Origin: Thalassovita gelatinovora | GTDB taxonomy: Bacteria; Pseudomonadota; Alphaproteobacteria; Rhodobacterales; Rhodobacteraceae | Assembly: GCF_001458355.1 (NCBI RefSeq) | Contig: NZ_CYSA01000028.1 | Span: forward strand, 1-64,000 | Direction of reading: 5' to 3' | Length of the DNA stretch: 64,000 nucleotides | In this document: piece after piece, positions 1 to 64,000 of the stretch | How positions within the stretch are numbered: the stretch's first letter is position 1 | Layout of the letters: each line of letters opens with the position of its first letter | The notes under the pieces: generated by a model | The model's input: the letters and a program-made list of their open reading frames with translations, nothing else | Database searches by the model: none | Told to the model about the DNA's origin: nothing | Program-made: the position numbers and the translations under genes

Positions 1-433
1 GGCGTATCATCGGTTGGGCTGTCAGCAATCGCATGAAGCGTGACCTGGCGATCCGGGCTCTGAAAATGGCCATCGCTTTCCGAGCGCCACCAAAGGGCTG
101 CATCTTCCACAGCGACAGGGGCAGCCAATACTGTTCGCATGACTACCAGAAGATCCTGCGCCAGCATGGCTTCAAAGTCTCCATGAGCGGCAAAGGTAAT
201 TGTTATGACAATGCGGCCGTCGAGACATTCTTCAAAACCATCAAGGCCGAGCTGATCTGGCGGCGGTCATGGGCAACCAGGCGGCAAACTGAGATGGCTA
301 TCTTCGAATACATCAATGGCTTCTATAATCCGCGCCGACGCCATTCAGCACTGGGCTGGAAAAGCCCCGTCGCTTTTGAGCGGAAGGTGGCTTAAACGAG
401 CACTTGGGGCGGCACGAAACCGTGACAGGTCCA
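1..433 (+). mobile_element. Right end of an IS3-family insertion sequence
   Basis: The element enters from the left edge. It holds the 3' part of the orfB transposase and then a short tail. The tail ends in GTGACAGGTCCA at about 422-433, which looks like a terminal inverted repeat, and reading of an unrelated decayed gene starts right after it. The left end, orfA and the partner inverted repeat lie outside the window, so intactness cannot be judged. Confidence 0.75.
3..395 (+). CDS. IS3-family transposase OrfB, C-terminal part (partial at the left edge)
   Basis: This is the last 130 codons of a DDE integrase-core transposase, open to the window edge in frame 3. It begins RIIGWAVSNRMKRDL, the usual stretch between the first and second catalytic aspartates. 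HSDRGSQY supplies the second Asp and NAAVETFFKTIKAE the catalytic Glu; YNPRRRHSALG is the typical C-terminal motif. The first Asp lies upstream of the window. It belongs to a different IS3 branch from the element at 31.7 kb. The visible part has no frameshift, so the gene may be functional. Confidence 0.9.
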   Translation, partial: RIIGWAVSNRMKRDLAIRALKMAIAFRAPPKGCIFHSDRGSQYCSHDYQKILRQHGFKVSMSGKGNCYDNAAVETFFKTIKAELIWRRSWATRRQTEMAIFEYINGFYNPRRRHSALGWKSPVAFERKVA

Positions 434-575
434 GCCCGTTGGCACGCAGGATCAGCGGGTGAGGTCGATCCCGGAGATTTCGGGATGGGCCAGAGCCAGC
501 ATAGAGAACCTGGGGATCAGATCCACGAGCGCTGCGACATTCACAACCGCAGCGCCGCGGATCCTGATCACCGTA
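434..575 (-). pseudogene. Decayed fragment of an NDP-forming acyl-CoA synthetase (ATP-grasp end)
   Basis: The minus strand reads RGAAVVNVAALVDLIPRFSM, then LALAHPEISGIDL, and after a one-base shift PLILRANGL. This matches the C-terminal pattern of ATP-grasp acyl-CoA synthetases, in which an RGxPxxDVxAL segment is followed by a PEIxELDINPL motif. One lost A in the expected Asn codon explains the shift, and a stop lies just upstream. The fragment touches the IS terminus at 433, so the gene was probably split by the insertion and then eroded. The family call rests on motif likeness only. Confidence 0.45.
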
Positions 576-792
576 TTCGCCCGCCAGTCTACGCGAGATC
601 AAAGTTCCGCGTGACGGCGTTTGTTCTACCTGCACCGATCAGCGTCAACACCCGTCGGGCTTCGGTCGCAGCTGGATAAAAAATCATTTGCATTTTACGT
701 CCGCATTCAGACGGTGTAGCCTGTTGAACCGGATTTCGGTCACAGGCCACCTTTCCTTGAAAATCACCGTTTCAATGTTTCTGCCTTTGTTC
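576..792. other. Spacer without a recognisable gene
   Basis: About 220 bases between the decayed fragment and the end of the gamma-glutamyltransferase gene. Short open frames here do not look like proteins, and no clear terminator was seen. Confidence 0.5.
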
Positions 793-2358
793 TCACGCAA
801 AGGCCACTGTGCCATCCCATGCGTCATCAGCCGCTCCGGTCATCTGGCCTGATGCGTCGACGCCAACGGCGTGAACGATTCCAAGATGGTTAAGATGACC
901 ACGCTCGGAAAGTTCCGGGGAAAATCCCCGCGCCGTCAACTCCGCGATGACCTCTGTCCCGATATCCCGGTGTACCCGCGGTCGGTCGTCTTTCAAATTG
1001 ACCCGCGGCCGGGCCACAGCCTCTTGCAGGTCCAACCCCCGGTCGATCACGTTCGCGATCACCTGGACGATTGCACCGGGGATCCGTTCGGACCCGGCTG
1101 CACCGATCGTCAAGATGGGATGGCCGTTCCGGCTGACAATGACCGGTGCCATTTCGGTCACGTCGCGCAGGCCCGGGGCCGGGTCGGTTTCCATACGATA
1201 GCTTTTCGCGGGCAGCAGCCCAAAGGTCGGCTCTATACATCTAAGGCCGAAATGCGGCCCGATCGAACAGGTCAACGCCACACTGGCACCGCTGGCATCC
1301 AGCGTCGAAAGATGGGTGGTGTCCTGATCCTCTTCGACCACGCATTCCGGTTCGGTCCCGGCGCGGTGCTGGACCATGTTGGCCGGCTGGCTCAGTTCTT
1401 TTCGGATGGCTTCCGCACGACTGGCCACGAAGTCCGGGGACACCAGCATTTCCAAGGCCAGGCCGTCGGGCTTGGGTTCAAGCGTGCCAAGACGTTGCGG
1501 GCGGTCGGCGAAACAGGTCCGGATGGTCAGGATCAGCCGCAGCGCTTCGTCGGCGGTCATGTTCGATCCGAAAGCCGGAAACTGATCGAGGATCATCAAC
1601 ATCTGGATCAGGCTGTGCCCCCAGCCTTGCCGCCCGATCGTCGAAACCGTGCAATCACGAAACCGCCCATGCAGCAATTCGCCTTCGCGCGCGTCGTTCC
1701 CAGCAAGATCGGCGGGCGTCCAATAGCCGCCGTTGTCGCGGACACCTGCCACGAGTTGCCGCGCCGTTTCCCCTTGGGTGATGGCCGCCGCACCGTTATT
1801 TGCGAAATCCCTGAGCAGCGCGCCCAGGCGCGGATGCCGGAAATCCATGCCGTCGCCGGGCCGCGAATAGGTCATTGCCTGATTGGCGGCAAGCTGGTCG
1901 GCCCTGAGCGCCCATACCGCGCTCAGGTGTTCCGGGGGTCGGAAACCCTGCTCGGCGAGTTTGATCGCCGGGCTGGCAACTTCTCCGAGGGGCAACCGGC
2001 CAAAACGCCGATGCAACTGGCCAAGCGCCTGAGGAAGCCCCGGAATGCCCGCACAAGCAAGCCCCGTCATTTCGCCCGCGATGTCCGGGGGCAGGGGGAT
2101 GCTCGATGGGGCCGCACTTGCCCCGTCAATGGCTGCAAATGCGCCGTTCGAACCCCGCACAAGGATCTGCGCCCGTCCCAGTAGGCTGGCATTCGCCGGG
2201 TCGCTGACGCAGATCGCAAGCGTTGCCGCAACCGCCGCATCCGCCGCACTTCCCCCCTTGCGCAGGATTTCTGCGCCCGCTTCAGCGGCATAGGGGGAGC
2301 CGGCCGCAACCACCCCGGCATGGATACCCCTGCCGGCCTTATCGTTCATTTCGGTCAT
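793..2358 (-). CDS. Gamma-glutamyltransferase family protein, probably cytoplasmic
   Basis: A 521-residue member of the gamma-glutamyltranspeptidase family (N-terminal nucleophile hydrolases). The family is made as one chain and self-cleaves before a Thr that becomes the nucleophile, here Thr347 in DTTHLSTLDASG. The N-terminal AGVVAAGSPYAAEAGAEILR with GGSAADAAVA and the C-terminal TIGAAGSERIPGAIVQVI are also family features. There is no signal peptide, unlike E. coli Ggt, so it should act in the cytoplasm. A GGAG ribosome-binding site lies 7 bases before the ATG. It is the last gene of a peptide-type ABC importer operon, 15 bases after the permease gene. The inferred job is to remove a gamma-glutamyl group from the imported compound. 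Confidence 0.85.
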   Translation of the reverse strand: MTEMNDKAGRGIHAGVVAAGSPYAAEAGAEILRKGGSAADAAVAATLAICVSDPANASLLGRAQILVRGSNGAFAAIDGASAAPSSIPLPPDIAGEMTGLACAGIPGLPQALGQLHRRFGRLPLGEVASPAIKLAEQGFRPPEHLSAVWALRADQLAANQAMTYSRPGDGMDFRHPRLGALLRDFANNGAAAITQGETARQLVAGVRDNGGYWTPADLAGNDAREGELLHGRFRDCTVSTIGRQGWGHSLIQMLMILDQFPAFGSNMTADEALRLILTIRTCFADRPQRLGTLEPKPDGLALEMLVSPDFVASRAEAIRKELSQPANMVQHRAGTEPECVVEEDQDTTHLSTLDASGASVALTCSIGPHFGLRCIEPTFGLLPAKSYRMETDPAPGLRDVTEMAPVIVSRNGHPILTIGAAGSERIPGAIVQVIANVIDRGLDLQEAVARPRVNLKDDRPRVHRDIGTEVIAELTARGFSPELSERGHLNHLGIVHAVGVDASGQMTGAADDAWDGTVAFA

Positions 2359-2373
2359 GATTGTCTCCGCCTG

Positions 2374-3231
2374 TTAACGCCTGGCGCTCTGAGTTCTCGG
2401 GTCAAGGACGTCGCGCAGCCCGTCGCCCAGTAGGTTGAAACCCATAACGGTTATGAAGATCGCTGCACCGGAATAGATCGCGGCCGCAGGAGCCACTTCC
2501 ATGAAACTGCGCGCTTCGTTCAGCATCCGCCCCCAGGACGGTGCCGGAGGCGGCAGGCCAAGGCCGAGGAAGCTCAGCCCTGCCTCGCCCAGGATCGCAG
2601 TGGGGAATTTCAGCGTGGTCTGGATCAGGATCGGGCCGATGCAGTTCGGCAAGACATCCTGAACAAGGATCACCGTCGGCCGTTTGCCCAATGCACGGGC
2701 GGCCAGCACATAGTCGCTTTCCTTGCGTTGCAGGACGGATGCCCGCACCACGCGTGCAAAGCGCGGGATGCCGACAATGGTTAGGGCGATCACGATTGCC
2801 GTCATCGTCCCGCCGAATGCCGCGACCAGTGCAATCGCCAGCAAAAGCCCGGGAAAAGCCATCAGCGCATCCATTCCGCGCATGATCACGACATCAGTCA
2901 TCCCCCCGACATAGCCCGACAGCGCACCAAGCCCGACCCCGAGGATCAGAGACGCGAAAGTGACATAAAACCCGACACGCAAGGAGATAGAGCCGCCATA
3001 GACGATCCGTGTCAGGATATCGCGGCCGAACTGGTCGGTGCCCAGAAGATGCGCCGCCGAACTGCCCTGAAGCGCATTGCGCACATCCATTTTGTTCGGG
3101 TCCCAAGGTAACACCCAAGGCAACAGAACCGTGGCGAGGACTAGGACGCTGACCAGCACCACCCCGATCATCGCCAATCGATTGCGCCTAAGCTTGCGGA
3201 GCAGAAGTTTAGTTTCCGGCGAGATCATCAT
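2374..3231 (-). CDS. ABC transporter permease, DppC/OppC type
   Basis: A 285-residue inner-membrane permease of the peptide/nickel importer class. An N-terminal helix (about residues 18-40) is followed by HLLGTDQFGRDILTRIVYGG, the signature of DppC-type subunits. Five further helices and the EAA loop (residues about 180-200, ARALGKRPTVILVQDVLPN) contact the ATPases. It is the second permease of the importer encoded at 2.4-7.8 kb and lies between the binding-protein gene and the gamma-glutamyltransferase gene. The start is ATGATG; either codon may be used. Confidence 0.9.
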   Translation of the reverse strand: MMISPETKLLLRKLRRNRLAMIGVVLVSVLVLATVLLPWVLPWDPNKMDVRNALQGSSAAHLLGTDQFGRDILTRIVYGGSISLRVGFYVTFASLILGVGLGALSGYVGGMTDVVIMRGMDALMAFPGLLLAIALVAAFGGTMTAIVIALTIVGIPRFARVVRASVLQRKESDYVLAARALGKRPTVILVQDVLPNCIGPILIQTTLKFPTAILGEAGLSFLGLGLPPPAPSWGRMLNEARSFMEVAPAAAIYSGAAIFITVMGFNLLGDGLRDVLDPRTQSARR

Positions 3232-3292
3232 GACCGTGCTTTCTCGTAGCGAAGTGGTGGAGTGGCGGGCCCCGCAAGGCCCGCCGCTTGTA

Positions 3293-4825
3293 TCAGCGGT
3301 TCAGCCAGACGAAGGCCAGACCGCCCTCGGCATTGGCCAGGTTGCCCTCACGATCGGTGCGGAAATCCTTGACGTCCGACCGCCATGCCAGGGTCTTGGG
3401 CGCGAAATAAAGCATCGAATGCGGAACCTCTGCCTGGATGATGTCGAACACCTTCTGGTAAATCGCCTTGCGCGCGGCGGCATCGCTTTCGACACGCCCC
3501 TGCGCGATCAGCGCTTCGACCTCGGCATTCTCGTAGCCACCGGCGAAATAGTTCGCAGGGCCTGACTTGACGTAGAAGCGGCCATAGCGGCTGTCGGGAT
3601 CGGCGTACCAACCGGCACCCGAAATCACCATGTGGTATTCCCCCGCCTTCATCCGTTCCTTAAGCGCCGCCCAGTCGGACACTTCGATCTTGGCGTCGAA
3701 GCCTGCTTCGATCAGCTGTGCCTGAACCATCTGGGCATCGTCGAGATAGGTCGACCGGCTTTCAATGGTGATCGGAAGCCCATCGGGATAACCCGCCTCG
3801 GTCAGAAGCGCCTTGACCCGGTCCAGATCGCGAACCGGGGCCGGCCCGTCCATCCGCCAGAAACTGTTCTTGTCCCAGGTTTGGTTGTCCACATGGCCAA
3901 AACCGAAAGTACGCGCCAACATGATCTCTTCCCGATCCAGCGCGGCATCGACCGCTTGTCGGACCAGAACGTTGTCGAACGGCGCCGCCGCGTTGTTCAT
4001 GATCGCAATGCGCCACTTGTTGCCTTGTTCCGCTTTGATTTCGAACCCGCGGTCGGTATCGGCCAGAAGGGACGGAAGAAGCTGCGCAGGCACCGAGGTG
4101 ATGATATCGACGGCACCGGTCCTGAGCGCGGTCATCCGTGCCGCGTCATCGCTGACCGGAAGAAACACGATCTCATCCACATGCGGCGCATCGGCCTGCC
4201 AGTAGTCGGCGAATTTCGACACTGTAAGATGGTCGTTCTTGACCCATTCGACATAGGTGAACGGGCCGGTGCCAATCGGTTGGGTGATGGTGCCGTCGGC
4301 ATTGACGCTTTCGGGCGGGATGATCGCGGCCCAGACGCCTGCAAGGTTGGACAGCAATGGTGCGAAAGGTGCGTTCAAGTGCAGCGCCACGGTGTAATTG
4401 TCGATCACCTCGACATGATCCACCGGTTCCAGAGCGACGCGCCGACGTGAGCCGGTATTGGGATCGAGGATCCGCTCGATCGAAAACTTGACGTCCTCGG
4501 CCGTCATTTCGCGGCCATTATGGAATTTCACACCTTCTTGCAGGTCAAAAGTATAGACCAACCCGTCTTCGGAAATGGTCCAGCTCTTGGCCAGCCAGGG
4601 AACGAGGTTCAGGTTGATGTCGTAGTTCAGCAGACCCTCGCCGACCTGGCCAAGCACCCATTCGGTGTAAAACCCTTGCAGCACATGCGGGTCCAGCCCG
4701 TTGGTTACATTGGTAGAGGCGATACCGACCTTCAGCGTTCCACCGTCTTGCGGCGTTTCCGCCTGCGCAGGGCTGGAGAACACCAGCCCGGCCAGCGCCA
4801 GTGAAGTAAGTAGATGTTTCAGCAT
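3293..4825 (-). CDS. ABC transporter substrate-binding protein, peptide family (SBP_bac_5)
   Basis: A 510-residue periplasmic binding protein with a clear signal peptide, cut after SSPAQA at about residue 22. It has the family-5 pattern: GGTLKVGI at the mature N-terminus, then YTFDLQEGVKFHNGREMTAEDVKFSIERI, and further on PIGTGPFTYVEW. Relatives bind di- and oligopeptides, opines, glutathione or nickel, and the sequence does not say which. The gene sits between the two permease genes. A GGAG site stands 8 bases before the ATG. The cytosolic gamma-glutamyltransferase at the operon end makes a gamma-glutamyl ligand plausible. Confidence 0.92.
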   Translation of the reverse strand: MLKHLLTSLALAGLVFSSPAQAETPQDGGTLKVGIASTNVTNGLDPHVLQGFYTEWVLGQVGEGLLNYDINLNLVPWLAKSWTISEDGLVYTFDLQEGVKFHNGREMTAEDVKFSIERILDPNTGSRRRVALEPVDHVEVIDNYTVALHLNAPFAPLLSNLAGVWAAIIPPESVNADGTITQPIGTGPFTYVEWVKNDHLTVSKFADYWQADAPHVDEIVFLPVSDDAARMTALRTGAVDIITSVPAQLLPSLLADTDRGFEIKAEQGNKWRIAIMNNAAAPFDNVLVRQAVDAALDREEIMLARTFGFGHVDNQTWDKNSFWRMDGPAPVRDLDRVKALLTEAGYPDGLPITIESRSTYLDDAQMVQAQLIEAGFDAKIEVSDWAALKERMKAGEYHMVISGAGWYADPDSRYGRFYVKSGPANYFAGGYENAEVEALIAQGRVESDAAARKAIYQKVFDIIQAEVPHSMLYFAPKTLAWRSDVKDFRTDREGNLANAEGGLAFVWLNR

Positions 4826-4867
4826 ATTATTTTCTCCTACTGTTGGGGAATGACCGGTTCTTGCCGG

Positions 4868-5815
4868 TCAATTTAGTTTCACGCGTGGGTCGAGGAACCG
4901 GTAACTGATGTCGACCAGCAGGCTGACTGCAACATAGACAAGGGCTGCAAACAGCACGACGCCTTGGATCAGTGCATAGTCGCGTTCGTAAACAGCGGTC
5001 ACGGCGAGCTTGCCGATACCGGGCCAGGCAAAGATGGTTTCGGTCAACACCGCGCCTTCAAGCAGCCCGCCGAATTGCAATCCGATGATGGTGACGGTGG
5101 GGATCATGGCGTTTTTCAGAACATGCAGGCCGATGACAATACGTTCGGGGGCCCCTTTGGCACGGGCCGTGCGCACATATTCTTGTGACATCTGTTCGAT
5201 CATCTCGGCCCGCACCAGCCGGGTGAGATTGGCGGCCATCGCGGTCCCAAGTGTCAGTGCCGGCATGATCAGGTGCTTCGTGGCCGTCCACGGGTCTTCG
5301 AAGAACGGGACATATCCCATCGACGGCAGCAGGCCGAGCATCTGCGAGAAGAACAGGATCAACAGGATCCCGAACCAGAAATTCGGTACCGAGATGCCAA
5401 AAAGTGCGATCCCCATCGCCCCGAAATCAAGCAGTGATCCGCGATAAAGCGCTGCGACGATACCCGCCGGGATCGAGATCACGATCGCGACGATGGCGCT
5501 GGCAAAGGCCAGAAGCAGTGTCGCGGGAAACCGGTCCGCGATCATATCCAGGATCGGTTCCTTGGTGTAAAGCGAACTGCCGAAATCACCAGTCAGGATG
5601 TTTCCGAGCCAAGTGAAATACTGAACGACGATTGGCTGATCCAGACCGTATTTGGCCCGCAGAACCGCTTCGACCACGGGGTCAGTGTGACCTTCGCCCA
5701 TCAACACATCGACCGGATCGCCGGGCACAAGATGGACAAGCGAAAACACCAGAACCGACAGGATAAGCAGGACCGGAACGAGTTGTAACAGTCGACGAAG
5801 AATGAATTTAAGCAT
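4868..5815 (-). CDS. ABC transporter permease, DppB/OppB type
   Basis: A 315-residue permease with the DppB hallmarks: an N-terminal helix (about residues 8-28), then HLVPGDPVDVLMGEG and KYGLDQPIVVQYFTWL, then five helices with an EAA loop (EYVRTARAKGAPERIVIGLH). It pairs with the DppC-type subunit at 2374-3231. The ATG at 5815 overlaps the stop of the ATPase gene upstream by one base (TGATG). A GTG one codon earlier is possible, but ATG is preferred because the translated overlap is typical of coupled genes. Confidence 0.92.
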   Translation of the reverse strand: MLKFILRRLLQLVPVLLILSVLVFSLVHLVPGDPVDVLMGEGHTDPVVEAVLRAKYGLDQPIVVQYFTWLGNILTGDFGSSLYTKEPILDMIADRFPATLLLAFASAIVAIVISIPAGIVAALYRGSLLDFGAMGIALFGISVPNFWFGILLILFFSQMLGLLPSMGYVPFFEDPWTATKHLIMPALTLGTAMAANLTRLVRAEMIEQMSQEYVRTARAKGAPERIVIGLHVLKNAMIPTVTIIGLQFGGLLEGAVLTETIFAWPGIGKLAVTAVYERDYALIQGVVLFAALVYVAVSLLVDISYRFLDPRVKLN

Positions 5816-6825
5816 CACTTGGTTCCTTCCGCCGAATCCCAGATCGGCCCGCGCATCACGTCATCAAGCCGGGCGCAGGCGGCGGAACGCCTATCGCCGG
5901 CCGGGGTCATTGCCGGAACCGATTGCGCACAGATCGGGGCAGCATGAGGACACCGCGTCCGGAAGGCGCAACCTGATGGCGGGGTCAGGGGACTCGGCAC
6001 GTCGCCTTCGAGCAAGGTATGTTGACCCGGATGCGCCGGATCTGGGATCGGCACCGCCGAAATCAGCGCGCGGGTGTAGGGATGGGCCGGATCCGAGAAA
6101 ACAGCCTCGGTTGGGCCGGTTTCGACGACCCGGCCAAGATACATCACCGTCAGCCGGTCGCAAAAGGACCGCACCACGGCAAGATTGTGCGAGATGAACA
6201 GAAAGCTCAGCCCGAAATCCGCCCGCAATTCGCTGAGCAAATTAAGAATTTGCGCCTGTACCGATACGTCGAGCGCCGAAACCGCTTCGTCCGCGATCAG
6301 CAGCTTCGGCTCAGGGGCAAGTGCGCGCGCGATGCATATACGCTGTCGCTGGCCGCCGGAAAATTCGTGCGGATAGCGGCTGTAATCGGCCGCTTTCAAC
6401 CCGACCCGTTCCAGAAGCGCCTCGGCCCTCTTGCGCCGGTCCGGTCCTTTCAACCCATCGGCAATTGACGCCCCGACGATGCGGCGCGGGTTCAGCGCCC
6501 CGAACGGGTCCTGAAGCACGATCTGCATGTCGCGCCGCAGCGCCCTGAGGTCGGCGGAACGGGCCGAACCGACATCGCGCCCCATAAACGTGACGCGCCC
6601 GGCAGAAGGTTCATAAAGATGCAAAATCGCCCGCGCCAAGGTCGATTTCCCGCAGCCGCTTTCGCCGACAATGCCCAGGCTTTCGCCCGGATAGAGCGTA
6701 AGACTTACATCCTCGACCGCATGGAGCCATTGCGAAGGACGTCCCAGAACGTCCGAGGCGACCGCAAACCGCTGGACCAGTCCTTCGACTTCCAGAAGCG
6801 GGGCGTTCAGATTAGATTCATTCAT
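5815..6825 (-). CDS. ABC transporter ATP-binding protein, DppF/OppF type
   Basis: A 336-residue ATPase. Walker A GESGCGKSTLAR, signature EFSGGQRQRICIARALA and Walker B LLIADEAVSALD are all intact. The C-terminal oligopeptide-transporter extension carries three Cys in AFRTRCPHAAPIC, a pattern that can hold an iron-sulfur cluster in some relatives. It overlaps the next ATPase gene upstream by 8 bases and the permease gene downstream by one base, so the operon is tightly coupled. It should form a heterodimer with the 6818-7804 product. Confidence 0.92.
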   Translation of the reverse strand: MNESNLNAPLLEVEGLVQRFAVASDVLGRPSQWLHAVEDVSLTLYPGESLGIVGESGCGKSTLARAILHLYEPSAGRVTFMGRDVGSARSADLRALRRDMQIVLQDPFGALNPRRIVGASIADGLKGPDRRKRAEALLERVGLKAADYSRYPHEFSGGQRQRICIARALAPEPKLLIADEAVSALDVSVQAQILNLLSELRADFGLSFLFISHNLAVVRSFCDRLTVMYLGRVVETGPTEAVFSDPAHPYTRALISAVPIPDPAHPGQHTLLEGDVPSPLTPPSGCAFRTRCPHAAPICAQSVPAMTPAGDRRSAACARLDDVMRGPIWDSAEGTK

Positions 6826-7804
6826 AAAGCCAGCACCTTACCATACGTCCCTCGCCAACCCGGACCGGCGGATCGGTTTCACATTTTTCCGTCGAATGGG
6901 AACAGCGCGCACGAAAAGGACAGCCCTCGGGCAACTGCCGCATCGATGGCGCGCTGCCTTCCATTGTGGGCATCGGCTGGCCGTCGGGGACGCGATCGAC
7001 CCGCGGAACCGAGGCGAGCAATCCACGGGTGTAGGGATGTCGGGGATCCGCGAACAAAGCGGCCGTTGGGGCTTCTTCGACGATCCGGCCAGCATACATG
7101 ACGGCTATCCGATTTGCGGTTTCCGCCACCACACCGATATCGTGGGTGATCAGGACCACCGCGGTGCCAAACTCTTCGCGCAACTGGTCAATCAGGGCAA
7201 GGATCTGCGCCTGAACGGTCACGTCAAGCGCCGTGGTCGGTTCGTCCGCCACCAGAACCGCCGGATTGCACGACAGCGCCATTGCGATCATGACCCGCTG
7301 ACGCATGCCACCCGACAATTCGTGCGGGTACTGGCGCAGCCGACGCTCTGCGTCGGACATTCCGACGCGGCCCAGCATCTTTGCTGCGTGTTCGCGTGCG
7401 GCCCGCTTGCCCATCGACGTGTGCAGACGGATTGCTTCGATCAGCTGATAACCGACCGTCAAAACCGGGTTGAGCGAAGTCATCGGTTCCTGAAAGATCA
7501 TCGCGATTTTGTGGCCGCGGACCCGCGCCATTTCGGCCCTGCCCATTTCCGTCAGCCGGGCGGAATCAAGGACGATCTCACCGCCTACAATCGGGGTCAA
7601 CCCGAGCAACGACAGCGCAACCGTCGACTTGCCGCAACCCGACTCTCCGACGATGGCATAGGTTTCGCGCGGGGCCAGATCGAAGGTCACGCCATTGACT
7701 GCATGAATCGACGCCTCGTCCATGTCGTAGCGCACAACTAGATCGCGCACGGTCAGCACTGCGGTGTCATTTTCTGGCAGTTCGATTTCAGCGGCAGTGT
7801 TCAA
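6818..7804 (-). CDS. ABC transporter ATP-binding protein, DppD/OppD type (TTG start)
   Basis: A 328-residue ATPase with Walker A GESGCGKSTVALS, signature ELSGGMRQRVMIAMALS, Walker B VLVADEPTTALD and switch His in VLITHDIGVVA. The C-terminal extension has GCPFRARCSHSTEKC, as in other peptide-importer ATPases. The start looks to be TTG at 7804, because GGAGGAAG lies 6 bases upstream and no ATG occurs before the conserved VRDLVVRYD. It is the first structural gene of the importer operon, 90 bases after the LysR gene, and is transcribed the same way. Confidence 0.9.
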   Translation of the reverse strand: MNTAAEIELPENDTAVLTVRDLVVRYDMDEASIHAVNGVTFDLAPRETYAIVGESGCGKSTVALSLLGLTPIVGGEIVLDSARLTEMGRAEMARVRGHKIAMIFQEPMTSLNPVLTVGYQLIEAIRLHTSMGKRAAREHAAKMLGRVGMSDAERRLRQYPHELSGGMRQRVMIAMALSCNPAVLVADEPTTALDVTVQAQILALIDQLREEFGTAVVLITHDIGVVAETANRIAVMYAGRIVEEAPTAALFADPRHPYTRGLLASVPRVDRVPDGQPMPTMEGSAPSMRQLPEGCPFRARCSHSTEKCETDPPVRVGEGRMVRCWLYE

Positions 7805-7894
7805 CGGGTTCTTCCTCCATTTGCGGATAGAAAAACCATGGAACGATGGTCCTGCAACCTTATTACCGCAGGTAAATTCCGCATTACCTTGCGG

Positions 7895-8800
7895 TCAGAA
7901 AAACGTCTGTTTGGCCATGTCAGAGGTCGAACAGTCGCTTATAATTTTTGCAAACGCCTCGCTTTCGGCCGTTCGTTCGTAACTCGCCGGCCGAATCAGT
8001 GCCAGCTGATGGCGCAGTTCGGGGCGGAACGGCGCGACGGCGACTCTCTCACTATTGAGATCGCGCGCCATGAGGCTGTTGACGATGGTCACGCCCCGAC
8101 CACTTTCCACCAGCTTGACGGCCAGAGCCACGCTTGGCGTTTCAACGGTCACAAAGGGGGTGACGCGTGCCTGTCTGAAGGCGTGTTCGATGGGAAACCG
8201 GGCCGGATCGGTTTTTGACAACATGATCATCCGTTCCCCTGCCAGATCCTCCGGGCCGATCATGTCCCGGTCCGCCAGCGGATGATCCGATGGCAGAACG
8301 CAGACACTTGGAAACCAATCAAGCGGTTCCGTTTCTATCCCCGGGTGCTCGACGGGCAGAAACAACAGCGCCAGTTCCAGTTTGCGGCTCGCGACCTGGT
8401 CAACCAGAATCCGGGTCGGACGCGGTTCTATGGTCAGCCTGACATCCGGCCAAGCGCTTGAAAACGCCCCGACTGCCCGCGGGATCAGGGTATGGATCAG
8501 GCTCTGGGCACATCCGAATTTCAGCTCTCCGGCGCGTTTGTCCAAAAGGTCCGCAGTAATCCGCCTGAGATTGTTCATGCCAGCAAGGACCGTCTGGACT
8601 TCCTGCCGGATCGCATTGGCGGATCGCGTGGGGACAAGACGTCCGCCGACACGGTTGAACAGCGGGTATCCCAACTTGTCCTCAAGCCGTCCCAGCGTGC
8701 GGCTGATCGCGGGCTGGCCGACCCCAAGAAGCTTTGCGGCTTCCGAAACGGTTCCGGTCTCGAAAATCGCCGCTAATGCTTCCAGTTCACGCAGTCTCAT
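7895..8800 (-). CDS. LysR-family transcriptional regulator
   Basis: A 301-residue regulator. A winged helix-turn-helix sits at residues 2-60 (LEALAAIFETGTVSEAAKLL, GVGQPAISRTLGRLEDKLG), followed by the two-lobed effector domain from about residue 90. The ATG at 8800 is chosen because the frame is open for 55 codons upstream but the family N-terminus starts at MRLRELEAL. The gene lies directly before the peptide importer on the same strand, so it likely controls that operon, possibly also by read-through. The ligand is unknown. The closest family style is the group that includes opine and catabolic regulators. Confidence 0.88.
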   Translation of the reverse strand: MRLRELEALAAIFETGTVSEAAKLLGVGQPAISRTLGRLEDKLGYPLFNRVGGRLVPTRSANAIRQEVQTVLAGMNNLRRITADLLDKRAGELKFGCAQSLIHTLIPRAVGAFSSAWPDVRLTIEPRPTRILVDQVASRKLELALLFLPVEHPGIETEPLDWFPSVCVLPSDHPLADRDMIGPEDLAGERMIMLSKTDPARFPIEHAFRQARVTPFVTVETPSVALAVKLVESGRGVTIVNSLMARDLNSERVAVAPFRPELRHQLALIRPASYERTAESEAFAKIISDCSTSDMAKQTFF

Positions 8801-9275
8801 ATAATTCCCGCCGTTTGTTTTATTGGCTATCTCTGTCGTTTCAACGTTCAACGAAGCTTTACTCAGTCGCTGCACAATCGGCAACCTGACTGCAGCGTAA
8901 GCGGGTAGGTGACGTGACGCAGCATGCAAAACGCCTGCGGAATGCGGGTTGCGGTCGGTTCCCATTTTTAGACCGTATTAAAACAATGCCTTAGTTTCAA
9001 AATTGCGTTTTCTCGATTGCCCCGTCGCCGCCCCTTGAGGGGTGTTTTTTAGCCCGGTTGCGCAGCGTCGGTTCCCCGGTCGTTCCGCTGACATCCGTGA
9101 TGGTTGAAAATCTCGTCGCCATGTCGATCAGGGGCTTTTATAAAGCTATGAAACAGCGTTCAATGCGCTGGCTTCCAAAGCTGCGCCAAGCCTGAAAAGT
9201 TTGCCATCCAAGCGCTCGCAGCAGCGTTTGCGCGCGGGGCAAGGCGTGACTATCCATTGATCCAGATCGGTTAAG
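8801..9275. promoter_or_regulatory. Divergent intergenic region (LysR/LuxR genes) with an orphan stem-loop
   Basis: The 475 bases between the two divergent regulator genes hold no convincing gene. They must contain promoters for both sides. LysR proteins normally bind near their own start, but I could not pick a clear T-N11-A box. At 9033-9050 the plus strand has CCCC-TTGA-GGGG followed by six T, which looks like an intrinsic terminator although no gene precedes it on that strand. Confidence 0.4.
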
Positions 9276-10046
9276 ATGACGCAATCCTCGGCCACGCCAA
9301 ACGAACTCGCCAAAGCAATCCGATCGATTGGATCGGCGGATTTCATTCCTGCGGTGCTGGATTACATGCGAACGGTAACGCCGTTTCGCGGCGCCTTTGT
9401 CACCCTGCTCAGTCCCGGCAGGCTGCCCGAGCACATTTATGACAATGTCAGACAGGAACGGCGTTCTGTCGTGGTTGACCGCTGGCTTGACCGCGCCTGG
9501 TTGCTGGACCCTTTTGTGGTAACTTTCATTAGCGACCGGTTCGATCCCATCATGGTGTTGGACGATGTTGCGCCGGACCGGTTTGCTCAGACCGACTATT
9601 TCAACATCTATTACAAATCCGTGCGTCTGAAAGATGAACTGGCGGTTTTCGTGCCCCTTTCGGACAGCACGCTTTTCTTTTCTCTGGGCCGGTTGGTCGG
9701 GGAAATGCGGTTCTCGCGGCGGGATGTGCGGCGGCTGCTGGAGGCTCATCAAGTCGTTTCGGCCCTGTGCGAACAGCATTTCCATCGCAGCCCGCGCAAT
9801 GCGCCGAACCAATTGAGCGGCGCGATGCGGTTGGATACCGTGATTGAAAAACTCTGTAACGGCCTGACCCGCCGTGAAATCGAAATCGTTCAGCACCTGC
9901 TGCGCGGTCATTCCAGCCAATCGATCGCCCTGTTGCTGGACCTGTCGCCCGCAACCGTCAAAGTGCACCGTAAAAACATCTATCGCAAACTGGGAATCTC
10001 GTCTCAGTCCGCGCTGTTTTCGATCTTTTTGCAGTCGGTGATCTGA
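9276..10046 (+). CDS. LuxR-family transcriptional regulator
   Basis: A 256-residue protein. The C-terminus (about residues 190-250) is a LuxR/GerE helix-turn-helix: LTRREIEIVQHLLRGHSSQS, then LSPATVKVHRKNIYRKLGI. The N-terminal 180 residues look like a small sensory domain of GAF or autoinducer-binding shape. I do not see the Trp/Tyr/Asp set of acyl-homoserine-lactone receptors clearly enough to call it one. Only 4 bases separate it from the glucokinase gene, so the two are probably cotranscribed. The role could be sugar-responsive control, but that is inference. Confidence 0.82.
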   Translation: MTQSSATPNELAKAIRSIGSADFIPAVLDYMRTVTPFRGAFVTLLSPGRLPEHIYDNVRQERRSVVVDRWLDRAWLLDPFVVTFISDRFDPIMVLDDVAPDRFAQTDYFNIYYKSVRLKDELAVFVPLSDSTLFFSLGRLVGEMRFSRRDVRRLLEAHQVVSALCEQHFHRSPRNAPNQLSGAMRLDTVIEKLCNGLTRREIEIVQHLLRGHSSQSIALLLDLSPATVKVHRKNIYRKLGISSQSALFSIFLQSVI

Positions 10047-10050
10047 TCCG

Positions 10051-10974
10051 ATGCGTCTGGTGGCCGATATCGGCGGGACCAATTCCCGGCTTGCATTGGC
10101 GCGACAGGGCAGGGTGCAGCCCGGCACCGCCCGCAGCTATCGCAACGATGATTTTTCCGGCTTCGATGCGGTGACGGATCGGTTTCTGGCCGATATCGGC
10201 AAACCCCGGATCACCGAAGTCGTGGTGGCGGTGGCCGGGCCGGTCATCGGCACGTGTGCGCGGCTGACCAACCGGGACTGGTCTTTCGACGCCGCCTTGA
10301 TCACGGACCGGTTGGGTGCGGCGCGGGGGCGTCTGATCAACGATCTGACCGCGTTGGGCTATGCGGTGCCGGTGCTGGAGAACCGGCACTTGCACCCGGT
10401 TGCTGCGGGCATTGTGCCGGACGGACCGGTCCGGCAATCGCTGGTCGTCGGCATCGGCACCGGTTTCAATGTCAGCCCGGTGATTCAGTCGGGCGATATG
10501 GTCCTGTGTCCCGATGTGGAAATGGGGCATGTGACATTGCCCACGGGCGTTGCGGCCGCGCTGGAAACACGGCAACCGGGGCTGTCACTTGGCTTTCCGA
10601 CGGTCGAGGATTGCTTTTCCGGGCGCGGCCTGACGCGTCTTTGCGCGGCGCTGACCGGGCAGGGCGATCTGTCACCCGCACAAATCGTCGAAGCCTATGG
10701 CATCGTTGCCGACCTGACCGAAGCGGTGGATTTCTACGCCGATCTGATCGGCTGTCTGCTGCGTGATCTGCTGTTGGCCTATATGCCGATGGCGGGGATC
10801 TATTTCGCTGGCAGCGTGGCCCGCGCGCTGCTGTCGCTGCCTGCCGCATCGCGGCTAAACACAACGTTCCAACATCCGTTCGATATCAATATCCGGGTGC
10901 AATGCCCGCTCTGGATCATCGCAGACGATCGCGCCGGATTGCTGGGATGCAGCCGGATCGCGCCGATGCCCTAG
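10051..10974 (+). CDS. glk: Glucokinase (Glk family)
   Basis: A 307-residue sugar kinase of the Glk family (PF02685 type, not ROK). The phosphate-1 motif is LVADIGGTNSRLAL at the N-terminus; AVAGPVIG and LTNRDWSFD follow, then the catalytic-base segment INDLTALGYAVP (Asp in ND), and VVGIGTGFN for the adenine-side loop. It phosphorylates glucose to glucose-6-phosphate in the cytoplasm. It is probably translated with the LuxR-type regulator 4 bases upstream. It ends 4 bases inside the convergent Lrp-type gene. Confidence 0.88.
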   Translation: MRLVADIGGTNSRLALARQGRVQPGTARSYRNDDFSGFDAVTDRFLADIGKPRITEVVVAVAGPVIGTCARLTNRDWSFDAALITDRLGAARGRLINDLTALGYAVPVLENRHLHPVAAGIVPDGPVRQSLVVGIGTGFNVSPVIQSGDMVLCPDVEMGHVTLPTGVAAALETRQPGLSLGFPTVEDCFSGRGLTRLCAALTGQGDLSPAQIVEAYGIVADLTEAVDFYADLIGCLLRDLLLAYMPMAGIYFAGSVARALLSLPAASRLNTTFQHPFDINIRVQCPLWIIADDRAGLLGCSRIAPMP

Positions 10975-11459
10975 GGCAGGTTCATGTCGGTTCCGGTTTC
11001 CTTCACCGCCTCCATCGCCACATAGGTCGAACTGGACGCGACATGGGGCAGGGTGGAAATGCTTTCGCTCAGCACCCGGCGATAATCGCCGATATCGCGC
11101 GCCCGCACCTTGATCAGGTAATCGAACCCGCCCGCGATCATGTGGCATTCTTCCACTTCGGGGATCTTGCGGATCGCGGTATTGAACGCCGACAGCGCCG
11201 CTTCGCGAGTGTCGCTGAGCTTGAGTTCGATAAAGGCGACATGATCCAGCCCCAGCTTCTTGGTCGATAACTGCGCCCGGTAGCCAAGGATATACCCGTC
11301 TTTTTCCAACCGCCGGACCCGCGCCAGAACCGGGGTTTTTGACAACCCGACCCGCTGCGCCAGATCGGTCATCGAAACTCGCGCCTCGACCAAAAGAATC
11401 TGCAAAATGCGGCGGTCGAACCTGTCCAGCTCGGACAGGGTTTCGCTCTTCTGCGTCAT
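10971..11459 (-). CDS. putR: Lrp/AsnC-family regulator, probably PutR
   Basis: A 162-residue Lrp/AsnC protein: helix-turn-helix at residues 8-60 (LDRFDRRILQILLVEARVSM, LAQRVGLSKTPVLARVRRLE) and a C-terminal RAM ligand-binding domain (EVEECHMIAGGFDYLIKVRA). The start is ATG at 11459, since the open frame upstream has no family resemblance. It is divergent from putA. In other alphaproteobacteria an Lrp-type protein in this position activates putA in response to proline, so the same is inferred here. The 119-base gap to putA should hold its operator. Confidence 0.87.
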   Translation of the reverse strand: MTQKSETLSELDRFDRRILQILLVEARVSMTDLAQRVGLSKTPVLARVRRLEKDGYILGYRAQLSTKKLGLDHVAFIELKLSDTREAALSAFNTAIRKIPEVEECHMIAGGFDYLIKVRARDIGDYRRVLSESISTLPHVASSSTYVAMEAVKETGTDMNLP

Positions 11460-11578
11460 TGGTCCAAAAATCCCGAATATTATGGTCTGATCGACTACAA
11501 AGCTAATCTGTATGGGCGAAAAGAACAATATTTTTGCGATATCATCATCGAAACGTCACCCCTATCTCCGAGGCCAGC
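11460..11578. promoter_or_regulatory. putR-putA divergent promoter region
   Basis: An AT-rich stretch of 119 bases between the two start codons, with GAATATTATGG near 11474 and AACAATATTTTTGC near 11525. Lrp-type proteins often bind such AT-rich, loosely palindromic sites. No exact consensus could be fixed. The putA ribosome-binding site is probably GAGG at 11569-11572, 6 bases before the ATG. Confidence 0.4.
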
Positions 11579-14500
11579 ATGATCGACCTTGATCCCCGTT
11601 GGGACCGCAACAAACGTCAAGATGAAACCGCAACCGTCACCGCGCTGATCGCGCAGGCGGATCTTGATGCCACCGCGCGGCAGGCGATTACCGCCCGCGC
11701 GGCCAAACTGGTCAGCCGTATCCGAACCGACGCGGCGCCGGGATTGATGGAAGTGTTCCTGGCCGAATACGGTTTGTCCACCGACGAAGGCATCGCGCTG
11801 ATGTGTCTGGCCGAAGCGCTGCTGCGGGTGCCCGATTCCGTCACCATCGACGCATTGATCGAAGACAAGATCGCACCGTCGGACTGGGGCAAACATCTGG
11901 GTCATTCGGCGTCGCCGCTGGTCAATGCTTCGACCTGGGGCTTGATGCTGACCGGGCGGGTGCTGAAAACCGACGCGCCGGGGATTGCCGGGCATCTGCG
12001 CCACGCGGTCAAGCGGCTGGGCGAACCGGTGATCCGCACCGCCGTGGGCCGCGCCATGCGCGAAATGGGCCGTCAATTCGTGTTGGGGCAGGACATCACG
12101 GCGGCGATGGACCGCGCCAAGGGGCAAGAAGCCAAAGGCTATACCTATTCCTACGACATGCTGGGCGAAGCGGCGATGACGCAGGAAGACGCCGAACGCT
12201 ACACCGTGTCCTATGCCAGCGCGATCAAAGCGATCGCCAAGGGCTGCACACGGTCCGATATCCGGTCCAATCCCGGGATTTCGGTCAAGCTTTCGGCGCT
12301 GCATCCGCGCTACGAAGTCGCCAAAACCGACCGGGTGATAAAGGAACTGGTCCCGGTGCTACGCGATCTGGCCCGGCAGGCGGCCAAAGCGGGCATGGGG
12401 TTCAATATCGACGCCGAAGAAGCCGACCGCCTTGGACTGTCGCTGAAAGTGATCGAAGCGGTGCTCTGTGATCCCGAATTGGCCGGTTGGGACGGGTTCG
12501 GCGTGGTGGTACAGGCCTATGGCCGCCGCGCTTCAGACGTTCTTGACGGGCTATACGAATTGGTCGACCGTCTGGATCGCCGCATCATGGTGCGGCTGGT
12601 CAAAGGTGCCTATTGGGATACCGAAATCAAACATGCGCAGGTCGAAGGGTTGACCGATTTCCCGGTCTTCAGCCGCAAATCGGCCACCGATGTCAGCTAT
12701 ATCGCCAATGCGCGCAAATTGCTGCGGATGACCGACCGGATTTATCCGCAATTCGCCACCCATAACGCCCATACCGTGGCTGCGGTGCTGGAAATGGCGG
12801 CGGACCTACCGCGCGACGCCTTCGAATTTCAACGCCTGCATGGCATGGGCGAAGCGCTGCACGGTCTGGTGCTGCGCGACGAAGCCACCAAATGCCGGAT
12901 CTACGCACCGGTCGGGGCCCATCGTGACCTGCTGGCCTATCTGGTGCGTCGGCTGTTGGAAAACGGGGCCAATTCTTCCTTCGTCAATCAGATCGTCGAC
13001 GAAGACATCCCTGCCGAAACCGTCGCCGCTTGTCCCTTCGCCCAACTGGACCGGGAATTGGCAGCGGGCGGGCCGGGTATCGCCACCGGCCCCAACCTGT
13101 TCGAGCCGGAGCGGCGCAATTCCGTTGGCTTCGATCTGTTCGACGTGACCGAACTGTCCCGGATCGACACCGCGCGCGACACCGATCATCCGACCTGTGC
13201 CGAACCGTTGCTTGCCGGTCCGTTGCTGGGGACTGCCCCGGTGCGGGCGAAAAATCCAGCTACCGGCGACGTGATCGGCAAAGTCGTCACCGCCACCGCC
13301 AAAGACGTCGAAACCGCGCTGGCGACGGCGAAACCCTGGGCCACCCCGGCGGCCAAACGCGCCGAAACCCTGCGCCAGGTGGCCGATCTTTATGAACAGA
13401 ACTTCGGGGACATCTTTGCCCTGCTGGCGCGCGAAGCTGGCAAGACGCTGATAGATGCGGTCGGTGAATTGCGCGAAGCGGTCGATTTCCTGCGCTATTA
13501 CGCGGTTCAGGCGGAAAAGCTGGATCATCCGGCGCGCGGCGTGTTCACCTGTATCAGCCCGTGGAATTTTCCGTTGGCGATCTTCACAGGGCAAATCGCG
13601 GCGGCGCTGGCGGCTGGAAACGGCGTATTGGCCAAACCGGCCGAAACCACGCCAATGATCGCGTCTTTCGCGGTTCGGCTGATGCACAAGGCCGGGATTC
13701 CGGCGGCGGCTTTGCAACTGGTGCCGGGCGAAGGTCGGGTGGTTGGCCGCGCGCTGACCTCGGACCCGCGGATTTCTGGTGTGGCCTTTACCGGCTCAAC
13801 TGCGACGGCCCGGCAAATTCAGGCCGCGATGGCCGCAAACCTGACCCCCGGTGCGCCCTTGATCGCCGAAACCGGCGGTTTGAACGCGATGATCGTCGAC
13901 AGCACCGCCTTGCCCGAACAAGCGGTCCGCGACATCGTCGCCTCGGCCTTCCAATCGGCCGGTCAGCGCTGTTCGGCGCTGCGTTGTCTTTACGTGCAGG
14001 AAGATATCGAACCGGCGTTCCGCAAAATGCTGATCGGCGCGATGAACGAATTGGCGCTGGGCGATCCTTGGGCGCTGGAAACCGATATCGGGCCGGTGAT
14101 CACCGAAACCGCCCGTGCAGATATCGATACCTATATCGCAAACGCTCAAAAATCTGGACGCTTGCTGCACGCGCTGGCAACGCCGACCCGTGGCAATTTC
14201 GTCGCCCCGACGCTGATCCGGGTCAATGGCATTGCCGATCTGGACCGCGAAATATTCGGCCCGGTGCTGCATCTGGCGACCTTCAAGGCCAGCGAGGTCG
14301 ACAAGGTCATCGCCGATGTAAACGCCACCGGCTACGGGTTGACCTTCGGGCTGCATACCCGGATCGACACAAGAGTGCAGGACATCGCCGACAGCGTGCA
14401 TGCGGGAAATATTTACGTGAACCGCAATCAGATCGGTGCCATCGTCGGCAGTCAGCCGTTTGGCGGCGAAGGTCTGTCCGGCACCGGCCCGAAAGCGGGC

Positions 14501-15031
14501 GGCCCGAATTACCTGCCACGCTTTACCGCCGACAAGGTGGATCGGGTCGCGGCCCAGACCGGCAAACAGACCGATCGGCAACAGCTTGAAACCGCCATCA
14601 AGGCGGCGCAGACCGACTGTGCCAAGCTTGCCAAACGGCAAATCGACATGCCGGGGCCGACCGGCGAAATGAACCGTCTGACCTTGACCGCGCGCGGTCC
14701 GGTCCTCTGCCTTGGCCCGGGGCAGGACGCGGCGAAGGCTCAGGCGGCGCGGATCGGGGCGCTGGGCGGTGCTGCGGTCTCATTCGGTTCGGATACGGTG
14801 CCCGCCGATCTGCTGCGCGATATCGCCGGGATCGCCGGGGTGGTCTGGTGGGGGGATGCTGAAACCGCCACTGCTTATGCTGCGGCGCTGGCCGATCGCA
14901 GCGGCCCGCTGACCGCGCTGATCACCGATATGCCCGATACTGGCCACGCGGTGCATGAACGCCATCTGTGCGTCGACACCACCGCAGCGGGCGGCAATGC
15001 CAGCTTGCTGGCGGGGTTGGAAACGGTCTGA
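11579..15031 (+). CDS. putA: Bifunctional proline dehydrogenase / P5C dehydrogenase PutA
   Basis: A 1150-residue enzyme that oxidises proline to glutamate in two steps. The FAD-dependent proline dehydrogenase barrel covers about residues 60-470, with RLVKGAYWDTEIKHAQ, FATHNAHTVAAV and FEFQRLHGMGEAL. The NAD-dependent aldehyde dehydrogenase domain covers about 530-1000, with CISPWNFPLAIFTGQIAAAL, FTGSTATARQI and catalytic Cys in QSAGQRCSALR. A C-terminal ALDH-like tail of about 120 residues follows. The N-terminal ribbon-helix-helix DNA-binding domain of E. coli PutA is absent, in keeping with regulation by the adjacent Lrp-type protein. The ATG at 11579 is preferred over an upstream TTG because GAGG precedes it. 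Confidence 0.96.
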   Translation: MIDLDPRWDRNKRQDETATVTALIAQADLDATARQAITARAAKLVSRIRTDAAPGLMEVFLAEYGLSTDEGIALMCLAEALLRVPDSVTIDALIEDKIAPSDWGKHLGHSASPLVNASTWGLMLTGRVLKTDAPGIAGHLRHAVKRLGEPVIRTAVGRAMREMGRQFVLGQDITAAMDRAKGQEAKGYTYSYDMLGEAAMTQEDAERYTVSYASAIKAIAKGCTRSDIRSNPGISVKLSALHPRYEVAKTDRVIKELVPVLRDLARQAAKAGMGFNIDAEEADRLGLSLKVIEAVLCDPELAGWDGFGVVVQAYGRRASDVLDGLYELVDRLDRRIMVRLVKGAYWDTEIKHAQVEGLTDFPVFSRKSATDVSYIANARKLLRMTDRIYPQFATHNAHTVAAVLEMAADLPRDAFEFQRLHGMGEALHGLVLRDEATKCRIYAPVGAHRDLLAYLVRRLLENGANSSFVNQIVDEDIPAETVAACPFAQLDRELAAGGPGIATGPNLFEPERRNSVGFDLFDVTELSRIDTARDTDHPTCAEPLLAGPLLGTAPVRAKNPATGDVIGKVVTATAKDVETALATAKPWATPAAKRAETLRQVADLYEQNFGDIFALLAREAGKTLIDAVGELREAVDFLRYYAVQAEKLDHPARGVFTCISPWNFPLAIFTGQIAAALAAGNGVLAKPAETTPMIASFAVRLMHKAGIPAAALQLVPGEGRVVGRALTSDPRISGVAFTGSTATARQIQAAMAANLTPGAPLIAETGGLNAMIVDSTALPEQAVRDIVASAFQSAGQRCSALRCLYVQEDIEPAFRKMLIGAMNELALGDPWALETDIGPVITETARADIDTYIANAQKSGRLLHALATPTRGNFVAPTLIRVNGIADLDREIFGPVLHLATFKASEVDKVIADVNATGYGLTFGLHTRIDTRVQDIADSVHAGNIYVNRNQIGAIVGSQPFGGEGLSGTGPKAGGPNYLPRFTADKVDRVAAQTGKQTDRQQLETAIKAAQTDCAKLAKRQIDMPGPTGEMNRLTLTARGPVLCLGPGQDAAKAQAARIGALGGAAVSFGSDTVPADLLRDIAGIAGVVWWGDAETATAYAAALADRSGPLTALITDMPDTGHAVHERHLCVDTTAAGGNASLLAGLETV

Positions 15032-15033
15032 CC

Positions 15034-15090
15034 CAATGCCGCTTTAGCTGGGGCGGCGCCGTATCGCCGCTCCAGCCCCAAATCGCATTG
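15034..15090. terminator. Long stem-loop between convergent putA and the next gene
   Basis: GCTGGGGCGGCG (15047-15058) pairs with CGCCGCTCCAGC (15065-15076), leaving one wobble pair and a six-base loop. An outer CAATGC (15034-15039) pairs with GCATTG (15085-15090). There is no T run on either side, so it may stop transcription weakly or protect RNA ends. The place between convergent stops fits a shared 3' end. Confidence 0.55.
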
Positions 15091-15095
15091 CCCGC

Positions 15096-15971
15096 TTAGG
15101 GCGCAACCATGGTCACGCCGGGAATGCGCGAAATCTGGAACACGTCCTCGTCGTACAAGTCGGTCAGTTCGTCGACCAGATCATCAGACCAACCGGGCAG
15201 ATCGACTTCTTCCTCGACCTCGTCCTCGATCACGTATTTGTCCAGAAAGGCCGCGATTACCCGGCGTTTCTGGATTTCGTTCATGTCGGGATGGTCTTTC
15301 AGATAGGCGCGGAACCGCTTCATGCCTTCCTTGGACATGATATCGGACAACAAATCGAACCCGCCGATGATCTTGGCGTTATGTTCCAGCCCGGCCAGAT
15401 CGCGGATCAACTGGGCCCAGATCATCGGGGTGTCTTCGTTGCACCAAATCGTCATCGGCACGTCGGGGGCCTGCAACCTGATCCGGGTGATCAACTCGCT
15501 CCATCGGATATCACGCGGATCGGCCCCGGACATGAAATCCAGGAAATCCGCCCCCGGCGACTGGGCAAACACAACCGGCAGAAAAGTCGCGGGATTGCGG
15601 ATTGCCAGGAACAATTCGACTTGGTCGTCGCTGAACAATTCGCATAACCGGGCCAGCTTGTTTTCGGCCCCGGGATAGATCACACCCTTGTTGATCGCCG
15701 CCTTGGGCACCGAGAAAAAGTTTTCGTTCGACAACAGCAACCGGTCCGGCGCTTCACCGTCCACAATCGCATCGATCAGCAATTCGCGTGAATCAGCCGA
15801 CGGCTGCCCGGTTTCCATCGCGGCGAGCGTATCGCGGATCAACCGGCGATACCTGGATGGGCCCGGCACCGCCACTCCGGTCTTGGAAAGTTCGCCAGCA
15901 TTTTTCAGCAGGCATTTGATCAGCCTGTCTTCATCGGTGTTATGAGCACCTGCGTGTAATACGACCTGCAT
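15096..15971 (-). CDS. Sulfotransferase-like protein of unknown function
   Basis: A 291-residue protein. The start MQVVLHAGAHNTDEDRL resembles the first strand and 5'-phosphosulfate loop of roseobacter sulfotransferases (consensus HIGxHKTGTT), but the Lys and the Gly-Thr pair are replaced (NTDED), so PAPS binding is doubtful. Later segments such as LFLAIRNPATFLPVVFAQ look like the strand and helix around the 3'-phosphate site. The C-terminus is very acidic (EDEVEEEVDL). The ATG at 15971 is taken because 87 upstream codons show no protein-like features. It is divergent from the permease gene at 16060. Function unknown; the fold is an inference. Confidence 0.6.
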   Translation of the reverse strand: MQVVLHAGAHNTDEDRLIKCLLKNAGELSKTGVAVPGPSRYRRLIRDTLAAMETGQPSADSRELLIDAIVDGEAPDRLLLSNENFFSVPKAAINKGVIYPGAENKLARLCELFSDDQVELFLAIRNPATFLPVVFAQSPGADFLDFMSGADPRDIRWSELITRIRLQAPDVPMTIWCNEDTPMIWAQLIRDLAGLEHNAKIIGGFDLLSDIMSKEGMKRFRAYLKDHPDMNEIQKRRVIAAFLDKYVIEDEVEEEVDLPGWSDDLVDELTDLYDEDVFQISRIPGVTMVAP

Positions 15972-16059
15972 GAAGGATCCGTGACGTGGTTCTTGTTTAT
16001 TTTCTGTACTATAAGGTGTTTTCTGGACAGTTAAACCGGTTTCCGGCAAGAGACGGGAT

Positions 16060-17718
16060 ATGAATACCGCCACGAGATCGAATTTTTTCCGCAAACCGCC
16101 TCGGCTGCGCGTCAATCCGTGGTCCGCCGGGGCCGTGCTGATTGCTGCGCTGGTGCTGTTGCCGGTCGCGGCGGTGATCTGGATCGCCTTCCATCCCAGC
16201 GACAATATCTGGCCGCATATGCTGTCGACCACCTTGCCGCGCTATATGCGCAACACGGTGGTGCTGATGCTGTCGGTCGGGGTGCTGGCGGGCGGGGCGG
16301 GCACCGGCGCAGCCTGGTTGATCGCGCGTTACCGGTTTCCGCTGTCGCGCTGGCTGGAATGGCTGCTGCTGCTGCCCTTGGCGATCCCGGCCTATGTCGG
16401 GGCCTATGCGCTGGTCGATCTGCTGGAATATGCCGGGCCGGTGCAAACCGGGCTGCGGTCTTTGATGGGATGGCAATCGGCGCGCGATTACTGGTTTCCC
16501 GAAATCCGCTCACTGGGGGCGGCGGCGGTGGTACTGTCGGCGGCGCTTTATCCTTATGTCTACTTGTTGGCGCGCACCGCGTTCCGCGAACAATCCGGTT
16601 CCACCGAAGAAGTCGCGATGTCGCTTGGGGCAGGGGCCTTTGGCCGGTTCTTCCGGGTCGGTTTGCCGCTGGCCCGCCCCGCCATCGCCGCTGGCATGGC
16701 AATCGCGATGATGGAAACGGTCAATGATTTCGGCACTGTCGATTATTTCGCGGTGCAAACCCTGACCGCCGGCATCTTCACCGTCTGGCTGGAAAGCAAC
16801 AACGCTGGCGGGGCGGCGCAACTGGCCAGCGTGGTGCTGATGCTGGTGATCGTGCTGGTGTCGCTGGAAAAGGTCAGCCGCCGCAAAACCCGCTTCTTTG
16901 CGATGTCGAATCGCCACAGGGTGATCGAACGGGCGCAATTGCCGCCGGCGGCGGGGCTGATCGCGATGGCGGCCTGCCTGATCCCGTTCGTGATGGGCTT
17001 CGCGCTGCCCGCCGGGGTGATCTTGCGCCATGCATTGGCCAATGCTGAACTCTGGGCCGATCCTGATTTGCTGTCGGCGCTGTGGAACACCGTCGTGGTC
17101 GGCGCAATTGCTGCGGTGATGACGGTGTTGGCGGGGGTATTCATGGTTTACGGCGTGCGGCTGTCGGGGCGGACGCTGCCAAGGCTGCTGTTGCCGCTGA
17201 CCACCATCGGCTATGCCGCGCCCGGCGCGGTGCTGGGGGTTGGCATCCTGATCCCGCTGGCAACGCTGGACAATGCACTGGCCGACGGGATCGAAACCTT
17301 GACCGGCTTTGATATCGGGCTGGTGCTGACCGGGTCGGCGGTGGCCTTGGTGCTGGCCTATTGCGTGCGGTTCTTTGCCATCGCGCAAGGGGCGGCGGAT
17401 GCCGCGATGGGGCGGATTTCGCCCAGCCTGCCGATGGCGGCGCGGTCGCTTGGCCGCAGCCAGGGTCAAGTGTTGGGCCAGATCTATGCGCCGCTGATCC
17501 GTGGCTCGGTCGGGTCGGCGCTGCTCTTGGTCTTTGTTGATTGCGTCAAGGAACTGCCCGCCACGCTGTTGCTGCGTCCGTTCAATTTCGACACGCTGGC
17601 AACCCGGGTGCATGAACAGGCGTCGCTGGAAAACCTGGGCGATGCGTCCCCGGCGGCGGTTCTGGTGATCGCGGTCGGGCTGGCGGCGGTGGCACTTCTG
17701 GCCCGCACCAACCGCTAA
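16060..17718 (+). CDS. Iron(III)-type ABC transporter permease, two-domain
   Basis: A 552-residue integral membrane protein with about twelve helices in two homologous halves, as in FbpB/SfuB/ThiP. Each half has an EAA loop: EEVAMSLGAGAFGRFFRVGL at about residues 182-202 and MAARSLGRSQGQVLGQIYAP near 450. This type moves ferric iron or related ions from a periplasmic binding protein. No gene for a binding protein or ATPase is seen nearby, so its partners must be encoded elsewhere. A weak GACGGGAT lies before the ATG. The substrate is inferred from the family only. Confidence 0.85.
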   Translation: MNTATRSNFFRKPPRLRVNPWSAGAVLIAALVLLPVAAVIWIAFHPSDNIWPHMLSTTLPRYMRNTVVLMLSVGVLAGGAGTGAAWLIARYRFPLSRWLEWLLLLPLAIPAYVGAYALVDLLEYAGPVQTGLRSLMGWQSARDYWFPEIRSLGAAAVVLSAALYPYVYLLARTAFREQSGSTEEVAMSLGAGAFGRFFRVGLPLARPAIAAGMAIAMMETVNDFGTVDYFAVQTLTAGIFTVWLESNNAGGAAQLASVVLMLVIVLVSLEKVSRRKTRFFAMSNRHRVIERAQLPPAAGLIAMAACLIPFVMGFALPAGVILRHALANAELWADPDLLSALWNTVVVGAIAAVMTVLAGVFMVYGVRLSGRTLPRLLLPLTTIGYAAPGAVLGVGILIPLATLDNALADGIETLTGFDIGLVLTGSAVALVLAYCVRFFAIAQGAADAAMGRISPSLPMAARSLGRSQGQVLGQIYAPLIRGSVGSALLLVFVDCVKELPATLLLRPFNFDTLATRVHEQASLENLGDASPAAVLVIAVGLAAVALLARTNR

Positions 17719-17944
17719 GCCGATCAGCTCCGCAAATTTGTGACGTCGCACCCGCTGCAAAGGGTTTCGAATGGATTGTATACGCGCTAGGCTCATGCAC
17801 GCCGGGGCAGGTCAATTGCGGGGGGAGAAACGCATCATGCCACAACCGCAGCTTGGCTTGCCGTACCAGTTTGGCACGATTGTTGCGGTATGGGGCCATC
17901 AGGCGCACCCGGTTTCCCTGAAAATGTAAAGAAGGACGCAGGCG
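17719..17944. other. Spacer before the glutamate-synthase-domain gene
   Basis: 226 bases without a convincing gene. AAGGA 8 bases before the ATG at 17945 is the ribosome-binding site. Confidence 0.5.
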
Positions 17945-19546
17945 ATGGAACGCTATACGGTCTTTGGGCTGGTCATTTTTCTGGCCTTGCTCTCATTGGT
18001 CGGAATGATCTTCAGCGGATGGTTCCTGATCCCCTATATCGTGTTTTCGCTGCTGATGATTCTGGGCATTCGCGACGTCGTGCAGCCGCGCCATGCGATT
18101 TTGCGCAATTACCCGATCATTGGCCATATGCGGTTCCTGTTCGAAGGCATCCGCCCCGAAATCCGCCAATACCTGATCGAAAGCGATCAGGACGAAGAAC
18201 CGTTTTCGCGCGACGAACGTTCGCTGATCTATCAGCGCGCCAAGGGGATCGAGGATAAACGCCCCTTTGGGACCAAGCAGCGGGTGTACGATTCCGGTTT
18301 CCAGTGGCTGACCCATTCGGTCATGCCGCACCATATCGAAAATCACGATTTCCGCATCAAGGTCGGCGGCCGCGATTGCAAACAACCCTATGACCTGTCG
18401 CTCTACAATATCTCGGCAATGAGCTTCGGCGCACTGTCGGCCAACGCGATCCTGGCGCTGAATACCGGGGCCAAGAAGGGCGGCTTTGCCCATGACACCG
18501 GCGAAGGCGGCATCAGTCGCTACCACCGGCAAGGCGGCGGCGATCTGATTTATCAGGTCGGATCGGGCTATTTCGGCTGCCGCTCCCCCGATGGCGGCTT
18601 CGACCCGGAAAAGTTCAAGCAGCAAGCCGGTGATCCTCAGGTCAAGATGATTGAACTGAAACTCAGCCAAGGCGCCAAACCCGGCCATGGTGGGGTTTTG
18701 CCGGCCAAGAAGATCACGCCGGAAATTTCCGAAGCGCGCGGCGTGCCGATGGGAACCGATTGCGTGTCCCCGCCCAGCCACCCGGAATTTTCCACCCCGA
18801 TCGAAATGTGCGAATTCATCGGCCGTCTGCGCGAACTGTCAGGTGGCAAACCGGTCGGCATCAAGCTGTGCATCGGCCATAGGCGCGAATTCATGTGCAT
18901 GGTCAAGGCGATGTTGAAAACCGATATCGTGCCCGATTTCATCGTCATCGATGGCAAGGAAGGCGGCACCGGTGCTGCACCGGTGGAATTTGCCGATCGT
19001 CTGGGGATGCCCTTGGTCGAAGGGCTGACCTTTGCCCATAACACCCTGCGCGGGGTCGGGTTGCGCGACCGGTTGAAAATCGGCGCGTCGGCCAAGATGG
19101 TTTCGGCCTTCGATATCGCGCGGATTCTGGCGCTTGGCGCCGATTGGGCCAATTCGGCGCGCGGCTTCATGTTCTCGATCGGCTGCATTCAGGCCCAGGC
19201 CTGCCACACCAACAATTGCCCGGTCGGCGTCGCCACCCAGGACAAGCTGCGGCAAAAGGCGCTCAACGTGACAAGCAAATCCGAACGGGTCTACCGGTTC
19301 CATCAAAACACGCTCAAGGCGCTGGCGGAAATGACCGGCGCGGCGGGGCTGGACCATCCCGGTCAGTTTCAGCCGCATCACCTGTTGATGCGCGAAAAAT
19401 CCCGCGACATGGTCACCGGCGACGAAGTTTACCCCTACCTGCCCGAAGGTTTCCTGCTGCGCGGCGAAGATGTGGGATTTGGCTACATGAAACGCTGGGA
19501 ACGGGCCCGCGCCGAAAGCTTCGCACCGGTCGATTACATGCCCTGA
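17945..19546 (+). CDS. FMN-binding glutamate synthase family protein, membrane-anchored
   Basis: A 533-residue protein. Two hydrophobic segments (about residues 5-25 and 28-45) are followed by a GltB central FMN/glutamate-synthase domain from about residue 130 to 480. Visible motifs are LYNISAMSFGALSANAILAL, GGFAHDTGEGGISRYH, IDGKEGGTGAAPVEF and the CHTNNCPVGVATQ cysteine cluster. It lacks the glutaminase and GXGXG domains of true GltB and has no GltD partner here. Relatives are annotated as glutamate synthase or archaeal-type, but the real substrate is unproven. Confidence 0.85.
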   Translation: MERYTVFGLVIFLALLSLVGMIFSGWFLIPYIVFSLLMILGIRDVVQPRHAILRNYPIIGHMRFLFEGIRPEIRQYLIESDQDEEPFSRDERSLIYQRAKGIEDKRPFGTKQRVYDSGFQWLTHSVMPHHIENHDFRIKVGGRDCKQPYDLSLYNISAMSFGALSANAILALNTGAKKGGFAHDTGEGGISRYHRQGGGDLIYQVGSGYFGCRSPDGGFDPEKFKQQAGDPQVKMIELKLSQGAKPGHGGVLPAKKITPEISEARGVPMGTDCVSPPSHPEFSTPIEMCEFIGRLRELSGGKPVGIKLCIGHRREFMCMVKAMLKTDIVPDFIVIDGKEGGTGAAPVEFADRLGMPLVEGLTFAHNTLRGVGLRDRLKIGASAKMVSAFDIARILALGADWANSARGFMFSIGCIQAQACHTNNCPVGVATQDKLRQKALNVTSKSERVYRFHQNTLKALAEMTGAAGLDHPGQFQPHHLLMREKSRDMVTGDEVYPYLPEGFLLRGEDVGFGYMKRWERARAESFAPVDYMP

Positions 19547-19791
19547 GCGGCTGCGGCCGGTCCGCCGGGCTCATGGCAACGACCGCTCCCAGCCTCCAAT
19601 ACCGCCGGTCGCGCTCTGTACAGTTCACACGCAGTCAAGTCGGCGCCGACGCGAACCGACGCCCACGAATTTATGAGCAGTCGCGTGCCGATTTAATTTC
19701 GCCCTTTACGCGCGCTACATCAGGTTATTTGGCATGGAAAATAGCGTATATATGGACTACTTGTGGGTGGCATACAGTTTCGGACCTTTCA
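19547..19791. other. Spacer with falling GC content
   Basis: 245 bases with no gene recognised. The frame of the next gene stays open through it, but the translated part looks non-protein and the base composition changes towards AT from about 19680. Confidence 0.45.
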
Positions 19792-20688
19792 ATGACAGAA
19801 AACACATTGGTTACAACGGACCGCAAGCCGGTGGGCTGGTATGAAGAGGTAATACCTGTCCGCGGTTGTCGGTTGTCGCTGGAGAATATTAAGGACGTTT
19901 ATCGCGACCTGCACGCCATCAATAGGAAGTTTGGCGAACAGGTAATTTCGACATTGCAGCGTGAGCCGGACTTGACTGATGAAGAGTGGGAGGAGCGCAA
20001 GGCTTTTCTGCTTGACGACGCGTTTTGCCTTACCATCACCGTGAACGGCTTGCGGGATCAGCAGCTTTACGGTGAAACCGCTGCTCTATTTGACGACCCG
20101 AACCTTCCGAAACCCATCAAATCCATTTACTTCACCAATGCTAACTCGTTTAAGCGAAATGCCAGCGGCAACGAACCAAGGAACCGCATTTCGGTCTTCT
20201 TGGACTTTGGTAAGCCGGAGGTGTTTGACCCGAACCCCTTGGTATCAGCAGCCACCCCAAACGAGGGCAACGTAACGGTCAACGCGGAGGACATTACATT
20301 CTTCAACGCCGTTCAGAAGGCTGTTGAGAAGAAGGTGACGACGCACAAAACTTGGTATGGCGCGATTCATCGGAACTTTGCCTATGACATTGGCATGTGG
20401 CTTATCGCGCTGCCGGTATCGCTCTACTTCTCTGCCTTTTACATGGATCAGATAATACCGACAGGCGGGAAGTTCGAAGTTTTTCGCTGGCCTCTGTTCA
20501 TCTACTTTGTTGGCCTTTCTTTAATCCTTTACCGGGCATTGACCGCCTACGCGAAGTGGGCTTTTCCCGTTAACGTCCTCGATGAGAATAAGGATCGCGC
20601 GTTGAAACACCGCCTTGCCTTGGGTGGATTTGCGTCTTGGCTGTTCTACATGTTCGCCAGCACGGTATACGGCATCATTGTCGGGTAG
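19792..20688 (+). CDS. Hypothetical protein with two transmembrane helices, possibly acquired
   Basis: A 298-residue protein I do not recognise. The first 200 residues are soluble and charged (VIPVRGCRLSLENIKDVYRD, TDEEWEERKAFLLDDAFCL). Two hydrophobic helices follow at about residues 206-222 (MWLIALPVSLYFSAF) and 230-250 (WPLFIYFVGLSLILYRALTA), and a third weaker one ends the protein. Its codons are clearly less GC-rich than those of its neighbours, which points to horizontal gain. No enzyme motif was found. The layout, a soluble N-terminal part with a C-terminal membrane anchor, is seen in some defence-island proteins, but nothing specific supports that here. The start is uncertain because no strong ribosome-binding site is visible. 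Confidence 0.6.
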   Translation: MTENTLVTTDRKPVGWYEEVIPVRGCRLSLENIKDVYRDLHAINRKFGEQVISTLQREPDLTDEEWEERKAFLLDDAFCLTITVNGLRDQQLYGETAALFDDPNLPKPIKSIYFTNANSFKRNASGNEPRNRISVFLDFGKPEVFDPNPLVSAATPNEGNVTVNAEDITFFNAVQKAVEKKVTTHKTWYGAIHRNFAYDIGMWLIALPVSLYFSAFYMDQIIPTGGKFEVFRWPLFIYFVGLSLILYRALTAYAKWAFPVNVLDENKDRALKHRLALGGFASWLFYMFASTVYGIIVG

Positions 20689-20941
20689 ATTCTGCACGCC
20701 TGTCAGGACCCTGACGCATTCCGTGAGGCATTCCATGCGCCAGATGCTTTAACCGCCGCGCGTGGGCGACCGGGCACTGTAAGACGGCCTGTCCATATCG
20801 ACTTTGCAAACTCCTCTATCTGCGCATAGCCGCCGTTGGTGCCGCCCCCCTCCTCCCCAAACCAACCTTGATCTCTGTCAAGGCCGCCCCGTCTCGCCCC
20901 GGTAGGATGACCACAGTGCCACAAAACTCTGGAGCGATGCG
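20689..20941. other. Spacer before ppsA
   Basis: 253 bases with no gene recognised. GGAGCGATGCG stands just before the ppsA ATG. No terminator with a T run is visible for the upstream gene. Confidence 0.5.
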
Positions 20942-23323
20942 ATGCCGACAGATGACGAGGTTCTCTTCTTTGATACGCTGCGCCGCGATGACGTGCCGAT
21001 TGTCGGCGGCAAGAATGCCTCTCTGGGCGAGATGGTGCAAAAGCTGGGCGCGGCGGGCATTCTGGTGCCGCCGGGATTTGCCAGCACCGCCAACGCCTAT
21101 CGCCGGTTTTGCCGGGCGAACGGGATCGAGGCGCTGATCCACAGCACGATGGCGGCCTATCGCGAGGGCCGGATGACGCTGCACCAGGCCGGGGACACGA
21201 TCCGGGCGGCGATCGTGGCGGGGCATTGGCCGGACGCGACCGAGGCGGCGCTGCGCGCGGCCTATGCCGAATTGTCGACGCGGACCGGGCAGGACGACAT
21301 CGCGGTCGCGGTGCGGTCGAGCGCCACGGCAGAGGACCTGCCGGATGCCAGTTTCGCCGGGCAGCAGGAAACCTATCTGAACGTGCGCGGCGAAGACGAT
21401 CTGCTGATTGCCTGCCGCAAATGCTATGCGTCGCTGTTCACCGACCGCGCGATCAGCTACCGCGACGCCAAGGGGTTTGACCACATGCAGGTGGCGCTGT
21501 CGGTCGGGGTGCAGCAGATGGTGCGATCCGATCTTGGCGGCTCGGGGGTGATGTTTTCGATCGACACCGAAACCGGGTTCGACAAGGTGGTCTTGATCGA
21601 CGCGGCCTGGGGATTGGGCGAAAACGTGGTGCAGGGGACGGTGACGCCGGACGAATACCAGGTCTACAAGCCGTTTCTGGACCGCGACGGTGTGCGCCCG
21701 ATCATCGACAAGACGCTGGGCGCCAAGGAAAAGAAGATGATCTATGCGGCGGAGGGGGACGCCGGGCCGGTGCGCAACGTGCCGACCTCGCGGGCCGAAC
21801 GGGCGCGGTTCGTGCTCAGCGATGACGAGGTGCTGGAGCTGGCGCGCAAGGCCGTCACCATCGAAGAACATTACGGCGTGCCGATGGATATCGAATGGGC
21901 CAAGGACGGCAATACCGGGGCGCTGTTCGTGGTGCAGGCGCGGCCCGAAACGGTGCAATCGCGCAGCGGGGCGGCATTGAAGCATTATTCGGTTGGCGAA
22001 CATGGCGCGACGCTGGTCACCGGGTTGTCGGTGGGTGAACAGGTCGCCAGCGGCCGGGTATGCCTGATCGAGACGGCCGAGGATATCGACCGCTTCGTCG
22101 ATGGCGCGGTACTGGTCACGTCCACCACCGACCCCGATTGGGTGCCGATCATGAAACGGGCCTCGGCCATCGTGACCGATCATGGCGGCCGCACCAGCCA
22201 CGCGGCGATTGTCAGCCGCGAATTGGGGGTGCCGGCGCTGGTCGGCTGTGGCGATGCGACCTATCTGCTGCATGACCAGCAGGAAGTCACCGTGAGCTGT
22301 GCCGAGGGCGATATCGGCCATGTCTATGATGGCCCGGCAGAGGTGACGGTCGAAGAAATCGACCTGACGGAGGTGGCGCAGACCCGGACCAAGGTGATGC
22401 TGAACATGGCCAACCCGGCCACCGCAGCGCGTTGGTGGCGGTTGCCGGCGGATGGGGTCGGATTGGCGCGGATGGAATTCGTCATCGCCAATACGATCCG
22501 GGTCCACCCCGAGGCGTTGATCCATTTCGACGATCTGCGCGATGCGGCCGTGCGCGAGGAGATCGAAAAGCTGACCACGGGTTACGCCGACAAGACCGAG
22601 TATTTCGTTGACCGGCTGGCGCTGGGTTTGGCCCGGATTGCCGCCGTGGCCTATCCCAACCCGATGATCCTCAGGATGAGCGATTTCAAGACCAACGAAT
22701 ATGCCGACCTGCTGGGCGGGGCGCAGTTTGAACCGACGGAATCCAACCCGATGATCGGCTGGCGCGGCGCGTCGCGCTATTACGATCCGGCCTATCAGCA
22801 GGGGTTCGAACTGGAATGCCGGGCGGTGCGGCGGCTGCGCGAACAGATCGGGTTCGACAACGTGATGGTGATGATCCCGTTCTGCCGCACCCCCGAAGAA
22901 GCCGACCGGGTGATCACGGTGATGCAGGGCCAAGGGCTGCAACGCGGGGTGCAGGGCTTGCAGACCTATGTGATGTGCGAAATCCCGTCCAATGTGGTGC
23001 TGGCGGGGGAATTCGCCAAGCGGTTCGACGGGTTTTCCATCGGGTCGAACGACCTGACCCAGCTGACGCTGGGCATCGACCGCGACAGTGACAAGCTGGC
23101 ACCGCTGTTCGACGAACGCCACGAGGCGGTGCAATGGATGATCCGCACGGTGATCGAAAAGGCGCATGAGGCGGGCGCTAAAATCGGGCTATGCGGTCAG
23201 GCGCCGTCGAATTACCCCGATTTCGCCCGGGTATTGGTCGAGGCCGGGATCGATTCCATATCCGTGGTGCCGGACAGCTTCGTGCAGGTGAAAAAACACG
23301 TGGCCGCAGCAGAGGCGGACTAG
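20942..23323 (+). CDS. ppsA: Phosphoenolpyruvate synthase
   Basis: A 793-residue enzyme that makes PEP from pyruvate and ATP for gluconeogenesis. The N-terminal ATP-grasp domain starts VPIVGGKNASLGEMVQKL and carries AVRSSATAEDLPDASFAGQQ. The swivelling phosphohistidine domain has His420 in DHGGRTSHAAIVSRELG, and the C-terminal PEP/pyruvate barrel has FDGFSIGSNDLTQLTLGIDR and IGLCGQAPSN. All three domains are complete and the length is usual. The gene is flanked downstream by an integration scar. A 783-codon antisense open frame across it is a composition effect. Confidence 0.96.
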   Translation: MPTDDEVLFFDTLRRDDVPIVGGKNASLGEMVQKLGAAGILVPPGFASTANAYRRFCRANGIEALIHSTMAAYREGRMTLHQAGDTIRAAIVAGHWPDATEAALRAAYAELSTRTGQDDIAVAVRSSATAEDLPDASFAGQQETYLNVRGEDDLLIACRKCYASLFTDRAISYRDAKGFDHMQVALSVGVQQMVRSDLGGSGVMFSIDTETGFDKVVLIDAAWGLGENVVQGTVTPDEYQVYKPFLDRDGVRPIIDKTLGAKEKKMIYAAEGDAGPVRNVPTSRAERARFVLSDDEVLELARKAVTIEEHYGVPMDIEWAKDGNTGALFVVQARPETVQSRSGAALKHYSVGEHGATLVTGLSVGEQVASGRVCLIETAEDIDRFVDGAVLVTSTTDPDWVPIMKRASAIVTDHGGRTSHAAIVSRELGVPALVGCGDATYLLHDQQEVTVSCAEGDIGHVYDGPAEVTVEEIDLTEVAQTRTKVMLNMANPATAARWWRLPADGVGLARMEFVIANTIRVHPEALIHFDDLRDAAVREEIEKLTTGYADKTEYFVDRLALGLARIAAVAYPNPMILRMSDFKTNEYADLLGGAQFEPTESNPMIGWRGASRYYDPAYQQGFELECRAVRRLREQIGFDNVMVMIPFCRTPEEADRVITVMQGQGLQRGVQGLQTYVMCEIPSNVVLAGEFAKRFDGFSIGSNDLTQLTLGIDRDSDKLAPLFDERHEAVQWMIRTVIEKAHEAGAKIGLCGQAPSNYPDFARVLVEAGIDSISVVPDSFVQVKKHVAAAEAD

Positions 23324-23739
23324 GCGGGTTAATTGGGCCGGGCTGACATCGGGGTGGTGGTGCTTTGGGTCGGTGTTGTTTTTTTTACGGCAAAGCGGGC
23401 CTTCGTGTGTGAAACGGCGAATGACGCGTATCAGCCCTAAACTTGACGGTCGTGCCGGGAACGGCGTGAGCCTTGCCCTATGCAGGAACGGCGGGTTCCG
23501 GACCTTCGCTGCGCTTGGAGCCAAGGTCTGCTGAGCGGGACAAACCTGCCGTTCGGGGTAATGGGAAAAATGTCCGCGTCCAAACGCCTTACCAAAAAAC
23601 TTCCGTTCCCGCGCAGGCCCAGAACTTGATGGATGGGCTGCCGTAGCGCTCGCTCGTCCATGAGCGGCGCTCTCTCCAGCTGCGTCTCCACGTGCTGGGG
23701 TCATGATCAGCCCATTCCGCAAAACTTCAGTCTGGGCGA
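23324..23739. other. Non-coding stretch at the left side of an integration scar
   Basis: About 415 bases after ppsA. A run of eight T at 23379-23386 could be a weak stop signal but has no good stem before it. Short minus-strand frames (for example 23437-23691) may be remains of genes but cannot be assigned. Confidence 0.4.
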
Positions 23740-24405
23740 GGGGCTGGATTTGGTGAAGAAGTTGAGCTGCCCCCTGCACAGCATCCTCGAGGCCAATTCT
23801 ACGCATGGCGTGTGGCGCCCACACAGCAACCCTGCGCGGAAGGTCAGCCCGTTGGCATGCAGATTGAACCGCGCGTAACTGGTCCTTGTTCAGCGGAACT
23901 GCGTCGATAGCCGCAACCTTGTCCGCACCGCTTTGAACCTCCAGCCCGAAGACCGCGCCGAGCGCAGTTCTCGCAAGTCGATCCTTCGGCCAAGTCGCAA
24001 TGGCATCGAGATCACGAGCAGCCCCCGCGGTGAAAGAAGAGTCAGTGGGAAGGAAGAGTGCAGCGCTGTCATAAATCCCTTGAGCCGAAGCATCGAGTTG
24101 TGTGGCGAGATCCTCGCCGACAACGCGACCACGTTTCTGGCTGGCAACGGCAATCCTTACCTTCTCCACAAAATTCGCAGCCCGCAGCCCGCAGCCCCAG
24201 CCCATCATCCGCGAAGAAAAGCTCTGCGAAGTCATCTCGGTTCCAGCCGCCTGCACGAGCGGCGCTTTTTACCCAATCAGGGTTCACGAGGACATCATCG
24301 GCTTCAATCGTAAGGATCAGACGGTTATCCTCTCGGTCCCAGGCTGCCGCGAACATGCCGACGGGCTGAAAAGCGGGAACACCGCCACGTCGTCCGACTG
24401 CAATT
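23740..24405 (-). pseudogene. Frameshifted remnant of an unknown gene next to a truncated integrase
   Basis: Two minus-strand frames join into one protein-like sequence. The first reads FQPVGMFAAAWDREDNRLIL and then NPDWVKSAARAGGWNRDDFA up to GLGLRAA. The second continues NFVEKVRIAVASQKRGRVVG and on to PRRVAVWAPHAMRRIG. The frame change falls exactly in three tandem copies of GCAGCCC (24177-24197, plus strand), so expansion of a 7-base repeat would explain it. The right edge abuts the broken end of the integrase gene. I do not recognise the product. Confidence 0.45.
24177..24197. repeat. Three tandem copies of a 7-base unit (GCAGCCC)
   Basis: The copies lie at 24177-24183, 24184-24190 and 24191-24197. 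Seven is not a multiple of three, so gain or loss of one unit shifts the reading frame. The minus-strand protein-like reading changes frame exactly here. Confidence 0.85.
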
Positions 24406-25264
24406 GGCCAACATGCAAAGCCTCATTGCTCATTGGAACATCGAATGGTTTCGTCAAGCCTCGGCGGCCTTTGACGTTCTCAGCCGGAATTGTCCAGATA
24501 TTGCCGTCAATCTGTTCGAACTTCAAATTGCGCACGGAAGCGGATCGTACGCCGGTGAGGATCAGCATGCGCAGGGCGAGCTCTACCGCGCAGGTGTCGC
24601 CAAGTGTCCTGTAAAAGCTCGGAACCTCAGCCCAATCCATCGCAGGGATATTCCGGCTTTGGGGCGCTGATTTGCCGAGAAGGACCTTAGCTTTCTCGAT
24701 GATTTGCAGATCGACATCGTGATTCAATGCAACTGCGTGTTGGTAGACGACCATCAAACGGGACAAGGCCTTGCGCGCGCTTTCGTGTCGTTCAATCCAA
24801 GCGTTCTGTAGGGTATCTTTAATGTCGTGCTGATCAATCTTGGCAATTGGCATCCTACCTAGCTTGGGCAGGATGTAGAGCCGCAGAGGGCTGAACCATT
24901 TGCCGTCTTCACCATTGTTCTTAAGCGTCTTGCGATGCACCTCGTAGGCCGCCACCGCGATGGCGCCAAGAGTGCTTTCTACCCGTCGTAATTTGCCTTG
25001 TTCAATCCGCCGCGCTTTGATTGGATCAATTCCATCACGTACCTGTCTGCGGACCTCTTCCGCGAGCAAGCGAGCTTCTCGCAGCGAAACATGCCGCAAG
25101 GAGCCGAGGCCCGTTTCCCTGGGCCGCCCCCAAAGCGTAAACCGGAACGTCCATTGCGCACCGCCGTCCTGCCGTTTCACAAGCCATAGCCCGTCACCAT
25201 CTGCGTATTTTCCAGCGTCCAAACTCTTAACTTCAGCTGCGGTCAACCTCTTTGAATGTCTCAA
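24317..25264 (-). pseudogene. Tyrosine recombinase (P4-type integrase), truncated at the C-terminus
   Basis: 315 codons from a TTG start (GGAGG 10 bases before). The N-terminal arm-binding domain (LTAAEVKSLDAGKYADGDGL, LGSLRHVSLREARLLAEEVR) and the core-binding domain are present, and the catalytic domain starts with the first active Arg (LILTGVRSASVRNLKFEQID). After PMSNEALHV the family pattern stops: the HxxR box, the second His and the nucleophilic Tyr are missing and the remaining 30 codons are unrelated. It cannot be an active recombinase. It marks an old integration event between ppsA and the MBL gene. Confidence 0.8.
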
Positions 25265-25283
25265 ATTTTATCTACCTCCGTAT

Positions 25284-25319
25284 CCACAAGAAGTTTCAGG
25301 GCTTCCCGAAACCTTGTGG
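25284..25319. promoter_or_regulatory. Long stem-loop just upstream of the integrase start
   Basis: CCACAAG (25284-25290) pairs with CTTGTGG (25313-25319), and inside it GTTTC (25293-25297) pairs with GAAAC (25308-25312). A competing pair GCTTCCC (25301-25307) with GGGAAGC (25318-25324) overlaps one arm, so two alternative folds exclude each other. On the minus strand it lies directly before the integrase ribosome-binding site. It could be a leader hairpin or an attachment-site inverted repeat. Confidence 0.5.
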
Positions 25320-25405
25320 GAAGCCGCGCGAACTCTAACCCACTGGGATTAAACCAGCTTTAAAAGGTGTGGGAATTCGCTGGAACTACTGGTACGGAGA
25401 ATTTA

Positions 25406-25440
25406 CCCTCCGGCGGGCGTATTTTGAGAAACGATGAAAG
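25406..25440 (+). repeat. Dispersed element, copy 1
   Basis: CCTCCGGCGGGCG, then TATTTTGAGAAACGATGAAAG. A GC-rich hairpin (CCTCCGGCGGG) is followed by TATTTT. It matches 59743-59776 closely and, on the other strand, 57197-57224 loosely. Copies 1 and 2 sit right after the stop of a minus-strand gene in the same relative orientation. Confidence 0.6.
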
Positions 25441-25446
25441 GCCGGG

Positions 25447-26250
25447 TCAGTCCTGGACCTGATAGGAAATCGTCATGCCGTCATAAGCGGGGGTGATATG
25501 GTCGGGGGTTTCGTCTTTGAGTGTCTGGTAATCGAGATCGATATGCATATTGGTCAAAACCGCGCGGCGCGGCGCGACCTGCGCGATCCAGTCCAGCGAT
25601 TGTTGCAGATGCGAATGGGTCGGATGCGGCGTGCGGCGCAATGCGTCCAGTACCCAGCAATCCAAGTCCTGTAACACGTCCCAAGCATCGCCTTCGATTT
25701 TGACCACATCGGGAAGATAGGCCAGATCGCCAATCCGGAACCCAAGCGCGTCGATCGATCCGTGACCGACTTCGAACGGGGTGAGGGTGATCGCGCCGCC
25801 CTTGCCGGAAATGGTGACATCGCCGTCGATCGTGTGCATGTCGAGGATCGGCGGGTAGGGGCTGTCTTCGGGTTGAATGAAGGCATAGCCGAAGCGCGAA
25901 TAAAGCGCGTTCTGGGTGTCGCCATCGGCCCAGACATTCAGCCGTTTGCGGGTGTTGAACACGATCATGCGCAGATCATCGATCCCGTGGACGTGATCGG
26001 CATGCGAATGGGTCCACAAAACCGCGTCAATCTCGCCCACCCCGGCGTCAAGCAGTTGCTGACGCATATCCGGCGTGGTGTCGATCAGAACTGTGGTTTT
26101 GCCCGCGTCGCTGATCCGTTCGATCAACATCGAACAGCGGCGGCGCCGGTTCTTCGGGTTTTCCGGGTCGCAATCGCCCCAATGCCCACCCAGGCGCGGC
26201 ACCCCGCCTGACGATCCGCAGCCCAGAATGGTAAAGCGCAGTTCCGCCAT
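25447..26250 (-). CDS. MBL-fold metallohydrolase, PhnP-like
   Basis: A 267-residue metallo-beta-lactamase-fold protein. The N-terminal FTILGCGSSGGVPRLGGHWG is the PhnP/RNase Z-like start, and THSHADHVHGIDDLR is the zinc-binding HxHxDH motif. Later ligands are in EVGHGSID and the closing NMHIDLDY. PhnP relatives cleave cyclic phosphodiesters of ribose. Here the gene is not in a phosphonate operon but overlaps tatD by one base (TGATG), so its natural substrate is open. The GTG one codon earlier is less likely. Confidence 0.88.
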   Translation of the reverse strand: MAELRFTILGCGSSGGVPRLGGHWGDCDPENPKNRRRRCSMLIERISDAGKTTVLIDTTPDMRQQLLDAGVGEIDAVLWTHSHADHVHGIDDLRMIVFNTRKRLNVWADGDTQNALYSRFGYAFIQPEDSPYPPILDMHTIDGDVTISGKGGAITLTPFEVGHGSIDALGFRIGDLAYLPDVVKIEGDAWDVLQDLDCWVLDALRRTPHPTHSHLQQSLDWIAQVAPRRAVLTNMHIDLDYQTLKDETPDHITPAYDGMTISYQVQD

Positions 26251-27056
26251 CACGCCACCGCCTTGTAAGCGGCTGCCTTGCTGAACAGGCGGTCGAAATT
26301 GGCCTGTGTCTGGGCCGCGAAGATGGAATAGTCGAGGCCGAAAACTTCGGCTCCGACCACGGCGGTATGAACGCTATAGCCCGGTTCATTGCGTTTGCCG
26401 CGGAACGGTTTCGGGGCCAGATAGGGGCTGTCGGTTTCCACCAGCACCCGGTCAACCGGGGCGGCGGCGAAAATATCGCGCACATCCTGGCTTTTGGGGA
26501 AGGTGGCGATGCCCGACATCGACAGGTAGAACCCCAGATCCAGCGCGGTCTTGGCCAACTCCGGCCCGGACGTGTAGCAATGCATCACGCAGGAAAATGC
26601 GCCGTTGCGATGTTCGGCGGTCAGGATATCGGCCATATCGGTATCGGCGTCGCGCGAATGGATGATCAGCGGCAGACCGGTGCGGCGCGCCGCTTCGATA
26701 TGCACGGCCAAGCTTTGTTTTTGCACCCCGGCACTATCGGCGCTGTAATGATAATCCAGCCCGGTTTCCCCGATCCCGACGAATTTCGGATGCTGGGCCA
26801 GTGCCTGCAGGTCTTCCACCGTGGCCATCGGTTCGTCGGCGGCGCTCATCGGGTGGGTGCCTGCGGCATAGAAGACCGGGCCATATTTTTCGGCGATGGC
26901 GCGCACTTGCGGTTCCTGCCGAAGCTTGGTGCAGATGGTCACCATGCGGGTGACGCCCGCCGCGATCGCGCGGTCGACCACGGCTTCGCGTTCGTCGTCG
27001 AAGTCTGGGAAATCGAGATGGCAGTGGCTATCGGTGATCTGGATGGATTTGGTCAT
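26250..27056 (-). CDS. tatD: TatD-family metal-dependent DNase
   Basis: A 268-residue TIM-barrel hydrolase. Metal ligands appear in TDSHCHLDF, AAGTHP, IGETGLDYHY, LIIHSRDAD, VMHCYTSG and VETDSPYLAP. Family members are 3'-5' exonucleases or general hydrolases. The ATG at 27056 is chosen because GAGAG lies a few bases upstream; a GTG at 27077 overlapping the holB stop is the alternative. It is part of the minus-strand operon from the SPOR protein gene to the MBL gene. Confidence 0.93.
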   Translation of the reverse strand: MTKSIQITDSHCHLDFPDFDDEREAVVDRAIAAGVTRMVTICTKLRQEPQVRAIAEKYGPVFYAAGTHPMSAADEPMATVEDLQALAQHPKFVGIGETGLDYHYSADSAGVQKQSLAVHIEAARRTGLPLIIHSRDADTDMADILTAEHRNGAFSCVMHCYTSGPELAKTALDLGFYLSMSGIATFPKSQDVRDIFAAAPVDRVLVETDSPYLAPKPFRGKRNEPGYSVHTAVVGAEVFGLDYSIFAAQTQANFDRLFSKAAAYKAVA

Positions 27057-27073
27057 GAAACTCTCGGGCAAGG

Positions 27074-28195
27074 TCACGCCGCAGCGGTTTTTTGTATCTT
27101 GAAAACCGTATCTAGGATCAGCGCGGCAGGGTCAAGGTTGACCGCCCGCCCATGCCGGGTTCGTGACCCGATCTCCTGCGCCAGATCGGCCCAGGCCCGG
27201 CCTTTGTGCGGATTGGGGGCAAGCCGTTGCAACAGCGCAGCTTCACCCTGAACCGCTTCTGTCGCGGGGGGCGCCCCGATCGCGCCGGTGCGGGCCAACC
27301 GCGCCATCAACAGGTCATTCAGGCTGAACAGCAGGTCCAGCCGGGTTTCCGCGCCCCGCGCTGTCGCCGTCTGGGCAAGCTGTAGCGCACGGGCACGGTC
27401 CAGCCGGGGCAGGCTGTCATAAAGACCGATCAGTTCGCGGTAGATTTCCAATCCCTTGAGGTTGAGCAACCGCACCGCTTCACCCACCGACCCAGCAGAC
27501 AGTTCGGCCAAGGCGTTTGGGTCGGCAATATCCTGCGCCCCGGCCTGTTGCAGCGCCTTGGCCATATCTTCGGGTTGCACCGGAGACAGTCGCAATTCGC
27601 GGCACCGCGACCGGATCGTCGGCAGCAGCCTTGAGGGCTGATGGCAGACCAAAAGCAGGGTAGTATTGGCGGGCGGTTCTTCCAGCACTTTGAGCAACGC
27701 ATTCGCAGCCGAGACGTTCATTTCATCTGCAGCGTCGACGATCACCACCCGGCGGCCACCATCCGCGGCGCTAAGGCCGAAGAAGTTTTTCAGCTTGCGC
27801 ACTTCGCCAACCAGAATTTCACTGGCCAGCTTGTCGCCCTTTTCATTCGGGCCGCGCCGCAGCAGGAACAACCCCGGTTCGGACCGCGCCTGAATACGGC
27901 GTTCGATCGGATGATCGGCCGGGATCGACAGGCTGTCGGGCATGGCTGGAGCGCCGAACAGGCTGTCGCCCTGAATCGGGGGCGTTGTCAGTAAAAATCG
28001 CGCAATATGCCAGGCCAGCGTCGCCTTACCCACGCCCTTAGGGCCGGTGATCAGCCAGCCGTGATGCAGCCGCCCGGAATTATAGGCGTCCAGAAACGTG
28101 TCTTCGGCCCGTTTCTGACCATAAAGCACGCGGGTTTCGCGCGGGTGCGGTGCGCCTTCGATACGATCGGGATCTGGAAGCAGTTCATCGGCCAT
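27074..28195 (-). CDS. holB: DNA polymerase III delta' subunit
   Basis: A 373-residue AAA+ protein of the clamp loader. After an N-terminal PRETRVLYGQKRAEDTFLDA comes LITGPKGVGKATLAWHIA (P-loop-like, residues about 49-60). The sensor region follows with VVIVDAADEMNVSAANALLK, LEEPPANTTLLLVCH, PSRLLPTIRSRCREL. No four-Cys zinc site is obvious. It acts with tau/gamma and delta to load the sliding clamp. It lies one base from tmk, a pairing common in bacteria. Confidence 0.93.
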   Translation of the reverse strand: MADELLPDPDRIEGAPHPRETRVLYGQKRAEDTFLDAYNSGRLHHGWLITGPKGVGKATLAWHIARFLLTTPPIQGDSLFGAPAMPDSLSIPADHPIERRIQARSEPGLFLLRRGPNEKGDKLASEILVGEVRKLKNFFGLSAADGGRRVVIVDAADEMNVSAANALLKVLEEPPANTTLLLVCHQPSRLLPTIRSRCRELRLSPVQPEDMAKALQQAGAQDIADPNALAELSAGSVGEAVRLLNLKGLEIYRELIGLYDSLPRLDRARALQLAQTATARGAETRLDLLFSLNDLLMARLARTGAIGAPPATEAVQGEAALLQRLAPNPHKGRAWADLAQEIGSRTRHGRAVNLDPAALILDTVFKIQKTAAA

Positions 28196-28196
28196 G

Positions 28197-28820
28197 TCAA
28201 AGCCGCGCCTTTACCTGTTGCAACACGTCCGCCGCGACGGTGTCGATATCGCGAGCCCCATCGATGGTGAGGAAACGATCGGGGAATTCCTGTGCCAAGG
28301 CAAGGAACCCGGCGCGCATTTTCTCTTGCAGGTCTTCCCCGAAGGCTTCGAAGCGCACATCTTTGCCCTGACGCGACAATGCCCGGTCCAGACCGGTGGC
28401 CGGGTCCATGTCGATCAGCACGGTCATGTCGGGTTCGCGCCCGATCATCAGCGCGTGCAGTTTGTCGACATCTTCGCGCAGATCGCCGCGGCTGAGCCCC
28501 TGATACATCCGTGTGCTGTCGGCAAAACGGTCGCAGATGACGATTTTCCCGGCCTTCAGCGCTGGCTGGATCGTGCGTTCCATGTGATCGCGTCGCGCAG
28601 CCGTGAACAGCAGGATTTCGGTTTCCGCCGACCAGCGATCAGGATCGCCCTGCAGTACCAGCGCGCGGATTTCCTCGGCCCCCGGCGATCCGCCGGGTTC
28701 GCGGGTCAGGACCACGTCATGCCCCTTGGCCCGCAAGGCTTCGGCCAGCAGACTGGCCTGAGTGGATTTCCCGGACCCGTCGATGCCTTCGAAACTGATA
28801 AAGGTTCCGGTTCCGGTCAA
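28197..28820 (-). CDS. tmk: Thymidylate kinase (TTG start)
   Basis: A 207-residue kinase making dTDP from dTMP. P-loop FISFEGIDGSGKSTQASLL, DR(F) motif CDRFADSTRMYQG, and LTREPGGSPGAEEIR are intact. The lid region is short of Arg, as in many proteobacterial enzymes. Translation probably starts at TTG 28820, which overlaps the TGA stop of the upstream carboxypeptidase gene (TTGA); no ATG precedes the conserved P-loop strand. Confidence 0.95.
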   Translation of the reverse strand: MTGTGTFISFEGIDGSGKSTQASLLAEALRAKGHDVVLTREPGGSPGAEEIRALVLQGDPDRWSAETEILLFTAARRDHMERTIQPALKAGKIVICDRFADSTRMYQGLSRGDLREDVDKLHALMIGREPDMTVLIDMDPATGLDRALSRQGKDVRFEAFGEDLQEKMRAGFLALAQEFPDRFLTIDGARDIDTVAADVLQQVKARL

Positions 28821-29983
28821 GAGCCTTGGGGTCCTTCTTGCAGTCGGTGCAGCAATGTGATGGCAGCCGTTTTCACCCGGGTGACGAAGCCGCCCGCGGC
28901 GATATCGCGATCGGCCACAAGGGGAAACGCCGTTTCATCCAGCCCTTCGGGTTTCAGGATTAACTTGGCGATTTCCTGACCCTTGGCGATCGGGGCTTCG
29001 ATGGGGCTGTTGAAAACCACTTCTGCTTCGACGGCGTCGCCGCCCAGTACCGGCATCAGGGCATACAGATCTTCGGCCGGGGTAAGCCCGACACGGGGCG
29101 CACGGCCCATCCAGACATCCGCTTCGGCGATTACTGTTCCGGCCGTGGCGATCGGGCGGAGCGTGAATTGGCGAAAGGCCCAGTTGACGATAGCCTCGGA
29201 TTCCTCGGCCCTTGCCTTGGCGCTGTCGAGCCCTGAAATCACGAAAACGATGCGTCGATCACCCTGTTTCGCCGAGCCGACAAGCCCGTATCCGGCTTCG
29301 GACGTGTGCCCGGTCTTCAACCCGTCGGCGCCGATCCCCAAGCCCAGAAGCGGGTTGCGGTTATGCACGTTCTGCGGTGCGCGACCGTCAAAGGCGAATT
29401 CACGTTCGGAAAACAGCGGATAATATTGCGGGAAATCCTTGATCAAACGGGTGGCCAGCAGCGCCAAGTCGCGGGTCGACATCCGATGCCCGGCAGCGGG
29501 CCAGCCATTGGAATTGGCAAAGGTCGAATTGGTCATTCCCATTTTCTGTGCCCGCTGGGTCATGTAGCGGGCGAACCCGGCTTCGGTTCCGTCGGGGGAA
29601 AGCGCCTCGGCGATCACCACGCAGGCGTCATTTCCCGACAACACGATGATACCGCGCAGCAGGTCTTCGACCCGCACCCGGTCGGTGGTGTCCAAAAACA
29701 TGGTCGACCCGCCATAGCTCATCGCGTGTTGCGACACCGGAAGCTGTTCATCCAGCGTCAAACGGCCATCGCCCAGGGCTTCGAACGCAACATAAAGCGT
29801 CATCAGCTTTGACATCGATGCTGGCGGCAACGGGGTGTCGGCATCCTTGTTCAACAGCACGGTGCCGGTGTTGATATCCAGCACAAAAGCCGAGCGGGCG
29901 TTGGTATTGAAGGCCGCAACCGGCAGCGCCAGCATCAGCACCGCCAGAAATGCGCTTAGAACAGTTCGGATCAGGCCAAACAT
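28817..29983 (-). CDS. D-alanyl-D-alanine carboxypeptidase (PBP5/6 family)
   Basis: A 388-residue penicillin-binding protein with a signal peptide (residues 1-23, ending PVAA). Catalytic motifs are S56-MSK, the SGN triad in VLSGNDACVV and KTG in LKTGHTSEAGYG. A PBP5-type C-terminal domain follows and the tail may be an amphipathic membrane anchor. It trims the terminal D-Ala of peptidoglycan side chains in the periplasm. ATG at 29983 is preceded by AGAGGA, a strong ribosome-binding site, so the 19 upstream codons of open frame are excluded. Confidence 0.93.
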   Translation of the reverse strand: MFGLIRTVLSAFLAVLMLALPVAAFNTNARSAFVLDINTGTVLLNKDADTPLPPASMSKLMTLYVAFEALGDGRLTLDEQLPVSQHAMSYGGSTMFLDTTDRVRVEDLLRGIIVLSGNDACVVIAEALSPDGTEAGFARYMTQRAQKMGMTNSTFANSNGWPAAGHRMSTRDLALLATRLIKDFPQYYPLFSEREFAFDGRAPQNVHNRNPLLGLGIGADGLKTGHTSEAGYGLVGSAKQGDRRIVFVISGLDSAKARAEESEAIVNWAFRQFTLRPIATAGTVIAEADVWMGRAPRVGLTPAEDLYALMPVLGGDAVEAEVVFNSPIEAPIAKGQEIAKLILKPEGLDETAFPLVADRDIAAGGFVTRVKTAAITLLHRLQEGPQGS

Positions 29984-30005
29984 CCAGGTCCTCTTAATCG
30001 GTTGA

Positions 30006-30890
30006 TCAATTGCTGACGGCATAAGCGTCGGTGAAACCACTCTTCTTGATTTGGTCCAGCAACGCGCTGCGTTCAGAATCGGTTGTTGCCGGCCCGACCA
30101 GCACCCGCCAATAGGTTTTACCCTTGAGGCTGGCTTTCTTGACCGTCGGGATCATGCCCGAACGTTTCATCGTCGCGGCGGCGTTCTGGGCATTTTCTTC
30201 GACCGAAAAGATGCCGATCTGCAAATAAGGCTTGGACAGTTTTGACACCTTCGCCGTTGGCTTTGGCGCCGGTTTCGGGGTCGGCGCCGCCGCCGGGCGC
30301 GCAGGTGTTTCTTTCGCTTCGGCCTTGTCGATGGCGGCCCCCGCCACGCTGACCGGGTCCAACGGTTTGGATTCGATCTCGGCAGGGGCGGACATGGCTT
30401 CGGGATCGCTGTCAGGCGCCGTCTGTTCTTCGGCCACTTCTTCGCGGCGCAGGGCGGTCACGCTGAGTTCGACCGGCTTGCCAGCCAACATGCTCATCGC
30501 GGCTGCCGCGTCCGACGAAACCTGAAACCGCGGCCCGGGAATTTCGCGTTCGCGCCGGAACAGCGCGCCGATGACGAATTTTCCATTGGCTTCATTGCGG
30601 ATGATCACCCGTTCGGGATCCGTCACATCGGGATGCGCCACCCAGACGCCGCCCAGCGATGGCCGTCCGTCCCAAAGTCCGGCTTCGGTTTTCTGAAACA
30701 CCTCCGGTGCTTCGATATCGCGCTCGATCAGCTTGACCGACCGGGCCGGGGTCGCGTCGGCTTCGGCCTGGGGTTTCTTCTGAAACAGGTTGAAATTCGC
30801 GCCGTCCTCGCAACCGCTCAGCCCGATGGCCAGTCCGGCAATCACAAGTCCCTGTTTCAGGCGGGTGAAATTCATTTCTCGATCAGTCAT
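30006..30890 (-). CDS. SPOR-domain lipoprotein
   Basis: About 294 residues. A lipoprotein signal with lipobox IGLSGC lies near the N-terminus, then a 120-residue middle domain (GGVWVAHPDVTDPERVIIRN), a Pro/Ala/Lys-rich linker and a C-terminal SPOR domain (LQIGIFSVEENAQNAAATMK to SALLDQIKKSGFTDAYAV). SPOR domains bind denuded septal peptidoglycan, which suits its place upstream of a D,D-carboxypeptidase gene 22 bases away. Three in-frame ATG codons (30899, 30890, 30875) are all possible; the middle one is given because GAGAGACGG stands just before. Confidence 0.85.
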   Translation of the reverse strand: MTDREMNFTRLKQGLVIAGLAIGLSGCEDGANFNLFQKKPQAEADATPARSVKLIERDIEAPEVFQKTEAGLWDGRPSLGGVWVAHPDVTDPERVIIRNEANGKFVIGALFRREREIPGPRFQVSSDAAAAMSMLAGKPVELSVTALRREEVAEEQTAPDSDPEAMSAPAEIESKPLDPVSVAGAAIDKAEAKETPARPAAAPTPKPAPKPTAKVSKLSKPYLQIGIFSVEENAQNAAATMKRSGMIPTVKKASLKGKTYWRVLVGPATTDSERSALLDQIKKSGFTDAYAVSN

Positions 30891-31098
30891 CAAGACCATA
30901 TCCGTCTCTCGCCTTTTTCCCCGCGCCCAAACGACCATTCGCCGGTTTTCCGGTCTGACTTCATGGTCGGCGGCGCATACCTCAAGCGAAGCTTAACCGC
31001 AACTTCGCCACAAGGAAAGCAAATGGAACCCGGTCGGCGGATTTTCCCCGCCAAGAAGCCTTTCAGAATCAATACGACCTGTTTACATCGGTCGGGTC

Positions 31099-31188
31099 GG
31101 AGGAGTGGCAGAGTGGTTGAATGCACCGGTCTTGAAAACCGACGTAGGTGAAAGTCTACCGTGGGTTCGAATCCCACCTCCTCCGCCA
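31099..31188 (+). tRNA. tRNA-Ser (anticodon UGA)
   Basis: A 90-base tRNA with a long variable arm, as in Ser tRNAs. The acceptor stem GGAGGAG (31099-31105) pairs with CTCCTCC (31178-31184), followed by G and an encoded CCA. The anticodon loop CTTGAAA gives UGA. GGTTCGAATCC forms the T loop. tRNA-Ser genes are common integration targets, and a mobile-element scar follows. Confidence 0.97.
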
Positions 31189-31670
31189 CTTGCCTTATGT
31201 TCTTGTTTTTCAGGTGCTTAGGTGGGGTTTACCACCTACGCTTACCACCTACGCATACCACCTAAATCTTGAAGACCTGAGATGGCTGTCAGTTGCCTTG
31301 GGTTTGGTGGCTTGGCTGAGGCCAGAACCGACCAGCTACGGCAATGGATGAACAAGGTCGCTCTCTGAAGCCAAAAAGGGTGGGGCTTGGGCTTTTAGTT
31401 TCCCTTGGATTCTGAGGTGAAAACCGGGGTCTGCCTTATTTCGCCTCTATGTTCTGGAGGGGCCCCACAAGACAACTTAGCGATTGCATGACTTCTATAC
31501 ATGGTGAACCATGAGGATGAGGCAAACATCTCGATTTTGAGGTGAGGCTCGTTCTTGCCAAACCGGAGGTGGAAATGAAGATGGTTTATAAGTTATTTGA
31601 TTTTTATAAGTAAACTCATTTTGTTCCTGTTGGTCTTGCTACCTATTAATCCTCCATCCTTTTCAAGGAG
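31189..31670. other. AT-rich stretch between tRNA-Ser and an IS remnant
   Basis: About 480 bases without a supportable gene; an open frame that starts inside the tRNA is rejected. The only clear structure is the TACCACCTA repeat at 31231-31265. Composition and place suggest the remains of an integrated element. Confidence 0.5.
31220..31265. repeat. Three 13-base-spaced TACCACCTA repeats with an inverted copy
   Basis: TACCACCTA occurs at 31231-31239, 31244-31252 and 31257-31265, the last two exactly 13 bases apart. TAGGTGG at 31220-31226 is the inverse complement of the core. Together they lie 43 bases past the tRNA end and could be arm-type integrase sites or a remnant of an attachment region. 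Confidence 0.55.
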
Positions 31671-31736
31671 TGACCTGCCCCCCACAAAATCCCTCACTTT
31701 AATGTAGAGTCTGCTCAATCTTGAAGGAGCAGACGA

Positions 31737-32000
31737 ATGCGAAAGAGCCGTTTTACCGAGGCGCAGATAATCGGGATGATCAAGGAGCAAGAGGCTGGCA
31801 TGCCGACGGCTGAGGTGTGTCGTAGACACGGCCTCAGCCCTGCGACGTTCTACAAGTTCAAGTCCAAGTATGGCGGCATGGAAGTGTCGGATGCTGCCAA
31901 GTTGAAAGCGCTGGAGGACGAGAATGCCAAACTCAAGCGCCTGCTGGCTGATACCATGCTGGACAACGTCGTGCTGAAGGATTTGCTGGGAAAGAACTGA
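31737..32000 (+). CDS. IS3-family transposase OrfA
   Basis: An 87-residue DNA-binding subunit. Helix-turn-helix FTEAQIIGMIKEQEAGMPTA, VCRRHGLSPATFYKFKSKYG, then a leucine-zipper-like DENAKLKRLLADTMLDNVVL. GGAGCAGACG precedes the ATG. In intact elements, frameshifting joins OrfA to OrfB to make the transposase. The orfA gene itself looks whole. Confidence 0.88.
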   Translation: MRKSRFTEAQIIGMIKEQEAGMPTAEVCRRHGLSPATFYKFKSKYGGMEVSDAAKLKALEDENAKLKRLLADTMLDNVVLKDLLGKN

Positions 32001-32005
32001 CGACA

Positions 32006-32478
32006 TTGACCAAGCGGCGAGAGGCGGCGCTCAGGGCGATGCGGGATCATGACATCTCGCAGCGCCGGGCTTGCCGGCTTGTCGGTGTCGACCCAAAGAC
32101 GGTCCGGCGCGAACGCCCGTCGGATTGCCCCGAAGTCCGCAAGGCGATGAAAGAGATCGCTGAAAAGCGGCGCCGGTTCGGTTATCGCCGGATCGGCATT
32201 CTCCTGGAACGCAAGGGGATGACGATGAACCACAAGAAGCTCTATCGTATCTACCGCGAGGAGGGGCTCTCAGTGAAGCGGAGACGAGGGCGTAAACGAG
32301 CCCGTGGATCGCGCACACCGATGCCAGCAGCTGCGCACCCAAACGCACGTTGGTCGTTGGACTTTCTGTCCGATAGCTTTGGTGCGTCACGCAAGTTCCG
32401 CATTTTGGCGGTGATCGACGATTGCTGTCGCGAAAATCTATGTCTAATGGCCGACACGAGCATCTCGGGCGCGCGGGT
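32006..32478 (+). pseudogene. IS3-family transposase OrfB, C-terminally truncated
   Basis: The N-terminal domain is present (RRACRLVGVDPKTVRRERPS, KRRRFGYRRIGILLERKGMT), as is the first catalytic Asp region (ARWSLDFLSDSFG, ILAVIDDCCRENLCL). After DTSISGARVA the frame runs into the neighbouring sequence, so the second Asp and the Glu are lost. The true start is usually reached by frameshift from orfA; a TTG at 32006 opens the frame. Confidence 0.85.
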
Positions 32479-33212
32479 GGCAGATCGGAGAAGATTTGCG
32501 TATCCAGCAGATCGGGCGACTTGTCCTTCAAAGTTGATCTCAGCGCACTGATCAGCTCATCCGACATGCGCTTTTCGTTGATGTCGTTGAACCGGAAGGC
32601 CACCCTGACCTCAAGAGCCTGGCAGATGTTCTTGAGGACAAGCTCCAGTAGCTTGCGTAGGTCATTGGTAACGTCTTCCTTGCCCTTCTTCTGTTCGATG
32701 ATTTCTTTCAGCGTCGCGGGGCTGTTTTCGAGAAGGATGCCATTTGCACCGTCTGACCGGACCTCATGAAAAATCCAGCCATGCTGCCCCATCTCCCTCT
32801 TGATAATGTCGAACCAGATATTCTCGTGCGTTAGGATGATAATTTGCCAATCGGAGAACTCGTCGCGCAAAAGACGTAAGAGCCTGCGCCGATGCGATGT
32901 ATCGAAGCTTGTGACGATATCGTCCAGCACTAAGAACTTGGCGTGCTTGTTGAAAATGCGAGCGTTGGCGAGGAACAGCACCACGCCAAGACTATTCAGA
33001 TGACTTTCGCTCAAATATTTTCGTGGCGGCTGGGTCTCCTTGCCATGGAAGGTGTACTGGAACTCGACACCTTCATCGCCGACCATAGTCAGGCGCACTT
33101 TGTCCACGCTCTCTTTGGGATGAAGCGCCGTGTAGAATTTCCCGACATCATCGCTGATGGTATCCAGCACGGCTTGCCTTATAAGCAGCAGCTTTAAGTC
33201 CCCAAGTCCCCG
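32479..33212 (-). pseudogene. Fragment of an SMC/ABC-like AAA ATPase, broken at both ends
   Basis: The minus strand holds the C-terminal half of an ATPase: the ABC-like signature YLSESHLNSLGVVLFLANAR, Walker B FLVLDDIVTSFD, and the switch His in IIILTHENIWFDI. A following helical part reads up to LLDTQIFSDLP and then crosses into the IS remnant. Walker A and the coiled coil are missing upstream. Such ATPases occur in RecN/RloC-like and other mobile defence or repair systems. The lower GC content and the scar beside tRNA-Ser suggest it came with a genomic island. Confidence 0.65.
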
Positions 33213-33357
33213 TTCTCCCCCAACGGGGCAATCTGTACTCTTTCCCGCTGCAAATTGTACAAATGCCCACAAAAAACGATACAGAGCCTATCTGTCCGGC
33301 CCGGCCGGAAACGGCCGCTCTGACCCGTCCGGGGGCAGGGGCGGTGGTGCCGGGGGC
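33213..33357. other. Scar edge before the 864-codon gene end
   Basis: 145 bases. GGCCCGGCCGGAAACGGCC near 33298 is a short GC-rich stem-loop that may end transcription of the large minus-strand gene, though it lacks a T run. Confidence 0.35.
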
Positions 33358-35952
33358 TTAGCCGCGGGGCATTTTCAGGGTGACGGTGCGGCCCGATTTT
33401 ACATAGCTCAATTCGTCGTCGCCGATCGCCGCGACCTTGCCGCCGTCGATCCGGTCGCCGACCTGCACCTTCTTGTAGCGGCCATTCGACAGCCGCACCA
33501 ATGCGCGTCGGTCGCGGGTCTGACCATAGACGCCTATCAGGTTGATTTTACGCAGGTTTATCTGATTTTTCACGGTCGCTTGACGGGCCACCGACGCCTT
33601 GCTAGGCAGGCTGGGCTGGACCGTCTGCGGTTTGAAAATGGCCCCGGTGGCTGGTTGCGTCTCCGTCGGTTCGCTGCGTTTGACGATGGCCGCGAACTCC
33701 GCCGGCCGGCCTTTCGGTTTCAACGAGGCCAGCACCGCCTGTTCGGTCGGCGCCTCCTCCACCTCGGCTTCGGCAATCGCCTGCGCGCTCTCCGGCCGCA
33801 CCTTCGGCCGCAACCCCGCCAGCTCGCTCCGCGTGCGCCCCCCAAGGTTGCTGCGTTCGGTCTGTTCGATCAGGTCTTCGGGGCGCGGTTTCGGCCGGAC
33901 CGCGGCCAGACGGGTGGTTTCAGGCTGGCTCAGCGCGCCCTGATCTTCTTGCCGTTCGGGCCATTTCGGCGGCACGGCAGGGGGCGCACCGGAATAGATC
34001 AATACCCCCTCGGGCGACATCGCGCCGTCCTTGCTGGGCTTGACCAACCCGCGTTCATCGAAATCGAAACGGGTCCCGGCCGCAACCGGATTGGCGCGTT
34101 CAGACGGCGCGGTGTCGGTCAACACCCGCGTTGGATCGGGCAGGGCGACCGCGTCAAAAGCCAAGACCGGATGGTCGATCGACGCGACATAAAGATCGTC
34201 CAGCGCCGATTCCGGCGGTACGGAAGGCTGATCCGGTGCGCTTTGCCAAATGCCGCTGGTGGCATAGCGTTCTTCGGTTTCCTGCGGTGTCGGCGGGCGC
34301 AACAAATCGGGATCAGCCTGAGGCTCATCGCCGGTTTGCAGCACCGGATCTGTGTCGGGCGCAGGCCTGAGGGCCGCTTCGCCGTCCTGTGGCTCGGTCG
34401 AGGCCGTCGCCGGGGTGCCGGCTTCGGCCAGTTCCTCTTCGGTCGCGCCTTCGGTGGGCAGACCCTCGGCAATGGTTTCTGGCGCGCCGGGGCTGAACAG
34501 GGACGAAAGACCACCACCGAGCGAAACCCAGCCGGTCACGATCACCAGCCCGATCAGTAAAACCGCGCTCAGCATCAGGCCCAGATAGCGCGGCTTTACT
34601 GTCCGGTCACCCCCTTCGCGGGCCCCGAACAGCGTCAACCGTTCCGCTTCGTTGGCCGGTGCGGTGGCGAGGGGAGGCGCGGCGGGAAGGCTGTAGGCCT
34701 CGGGCGTTTGCGCCACGTCGTCATTCGGATCGTCGGAGGGTCTGTCGGTGTTGAATAACGGCAGGCCGGTACCGCGCGCAGGGGCTTGCGGCTCGGTCGG
34801 GCGCAGGCTGTCGCCGAGGTTAAGCATCGCTGCTTCGGGATCGTCCGGGCGGATATCTGCCACCGGGATCGGCTTGGGCGATTTCGGTTGTTCCGGGTCC
34901 TGAGAGTGGTCGTTCTGAGACCCGCGCTTGTAGCCGCGTAGAGGAGCTGTTGCGCCGTCCATTTCAACCCGTTGGGTGCGAACAGTCGAAAAGGACGCCA
35001 CCGGCTGATCAGGTTCATGTGGTTTCGATGTCGACGATTCGGGTGCGCCCGGGGTCTTGGGATCGGGCGGGACGATGCCTTCGGGGGCAGGAAGGTCATC
35101 AAACCCGGATGAAGCGGTTGGCTTGGGCTCTGCCTGTGAACGCGCGTTCATCAGATCTTCTTCTTCCGGCGTCAGCGGCATCGCCGGGCCCATCTCGGCT
35201 TCGGCTAGCCGGGCGGCGGCTTCGTAATCTTCGGGTTCGTCGGGGGCGTCGATTATGTTGGGCGCTTTGACAACAAGCGGCGGCGTTACATCTTTGTGGG
35301 CTTCAAGAACGTCGAAACTTGGCACCCCGATTTCCTCGATCAAGGGCGTTTCCTTGGCCGGCTCTGGTTCCGGTGCGGAGTTCGATTCGGGTTTCGGGTC
35401 CGGAAAACCGGCCAAACCAACCAATTTGATCGGGTCTTTATCCGGCGTTACCGGGCCGCCGAAAAGTTCGGTCGCGATATGGGTGCCGCCAAAAAATGGC
35501 TCGCCGACAAAGGTGCCGTTGGGTGGCTGAGCAACGAAGCTGACCGGATTAAATTGGTGTTCATGGGCGAAAGCTTCGGCTTCTGCCAAGGTTTCGCGGG
35601 CCACAGCGGCAACATAAAGCTGACCATCTTGTTCCGACCAATCAACCGCCAATTCGTTCAGCGCATAGGGTGTGGCCCCGTCGATTGCCTTATGCGCCAA
35701 TGCTTCAAACTTGTCTGGCGTGGTGCCCTGCGTTGGAACGGCCAGATATTTGATCTGATCTTCGGGCAGCACCAGCTTGACGCTCAACCCGTCAGGATCA
35801 AGCTGAACCGCAGATTCCCGCAACGCGGTCAGCGCCCGGGGCATGTCTTCGGCGTCGAAAGGGACATTCCCAACAAGGTGCCAGCCTGTCGGCACACGAT
35901 GCAACAGGCCAAGTCCTTCAGACGAAAGCGTTAAAGCAAAGTTCGGCGTCAT
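33358..35952 (-). CDS. Large membrane protein with GspL/PilM-like N-terminus and PilP/GspC-like C-terminus
   Basis: An 864-residue protein. Residues 1-170 look like the actin-like cytoplasmic domain of GspL/PilM (KLVLPEDQIKYLAVPTQGT, AIDGATPYALNELAVDWSEQ, VAAVARETLAEAEAFAHEHQ). A long acidic, Pro-rich linker runs to about 450. One helix spans about 454-479 (LMLSAVLLIGLVIVTGW). A second disordered stretch of about 320 residues should be periplasmic, and residues 804-864 form a compact domain (NLIGVYGQTRDRRALVRLSN, YKKVQVGDRIDGGKVAAIGD) of the kind that ends PilP and GspC. No other secretion or pilus gene is nearby. Roseobacter relatives are sometimes mislabelled as translation factors. The domain calls are inference from pattern, not from a search. 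Confidence 0.6.
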   Translation of the reverse strand: MTPNFALTLSSEGLGLLHRVPTGWHLVGNVPFDAEDMPRALTALRESAVQLDPDGLSVKLVLPEDQIKYLAVPTQGTTPDKFEALAHKAIDGATPYALNELAVDWSEQDGQLYVAAVARETLAEAEAFAHEHQFNPVSFVAQPPNGTFVGEPFFGGTHIATELFGGPVTPDKDPIKLVGLAGFPDPKPESNSAPEPEPAKETPLIEEIGVPSFDVLEAHKDVTPPLVVKAPNIIDAPDEPEDYEAAARLAEAEMGPAMPLTPEEEDLMNARSQAEPKPTASSGFDDLPAPEGIVPPDPKTPGAPESSTSKPHEPDQPVASFSTVRTQRVEMDGATAPLRGYKRGSQNDHSQDPEQPKSPKPIPVADIRPDDPEAAMLNLGDSLRPTEPQAPARGTGLPLFNTDRPSDDPNDDVAQTPEAYSLPAAPPLATAPANEAERLTLFGAREGGDRTVKPRYLGLMLSAVLLIGLVIVTGWVSLGGGLSSLFSPGAPETIAEGLPTEGATEEELAEAGTPATASTEPQDGEAALRPAPDTDPVLQTGDEPQADPDLLRPPTPQETEERYATSGIWQSAPDQPSVPPESALDDLYVASIDHPVLAFDAVALPDPTRVLTDTAPSERANPVAAGTRFDFDERGLVKPSKDGAMSPEGVLIYSGAPPAVPPKWPERQEDQGALSQPETTRLAAVRPKPRPEDLIEQTERSNLGGRTRSELAGLRPKVRPESAQAIAEAEVEEAPTEQAVLASLKPKGRPAEFAAIVKRSEPTETQPATGAIFKPQTVQPSLPSKASVARQATVKNQINLRKINLIGVYGQTRDRRALVRLSNGRYKKVQVGDRIDGGKVAAIGDDELSYVKSGRTVTLKMPRG

Positions 35953-36117
35953 GGCTTCGCTTTATCATCCTCTCCCCACTTGCGGGAGTCCTGTTACAAC
36001 CTTGGCAGATATTAAGGCAGCTTCCCGCTCAGGGGAAGAGAAAGCCGAAATATCCACTTGTTACAATGGTAAACTGCCCCAAACTGTTCGCGGAATTGAG
36101 TTCGAGGAGATCCTTAC
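35953..36117. promoter_or_regulatory. Divergent promoter region of the 864-codon gene and the SIMPL gene
   Basis: 165 bases between divergent start codons. GGAG lies 8 bases before the ATG at 36118. Exact promoter boxes could not be assigned with confidence. Confidence 0.35.
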
Positions 36118-36816
36118 ATGAAACCCTTAACGACCATTAGCAGCATCGTTCTAGCCGTGGCGTTGCTGCCGCTTCCGGTGCTGGCCGAAAATGCGGTTCG
36201 CAAGATCACCGTGACCGGCGACGCCCGGATTGCCGTCGAACCGGATATGGCGATGGTTTCGCTGGGTGTAAAACAGCGCGCGAAGACGGCCGAGGCGGCG
36301 ATGAACCAGACATCGCAGATCGTGGCGCAGATGGTCGAGCGCTTGAAGGTGCAAGGCATTGCCACGCGCGATTTGCAGACCAATGAGCTGTCGCTCTACC
36401 AGGTCGACCGGCGCTCCAGCAGTGGCGAACGTGAACCGGACGGTTTCGAAGCCAGCAATATGGTGCAGGTGCGGGTGCGCGATCTCGAAAAGCTTGGGGC
36501 GTTGCTGAACGCGGTGCTGGAAGACGGGGCGAACCAGTTCAACGGGTTGACTTTCGGATTGAAAACGCCCGGTCCGGTACGCGATCAGGCGCGCCGGGAT
36601 GCTGTGGCCGAAGCGCTGCGTAAGGCGGCGATTTTGGCCGATGCCGCCGGGGTGGACCTGGGGCCGGTGCTGAACATTGTCGAAGCTGGTGGCAATGATG
36701 GGGTGATGCCGATGATGATGGCCACGCAACGCGCTGCCCCGGTACCGGTCGCACAAGGCGAAATAGACATCCGCGAAAGCGTGACGCTGGTGATTTCGCT
36801 AAAAGACCGGGATTGA
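36118..36816 (+). CDS. SIMPL (DUF541) domain protein, periplasmic
   Basis: A 232-residue protein with a signal peptide (residues 1-23, LPLPVLA). The mature part starts RKITVTGDARIAVEPDMAMV, the typical SIMPL opening, and includes GVKQRAKTAEAAMNQTSQIV and QFNGLTFGLKTPGPVRDQAR. Family members (YggE, BP26) form ring-like assemblies in the periplasm and are linked to oxidative stress, but the molecular role is not known. It is single-gene here. Confidence 0.9.
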   Translation: MKPLTTISSIVLAVALLPLPVLAENAVRKITVTGDARIAVEPDMAMVSLGVKQRAKTAEAAMNQTSQIVAQMVERLKVQGIATRDLQTNELSLYQVDRRSSSGEREPDGFEASNMVQVRVRDLEKLGALLNAVLEDGANQFNGLTFGLKTPGPVRDQARRDAVAEALRKAAILADAAGVDLGPVLNIVEAGGNDGVMPMMMATQRAAPVPVAQGEIDIRESVTLVISLKDRD

Positions 36817-36889
36817 TTTTGTGCAGATTTGCGCCCGTCCCTGAGAACGGGCGCAAAGAGCAATGTTTCAATATCAGCCGCCGCTTGGG

Positions 36890-38182
36890 TCAGGTCGAAG
36901 CCTTTTCCAGCGCTTGGCCAAGATCGCGGATCAGATCGTCGGAATCTTCGATTCCGATGGAAATTCGCACTACGTTGGGGCCTGCCCCAGCTGCGATTTG
37001 CTGTTGTTCGGACAGTTGGCGGTGGGTGGTGCTGGCGGGGTGAATGACCAGTGACCGGGTATCGCCCAGATTGGCGACATGGCTGAACAGGTCCAGGCTT
37101 TCCACGAATTTCACACAAGCATCATAGCCGCCCTTCAACGCCACCGTGAACAACCCGCCGGTCCCCTTGGGGAACAACGCATTTGCGCGTTCATGGTAGG
37201 GGGAGCTTTCCAGCCCAGCATAGGTCACCGCTTCGACATGCGGGTTGGATTCCAGCCATTCGGCCACGGTCTGGGCATTCTGGCAGTGCCGTTCCATCCG
37301 CAATGACAGGGTTTCGATCCCCATCAAGGTATAGTGCGCTGCCTGCGGATTCAGTGTCATGCCAAGATCGCGCAAACCGATGGCAATACCATGGAAGGTG
37401 AAGGCCAAAGGCCCGAAGGTTTCATGGAATTTCAGCCCGTGATAGGCGGGTTCGGGTTCGGAAAGCGACGGGAATTTGCCGCTGGCGGACCAGTCGAAAT
37501 TGCCCGAATCAACCACCACGCCACCGGTGACGGTGCCGTTGCCGGTCAGGTATTTGGTCATCGAATGCACCACCAGAGTAGCGCCGAGTTCGATCGGGCG
37601 GCACAGGTAAGGCGTGGCCGAGGTGTTATCGACGATCAGCGGCAGTCCTGCTTTGTTGGCAATCGCTGCAACCGCCGGAATGTCGGTGACGTAACCGCCG
37701 GGATTGGCGATTGATTCGCAGAAAATCGCGCGTGTATCGTCGTTGATTGCCGCTTCGATGGCGGCGGTATCTTCGAAATCGACGAATGTCGCCGACCAGC
37801 CGAAGCGCTTGATCGTCTGACTGAACTGGGTGATCGAACCACCGTAAAGTCGGGTCGAAACCACCACGTTCAATCCCGGTGCCATCAGCGGAAACAGCGC
37901 CATGAGTTGCGCCGCGTGGCCCGAAGAACAGCAAACCGCACCGACCCCGCCTTCCATCGTTGCCACCCGTTCTTGCAATACCGCAACGGTGGGGTTGGTC
38001 AGGCGCGAATATATGTAACCGACTTCTTGTAGGTTGAACAACGCAGCGGCATGTTCGGCATCGCGGAACACATAGGCGGTGGTCTGGTAAATCGGTGTCT
38101 GTCGCGCACCGGTGGCCGGATCGGGGCGGCTGCCGGCGTGTATCTGCAGGGTGTCAAAACCATAGCTGGGGGTGTCGGTCAT
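36890..38182 (-). CDS. metY: O-acetylhomoserine sulfhydrylase (PLP, Cys/Met metabolism)
   Basis: A 430-residue PLP enzyme. FDTLQIHAGSRPDPATGARQ and PIYQTTAYVF form the N-terminus of O-acetylhomoserine aminocarboxypropyltransferases, and the Lys that binds PLP is in HSMTKYLTGNGTVTGG. It makes homocysteine from O-acetylhomoserine and sulfide. A very good ribosome-binding site, AAGGAGGAG, stands before the ATG at 38182, so the 198 extra codons of open frame upstream (antisense to the VOC gene) are not used. No known SAM riboswitch was recognised in the 102-base leader. Confidence 0.94.
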   Translation of the reverse strand: MTDTPSYGFDTLQIHAGSRPDPATGARQTPIYQTTAYVFRDAEHAAALFNLQEVGYIYSRLTNPTVAVLQERVATMEGGVGAVCCSSGHAAQLMALFPLMAPGLNVVVSTRLYGGSITQFSQTIKRFGWSATFVDFEDTAAIEAAINDDTRAIFCESIANPGGYVTDIPAVAAIANKAGLPLIVDNTSATPYLCRPIELGATLVVHSMTKYLTGNGTVTGGVVVDSGNFDWSASGKFPSLSEPEPAYHGLKFHETFGPLAFTFHGIAIGLRDLGMTLNPQAAHYTLMGIETLSLRMERHCQNAQTVAEWLESNPHVEAVTYAGLESSPYHERANALFPKGTGGLFTVALKGGYDACVKFVESLDLFSHVANLGDTRSLVIHPASTTHRQLSEQQQIAAGAGPNVVRISIGIEDSDDLIRDLGQALEKAST

Positions 38183-38284
38183 GGGGTCTACTCCTCCTTG
38201 GAAATCCGTTTTGGGCTGTGCTTCGTCATTGGATAGGGCATAGAGATGTGGCTCACAACTATTCTGATGACGAAAGGTCAATCG

Positions 38285-38698
38285 ATGCGCTCTGTCTTCC
38301 ATCTTGCCTATAACGTGTCCGATCTGGATCAGGCCCGCGCCTTTTATGGCGACCTGCTGGGTGCGAAAGAGGGGCGCAGCACTGAAACCTGGGTGGATTT
38401 CAATTTCTTTGGCCATCAGATCAGCCTGCATCTGGGCACACCGTTTGCAACCTCTGACACCGGCAAGGTGGGCGATCATATGGTGCCTATGCCGCATCTG
38501 GGCGTGGTTCTGGAATTGCCACAATGGCAGCAATTGGCGCATCGGTTGCAGGCGGCAGAGGTGGCCTTCGTGATCCCGCCTTCGGTACGATTCCAAGGCG
38601 AACCGGGCGAACAATGGACGATGTTTTTCCGCGATCCGTCGGGCAACCCGATCGAAATCAAGGGATTTGCCGATTTCGACCGGATTTTTGCCAGCTGA
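38285..38698 (+). CDS. VOC-family (glyoxalase-like) protein
   Basis: A 137-residue protein of the vicinal oxygen chelate fold: VFHLAYNVSDLDQARAFYGD at the start with a metal His, WVDFNFFGHQISLHLG in the middle, and MFFRDPSGNPIEIKGF at the end with the usual Glu. It may be a dioxygenase or lyase of unknown substrate. AAAGGT lies 7 bases before the ATG at 38285; another ATG at 38267 is possible. It is divergent from metY. Confidence 0.87.
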   Translation: MRSVFHLAYNVSDLDQARAFYGDLLGAKEGRSTETWVDFNFFGHQISLHLGTPFATSDTGKVGDHMVPMPHLGVVLELPQWQQLAHRLQAAEVAFVIPPSVRFQGEPGEQWTMFFRDPSGNPIEIKGFADFDRIFAS

Positions 38699-38865
38699 GA
38701 CACAGCTAAATACGATCCGTTTCTTGCGCCCGGTTTCGTATCGGAAGCCGGGTTTCATCCACTGCAGCCGGGGCATTCAAAGCACATGGTTTGGGCCGAT
38801 CATGCGCGGCGCAACACGCCGCCTATTGGCTTGCAGTATGCCTGCGCCCGGTCCATTCTTGCGCC

Positions 38866-40617
38866 ATGGCCGAGCAGAAAAAAACTACTTATCCCGGCGG
38901 GTTCGATGCGATCGTTGCGCAGATGGAAACCCGGATGCACCCGTTCATTTATGGGCCCGGCGAAGCCTTGCCGTCGCTGGATGTAGATTTCCAGCCCCTG
39001 AAGCGGAAATTGATGGACCCGGCTGCGCCGGAAGTTGCGGGGTCGACATCAACTTACGCCCGTAAATATCGGGATTTGGCCCAAGAATTTGAAGGCGAAC
39101 CCGCTCTTTTACATCTGCACGGATTGCTTGTTGCGAACCTGCGGCGGCACGATCAACCGGCCCATACAATCGCGCTTTTTGTCCGGCTGTGGCAGGAAGA
39201 AGCGGCGTTCTTGATAGATCATCTCGATGCGCGCTGGCTGGTGTCGGCTGCCACTACATTTGGCGATCACGGGGTCAGTGAGGCGCAGCGCAGCCTTGGG
39301 CAGTCGCTGACCGTTTTGTTCGGAATGATGAAGCTCTATGAAACCGAACGATTGTTTTCCGGCAGCCCCCCGGATCAGGCATTCGTCTGGCAACGCAAAT
39401 CGGCCAAGAGACTGGCGATGCAGATGGACGCCTATGCCATCATGGGCGGCGGACTGGATGTGAATATGTTAGGCCGGTTGTGGCAGGACGCGGATCGCGA
39501 TGCCGTCATCTGCCCGCTGGTGCGCCGGTTGCTGAGCCTGCTGATCGAGGATGACAAAACAGTTTTTCGCCGTCTGCGCACCATGCGTCGCCGCAAGGAA
39601 AAACAAAAAGCCGCCGAAGCCCCGCCGGAACGACCGAAGAAACAACGCAACCCGGTACCGGTGCCGGAACGAAGCCAGATCACCGATCCAACCCGGATCA
39701 AATGGGGCACAGTATCGTTGATCAAGGCCCCGCTGGACAAGATCCTGCGCTTTGCCGCGCATCATCTGGCACTGGGGGCGCATCGGGTTCACATCTATCT
39801 CGACGATCCCGATCCGATCACGGTCGAAGCGCTGTCGCTGCATCCACAGATTGATGTGACGGCTTGCGACGCAGATTACTGGGCGGCGCAGAAACGGGGT
39901 CGGATGGACACCCACCGGATGCGGCAAGTCTGGGTCGCGACTCAAGCCTATAATATGACCGATTGTCATTGGCTGGCCCATATCGATGTCGATGAATTCC
40001 TGCTGCCCAGCCTGACCATGGTGCAGCATCTGGCTCAAGTGAGCCCTGACAAGATCGCTTTGCATCTGCCACCTGCCGAACAATTGGCAACCGGGGCAGG
40101 GTCGGAGGCGTTCAAGCTGGCACCGCGTTCGGTCGGTGCGCCCGCGACGGTGCTGGAAACGATCTATCCGACCTTCGGAATGCACCTGCGCGGCGGGTTT
40201 ATAAGCCATATCGAAGGCAAGCTTTTCGTCCGAACAGGCGTCGAAGGGCTGCGGTTCGGTATTCACGCCATCCATTGGCAGGGCGCACCGGCCACTAATA
40301 TTCAGGCTCAACCGCGGCTGTATCTGGGCCATGCCCATGCGCCGACATGGGATGAGTTCATGGCCGATATGGAATTCCGCATGGCGCATGGATCCTATCG
40401 CAAAACCGATGAAGACGAAAAATTCCGTTTCAGCGATGTGGTCGATTTCCTGATTGAAGCCGAAGGAGAAGCCGGGTTGCAGGCGTTTTATAAGGAGGTT
40501 TGCACCCTGACCCCGCAATTGGCGAAAAAATTGACTGAAAACAATATGCTACTGGAATATCCGTTGCATCTGGATGACAAGCTGGCGCAGGTTTTCGGCC
40601 CGTATATGGAAGGATGA
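38866..40617 (+). CDS. Glycosyltransferase-like protein (family 2 type) with an extra N-terminal domain
   Basis: A 583-residue protein. Residues 1-270 form a helical domain I do not recognise, followed by a basic, Pro-rich linker (RRRKEKQKAAEAPPERPKKQ). The C-terminal 300 residues form a GT-A-like domain starting WGTVSLIKAPLDKILRFAAH, with YLDD and the metal-binding HIDVDEFLLPS. It is a close relative of the next gene, which consists of the GT domain only, and of two genes at 62-64 kb. Such proteins usually act on surface polysaccharides; the sugar and acceptor are unknown. Confidence 0.75.
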   Translation: MAEQKKTTYPGGFDAIVAQMETRMHPFIYGPGEALPSLDVDFQPLKRKLMDPAAPEVAGSTSTYARKYRDLAQEFEGEPALLHLHGLLVANLRRHDQPAHTIALFVRLWQEEAAFLIDHLDARWLVSAATTFGDHGVSEAQRSLGQSLTVLFGMMKLYETERLFSGSPPDQAFVWQRKSAKRLAMQMDAYAIMGGGLDVNMLGRLWQDADRDAVICPLVRRLLSLLIEDDKTVFRRLRTMRRRKEKQKAAEAPPERPKKQRNPVPVPERSQITDPTRIKWGTVSLIKAPLDKILRFAAHHLALGAHRVHIYLDDPDPITVEALSLHPQIDVTACDADYWAAQKRGRMDTHRMRQVWVATQAYNMTDCHWLAHIDVDEFLLPSLTMVQHLAQVSPDKIALHLPPAEQLATGAGSEAFKLAPRSVGAPATVLETIYPTFGMHLRGGFISHIEGKLFVRTGVEGLRFGIHAIHWQGAPATNIQAQPRLYLGHAHAPTWDEFMADMEFRMAHGSYRKTDEDEKFRFSDVVDFLIEAEGEAGLQAFYKEVCTLTPQLAKKLTENNMLLEYPLHLDDKLAQVFGPYMEG

Positions 40618-40621
40618 CTCG

Positions 40622-41572
40622 ATGAGCGCACCGAAGTGGGGAGTGGTTGCAACGATCAAGGCACCGGTGCACGACATTCTGAATTTCTGCGCCCATCACA
40701 TCGATATCGGCGCGCATCGGTTGTTCATCTATCTTGATGACGACAATCAAGACGCTTACCGCATCCTGTCAGATCATCCAAAAGTCAGGCCGACGCTGAC
40801 CGATGACACCTATTGGAAACGGTTGGGAATGAAGCGGCGGGTGAAACATCAATCGCGCCAGTTTGAAAATGCCCGCCACGCTTATGGTCGGGCGCTGGAT
40901 GTGGATTGGCTGGCCCATATCGACGTGGATGAATTCCTTTGGCCGTTGGACCGGTCGCTGGCTGCGCAACTGGCCGATCTTCCCTCAGATTGCCAATGTG
41001 CCCGCATTCGCCCGGTCGAGGCGCTGGCAGGGGATGATCCCGAAGTGACCTATTTCAAGGGCTACAGCATCCGGCAACCGAAACGCCGCATTGAAACCGC
41101 CGGCATTTACCCGACTTATGGGCCGCATTTGAATGGCGGCTTTCTCAGCCATGTCGCGGGCAAGATGATTTATCGCACAGGTGTGGACGGGCTAAAGGTG
41201 CAAATCCACAATGTTTTTGTTGGCGATCAGATGAATCCCGGTCAGCAGGAACTCGACGGCACCCAACTTCTGCATATGCACGCCAAAAGTTGGGATGATT
41301 TCATCGCGGCTTTCCGGTTCCGGCTGAAGAAAGGGTCCTATCGCAGCGAGTTGAAGCCGAACATGCCGCGCGAAGATGGTGGTTTGACCCTGCACGAGCT
41401 GTTTACAATGATCCATGACGAGGAGGGCGAGGCCGGTTTACGCTCTTTCTATGATGAGGTTTGCACCGCCAGTCCGTTCTTGATGGACAGGTTGCGCAGC
41501 CATGGGCTTATGTACAGTTATGAGTTGCATCTTGAAGATAGGCGCAACCGACATTTTCCCGGCTTACTTTGA
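40622..41572 (+). CDS. Glycosyltransferase-like protein (family 2 type)
   Basis: A 316-residue protein parallel to the C-terminal half of its upstream neighbour: WGVVATIKAPVHDILNFCAH, then LFIYLDDDN, HIDVDEFLWPLD, PTYGPHLNGGFLSHVAGKMI and the end HDEEGEAGLRSFYDEVCTAS. The two genes are 4 bases apart and arose by duplication; this one lacks the N-terminal domain. The role is inferred to be transfer of a sugar in cell-surface glycan synthesis. Downstream lies a structured RNA. Confidence 0.8.
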   Translation: MSAPKWGVVATIKAPVHDILNFCAHHIDIGAHRLFIYLDDDNQDAYRILSDHPKVRPTLTDDTYWKRLGMKRRVKHQSRQFENARHAYGRALDVDWLAHIDVDEFLWPLDRSLAAQLADLPSDCQCARIRPVEALAGDDPEVTYFKGYSIRQPKRRIETAGIYPTYGPHLNGGFLSHVAGKMIYRTGVDGLKVQIHNVFVGDQMNPGQQELDGTQLLHMHAKSWDDFIAAFRFRLKKGSYRSELKPNMPREDGGLTLHELFTMIHDEEGEAGLRSFYDEVCTASPFLMDRLRSHGLMYSYELHLEDRRNRHFPGLL

Positions 41573-41577
41573 AGAAT

Positions 41578-41690
41578 TGGGCGCTCAAAGGTAAGATAGG
41601 GTGCAAACCCCTGAAAATCTACGTTGCATTGACCCGAAGCGAGGTTTCGGGTAAACCCCGCGCTCATAGGGTTGCGCTGTTGAGCGCCCA
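41578..41690 (+). ncRNA. Candidate structured RNA / leader of the DEAD-box helicase gene
   Basis: A closing stem pairs 41578-41588 with 41680-41690 (11 bp, core GGGCGCTCAA with TTGAGCGCCC). Inside, AGAT-AGGG (41594-41601) pairs with CCCT (41609-41612) and ATCT (41617-41620), with a GAAA bulge. The loop TGCAA (41602-41606) can pair with TTGCA (41624-41628), making an H-type pseudoknot. ACCCGAA (41632-41638) pairs with TTCGGGT (41646-41652) and AACCC (41654-41658) with GGGTT (41669-41673). I do not recognise it as a known riboswitch. It lies 67 bases before the helicase start. Confidence 0.6.
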
Positions 41691-41757
41691 TTGGGCCAAC
41701 CAGGCCGATCCGAACTAGATGCTACGGGCCAGACATGTCCGTAAAACACGGATACAC

Positions 41758-43200
41758 ATGACAAAATTTGCTGATCTGAAGCTCGATCCGAAGGTACTCA
41801 AAGCCATTGAAGAGGCTGGGTACGAAACTCCCACACCCATTCAGGCCGGTGCGATTCCACCTGCTTTGGAAGGCCGCGACGTTCTGGGTATCGCCCAGAC
41901 CGGTACCGGCAAAACCGCCAGCTTCACGCTGCCGATGATCACCATGCTGTCGAAAGGCAGGGCACGGGCACGGATGCCGCGGTCCTTGGTCTTGTGCCCT
42001 ACGCGGGAACTGGCTGCGCAGGTGGCGGAAAACTTCGATGTCTACGCCAAGCATGTGAAGCTGACCAAAGCGTTGCTGATCGGTGGCGTTTCGTTCAACG
42101 AGCAGGACAAACTGATCGACAAGGGCGTTGACGTTCTGATCGCCACGCCGGGCCGTTTGCTAGACCATTTCGAACGTGGCAAGCTGTTGCTGACCGGTGT
42201 ACAGATCATGGTGGTCGACGAAGCCGACCGGATGCTCGACATGGGGTTCATTCCCGATATCGAACGTATTTTCAGCCTGACACCGTTCACCCGTCAGACG
42301 CTTTTTTTCTCTGCGACCATGGCCCCCGAGATCGAACGCATTACCAATACGTTCCTATCCGGCCCCGAGCGGATCGAAATCGCCCGTCAGGCGACGGCGT
42401 CGGAAACCATTACGCAAGCCGTGGTTAAATTCAAAGGATCGCGCAAGGATCGTGAAGCCAGCGAAAAGCGCAAGCTGCTGCGCGCGCTGATCGATGGCGA
42501 AGGCGACAAGCTGACAAACGCGATCATTTTCTGCAACCGCAAGACGGATGTGGATATTGTTGCGAAGTCATTGAAAAAATACGGTTATGACGCTTCCCCG
42601 ATCCATGGCGATCTGGACCAATCGCAGCGTACCAAGACGTTGGATCAATTCCGCGACGGGTCGCTGCGGTTCCTGATTGCGTCGGATGTTGCTGCGCGCG
42701 GACTGGATGTTCCCAGCGTCAGCCATGTGATTAATTTCGATGTGCCGGGCCATGCCGAAGATTACGTGCACCGGATTGGCCGCACCGGCCGGGCCGGACG
42801 TGAAGGTAAAGCGATCACCATTTGCGCCCCGCGGGATGAAAAGGCCTTTGACGCTGTTGAAGCGCTGATTCAAAGAGAAGTCCCGCGTCTGGAAAACCCG
42901 CTGAAGGATCAGGCACCAACTGCCCCCCGCAGCAGGGCGAAGAAAGCTACTGAGGTCAAGCAAGACGCGGCTGCGCCTGTTCAGGAAAAAACCACTGCGC
43001 CCGTGCAGGAAAAAACCGAAGCTTCTGTCACCGAAAAGCCGCGTCAGGATGTCCGTAAAGACACGCGCAAGGGCAAAGATGACGACAATGGTCGTTCGCG
43101 CCGGTCTTCTTCGCGCCGCCGCGACGACAACGTCGTGGGCATGGGGGAACATATGCCGTCTTTCATCGCGTTGAGCTTCGACGAGCGCCGCGCGACCTGA
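41758..43200 (+). CDS. rhlE: DEAD-box RNA helicase, RhlE type
   Basis: A 480-residue helicase. Motif I is AQTGTGKTASFTLP (residues 46-59); PTRELAAQ, TPGRLLDHF, VVDEADRMLDMGF, FFSATMAPE, ASDVAARGLDVPSVSHVINF and HRIGRTGRAGREG follow. The 110-residue C-terminal tail is charged and repetitive (twice APVQEKT, then many Lys/Arg), a usual RNA-binding extension. It remodels RNA, for example in ribosome assembly, mRNA decay and cold adaptation. The ATG at 41758 is preferred to an upstream one at 41719. The structured leader suggests control at the RNA level. Confidence 0.93.
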   Translation: MTKFADLKLDPKVLKAIEEAGYETPTPIQAGAIPPALEGRDVLGIAQTGTGKTASFTLPMITMLSKGRARARMPRSLVLCPTRELAAQVAENFDVYAKHVKLTKALLIGGVSFNEQDKLIDKGVDVLIATPGRLLDHFERGKLLLTGVQIMVVDEADRMLDMGFIPDIERIFSLTPFTRQTLFFSATMAPEIERITNTFLSGPERIEIARQATASETITQAVVKFKGSRKDREASEKRKLLRALIDGEGDKLTNAIIFCNRKTDVDIVAKSLKKYGYDASPIHGDLDQSQRTKTLDQFRDGSLRFLIASDVAARGLDVPSVSHVINFDVPGHAEDYVHRIGRTGRAGREGKAITICAPRDEKAFDAVEALIQREVPRLENPLKDQAPTAPRSRAKKATEVKQDAAAPVQEKTTAPVQEKTEASVTEKPRQDVRKDTRKGKDDDNGRSRRSSSRRRDDNVVGMGEHMPSFIALSFDERRAT

Positions 43201-43203
43201 TCT

Positions 43204-43218
43204 TATCGAAAAACGATA
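43204..43218 (+). other. Small hairpin after the helicase gene
   Basis: TATCG-AAAAA-CGATA (43204-43218), 4 bases after the stop and just before the terminator. It may protect the 3' end. Confidence 0.5.
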
Positions 43219-43219
43219 G

Positions 43220-43247
43220 AAAAAGCCGCCCAATGGGCGGCTTTTTT
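43220..43247. terminator. Bidirectional intrinsic terminator
   Basis: AGCCGCCC (43224-43231), loop AAT, GGGCGGCT (43235-43242), then a T run. On the other strand the A run before the stem gives the T run as well. It serves the helicase gene (plus) and the NlpD-like gene (minus) that converge here. Confidence 0.92.
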
Positions 43248-43284
43248 GTGGTCAACTCGATTTAATACCAATCCCTTGGTCTGA

Positions 43285-44529
43285 TCAGTTCAGATAAGGC
43301 ATCGGGTCGACACTGTCGAACCCTTTGCGGACTTCGAAATGCACGTAATTCGATTTGCCACTGCGGATACTGGCGATGGTCTGACCGCGCTTCACGCTGT
43401 CGCCCTTTGCGACTTTGATCCCGTCGAGATTTGCGTAAACCGTCAGCAGTCCGCCGGTATGTTTGATCACCACGATCGGCACCTTATCGGCATCCGAAGT
43501 GATCGCGGCAACGGTGCCTTCTTTCGCGGCCTTGACTGGTGTGCCAGAGGCGGCGGAAACGTCGATACCGTCGGTTTTGCCCTTCTTGTATTCGCGGATG
43601 ATGCTGCCATTGACCGGCATGTCCATTTTTGCGGATGTGCTGGCCTTTGTCTGGGAACTCCCCAGATCGGGGGTTTTCGGTTTGGCCATGGGTTGCGCTG
43701 CGGGAATGGTTTTTTCCTGTGGCAGCGGTTTCTTAGCGCTTGGCGGGGTGGGCGTCGGGCTACCTTGCCCCGGGACAGTGGTCTTTTGGGCCGCCGCCGC
43801 TGCCGCCGCCGCTTTCTGCGCGGTTTCGGCATCAGGCACCGGGATCAGCAGGAACTGACCTTCGCGGATGGTGAAATCCGGGCCTAACCCGTTCCATTCC
43901 GCCAAGGCGCGCACACTGACGTTGTAAAGCCGCGAAATCGTATATGCGGTTTCACCGCGCACCACCTTGTGACGGATCGGTTCGATGCCGACCTGCGGTT
44001 TGTCGGTGGCTTTGGCTGTGGGGGCGGGCGCTGCGGCAGGTTGGGAAACCGGTTTCAACGCCACTGTTTCCACCGGGGCCGGTTGCGCGCGGTCGATGGC
44101 TCCGCCCGCCAGAGAGGCAATATCGACATTGCTGGGCGGCTGGATTGGTCCGGTGCTGTGCGCGCCTGTGGCGGGCGACGGTTCTTCCACCCGAGCGGGA
44201 AGAGCCAAAACTTCGTTCTGGCGCAGCGGATCGTCTGGTGACAATCCGTTGTAGCGGGCCAATTCCGCCGGGTTGATGCCGACGCGGTCGGCCACTTCTT
44301 TGACGCTATCGCCGCGCTTGGCTACGGCCACCTGATAAGAAGGATAGGAAATAACGCCGCGGTTGTCGGGGTCGGGGCGGTGTCCACTGGCCATTCTGGC
44401 GGCGTCGGTGGTGTTAAAAGCGTTGCCGAAATTTCCGCGTAGGTCAAAATCCAACGGCTGGTCGCAGCCAGCCAGAAGCGCCAGAGCCGGAACGGCCCAA
44501 ATCAGGCGTGATTTGTGGGAATAATGCAT
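43285..44529 (-). CDS. NlpD-like lipoprotein with LysM domains and a degenerate M23 domain
   Basis: A 414-residue outer-membrane lipoprotein (lipobox LALLAGC). Two LysM domains bind peptidoglycan at about residues 65-112 (VAKRGDSVKEVADRVGINPA) and 188-235 (HKVVRGETAYTISRLYNVSV). An Ala/Pro linker leads to an M23 domain at about 300-412. The usual zinc-binding His of HxxxD is replaced (GKTDGIDV), while NYVHFEVRKG keeps the later His. This is the picture of E. coli NlpD/EnvC, which activate amidases instead of cutting peptidoglycan. The neighbours surE and pcm support the nlpD assignment, since surE-pcm-nlpD is a classic order. Confidence 0.9.
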   Translation of the reverse strand: MHYSHKSRLIWAVPALALLAGCDQPLDFDLRGNFGNAFNTTDAARMASGHRPDPDNRGVISYPSYQVAVAKRGDSVKEVADRVGINPAELARYNGLSPDDPLRQNEVLALPARVEEPSPATGAHSTGPIQPPSNVDIASLAGGAIDRAQPAPVETVALKPVSQPAAAPAPTAKATDKPQVGIEPIRHKVVRGETAYTISRLYNVSVRALAEWNGLGPDFTIREGQFLLIPVPDAETAQKAAAAAAAAQKTTVPGQGSPTPTPPSAKKPLPQEKTIPAAQPMAKPKTPDLGSSQTKASTSAKMDMPVNGSIIREYKKGKTDGIDVSAASGTPVKAAKEGTVAAITSDADKVPIVVIKHTGGLLTVYANLDGIKVAKGDSVKRGQTIASIRSGKSNYVHFEVRKGFDSVDPMPYLN

Positions 44530-44612
44530 CTCGATTTCCTCAGTTTCTGCCTGCCCCTTGTTGGCCGGGGCTTGGTCAGCTGTAAGTCTTCGTTTTCGAA
44601 CATGTGCCGGGT

Positions 44613-45263
44613 TTAACTTTCACGGCCCACCCCTTCTAGCAAGGGGACAAAACGTACTGGGCGCAATTCTTCATATTCAAATCCACCGTCGTTCCGGGTG
44701 ACGCGGATCAGGCTTTGCACATGGTCCGACTGCCCCACCGGCAACACCATGATACCCCCGATTTTCAATTGCGCCAAGAGCGGCGGCGGCGGGTCTTCGG
44801 CCGCGGCGGTGACAATGATGCGGTCAAACGGCGCCTGATCAAGCAATCCGAAGCTGCCATCGGCGGTAAAGGCGGTTATATTGCTAAGGTCCAGCGCCTC
44901 GAAAATCTCGCGTGCCTCGCGCACCAGTCGCGAATGCCGGTCCACGGTATAGACCCGGCGGGCCAATTGGCTGAGGATCGCGGCCTGATAACCGGACCCG
45001 GTCCCGACCTCCAGCACCTTGTCGCGAGGTTGCACATCCAGAGCCTGTGTCATCAACGCGACCACGGACGGTTGGCTAATGGTCTGACCGCAAGCGATCG
45101 GCAGTGGCATGTCTTCATAGGCGCGCTCTGCGAAAAGGCCCTTGATAAAGCCGCCACGGTCGATTTTTTCCATCGCTTCCAACACGCGCGGTTCAGTCAC
45201 GCCCTTGGACCGGAGCGCGAACAGAAATTGCATCTTGCGGGTGGCGATTTCGTCGTCGTTCAT
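44613..45263 (-). CDS. pcm: Protein-L-isoaspartate O-methyltransferase
   Basis: A 216-residue SAM-dependent enzyme that repairs isoaspartyl residues. The SAM motif is [19 protein letters not shown], preceded by [20 protein letters not shown], a diagnostic substrate segment. Its ATG overlaps the stop of surE by four bases (ATGA). It sits in the surE-pcm-nlpD arrangement. Confidence 0.95.
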
Positions 45264-46042
45264 TCGAGGGCCTTCAACTGATCCAGCACGTCATGGGCGG
45301 TCAGATCGGCGCGCATCGGGGTGACCGAGATGTAGCCTTCGAGATTAACTGCCGCGTCGCTGCCTTCTGCTGTTGGAATGTGTTGATCGCCACCCTTTAT
45401 CCACAGAAATTGCCGACCCGAAGGTGACCGGTGCGGTTCGATCCCGAAATGGGTGTGACGGCGAAAACCTTGCGGTGCGATCCGCATACCTTTCACGTCC
45501 TCGGCCGGAACCGGCGGGAAGTTGACGTTGAAAAACAGTTGATAATCGTCTTCATCCTCGGGCAGGGCCCCGAGCAATTTGCGGACCAATGCCGCGCCGT
45601 GCTGTTCGGCTGCTTCGAACGGATTGTCAGCCTGAAAATTATAAGGGCCCAGATATTGCGACATCGCAATCGACAGGATGCCCTGAAGCGCACCTTCCAT
45701 CGCACCGCCCAAAGTGCCGGAATAAAGCGCGTTTTCAGCGGAATTATTGCCGCGATTGACGCCGGACAGGATCAGATCGGGGCGTTCGTCACCCATGACA
45801 TGATGGAGGCCGGCCAGAACGCAATCGGCGGGGCTGCCTTCGGCGGCATAGCGGCGCGGCCCCATCTTGGCGACCATCATCGGATGGGTATAGCTGATGC
45901 AATGACCGACGCCGGATTGTTCAAAGGCGGGCGCAACGATCCAGACTTCCCCATCAGGGCCTGCCAGATCTTCGGCGATGGTTTCCAGAACCTTCAGTCC
46001 CGGTGCGTTGATGCCGTCGTCATTGGTGATGAGAATACGCAA
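45260..46042 (-). CDS. surE: 5'/3'-nucleotidase SurE (TTG start)
   Basis: A 260-residue phosphatase. [19 protein letters not shown] holds the metal-binding DD pair; SGVGHCISY and [20 protein letters not shown] are signature segments. It hydrolyses nucleoside monophosphates and short polyphosphates. The initiator is TTG at 46042, since the conserved N-terminus begins there and there is no in-frame ATG upstream; GGGGG lies some bases before. It is coupled to pcm. Confidence 0.95.
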
Positions 46043-46181
46043 ATGCCTGCCCCCGATATGCTTGGGAACTTAGTAGAGAATGGGCGCGGGCGGGGCAAGC
46101 GCTGTGCGGCTTTGGCGGGCCGCGTCAGGGGCTTTGACCAGAACAAAACCGCCAACGCCTCAGCGCGGGCGATTTTTGCGT

Positions 46182-46820
46182 TCAAAACGTTTTCAGCAGA
46201 CGTTTTGCCTCTTCGCGCGGATCAATCAGGTCGTTGCGGTCTTCGCCGGGGAAAAAACGGGCGCGATTGGCCGTGGCCAGCGGCCGGGGGGCCAGAATGC
46301 GGACGCGGGGACCGGTGTTTTCGGTTTCCGTCGCCCAGCTTTGCGCCAGCGCGATCTGTGCCGCTTTGGTGGCGCCATAGGCCCCGAAAAATTTCTGCCC
46401 GGCGCGGGGATCGTCAAAGAACAACGCCGTGCCGGTTTCGCCCAACAGCGGTGCAACATAGGTTATCAGCCGCCCGGTCGCGGTCACGTTGCAATTCACC
46501 GATTTATCCCAATCTTTGGCGTCGATGAACTGGGCCGGGGATAAAGGGGCGGCGTGAACTGCGCTATGGGCCCAGATATCGAGTGCGCCCCAGCGGTCGT
46601 AGATACTGCGGCAAAGCTGCGCCATCGCATCGGCATTGGTGACATCCATCGGGGCCAAGGTCGCCTGCCCGCCAAGCGCCTGAATGCGGTCGTCCAGGTC
46701 TTCCAAAGCGCCGGTGGTGCGGGCTACGGCCACGATGTGATGGGTGTGGCAAAGCGCTTCGGCCAGACCGGCACCAAGGCCGCGCGACGCGCCGGTGATG
46801 AGTGCGATTTTCTGTGTCAT
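46182..46820 (-). CDS. SDR-family oxidoreductase
   Basis: A 212-residue short-chain dehydrogenase/reductase. NAD(P) motif LITGASRGLGAGLAEAL, DVTNADAM, the (Y)xxxK pair in FGAYGATKAAQIALAQSW. The asparagine and serine region before it is unusual (LGETGTALFFDDPRAG); the catalytic Ser is not obvious, so activity is less certain. The ATG at 46820 is chosen from the family N-terminus. It is separate from surE by 139 bases. Confidence 0.87.
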   Translation of the reverse strand: MTQKIALITGASRGLGAGLAEALCHTHHIVAVARTTGALEDLDDRIQALGGQATLAPMDVTNADAMAQLCRSIYDRWGALDIWAHSAVHAAPLSPAQFIDAKDWDKSVNCNVTATGRLITYVAPLLGETGTALFFDDPRAGQKFFGAYGATKAAQIALAQSWATETENTGPRVRILAPRPLATANRARFFPGEDRNDLIDPREEAKRLLKTF

Positions 46821-46924
46821 ACTGGGGATGTGCGATCTAAGGCGGGCCACGTCAAGAGCAAAGCAGAGCTTGGTCCGATTGCAAACTGCCGCATGCATCT
46901 CCGATGCTGCGTCTCAGGCTTGCT

Positions 46925-47497
46925 TTAATCTTGCAACAGGTGCGGCCGGATGTCCTGACCGAAGGCGGCGTAGATGTCGAGTAGTTGATCGAAGCTGATG
47001 CCGTCGCTTTGCGCCTGCGCCAACGGGCCGGATTGCGCTGTTGCCACCGGTCGGACGTCGGCGTCAGGGAAATGCAGCATGACGGGCAGCGGTGCTGAGG
47101 TGGCATCTTCGAAGCCGGGCAGGGTATTGGCCAGATCGGCTGGGCATTCGTCAATCGAAGGCGCATCCTTCCCGTCAAACGTATCGAGATAGGCATAGAA
47201 AGCATCAGGGTCCAAACGCACCCAAGGGGTCATGTGAAAGACGTCGTCGCTGCCCTGAATTGGCACGGACAGCACGACGCGTATGAAACGGTCTTCGCCA
47301 TGGCGGCACAGGTCCGGGGCCAATTGATCTTCGCCCACCTTGACGAAGGGTCGATCGTCGCGCGCCTCGTGCAGCCAACTGGAAGGGTGGTCGAACCCCA
47401 GATCAAACACGCCCGAGAAACTTTGACCGCAACAGGGGCATTGCCGGTCGGGATCGTTGAAACGCCGCCACCGCGCGTCGAGATCAAGCAGAGACAT
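46925..47497 (-). CDS. DUF2199 domain protein
   Basis: A 190-residue cytoplasmic protein. CPCCGQSFSG gives a CxxC motif near the start, and FDLGFDHPSSW, DLCRHGEDRFIRVVLSVPIQ and FHMTPWVRLD follow the DUF2199 pattern. The family function is unknown; the CxxC pair may bind zinc. The ATG at 47497 is used because the eight codons upstream are not conserved in type. Confidence 0.8.
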   Translation of the reverse strand: MSLLDLDARWRRFNDPDRQCPCCGQSFSGVFDLGFDHPSSWLHEARDDRPFVKVGEDQLAPDLCRHGEDRFIRVVLSVPIQGSDDVFHMTPWVRLDPDAFYAYLDTFDGKDAPSIDECPADLANTLPGFEDATSAPLPVMLHFPDADVRPVATAQSGPLAQAQSDGISFDQLLDIYAAFGQDIRPHLLQD

Positions 47498-47569
47498 CCG
47501 CAGGGCCTTTCCTTGCCGCATTTGACCGGCACACTAGGCCGGGCGGGGCAGCGCGACAAGGGGCGCGGA

Positions 47570-47863
47570 TCAATGGCCAGGAATGCGCATCGCCCGGGTA
47601 TCACTGCCCCGCGTCAGGGTCAGTTCGCCGTCTTCTATCGCTACGATCCGGGCTCCGTCGATTATGTCGCCGGTCTGAACGCGCCGCACCCGCCCTTGCG
47701 ACAGTTTCAGATAGGCAGCGGGACCTTTCGGCGTCAACAAGGTGCCGATCAGGCTGGTAAAGCCCATCGGCATCGCGTCGGGCTGGGTGGCTTCGATCCG
47801 GGTCCGGGCATTGGGTTTGGTGGTGATTTCGTCGTTCGGATTGACAATTCTGGTGACAGGCAT
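47570..47863 (-). CDS. Small protein with a PilP/GspC-like domain
   Basis: 97 residues. The C-terminal 60 (LIGTLLTPKGPAAYLKLSQG, RVRRVQTGDIIDGARIVAIE, ELTLTRGSDTRAMRIPG) align well with the end of the 864-residue protein at 33358-35952, with VQxGDxIDG and a closing (M/I)PxG in common. No signal peptide or helix is seen, unlike true PilP or GspC. GGAGG lies 10 bases before the ATG at 47863; the ATG at 47872 is too near that site. It lies between the DUF2199 gene and purF. Function unknown. Confidence 0.65.
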   Translation of the reverse strand: MPVTRIVNPNDEITTKPNARTRIEATQPDAMPMGFTSLIGTLLTPKGPAAYLKLSQGRVRRVQTGDIIDGARIVAIEDGELTLTRGSDTRAMRIPGH

Positions 47864-48151
47864 GCGGATCATTCCTCCGGGAACGGGTCCTGTCTTGATC
47901 GCAATAATCGTGCCGGGTTTGGCGCGCAGACGACAATGTCGCGGTGGCTTGAAACCGATTTGGATGGGATCTTGTGCGCTGACAGAAGGGGCGCGGTACC
48001 GTTGGCACCGGGTTCGGCACCACAAGCGTCCTGATCTGTTCGCTTTTCGGCTTTCAACAGGACGTTGGATTTCGCCCGGGCACGCGCGCGCCGACGCGAA
48101 GAAACTTTCCCACGCCGGCATCAATTCTCGGGCCGTCCTGAAGAAAGGGCG
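47864..48151. other. Spacer between purF and the small gene
   Basis: 288 bases. The frame of the small gene is open upstream but the translation has no protein character. No T-run terminator for purF was found. Confidence 0.4.
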
Positions 48152-49618
48152 TTATTCCGCCGCCTTCAATTGGAAGCCTTTTTCTATCATGTCGCTGGGT
48201 GCGACCGGATATTCACCGCTGAAACAGGCATCGCAATATTGCGGACAGGATTTATTCCGGCCCGAGGCTTCTCCGGCGGCGCGGTAAAGACCATCGAGCG
48301 AAATGAACTTCAGGCTGTCGACCGCCAGATGTTCGCGCATTTCTTCTTCGCTCATCGTCGCGGCCAGCAGCTTTTCACGCTGCGGCGTGTCGACGCCATA
48401 GAAACACGGCCAGGCGGTCGGTGGCGACGCGATACGGAAATGGACTTCAGCCGCGCCAGCATCGATGATCATCTGTTTGATCTTGCGGCTGGTGGTGCCG
48501 CGCACCACCGAATCGTCGACCAGAACCACGCGTTTGCCGCGGATCAGCGCGCGGTTCACGTTTAGTTTCAGCCGAACGCCCATATTGCGGATCTGTTCGG
48601 TCGGTTCGATGAAGGTCCGGCCCATATATTGGTTGCGGATGATCCCCATTCCGTAGGGAATGCCGCTTTCGTGGGCGAACCCGATCGCTGCGGGGGTCCC
48701 GCTGTCGGGCACCGGACAGACAAGATCTGCTTCCACTGGGGTTTCACGGGCCAGTTCCACACCGATCTGGCGGCGGGTTTCATAGACCGATCGGCCGCCG
48801 ATGATTGAATCAGGACGCGAAAAATAGACATGTTCAAAGATGCAGAATTTCGGTGACTGTCTGCGGAAGGGGAAAACGCTGTCCACCCCGCCATCGGCGG
48901 TGATCACCACCATTTCACCGGGTTCAATTTCACGCACCAGTTCCGCGCCAATGATATCGAGCGCGCAGGTTTCCGAACTCAGCGCCCAACCATCGCCAAT
49001 TTTTCCGAGTACCAGCGGCCGCACACCGAGCGGATCGCGCACACCGATCAGCTTGGTCCGGGTCATCGCGACGATGGAAAACGCACCTTCGACTCGGCGC
49101 AACGCGTCTTCCATCCGTTCGGGGATGTTGCGTTGCAGGGACCGGGCCATCAGGTGGATGATGCATTCGCTGTCCGAGGAACTTTGGAAGATCGAACCGC
49201 GTTCGATCAATTCACGTCGTAGGGCAATAGCGTTGGTGATATTGCCATTGTGGGCAATCGCAGCGCCCCCCATGGCAAATTCCCCGAAAAACGGCTGTAC
49301 GTCGCGGATGGCGGCGCCTTTCGATCCGGCGGTGGAATAGCGCACATGGCCGATGGCCAGCGGGCCGGGCAAGGTTTCCATCAGCGATTGGCTGGTGAAA
49401 TTGTCGCGCACATACCCGAACCGGCGGGCACTGTTGAAACCTTCGAGCGGGTGGTGGCTGACGATGCCGCCAGCTTCCTGGCCGCGATGCTGCAGGGCGT
49501 GCAGACCAAGGGCGACGAAATTGGCGGCGTCGGCTACGCCGACAACACCGAAAACTCCGCATTCCTCCTTCAGCTTGTCATCGTCGAAGGGGTGGGCGGG
49601 GGGCATATGTTTGGACAA
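48152..49618 (-). CDS. purF: Amidophosphoribosyltransferase (TTG start)
   Basis: A 488-residue enzyme for the first committed step of purine synthesis. After a short propeptide comes Cys20 in EECGVFGVVGVADAANFVAL, the N-terminal nucleophile of the glutaminase domain. RGQEAGGI, HNGNITNA and SSSDSECIIHLM follow, and the PRPP site is RVVLVDDSVVRGTTSRKI. A C-terminal CPQYCDACFSG is present. GGAG lies 6 bases before TTG 49618, while the ATG at 49606 is 16 bases from any good site, so TTG is preferred. Confidence 0.96.
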   Translation of the reverse strand: MSKHMPPAHPFDDDKLKEECGVFGVVGVADAANFVALGLHALQHRGQEAGGIVSHHPLEGFNSARRFGYVRDNFTSQSLMETLPGPLAIGHVRYSTAGSKGAAIRDVQPFFGEFAMGGAAIAHNGNITNAIALRRELIERGSIFQSSSDSECIIHLMARSLQRNIPERMEDALRRVEGAFSIVAMTRTKLIGVRDPLGVRPLVLGKIGDGWALSSETCALDIIGAELVREIEPGEMVVITADGGVDSVFPFRRQSPKFCIFEHVYFSRPDSIIGGRSVYETRRQIGVELARETPVEADLVCPVPDSGTPAAIGFAHESGIPYGMGIIRNQYMGRTFIEPTEQIRNMGVRLKLNVNRALIRGKRVVLVDDSVVRGTTSRKIKQMIIDAGAAEVHFRIASPPTAWPCFYGVDTPQREKLLAATMSEEEMREHLAVDSLKFISLDGLYRAAGEASGRNKSCPQYCDACFSGEYPVAPSDMIEKGFQLKAAE

Positions 49619-49893
49619 GGGGGGCTCCGAATCCTCGTGGCAGCTTGTGGCCCCTCTTAAGGGGTTGCGCCTAGTATGTCACGAAAGGATCACAAATCGA
49701 AGTGTCGCACCCGAAGGAATGTCGGTTGGCTGGCAGGACCGTCTTGTCCGTGGGGGTGCACAGCAGAGGTTTTTCTGTCCGTTTTGGGACGAATTTGCGC
49801 TGCAGGGCTTGACGATGGCACATTTGCAACTGTTGTGTGACACACTTCCGTCGCATCAGAACGTCGAGAAGAATGTAAAGAAGCGGAAGTCAG
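49619..49893. promoter_or_regulatory. Divergent promoter region of purF and the Na/Pi cotransporter gene
   Basis: 275 bases. CCCCT-CTTA-AGGGG near 49653 is a short stem-loop in the purF leader. TGTGT-G-ACACA at about 49835-49845 is a small palindrome before the cotransporter. A clear pair of Pho-box repeats was looked for and not found. GGAAG lies 5 bases before the ATG at 49894. Confidence 0.4.
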
Positions 49894-51510
49894 ATGACGA
49901 TTCAAATCCTGCAGGCGCTTGGTGGACTTGGACTGTTCCTGGTCGGCATGAACATGCTGACTGAAGGCCTGCGCGGGCTGGCAGGTGACCAATTGCGCAC
50001 GATCCTGCGCCGGTCCACCGATACCCCGCTGAAAGGCGCAACGGCTGGCGCGCTGACCACCGCGATGGTGCAATCGTCCAGCGCCACGACGGTGGCGACT
50101 GTGGGGTTCGTTGCGGCTGGCTTGATGACGTTCCAACAGGCGCTCGGGGTCATTTTCGGGGCCAATATTGGCACCACCGTCACCGGTTGGCTGGTCGCCA
50201 TTGTCGGGTTCAAGCTGGATCTGGGATTGGTGCTGATGCCGGTCGTGCTGGGCGGCGCGCTGATGCAAATGTTCGCACCCAATCCGTGGAAACAGGCCGG
50301 ATGGGCGTTGGCCGGTTTCGGCGTTCTGTTTATCGGCATTGATGCGCTGAAAGATGGCATGGTCGCCTTTCGTGGTATCGTCACCCCTGACAGTTTCCCG
50401 GCCGATACGCTGATCGGTCGTCTGAAACTGGTGGTGCTGGGTATCGTGCTGACCGTCATTACCCAATCGTCAAGCGCCGGGGTTGCCAGCGCACTGGCGG
50501 CGCTGGCGGTGGGCGCCATCACCTTCCCGCAGGCCGCTGCGTTGGTGATCGGGATGAATGTCGGAACCACCTTCACCGCCATGATTGCCACGCTGGGCGG
50601 CGGGACGGCCACACGCCGCACCGGGGTAAGCCACGTGATCTTCAATCTGCTGACCGGTTGCATGGCCTTTGCCTTACTCTATCCGATCGGTTGGGCATTG
50701 CAGCGCTCTTGGGGGGCCGCGATGGTTGCTGATCCGCAGATCGCGCTGGTGGCATTCCATACTTTCTTCAATTTTCTTGGCGTGGCGGCGGTGCTGGGCA
50801 TCACGTCACAATTTGCCCGGCTGATCATCTGGATCGTGCCGGATCGCGGAACGCCGTTGACGCGCAATCTGGGGCAGCAATTGCTGACCGACAAAGCGGC
50901 GGCTTTGGACGCGGCCAACGCCGCGACGCACAGGATCACTGCCGAATTTCTGACCCATCTGGGGCGCAACCTGAATCACCCGGCTGAAGCGATCAGTTCG
51001 GAATTTCTGGACCAAATCAGCGTTGCAACCCGCGAAACGCAAGGGTTCGTCGAAGCGATTTCGACCGACAACGAAACGGCGGAGCAAGTCAATCAGCAAG
51101 CACTGCTTCATATTTTCGACCATCTCGACCGGTTACGCCACCGGGCGATGCAGCGCGAAAGGATAGCAACTTCGATTGAGGACTCATCGCTTCGCGAACG
51201 CGGTCTGAAACTAGGGGTGCTGATGCGCGGCTATGCGGACAGTCGGGAAATCGCCCGTTACGCCGCACAGGCTGACATGCTGCGCCGCGATTTCCGTGAC
51301 TTCCGCGAGCGGCACCGGGCGGAACAGATCAGGCTGGTTGCGAGCCATGCAAGAAACCCCGAAAACCTGTCGTTGATACTGGATTCGTCTCGTTGGTTGC
51401 AGCGGTCGGCCTACCACCTGTGGCGGATTGCCGACCTGCTGCGCCAGATCGAGGGAAAAGAACCACACCCGGAGACACATGAGCAAATTCTGAGCGAGGA
51501 AACCGACTAG
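49894..51510 (+). CDS. Na+/phosphate cotransporter family protein
   Basis: A 538-residue membrane protein. Residues 1-320 hold two inverted NaPi-II repeats with the motif QSSSATT (residues about 60-66) and its partner TQSSSAG near 191, plus GANIGTTVTGWL and GMNVGTTFTAMI. A PhoU-like helical domain follows from about 350. This is the YjbB/NptA type, which in E. coli exports phosphate and in others imports it with Na+. It stands alone between purF and cvpA on the opposite strand. Confidence 0.92.
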   Translation: MTIQILQALGGLGLFLVGMNMLTEGLRGLAGDQLRTILRRSTDTPLKGATAGALTTAMVQSSSATTVATVGFVAAGLMTFQQALGVIFGANIGTTVTGWLVAIVGFKLDLGLVLMPVVLGGALMQMFAPNPWKQAGWALAGFGVLFIGIDALKDGMVAFRGIVTPDSFPADTLIGRLKLVVLGIVLTVITQSSSAGVASALAALAVGAITFPQAAALVIGMNVGTTFTAMIATLGGGTATRRTGVSHVIFNLLTGCMAFALLYPIGWALQRSWGAAMVADPQIALVAFHTFFNFLGVAAVLGITSQFARLIIWIVPDRGTPLTRNLGQQLLTDKAAALDAANAATHRITAEFLTHLGRNLNHPAEAISSEFLDQISVATRETQGFVEAISTDNETAEQVNQQALLHIFDHLDRLRHRAMQRERIATSIEDSSLRERGLKLGVLMRGYADSREIARYAAQADMLRRDFRDFRERHRAEQIRLVASHARNPENLSLILDSSRWLQRSAYHLWRIADLLRQIEGKEPHPETHEQILSEETD

Positions 51511-51549
51511 TCGCTAGCCTCCCAGTTTGCGGATAAAAGGCGGCTAGTC

Positions 51550-52104
51550 TTATTTTTCGCAGATACCGACCAGATCTTCGTATTGCTGGGTGATCCAGCC
51601 AAGCGCCTGTTCGGGGTCGCGGTCTTCGATCTTGCCGGTCATCCGTCCGAACACTTTGGCCGAACGGCTGTCATCGACCATTGCGATGTCCTGACCCGTG
51701 ATCACCGTCTGATAGACGAAGAAAGCGATGGCGACCAACAAGATGCCGCGCAGCACCCCGAAGAGAAACCCCAGCCCCTGATCCAGCCCCCCCAGAATGG
51801 ACCGTTTGACCAGCGAGGAAAACAGTGGTGTGAACAGCGATGCGATCACCAACGCCAGTGCGAAAACGGCGGCAAAAGCGGCGACGATACTAAGTTCACA
51901 GCTGTCGGCGATGAAATCGCCCAGTACCGGGATTTCCTTAACCAGAGGCTGCACCTGCGGCGCAAAGACAAAAGCCAGTACGGCCGCGATCACCCAGCCC
52001 GCGATTGCGAGCGCTTCGCGGACCAACCCGCGCGAGTAAGCCAGCAGTGCTGACAGGATGATAACCAGCGCCACGACGCCGTCGATGAGGGTAAAGCCGT
52101 CCAT
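51550..52104 (-). CDS. cvpA: CvpA family membrane protein
   Basis: A 184-residue protein with four helices (about 7-25, 28-50, 70-92 and 105-130) and the N-terminal LIDGVVALVIILSALLAYSR of CvpA. The family is linked to colicin V export and to envelope stress; the gene often stands before purF. Here it follows radA by 30 bases, and the Na/Pi gene lies between it and purF. Molecular function uncertain. Confidence 0.92.
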   Translation of the reverse strand: MDGFTLIDGVVALVIILSALLAYSRGLVREALAIAGWVIAAVLAFVFAPQVQPLVKEIPVLGDFIADSCELSIVAAFAAVFALALVIASLFTPLFSSLVKRSILGGLDQGLGFLFGVLRGILLVAIAFFVYQTVITGQDIAMVDDSRSAKVFGRMTGKIEDRDPEQALGWITQQYEDLVGICEK

Positions 52105-52134
52105 TACGCGTATCGTCCCTGTTCTATGCGCGCC

Positions 52135-53502
52135 TTATCCAGCGCCGAATATGTCGCCCACGAATTCGGTCAGATCGCCGAATTGTCTCAGGCTCAAACT
52201 ATTACCCCCGACCGCTTTTCCACCGGTTGGGGCGATTGCTGTCGAAAAACCAAGTTTCTGCGCTTCTTTCAACCTGTTTTCGGTCTGACCCACCGGTCTG
52301 AGCGCCCCAGAGAGCGAAATTTCCCCAAAAACCACACATTCGGCAGGCAGTGCCGCGTCTTCGCGGGCAGAAAGAAGCGCTGCGGCCACTGCCAGATCGG
52401 CTGCGGGTTCTTGCACCTTCATGCCGCCCGCGACGTTGAGATAGACATCGAGCCCGGCAAAAGGGATGCCGCAACGCGCTTCGAGCACGGCAAGGATCAT
52501 CGCCAGCCGTCCACCATCCCATCCCACCACGCTACGCCGGGCCTGTGCATGTGGTGACGGTGCGACCAACGCCTGAAATTCCACCAGCACGGGTCTTGTG
52601 CCTTCGATACCGGAAAAAACCACCGATCCGGGGCTGGGTTCGCCGCGTTCGGACAAAAACAGCGCCGAAGGGTTGGTCACTTCGGCCAGACCAGAGCCGG
52701 TCATTTCGAAAACGCCAATTTCATCGGCTGGGCCGAAGCGGTTCTTGACCGCGCGCAGAATGCGGAACTGATGGCCGCGTTCGCCTTCGAAATAAAGCAC
52801 CGTGTCGACCATGTGTTCGACCACGCGCGGTCCGGCGATCTGGCCGTCCTTGGTGACATGGCCGACAAGAATCACCGACACGCCTTTACGCTTGGCAAAA
52901 CTGGTCAATTCATGCGCTGCGGCGCGGACTTGGGATACCGATCCCGGTGCGCTTTCGACATTGTCGGCCCACATGGTCTGAATCGAATCGATGATCACCA
53001 ATTGCGGCTGTTCGGTTTCCAGCGTGGTCAGGATATCTCGCAGGTTGGTCGCGGCGGCCAATTGCACCGGCGCATCGCCAAGGCCAAGCCGCCGTGCCCG
53101 CATGCGGACCTGAGCGCTGGCTTCTTCACCGCTGACATAAAGCGTTTTCAGCCCTGCCTGCGAAAACCGCGCTGCGGCCTGCAACAACAAGGTGGATTTG
53201 CCAATGCCGGGATCGCCGCCGACCAGAATGGCGCTGGCCGGGACCAACCCGCCGCCCAGTACCCGATCCAGTTCATCCATCCCGCTATGCGTTCGGGGTG
53301 GCGGTGCTTCTTCGGTGGATAGGTCGGTTAGAAGGATGCCGCTGCCGCGTTTGTTGCCCAGCGATTTGGAAGCAGGGCCGGTCGACAGCGGCGTGTCTTC
53401 GACAATCGTGTTCCATGCGCCACAGCCGTCGCAGCGCCCGGACCATTTGTTGAAGGACGCGCCACAGGCTGTGCAGGAAAATGATTTTGTCGCTTTGGCC
53501 AT
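52135..53502 (-). CDS. radA: DNA repair protein RadA
   Basis: A 455-residue RecA-like helicase that extends branch migration. The zinc finger uses C10, C13, C24 and C27 (CTACGASFNKWSGRCDGCG). Walker A is GGDPGIGKSTLLLQAA, the KNRFG motif is AVKNRFGPADE, and the C-terminal Lon-like domain follows (GWDGGRLAMILAVLEARCGI, VFGEISLSGALRPV). The ATG at 53502 starts the conserved MAKATKSF. It is in the operon alr-mlaE-mlaF-radA-cvpA. Confidence 0.96.
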   Translation of the reverse strand: MAKATKSFSCTACGASFNKWSGRCDGCGAWNTIVEDTPLSTGPASKSLGNKRGSGILLTDLSTEEAPPPRTHSGMDELDRVLGGGLVPASAILVGGDPGIGKSTLLLQAAARFSQAGLKTLYVSGEEASAQVRMRARRLGLGDAPVQLAAATNLRDILTTLETEQPQLVIIDSIQTMWADNVESAPGSVSQVRAAAHELTSFAKRKGVSVILVGHVTKDGQIAGPRVVEHMVDTVLYFEGERGHQFRILRAVKNRFGPADEIGVFEMTGSGLAEVTNPSALFLSERGEPSPGSVVFSGIEGTRPVLVEFQALVAPSPHAQARRSVVGWDGGRLAMILAVLEARCGIPFAGLDVYLNVAGGMKVQEPAADLAVAAALLSAREDAALPAECVVFGEISLSGALRPVGQTENRLKEAQKLGFSTAIAPTGGKAVGGNSLSLRQFGDLTEFVGDIFGAG

Positions 53503-53581
53503 GGGGTGTTGATGCAACAGCCAGACGAGCGGGTCAAACCCAGATTGCGGTTTTTCCCGCTGGTTGCCGTTGCGGGCGGGT

Positions 53582-54022
53582 TTAGTCGGGATTTTCGGCG
53601 GTATGATGCGACAGAAGACCGATCCCCAACGATGCCAGGATGCAGGCTGTGAACAGGTAAAGGCCCCAAGCGACTTCGATTTTTCCGACGCCGATCCCCT
53701 TGGCGAGCGTGATATAAAGCGCGATCAGGAAAATATCCGCCATCGCCAGTTTACCCAGTATCGTCAACGCGGGCATAACCCGCCGGTCGAGCCAGCCAAA
53801 TTGCACCAATGCCAGCCCGATGGTTTTCATAAACGGCGCGAACAGAGCGAAAAACGTGACCAAAAGGGCGAGAAACACATCGCTGCCCCACAAGCTTTGC
53901 AATCCGGAAATAACGCTGATTTCACTCATTCCAAACAGCGGCAGAAGGCCCGCACGCAACAGCGGCGCGAACCACGCTATCGGAAACAAGATCAGAAGCG
54001 CAAGATTGGCATAGCGAAGCAT
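53582..54022 (-). CDS. Paraquat-inducible protein A-like membrane protein (single domain)
   Basis: A 146-residue protein with four helices, matching one half of PqiA: ANLALLILFPIAWFAPLLRA, then FLALLVTFFALFAPFMKTIG and KLAMADIFLIALYITLAKGI. PqiA-type proteins work with MCE proteins in lipid transport across the envelope. The nearby mlaF and mlaE genes make a link to lipid transport likely. Full PqiA has two such domains with Cys-rich ends; this one has one and no Cys pair. Confidence 0.8.
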   Translation of the reverse strand: MLRYANLALLILFPIAWFAPLLRAGLLPLFGMSEISVISGLQSLWGSDVFLALLVTFFALFAPFMKTIGLALVQFGWLDRRVMPALTILGKLAMADIFLIALYITLAKGIGVGKIEVAWGLYLFTACILASLGIGLLSHHTAENPD

Positions 54023-54081
54023 CGATGGTCCTCAAATGGCCTGTGCATCAGCTAAGGGGCAAGGTCAGCCAACACAAGCCG

Positions 54082-54468
54082 TCAGACGAAATAGGCGGCG
54101 ATTGTCATGCCCAGCATGGCGCAAACCGTGCCGATCACCGGCAGGTCGATCCAGTGAAAGCCATCATCCCGGACCGAACTGTACCAGTCATAAAGAACCC
54201 ATGCGTATAGCCCGAGGATGAGAAACAGCCGCAGCTGTTGCGCTTCGGGGGCGGGCCACCAGCCGACCGGGGTCAGCCAGATCAGGAAAAGGACCACCGC
54301 CGCCCCGGTACACAACCAGACCGACCGCGACGGTTTCGGTTCTCGCAACCGGATCAGTTCAGCGACTGCGATCAGCACGGGCAAAGCGAGCACTGACAAG
54401 TTGATCAGCAAGACCAGCAGCATAGGCGCGTCGTTCAGGAAGGTTGAAAATCCGTCGATTTCGGTCAT
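54082..54468 (-). CDS. Small hypothetical membrane protein
   Basis: 128 residues with four hydrophobic helices (LLVLLINLSVLALPVLIAVA, VWLCTGAAVVLFLIWLTPV, LRLFLILGLYAWVLYDWYS, LPVIGTVCAMLGMTIAAYFV). I do not recognise it. It lies between mlaF and the PqiA-like gene on the same strand, so a role with them is possible. The ATG at 54468 is preferred because the 18 upstream codons are not hydrophobic or conserved-looking. Confidence 0.7.
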   Translation of the reverse strand: MTEIDGFSTFLNDAPMLLVLLINLSVLALPVLIAVAELIRLREPKPSRSVWLCTGAAVVLFLIWLTPVGWWPAPEAQQLRLFLILGLYAWVLYDWYSSVRDDGFHWIDLPVIGTVCAMLGMTIAAYFV

Positions 54469-54578
54469 TGCGGCATCCTTGGAGGTCTGGGGCAGACTGA
54501 CCTTGACCGCGATCAGTGACAAGCCCTGCAGGAACGGAAAACCGGGGGCTGTTGCCGCAAACGCAGCAGCACCGACTC

Positions 54579-55325
54579 CTAGCGCACTGCTTCGATCGGC
54601 CCTTCGGCGCGGCCGTGGATGAACTGATCGAGGTAAGGATCGCCCGAATTGTCCATCTCAGACACCGGACCGGTCCATTTGATCACTCCGTCATGCAGCA
54701 TCGCCACGTTATCGGCAATCGCCCGGACGCTGGACATATCATGGGTGATGGTCATCGCCGTCGCGCCCATTTCCACCACGATTTCACGGATCAAATCGTT
54801 GATCACCCCGGCCATGATCGGGTCCAGCCCGGTGGTCGGTTCGTCGAAGAAAATGATTTCTGGCGCGGCGGCAATGGCCCGGGCCAGACCGACCCGTTTT
54901 TGCATCCCGCCCGACAGTTCCGACGGGTAAAGATCCGCCACGTCCGGTTTCAGCCCGACCCGGCGCAATTTCTCGATGGCGATCTCGCGTGCTTCGGCCT
55001 TGGGCCGTTTCAGCGATCCGCGCAGCAACCGGAAGGCGACGTTCTGCCAGACCGGCAGGGAATCGAACAGCGCCCCGCCTTGAAACAACATCCCGAACCG
55101 CGCCAGAAACGCATCGCGATCCCCTTTCCTCGTGTCTTTTCCATCCAGCGTGATCGCGCCGCTATCGGGGGTAATCAGCCCCAGAACGCATTTCAGCGCC
55201 ACCGATTTACCGGTGCCGGACCCGCCGATGATCACCATCGAGGTCGCGGTCGGGATCGACAGGGTCACCCCTTGCAGAACCTTCTTGGGGCCAAAGGATT
55301 TATGGACGTCGGTAAGTTCGATCAT
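54579..55325 (-). CDS. mlaF: Lipid-transport ABC ATPase MlaF
   Basis: A 248-residue ATPase. It begins [20 protein letters not shown]; Walker A is IIGGSGTGKSVALKCVLG, signature ELSGGMQKRVGLARAIA, Walker B IIFFDEPTTGLDP. With MlaE it powers movement of phospholipids between the membranes. The start overlaps the mlaE stop by four bases (ATGA). A longer open frame upstream is antisense-like reading through mlaE and is not used. MlaD, B and C are not in the window. Confidence 0.93.
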   Translation of the reverse strand: MIELTDVHKSFGPKKVLQGVTLSIPTATSMVIIGGSGTGKSVALKCVLGLITPDSGAITLDGKDTRKGDRDAFLARFGMLFQGGALFDSLPVWQNVAFRLLRGSLKRPKAEAREIAIEKLRRVGLKPDVADLYPSELSGGMQKRVGLARAIAAAPEIIFFDEPTTGLDPIMAGVINDLIREIVVEMGATAMTITHDMSSVRAIADNVAMLHDGVIKWTGPVSEMDNSGDPYLDQFIHGRAEGPIEAVR

Positions 55326-56104
55326 GCTGAAAAGAAAAGCTCCGTCAGGATATAATTGGCGGCAAAAATCAGTACCGAAGCCGCCACAACTGCGGATTTG
55401 GTTGCCCGGCCCACGCCTTGTGCGCCGCGTCCCGAATTCATCCCGTAATAGCACCCGATCAGCGCCACGATGAATCCGAATGCCGCGCCCTTGATGAGGC
55501 CGGACACCACATCGAACACTTCTAGGAAATCCATCGTGTTTTTCAGATAGGCGGCAGAGTTGAAATCCAGCCTCGAAATGCCGACCATATAGCCGCCCAT
55601 GATGCCGATCACGTCGCCAACACCGACCAGAACCGGCACTGCCAGCGTGGCGGCCAGAACCCTTGGCAGGGTCAGGTATTTCATCGGATTGGTCGACAAG
55701 GTCACCAGCGCGTCGATCTGTTCGGTTACCTTCATGGTGCCGATTTCTGCGGCGATCGAACTTGCCACGCGGGCTGCAACCATCAACCCGCCCAGCACCG
55801 GGCCCAATTCCCGCACCATGCCGATGGCGACGATCGACGGCACCACCGCTTCGGCGCTGAAACGTGCGCCGCCAGCATAGATCTGCAACGCCAAGGCCCC
55901 GCCGGTAAACAGCGTTGTCATTCCCACCACCGGCAGCGACAACCAACCGATATGCAGCAGCGCTTGCAGGAATTCGCGGCCGTAAAACGGTGGCCGGAAC
56001 AGGTGGCTGACAGTGTCCCCGGCAAACAGCGCGATCCGCCCCACCATCGCCAGGGCAGCTAGTACATTCGCGCCAAGCGCGGCCAGAGGCGCGGTCAGAG
56101 TCAT
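55322..56104 (-). CDS. mlaE: Lipid-transport ABC permease MlaE
   Basis: A 260-residue permease of the MlaE/YrbE type with five or six helices. [40 protein letters not shown] and [19 protein letters not shown] are the conserved segments. It overlaps alr by four bases and mlaF by four bases. It moves phospholipids with MlaF; direction in this organism is not shown. Confidence 0.93.
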
Positions 56105-57144
56105 GAACTCACATAGCGGCGGTGATACCGCCCGCCCAATGCCGTCAGGATTTCATAACCGATGGTGCCGGCATTATTGGCCAGATCATCAACCGTCTGC
56201 TGCGCATTGAGCAATTCGAGTTCATCCGGGTCTTCGCTCAGCTCGGTAATGTCGATGGTGATCAGATCCATGGAAATACGCCCCACCAGCGGGCAAGGCA
56301 CACCGTTGGCGTAAACCTGTGTTCGGGGGGCCATGATCCGATGGAGGCCATCAGCATACCCGGCCGAAACCGTGGCGATGCGGCTGGGTCGCGCGGCGGT
56401 CCAGGTGTTGCCGTACCCGACGGTTTCGCCGGGGGCCACGTCACGAATTTGAATCACGGGCAGGCTGAGATAGGCCACGGGTTGCGCGTCGCTGAAAGGA
56501 AAACCACCATACAGCCCGATGCCCGGACGGGTGACGTCGAAATGATATTCCGGTCCCAGCAGAATACCGCCGGTGGCGGATAGCGACCGGGGGATATCAC
56601 AGCCTTGGGTGAGGTCGTTAAAAACCTGCAATTGCTGGGCATTCATCGGGTGTTCCGGTTCATCGGCGCAGGCCAGATGGGACATGATCAATTGAATGTT
56701 CTGACCCAGTGCGATGTCGCGCAGCGCTGCCCATTCCGCCGGTTCCATCCCCAGCCGGTTCATTCCGGTATCAAGCTGCACCCCGAAACCATGCCCCGGT
56801 AACGCTTCGACATGGCGCAGCATCTGATCGATGGAATTCAGCATCGGGGTCAATTGCAAATCGTGAATCATGTCGGTGTCACCGCGACCGTGGCCGGAAA
56901 AGACGTAAATTTCCGGTCCGGGGCCAAGCGCCTGACGGATCGCGGCGGCTTCTTCTGCCACCGCAACACAGAATTTTCGTGCCCCGGCCCGGGCCAAGGT
57001 CCGGGCCACACGGCCCGCATCCAATCCGTAGCCATTGGCTTTGACCACAGCCGAGGTTTCCACCCCGGCATCCGAAGCCGCATCAAGCGCTCGCCAGTTG
57101 CCTGCCAGCGCGTCGAGATCAATCGTCAGTGTTGAAGTTGTCAT
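56101..57144 (-). CDS. alr: Alanine racemase
   Basis: A 347-residue PLP enzyme that makes D-alanine for the cell wall. The PLP Lys is in [16 protein letters not shown]; the second catalytic residue Tyr lies in [24 protein letters not shown] is also typical. The ATG at 57144 is the conserved start. It is the first gene of the alr-mlaE-mlaF operon and follows dnaB by 173 bases. Confidence 0.94.
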
Positions 57145-57196
57145 GGCACCGCTTTTTGACAGACGGGCGCAAATGGTCAAGCGCAAACGGAACGGG

Positions 57197-57224
57197 TTTC
57201 ATCTTGGTGAAAATACCCTGAGGG
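57197..57224 (-). repeat. Dispersed element, divergent copy 3 (possible dnaB terminator)
   Basis: On the minus strand CCCTCAGGG is followed by TATTTTCACCAAGATGAAA. The order, hairpin then TATTTT then a GATGAAA-like end, is that of the copies at 25406 and 59743. Here the orientation is with dnaB transcription, so the short hairpin with TATTTT may end the dnaB message. Confidence 0.4.
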
Positions 57225-57231
57225 TGAAAGC

Positions 57232-57255
57232 GGTCGAAATGCGTGCATTTCGACC
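57232..57255. repeat. Perfect 24-base palindrome
   Basis: GGTCGAAATGC (57232-57242), GT, GCATTTCGACC (57245-57255). It lies between dnaB and alr, 77 bases before the dnaB 3' end... on the alr side. With only a two-base centre it is more like a protein-binding operator than an RNA hairpin, though either is possible. Confidence 0.6.
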
Positions 57256-57317
57256 AAAGTGGGGGCAGCTTCGTCTTTGCCCCGTCTGCAGGCTAGGCGA
57301 AACTTGGCTTATGAAAA

Positions 57318-58808
57318 TCAGAACCCGTCATCCGACGACCCCTGCTGCCAGGATTTGACCAGGTTGCCAAACCGGGTGAACTGCGCTTCGAAGGACAGCT
57401 CGACCGTGCCGATGGGGCCGTGCCGCTGTTTGCCGACAATGACTTCGGCCTTGGCATAGAGGCGCTCCATCGCGGCCTTCCATTCTTCCATCTTTTCCAG
57501 TTCGTGTTCGCCGGGTTTTTCGCGTTCTTTGTAATATTCTTCGCGGAACACGAACATCACGACGTCGGCATCCTGTTCGATCGATCCCGATTCCCGCAAA
57601 TCCGAAAGCTGTGGTCGCTTGTCGTCGCGTTGTTCGACCTGACGCGACAACTGCGAAAGAGCGATGACCGGGATATTCAGCTCTTTTGCAATTGCTTTCA
57701 TCCCCATCGAAATCTCGCCGATTTCGTTCACCCGGTTGTCTGACATGCCGCGACAAAGCTGCAGATAGTCGATGATCAGCAGATCCAGACCGTGGGTCCG
57801 CTTCAACCGCCGCGCCCGCGCTGCCAGCTGCGAAATGGGCAGGGCGGGGGTGTCGTCGATGAACAGCGGACAGGCTTCGAGATCCTTGGCCGCCTGTACG
57901 AAGCGGCGGAATTCCTCTTCGGTCATGTCGCCCTGGCGAATCTTGTGCGACGAGATTTCCGACGCTTCCGCCAGAACCCGCCCAGCCAGCTGTTCGGCGC
58001 TCATTTCGAGAGAAAAGAACCCGACAACGCCACCATCAATCGCGCCTTCGGTGCCGTCATGGCGCTGGCCGCGTTTATAGGCCTTGGCCACGTTGAAGGC
58101 GATGTTGGTCGCAAGCGAGGTTTTCCCCATCGAAGGACGGCCCGCAAGGATCAAAAGGTCCGACGGGTGCAGCCCGCCCAATTGCTTGTCGAGATCGGCC
58201 AGACCGGTCGAAATCCCAGCCATACCTCCGCCACGCTGATAGGCTTCGTTGGTGACGTTTACCGCTTCTGTGACGGCCTTGAGGAAGGATTTGAACCCCG
58301 ACTCGGTCTGACCCTGCTCGGACAGCTGATAGAGTTGTTGCTCGGCCTCGACGATTTGTTCTTTCGGTTCGCTGGCCACATCGACGCGTGCCGCCTTGTC
58401 GGAAATGTCCCGGCCCAGCCGCATCAATTCGCGCCGGATCGCGAAATCGTAAATCATCTGGGCGTAATCGCGCACCGCGAAGGCGGAAATCGAAGCCCCG
58501 GCCAGACGCGCCAGATAGGCCGGTCCGCCCAGTTCCTTCAGCCCCTCGTCGTCTTCCAGGAACGCCTTCAGCGTGACCGGTGTGGCGAGGTTGTTCTTGG
58601 CGATCCGCGCTGCGGCCACTTCGTAGATCCGCTTGTGCACCGGTTCATAGAAATGTTCCGACGTGATGATCGAAGCAATCCGGTCATAGACGTCGTTATT
58701 GGTCAGGATCGCGCCCAGAAGCTGCTGCTCTGCCTCGATCGAATGCGGCATCGGATCGGCGCTGTCCGGCGCGTCCTGATCGGTTTTGATATTTGCGATT
58801 TCGTTCAT
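57318..58808 (-). CDS. dnaB: Replicative DNA helicase DnaB
   Basis: A 496-residue hexameric helicase. The N-terminal domain starts PHSIEAEQQLLGAILTNNDV, and the RecA-like domain has Walker A AGRPSMGKTSLATNIAFNVA, LFIDDTPALPISQLAARARR, LDLLIIDYLQL and ALSQLSRQVEQRDDKRPQLS. Length and motifs are complete. A cluster of TGTGGA hexamers lies in the upstream region. Confidence 0.97.
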   Translation of the reverse strand: MNEIANIKTDQDAPDSADPMPHSIEAEQQLLGAILTNNDVYDRIASIITSEHFYEPVHKRIYEVAAARIAKNNLATPVTLKAFLEDDEGLKELGGPAYLARLAGASISAFAVRDYAQMIYDFAIRRELMRLGRDISDKAARVDVASEPKEQIVEAEQQLYQLSEQGQTESGFKSFLKAVTEAVNVTNEAYQRGGGMAGISTGLADLDKQLGGLHPSDLLILAGRPSMGKTSLATNIAFNVAKAYKRGQRHDGTEGAIDGGVVGFFSLEMSAEQLAGRVLAEASEISSHKIRQGDMTEEEFRRFVQAAKDLEACPLFIDDTPALPISQLAARARRLKRTHGLDLLIIDYLQLCRGMSDNRVNEIGEISMGMKAIAKELNIPVIALSQLSRQVEQRDDKRPQLSDLRESGSIEQDADVVMFVFREEYYKEREKPGEHELEKMEEWKAAMERLYAKAEVIVGKQRHGPIGTVELSFEAQFTRFGNLVKSWQQGSSDDGF

Positions 58809-59020
58809 GTTTTTTACCGTTGCCCCGGTGGAACGAGGTTGTAGCCCATGCCCCGCGTAGCAGGCAAATTGTATAAGCTGTGGAACGCCTGTGGATATGT
58901 TTTAGAGCGTTCTGTGCCACTTCATATTGCCTGCGGTGTGGATGTGGGGACAATATCTAGTAGCAGGACATGCCGGATAAGGCAGGCCCTGCGATGTGGA
59001 TTTTCATAAAGACGCTGCGG
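58809..59020. promoter_or_regulatory. dnaB upstream region with four TGTGGA hexamers
   Basis: 212 bases between pyrE and dnaB. TGTGGA occurs at 58879, 58890, 58937 and 58995 (plus-strand starts). TGTGGATAT at 58890-58898 differs in one base from the DnaA box TGTGGATAA. Control of dnaB by DnaA is possible. No gene is seen. Confidence 0.45.
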
Positions 59021-59701
59021 TCAGCCCTTTTTTCGCGCCTCTTGCCAGGCGCGCGGGTCGTTCAGGAACGACTCGACCTCGGTCAGGGTTTCGGTATCGA
59101 AAGCGCCTTGTGCCTTGGCTTCGGCCAACACGTCCCACCACGTGCACAAGTGGTGCAGCTGCACGCCGTGATCGCCCAGCGTTTTGGTGGTTTCGGGGAA
59201 GATGTCATAGTAGAAAATGACCGCCGTATGGCCGCAGGTCGCGCCGGTTTCCCGGATCGCATCGACGAAGCTCAGTTTGGAGCCGCCATCGGTGGTCAGA
59301 TCCTCGACCAAAAGCACCCGCTCGCCTTCACGCATAGCGCCTTCGATCCGGGCGTTGCGACCATAGCCTTTGGGTTTTTTGCGCACATAGGTCATCGGCA
59401 GCGCCATCCGTTCGGCCACCAGTGCGGCAAACGGGATCCCGGCGGTTTCGCCGCCCGCGATATTGTCGAAGGCTTCAAACCCCGCGTCGCGCATCACCGT
59501 AACAGTCAGGAAATCCATCAAGGTCGAGCGGATACGTGGAAAGGAAATCAGCTTGCGGCAGTCGATATAGCTGGGCGAGGGCAGGCCCGAGGCCAGCGTG
59601 TAGGGTTCACGCGTGTTGAAATTCACCGCGCCGATTTCCAGCAGCATGCGGGCGGTCAGGCGGGCGATTTCTTCTTTCGGCGGGAAGGCGGTGGGGATCA
59701 T
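59021..59701 (-). CDS. pyrE: Orotate phosphoribosyltransferase
   Basis: A 226-residue enzyme that makes OMP from orotate and [44 protein letters not shown] and the PRPP loop [20 protein letters not shown] are visible. The ATG at 59701 opens [11 protein letters not shown]. It follows pyrC by 77 bases on the same strand, with a dispersed element between them. Confidence 0.95.
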
Positions 59702-59742
59702 CGGTTTTTCCTCGGACGTTGCGCCGGTAGCCGCTTCGGGAC

Positions 59743-59776
59743 GCCTCCGGCGGGAGTATTTTGGGAACGGTGAAAG
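59743..59776 (+). repeat. Dispersed element, copy 2
   Basis: GCCTCCGGCGGGAG, then TATTTTGGGAACGGTGAAAG. It is nearly identical to 25406-25440 and also lies right after the stop of a minus-strand gene (pyrC). The plus strand looks like a terminator, but both neighbours run on the minus strand. Confidence 0.6.
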
Positions 59777-59778
59777 GG

Positions 59779-60819
59779 TCAGGCGACCTTCCAGAAGACC
59801 GGGAAGCCCGGGTCGAACACGGTCACGGGGCCGTCGCCGGTCCGGATCTTGTCGGGAAAGGCGACCGGTTCGTCCTGCTTGGCAAGGGTGATCGTGTCGC
59901 TGTTTTCCGGCAGCCCGTAAAAGGCCGGCCCGTGTTTCGAGGCGAAGCCTTCGAGTCGGTCGAGCGCGCCGTCTTCTTCGAACACATGCGCCAGCAAGGG
60001 CATCGTGTTGGTGGCGGTGAAACACCCGGCACAACCGCAGGCGGTTTCCTTGTTGGCGTCCGTGTGCGGGGCGCTGTCGGTGCCAAGGAAGAAGCGACTG
60101 TCTCCGCTGGTGGCCGCAGCCCGCAACGCCAAGCGGTGGCTTTCGCGTTTGGCCACTGGCAGGCAATAGTAATGCGGCTTGATTCCGCCGACCAGGATAT
60201 GGTTGCGGTTGATGATCAGGTGATGGGTGGTGATGGTGGCACCAAGGTCCCGGTCGTTGGTGCGCACGTAATCGACGCCGTCCTTGGTGGTGATGTGTTC
60301 CATCACCACCCGCAGCCCCGGGGTGGCGCGGCGCACCGGGTCGAGAACCCGGTCGATGAACACCGCCTCGCGGTCGAAGATGTCGATGTCGCTGTCGGTC
60401 ACCTCACCATGGACGCAGAGCGTCAGCCCGATCTCGGCCATCCTTTCCAGCACGCCGCGCACCTTGTCGAAATCGCGCACGCCGCTGGCCGAATTGGTGG
60501 TGGCCCCGGCCGGGTAGAGCTTCACCGCCTTCACCAGCCCGCTGGCATGGGCGGCGGCGATGTCTTCGGGATCGGTGTTCTCGGTCAGGTAGAGCGTCAT
60601 CAGCGGTTCGAACGCCATGCCTTCGGGCAGGGCGGCCAGGATCCGGTCGCGATAGGCGGCGGCCTGCGCGCCGGTCACCACCGGCGGCACAAGGTTGGGC
60701 ATGATGATCGCGCGGGCGAAATCGCGGGCGGTTTCAGGCAAAACGGCCTGCAACATCGCGCCGTCGCGCAGATGCAGATGCCAGTCATCGGGGCGGGTCA
60801 GGGTGATCGAGGTGCTCAT
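59779..60819 (-). CDS. pyrC: Dihydroorotase (class II)
   Basis: A 346-residue zinc amidohydrolase. [16 protein letters not shown] gives the HxH pair, [11 protein letters not shown] the carboxylated Lys, VHGEVTD and [12 protein letters not shown] the next His ligands, and [15 protein letters not shown] the catalytic Asp. It closes the pyrimidine ring. It is cotranscribed with pyrE. Confidence 0.95.
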
Positions 60820-60868
60820 ACCCCGCGATTACACAATCGCGGGGCCGCATTCCAGTGCTGAACGAAAA

Positions 60869-61828
60869 TCAATCGTGTTTTGGCGGGATCGCGATCTTGC
60901 CTTCGGCGGCGGCGATTTCCAGCGCGTCGAGTCGGCGCCTGATCCGAGGGGCATTCATGCGCTCCACCACATTGCGGCAAATCATCGTTGCCAACCAAGG
61001 CCGTTCTGCCACATCCATCCGTGCAATAAGCCCGCGCAGATAGGGTGGATGATCCCGCCGCGCGCGGTAAAGTTCGGCAAAAACCGTCTCGTCCAGCCGG
61101 TTTTCACCTGCGGCCTGTAGGATCGGAAACAGAATATCCATCGTGATCAGGTCCGATTGTAGCGCGTCGCCCATATTGGCCATGCGCAGCTTGGTCACAT
61201 TGGGCCGGGTAAACAGCGCCGCATGCATCGCATCGAGATCTTCGCGCGGATCGTAAATGACAAAACCGCGCGCGGCGGCATCCAGCATATCGGGGGCATA
61301 ACCGAACCGGTCGGTGAAACTGGTGCGGCGCATCTCAACGAACCGTTCGTCCCATTCGGTCACTCGCGGGTCAAGCGTCGCCTGTGGCTGCACCGCCACT
61401 ACGGTCGCCCCGGGGGCGGCAACGGAAAAGGCAGACGCGGCATAGCCACAAGGGCCAGCACCGTAGAAGATCACATGTTCGAAATCTTCAAAAAATCCGT
61501 CATCGATCAACCGGTCGAAAAAGCCATAAACATGGCCGTCGCGAAACCAGGTGTCGCCGTCCGAAATCACTCCCAGATGCGACCAGCCAAGCGCGCGGGC
61601 GAAATCCCAGCCCATCGGTTGCGCCGTATCCGACAGCACCTGAATGCCCTGAATTGATTCGAACGTGACCAGCAGAATGGGTTTTTCATCAACAAAACCG
61701 GCGATATGTCGGTCGCCCAAGGGCTGACAGAACCCGGTTTCATTGGTGATTTCGTCAAATTTTTCCAACCAGGCCGTTTTTTTCAGGCCATTGAGCGGCG
61801 TATCCAACGGGTTCGGCGCATCCAGCAT
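60869..61828 (-). CDS. Conserved roseobacter protein with an esterase-like fold but no serine nucleophile
   Basis: A 319-residue protein. VIFYGAGPCGYAASAFSVAA is laid out like the nucleophile elbow of alpha/beta hydrolases (GSSMGGYAA), but the serine position is Gly. ATVVAVQPQATLDPRVTEW follows as the next strand, as in that fold. The N-terminal LVTFESIQGI is also of this type. Relatives are sometimes labelled PAPS reductase, but no PAPS-reductase motif is seen. It stands upstream of pyrC and downstream of two glycosyltransferase genes, all on the minus strand. Binding of a glycan or other non-catalytic role is inferred only. Confidence 0.55.
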   Translation of the reverse strand: MLDAPNPLDTPLNGLKKTAWLEKFDEITNETGFCQPLGDRHIAGFVDEKPILLVTFESIQGIQVLSDTAQPMGWDFARALGWSHLGVISDGDTWFRDGHVYGFFDRLIDDGFFEDFEHVIFYGAGPCGYAASAFSVAAPGATVVAVQPQATLDPRVTEWDERFVEMRRTSFTDRFGYAPDMLDAAARGFVIYDPREDLDAMHAALFTRPNVTKLRMANMGDALQSDLITMDILFPILQAAGENRLDETVFAELYRARRDHPPYLRGLIARMDVAERPWLATMICRNVVERMNAPRIRRRLDALEIAAAEGKIAIPPKHD

Positions 61829-62073
61829 CTACTCATTCCTCGATCTTATCCGCGTGGGGGCCCCGGGCGCGGTTTACTTGCATTGGAAGCTAGAGCCGCT
61901 TTGAGGCGAAATTGCGGAAAAACCGGGGGGGATTTCAGGCAGGATTCCGGCGCCTATCCGGCCCGCTCCACCGTTTCATCATGCCACAAATATTCCCGCC
62001 GGAGTCAATCCCGAGGCAGAGGCCAAAGGCCAGCGCCGAGACTGACCCGAGCGCCGTAAGGGGCACAGTTGGA
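61829..62073. other. Spacer
   Basis: 245 bases with no gene recognised. A GGGGGCCCCGGGCGC stretch at 61857 is GC-rich but not a clear stem-loop. Confidence 0.4.
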
Positions 62074-63123
62074 TCAGTCCCGCTTGGATTTGCGGCTCAG
62101 ATTGGCGTAATGGGTCAGAAACCGTGCGGCATCTTTGGGCAGAGGACGCGACGGCGGCACCGTCAGCAAACGTCCAAACAGAGCCCGGTAGGGTTCCAGA
62201 AGCATCAGGTCTTCGAACCGGGACTTGCGCCATGCGACTGCGGCTTCGTGCAACCGGGACAGATCCGGGTCTGATTTCAGTTCGGCCAGACTGGCCTGCA
62301 TCTGCTCGGAAAGGGCCAAAACCGAGCGATCCTCGTCACTGTTGAAATTCCGTTCCACCCAATAATCAACATCCAGCATGTGGTCGGAATGTACCGCCCG
62401 GCCGCGATCGGATTTAAGCACGTAGCTTTCCATCGTGCCCAGCGGATAGTGGTTCAACTGCGCCAACGCGTAATTAGACCGGCCATAGTTGGAAAAGATC
62501 CGCGTGGTGGCAAATTTATGATCCAGTTCACGGCCTTCACCGTCGAACCATCGCGCCTGCGCGACCTTGTCGGGATCGGGGTGGCGTGGTCTGTGTACGC
62601 CCAGCTTGCCGTAGGTGCCGTCATTGCGGTACAGCGTTTTGAACATCGCCGCGCGCCAGGGCCAGTGCATTTCAACCGGTGCGGCGCGGGTAAAGATTTC
62701 GGTTACTGGTCGATCCTCGAACCGGATCTGACCGGCATTGCCGAATAACCGCCAGGTCAATGGGATCGCCGTTGCCTCGGGCAGGGCCGTCAGCAAGTCG
62801 GGGATGGTATGGTTGCCGCTATGGATATTGACGAATTCGTCTACATCCAGTGTCATCAACCAATCCGCATCGGCCAGCGCGGGATGGGTTTCGGCCAGTT
62901 TATAGGCGGTGAACTGAATGCCACCCTTGCCGTAGGGGCCGTCATTGCGAACATGGGTCAGCACGCCCATCGCGTCCAGCCGATCCAACATCGCATCGCT
63001 GCCATCCTGGCAATCATTGGAAAAGACTAAGAAATCGGTGAACCCCGCCGCCTGGTGATGGGCCAGCCATTCCAGCAGGAAAGCACCTTCGTTGCGTTGG
63101 GTCAGGATGGCGAGTATTTTCAA
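62074..63123 (-). CDS. Glycosyltransferase family 2-like protein (TTG start)
   Basis: A 349-residue protein: MKILAILTQRNEGAFLLEWL, then FSNDCQDGSDAMLDRL, and the metal motif MTLDVDEFVNIHSG. Middle segments WRLFGNAGQ and LNHYPLGTMESYVLKSDRGR match the next gene, with which it is tandem. The start is TTG at 63123, four bases after the upstream gene; no ATG fits. The product likely transfers a sugar in surface glycan synthesis; the acceptor is unknown. Confidence 0.83.
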   Translation of the reverse strand: MKILAILTQRNEGAFLLEWLAHHQAAGFTDFLVFSNDCQDGSDAMLDRLDAMGVLTHVRNDGPYGKGGIQFTAYKLAETHPALADADWLMTLDVDEFVNIHSGNHTIPDLLTALPEATAIPLTWRLFGNAGQIRFEDRPVTEIFTRAAPVEMHWPWRAAMFKTLYRNDGTYGKLGVHRPRHPDPDKVAQARWFDGEGRELDHKFATTRIFSNYGRSNYALAQLNHYPLGTMESYVLKSDRGRAVHSDHMLDVDYWVERNFNSDEDRSVLALSEQMQASLAELKSDPDLSRLHEAAVAWRKSRFEDLMLLEPYRALFGRLLTVPPSRPLPKDAARFLTHYANLSRKSKRD

Positions 63124-63127
63124 AGCT

Positions 63128-64000
63128 CTAGCTTTCCATGTCCAGCGCTAGCGCATAGGCAACGCGTTCGGTTGCGTCCAGATCGATGGTCAGGGCCTGT
63201 TGATACAGGTCTTCGAATTCCGGCATATCGTGCAATTCGGCGGCCTTGGCCCGGTGCCAATCGACCCCCTTTTCGTGCCAGTTGCGCAACGTGTCATCCG
63301 CCATCAAGCTGTCATATTCGGCCTGCATCCGTGTCAGGTTGCGTTTGATGGTGACATCCTTGCAATCGGACCAATCCATCCGGATCCAGTAATTCAATCC
63401 GATCGAACGGTCGACATGCAGCGCCCGACCGCGCTGGCGTTTGACCAGATAACTTTCAGCACTGCGCAGCGCGTAATGATTAAGCTGGATCAGGTCGTAA
63501 CCGATGGTTTTCTTTGAATTGCGCCAACCCTTTTCAGCAGCTTCGCGGGTCATGTCCTGACCCGATCCATTGACCCATTTGACCTTTGCTTTGACGGCGT
63601 CGATCAGCTTGTTGGGCCGGTGGCAGCTGATTTTTTCATAAGCGCCAATGTTGCGGAACATCGTCTTGAAACCCCAGACGGTATGCGGCTTGGGGCAGAA
63701 TTTAGGGGCGCAAGTGTCGAATTGATCGATGACAAAGCTGTCTTCCAGACGGGTCACGCCGTTATGACCGAACAGGCGCCAGGTCATCGCAACATTGGTC
63801 GCGTCGCCGATCCGGTCAAAGAAATCCGGCAGCGTGCCGTTGCCGCAGCGGATATTCATGAATTCGTCCACATCGATATGGGCGATCCAGTCAGAATTTT
63901 GCAGTACCGGTTCCTTCAGCGCTTGATTGAGCGCGTATTGCTGGGGCGAATTGCCTTTCCATTTGTCATTGTTGCGGTGCTGCACAATGCCCATGTCCTG
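63128..64000 (-). CDS. Glycosyltransferase family 2-like protein (partial, N-terminus outside the window)
   Basis: The last 290 codons are in view and the frame is open to the right edge (QDMGIVQHRN). HIDVDEFMNIRCGNGTLPDF is the metal motif; WRLFGHNGVTR and LNHYALRSAESYLVKRQRGR match its neighbour. The N-terminal nucleotide-binding strand lies beyond 64000. It forms a tandem pair with the gene at 62074-63123. Confidence 0.83.
   Translation of the reverse strand, partial: QDMGIVQHRNNDKWKGNSPQQYALNQALKEPVLQNSDWIAHIDVDEFMNIRCGNGTLPDFFDRIGDATNVAMTWRLFGHNGVTRLEDSFVIDQFDTCAPKFCPKPHTVWGFKTMFRNIGAYEKISCHRPNKLIDAVKAKVKWVNGSGQDMTREAAEKGWRNSKKTIGYDLIQLNHYALRSAESYLVKRQRGRALHVDRSIGLNYWIRMDWSDCKDVTIKRNLTRMQAEYDSLMADDTLRNWHEKGVDWHRAKAAELHDMPEFEDLYQQALTIDLDATERVAYALALDMES

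Follow-up and report, generated by a model that had tools for sequence, protein, structure and literature searches.

A candidate two-state mRNA leader of a DEAD-box RNA helicase gene in the Rhodobacteraceae

Does a structured RNA precede the DEAD-box RNA helicase gene of Thalassovita gelatinovora, and if so, which nucleotides form it and how might it act on the gene behind it? The helicase, a protein of 480 residues of the RhlE/CshA kind with the Pfam domains DEAD and Helicase_C, is encoded at 41758-43200 on the forward strand of the window, the stretch of 64,000 nucleotides that was analysed as a whole. Its NCBIfam scores (405 bits for CshA, 395 for RhlE2 and 389 for RhlE) are all under the curated cut-offs. 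To our knowledge, control of bacterial DEAD-box helicase amounts at the RNA level is only rarely known. Upstream of the gene, two adjoining open reading frames at 38791-41572 appear similar on inspection, perhaps as tandem paralogs. The second of them (40574-41572) matches Pfam Glyco_tranf_2_4, and a similar gene end, again judged by eye, stands before the helicase gene of several relatives.

Promoter and mRNA leader

The leader was compared with those of 80 collected loci that encode helicase relatives, in which 37 leaders, including that of the window, belong to one sequence type, here called type A. The alignments used 36 type A loci, 19 loci in A4 and 14 in A5; the counted alignments include neither L054, whose sequence begins within the gene, nor L072, nor nine loci (L055, L056, L063, L067, L070, L074, L084, L085 and L086) whose leaders are longer or unclear. 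The wider set holds 116 distinct type A leaders, after removal of six duplicates and with five of 90 loci (L122, L125, L139, L164 and L168) unparsed by the leader pattern. The defining pattern of type A contains CGG[GT][CT] and TCCG, so that part of the inner letters of helix P4, described below, is selected by the definition.

A conserved promoter is located on the forward strand before the gene, with a -35 box TTGACC at 41629-41634, kept in type A leaders and in a genome of the same genus, and a -10 box TAAACC at 41652-41657, separated by a spacer of 17 nt (41635-41651). The arrangement TTGA[CT]-N16-18-TA, whose TA is demanded by the search, is present in 115 of the 116 type A leaders, with a spacing of 17 nt in 109 and 18 nt in 6. 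More generally, TTGA[CT] occurs at most about 200 nt before the start codon, mostly 118-136 nt, in all 79 loci with upstream sequence. The position of this promoter suggests a transcription start near 41664-41666, and hence a 5' leader of the helicase mRNA at about 41664-41757.

This layout bears directly on the first-pass annotation, which had placed a pseudoknotted RNA at 41578-41690. All of its elements are present in the sequence. The arms of the 11-bp stem, 41578-41588 and 41680-41690, match perfectly as reverse complements; the pseudoknot halves TGCAA (41602-41606) and TTGCA (41624-41628) occur too, as do the hairpin of 7 bp, ACCCGAA/TTCGGGT (41632-41638/41646-41652), and one of 5 bp, AACCC/GGGTT (41654-41658/41669-41673), the latter being our guess at the hairpin that was meant. 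Folding of these 113 nt is also better than that of dinucleotide-shuffled controls (z -2.8), and the opposite strand gives a still stronger signal (z -3.8). The argument that so much structure would be unlikely by chance does not hold clearly: four perfect inverted repeats with arms of 11 bp or more and a span of up to 113 nt occur in the window, near the level of 40 shuffled windows (mean 2.1, range 0-7). The 7-bp hairpin overlaps the promoter, whose 17-nt spacer contains most of it. By inspection of an alignment, the same-genus genome keeps the promoter and has neither the 11-bp stem nor the TGCAA/TTGCA pair nor either hairpin. The longest perfect repeat between the 57 nt that precede the promoter and 40 nt of leader, 11 bp here, measures 4-9 bp in the 33 of 36 relatives used for this comparison (9 bp in one, 5 or 6 bp in the majority), and none of them has the 11-bp stem. 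With stems that straddle the promoter, lack conservation and include a repeat at chance level, the segment is ruled out as a conserved RNA, by the refuting condition that the first-pass annotation had itself set, and a pseudoknotted RNA or a separate small RNA at 41578-41690 is extremely improbable, in spite of the stems that are present and the z-score. What survives of the proposal is its general part, as the helicase gene is indeed preceded by a conserved structured RNA; it starts near the 3' end of that segment, lies mostly downstream of it and shows compensatory changes of its own. The reading as a structured mRNA leader likewise stands, with a self-sensing or temperature role plausible, once the named pseudoknot and closing stem are set aside.

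Two helices that share an arm

The 5' part of the leader can be drawn by hand as a three-way junction on the forward strand. It is closed by P1 (41669-41673 with 41707-41711), which contains two G-U pairs in the window copy. P2 is the hairpin GCGCT-GTTG-AGCGC (41674-41687), whose stem sequence varies between relatives, and P3 is the hairpin GGCC-AACCA-GGCC (41694-41706), with two-sided changes at four pairs and a loop that in relatives is most often AUCCG or AUACG. A strict finder detects the junction in 76 of the 116 type A leaders against 108 of 2320 shuffles; by the same rule it is not found in the other 40, the window copy included. The sequences of P1, P2 and the linkers vary widely within type A, and the junction sequence is poorly conserved. 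Pairing of the P3 loop with the Shine-Dalgarno sequence was considered and dropped by eye, because loop sequences like AUACG and AACCA are unable to form it.

Between the junction and the start codon, one segment has two possible partners. In the proposed ON fold, it forms P4 with an upstream arm (41723-41729, UACGGGC, with 41737-41743, GUCCGUA), a conserved pairing. In the proposed OFF fold, it forms P5 with a downstream arm (41736-41742, UGUCCGU, with 41748-41754, ACGGAUA), and this helix covers the Shine-Dalgarno core GGA (41750-41752), located 5 nt upstream of the ATG. Only one of the two helices can form at a time, as the middle arm belongs to both. P4, as NCGGGC with GUCCGN, is paired in 594 of 594 cells when six pairs are counted over 99 distinct leaders (99 distinct rows from 100 sources), in an alignment derived from a model that holds P3 and P5 but not P4; slid controls are paired in 22-42%. 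An alignment that misplaced P4 (A2) was excluded from the counts. The closing pair of P4, which lies outside the defining pattern, is G-C in 52, A-U in 39 and G-U in 8 leaders, and nearly all covariation in P4 comes from it, the remaining pairs being almost invariant. Among these is a G-U pair that hardly ever changes; its U has an A as partner in P5, as would be predicted for an arm with two partners.

P5 (GUGUCCG with CGGAUAC) is paired in 93.3% of cells in the alignment fitted to P3 and P5, with two-sided changes in its outer two pairs. In MAFFT alignments that were not fitted to P5, it is paired in 89.4% of cells over eight pairs and 95.2% over seven. Its covariation is modest, as the number of pairs with two-sided changes was matched by 89 of 500 and 37 of 500 shuffles in two alignments.

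A conserved N-terminal extension of the protein was considered: the helicase reading frame extends upstream without a stop to an in-frame ATG at 41719, and in 96 of the 116 type A leaders no stop in this frame separates the P4 arm from the ATG. The extension was rejected as unlikely because leader length occurs in all three frames, the distance from P4 to the ATG falling in 45, 38 and 33 of the 116 leaders without frame preference. Attenuation through an upstream reading frame was considered as well; an out-of-frame, ATG-initiated frame of at least four codons is present in 57 of 116.

Two further sequence types with similar alternative pairings are found at the same locus in other genomes. 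Counts of folds and of Shine-Dalgarno exposure refer to 44 of 46 type B leaders and to 37 and 36, respectively, of 41 type C leaders. In type B, P4 is formed by GGGGCGC with GCGUCCC and P5 by GCGUCC with GGACGC at the Shine-Dalgarno sequence, with an inner hairpin. Loci L066 and L083 have GGAGCGC with GCGCUCC instead, and in L053 one change is carried through three arms (GGGGCGU, ACGUCCC and GGACGU). P5 of type B is 98% paired with little variation, and is not above shuffles (136/500). Type C has a covarying hairpin, with two-sided changes at five of its six pairs, and an almost invariant P4 (GGCCGC/GCGGCC). The P1/P2/P3 junction was not found in either type. Two mutually exclusive helices with a common segment, as in a translational bistable switch, are present in types A and B, with strong conservation and with covariation in few pairs, and the alternative folds P4 and P5 are well supported. 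In all three types a C-G-closed hairpin with a loop A(A)NNCG, mostly (A)AUNCG, recurs on different stems (70/116 in A, 12/52 in B and 34/37 in C, counted without a chance control). Such a loop is reminiscent of a UNCG tetraloop to which A residues have been added, and could serve for recognition.

The predicted folds also follow an order. With transcripts that end ahead of the 3' arm, 88 of 115 type A leaders have P4 in their minimum-energy fold, and truncated folds hold it in 31/44 leaders of type B and 34/37 of type C. In the complete type A leader, the minimum-energy fold contains P5 in 104 cases and P4 in 8; full folds of types B and C pair the middle arm downstream in 38/44 and 33/37, and keep P4 in 5 and 4. 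The P5 module is the more stable in 97, 99 and 98 of the 116 type A leaders at 37, 25 and 10 C, so that in the energy model temperature does not tilt the equilibrium. Forcing P4 in silico raises exposure of the Shine-Dalgarno sequence in 112 of 116 type A leaders (mean from 0.05 to 0.32) and in 43 of 44 of type B; in type C it does so in only 15 of 36, with means of 0.40 free and 0.38 forced. The window copy is near balance at 37 C, with -8.5 against -8.6 kcal/mol for the two modules, and its exposure rises only from 0.014 to about 0.03-0.04 when P4 is forced, because the Shine-Dalgarno CGGAU pairs with downstream codons. In the predicted fold, the helicase codons GATCCG (41785-41790) can provide this pairing with CGGAT.

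Proposed control of helicase synthesis

As P5 would hide the ribosome-binding site, the leader probably controls the amount of helicase made. Starting from the conserved promoter, the helices with their common arm, the computed folding order and the link to a single gene, the model proposed here is a cis-acting translational switch that passes from ON to OFF, with a metastable P4 and with feedback by the helicase and cold as its triggers; we give it a probability of about one half. During transcription of the leader, P1 to P3 and then P4 would form, leaving the Shine-Dalgarno sequence free (ON). When the final segment has been transcribed, the middle arm would re-pair with it as P5, hiding the Shine-Dalgarno sequence and blocking translation (OFF). 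Since P5 is usually the more stable helix, the ON state would be metastable, with a lifetime set by how fast the leader refolds. The product of the gene is itself an RNA helicase and could therefore unwind P4 and repress its own synthesis; acceleration of the change from P4 to P5 by the encoded protein may in this way act as negative feedback. Cold may slow the refolding, so that more helicase would be made at low temperature or when its activity is in short supply. A bolder version, which we regard as clearly less likely than not, is that the leader serves as a meter of helicase activity, the trapped ON fold in its own mRNA being the substrate and the unwinding of P4 allowing P5 to form, in at least three sequence versions at one locus across the family that have been rewired with the logic kept.

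The closest precedent comes from Caulobacter crescentus, where the parts of PMC5472812 that deal with rhlE describe a structured 5' UTR of 186 nt and a translational fusion that goes up strongly at 10 C. As here, a structured leader precedes an RhlE-type DEAD-box helicase gene; the likeness is one of description; that leader is 186 nt long against about 94 here, and the same passages describe no alternative helices (PMC5472812). They also report higher expression of transcriptional fusions in an rhlE mutant (PMC5472812). Translation signals in those fusions were derived from the vector, so that translational feedback is not demonstrated there and feedback is supported only generally.

These data can also be read without the helicase. 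A purely kinetic cold switch, in which slow refolding from P4 to P5 keeps the gene ON longer in the cold, relies on the same two-state RNA and agrees with the cold induction of Caulobacter RhlE, described in the rhlE passages of PMC5472812 as at least partly post-transcriptional, and with the strong temperature dependence of bistable RNA refolding described in PMC8565331. In the energy model, however, P5 is preferred equally at both 37 and 10 C, so that only kinetics or proteins could act, and the higher rhlE reporter expression in the Caulobacter mutant, at transcript level (same passages of PMC5472812), hints at feedback; we consider a switch driven by cold alone rather doubtful. Binding of a small molecule or another protein to the P1/P2/P3 junction, which would then choose between P4 and P5, is unlikely. 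The excess of the junction over shuffles and the recurring A(A)NNCG-loop hairpin, the latter counted without a chance control, speak for such a riboswitch or protein-binding leader, but P1, P2 and the linkers vary widely in type A, the junction was not found in B or C, and the associated gene is always a helicase and not a metabolic gene. It could further be argued that the structure is constitutive and mainly protects the mRNA or fixes a translation level, as removal of the Caulobacter rhlE 5' UTR lowered transcriptional fusions, probably through loss of mRNA stabilization according to the same part of PMC5472812. This would leave two conserved, mutually exclusive, arm-sharing helices unexplained, and we regard it as quite improbable.

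Under the proposed switch with helicase feedback, a two-state leader present in most of the sampled family genomes would be a compact circuit, and it raises the question whether an RNA-remodelling enzyme gauges how active it is through the refolding of the mRNA that encodes it. The sequence types can be regarded as natural compensatory mutants.

Distribution and relation to known leaders

The covariance model for type A (R1) was seeded with 30 of the 37 leaders, the other seven being omitted from seed alignment A3 for an odd P3. It recovered all 37 at the leader, L029 with an E-value of 0.003 and L020 at only 0.078. At an E-value of 0.1 or better, R1 matches 166 of 394 family genomes, 162 of them with a single match. 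Strict matches number 148 for type A, 102 for B and 60 for C, and none coincide in a genome, so that 310 of the 394 are covered; this union omits the 18 of 166 type A matches with E above 1e-3. With looser cut-offs, a few genomes match two models, and 84 of the 394 have no strict match, a count made by the RNA models alone. A search for relatives at the DNA level retrieved only short pieces in three other genomes of the 394, with E-values of 6e-4 or weaker.

A helicase gene lies directly downstream in 90 of 90 loci, taken as the best 30 of each type. It is present in 30/30 for type A and 30/30 for type B, where in one locus the contig ends ahead of the DEAD motif; for type C, 21/30 are recognized by the ATG pattern and the other nine by motif. 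These nine (L209, L211, L213, L214, L217, L219, L220, L224 and L227) apparently have a non-ATG start or a longer N terminus. The 116 parsed type A leaders all precede an MTKFSDL-like protein start, for which the pattern applied to fetched loci required ATGA[CTA]. In 133 genomes of the class, two of them from the family, R1 matched just those two. Outside the family, R2 found one locus and R3 two others (G476, G408 and G520; E 3e-4, 7e-6 and 4e-4), which were discarded, no helicase motif being found there; a second weak match in the genome studied here, on contig C15 (E 0.028), was set aside for want of a helicase reading frame.

A search of Rfam 15 at the gathering threshold gives only a tRNA (31099-31185) in the window and nothing at the leader, where the single sub-threshold match, on the minus strand, reaches 17.5 bits against a gathering threshold of 34.5; twelve related loci gave no Rfam matches. 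Bistable leaders that hide the Shine-Dalgarno sequence are a known kind. The cspA cold-shock leader, with alternative folds and cold-responsive translation, is similar to the helicase leader in this respect; it precedes a different gene, and there is no Rfam match to the cspA element here. We know of no RNA element common to cyanobacterial crhR and this leader. According to the relevant part of PMC3485376, the crhR helicase also influences its own expression with temperature, but through transcript accumulation and protein stability, and in another lineage. The SAM/SAH riboswitch of the Rhodobacterales, as presented in its section of PMC2864571, is likewise an order-restricted structured RNA directly upstream of one gene, which in that case is metK, with SAM/SAH as ligand; no Rfam match to it is found here. 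The passages retrieved by term search from PMC2864571, PMC8632094 and PMC11109978, which survey structured RNAs of bacteria, mention no such helicase leader of this order. The literature search found no description of the element; supplements were not covered by it, and an unnamed motif could be present there. The helicase leader family of the Rhodobacteraceae appears to be new.

The top entry in the collection (L007) bears the title Nocardioides marinus, the name of an actinobacterium. It encodes a helicase 80% identical to that of the window behind a type A leader, and the record looks mislabelled or contaminated.
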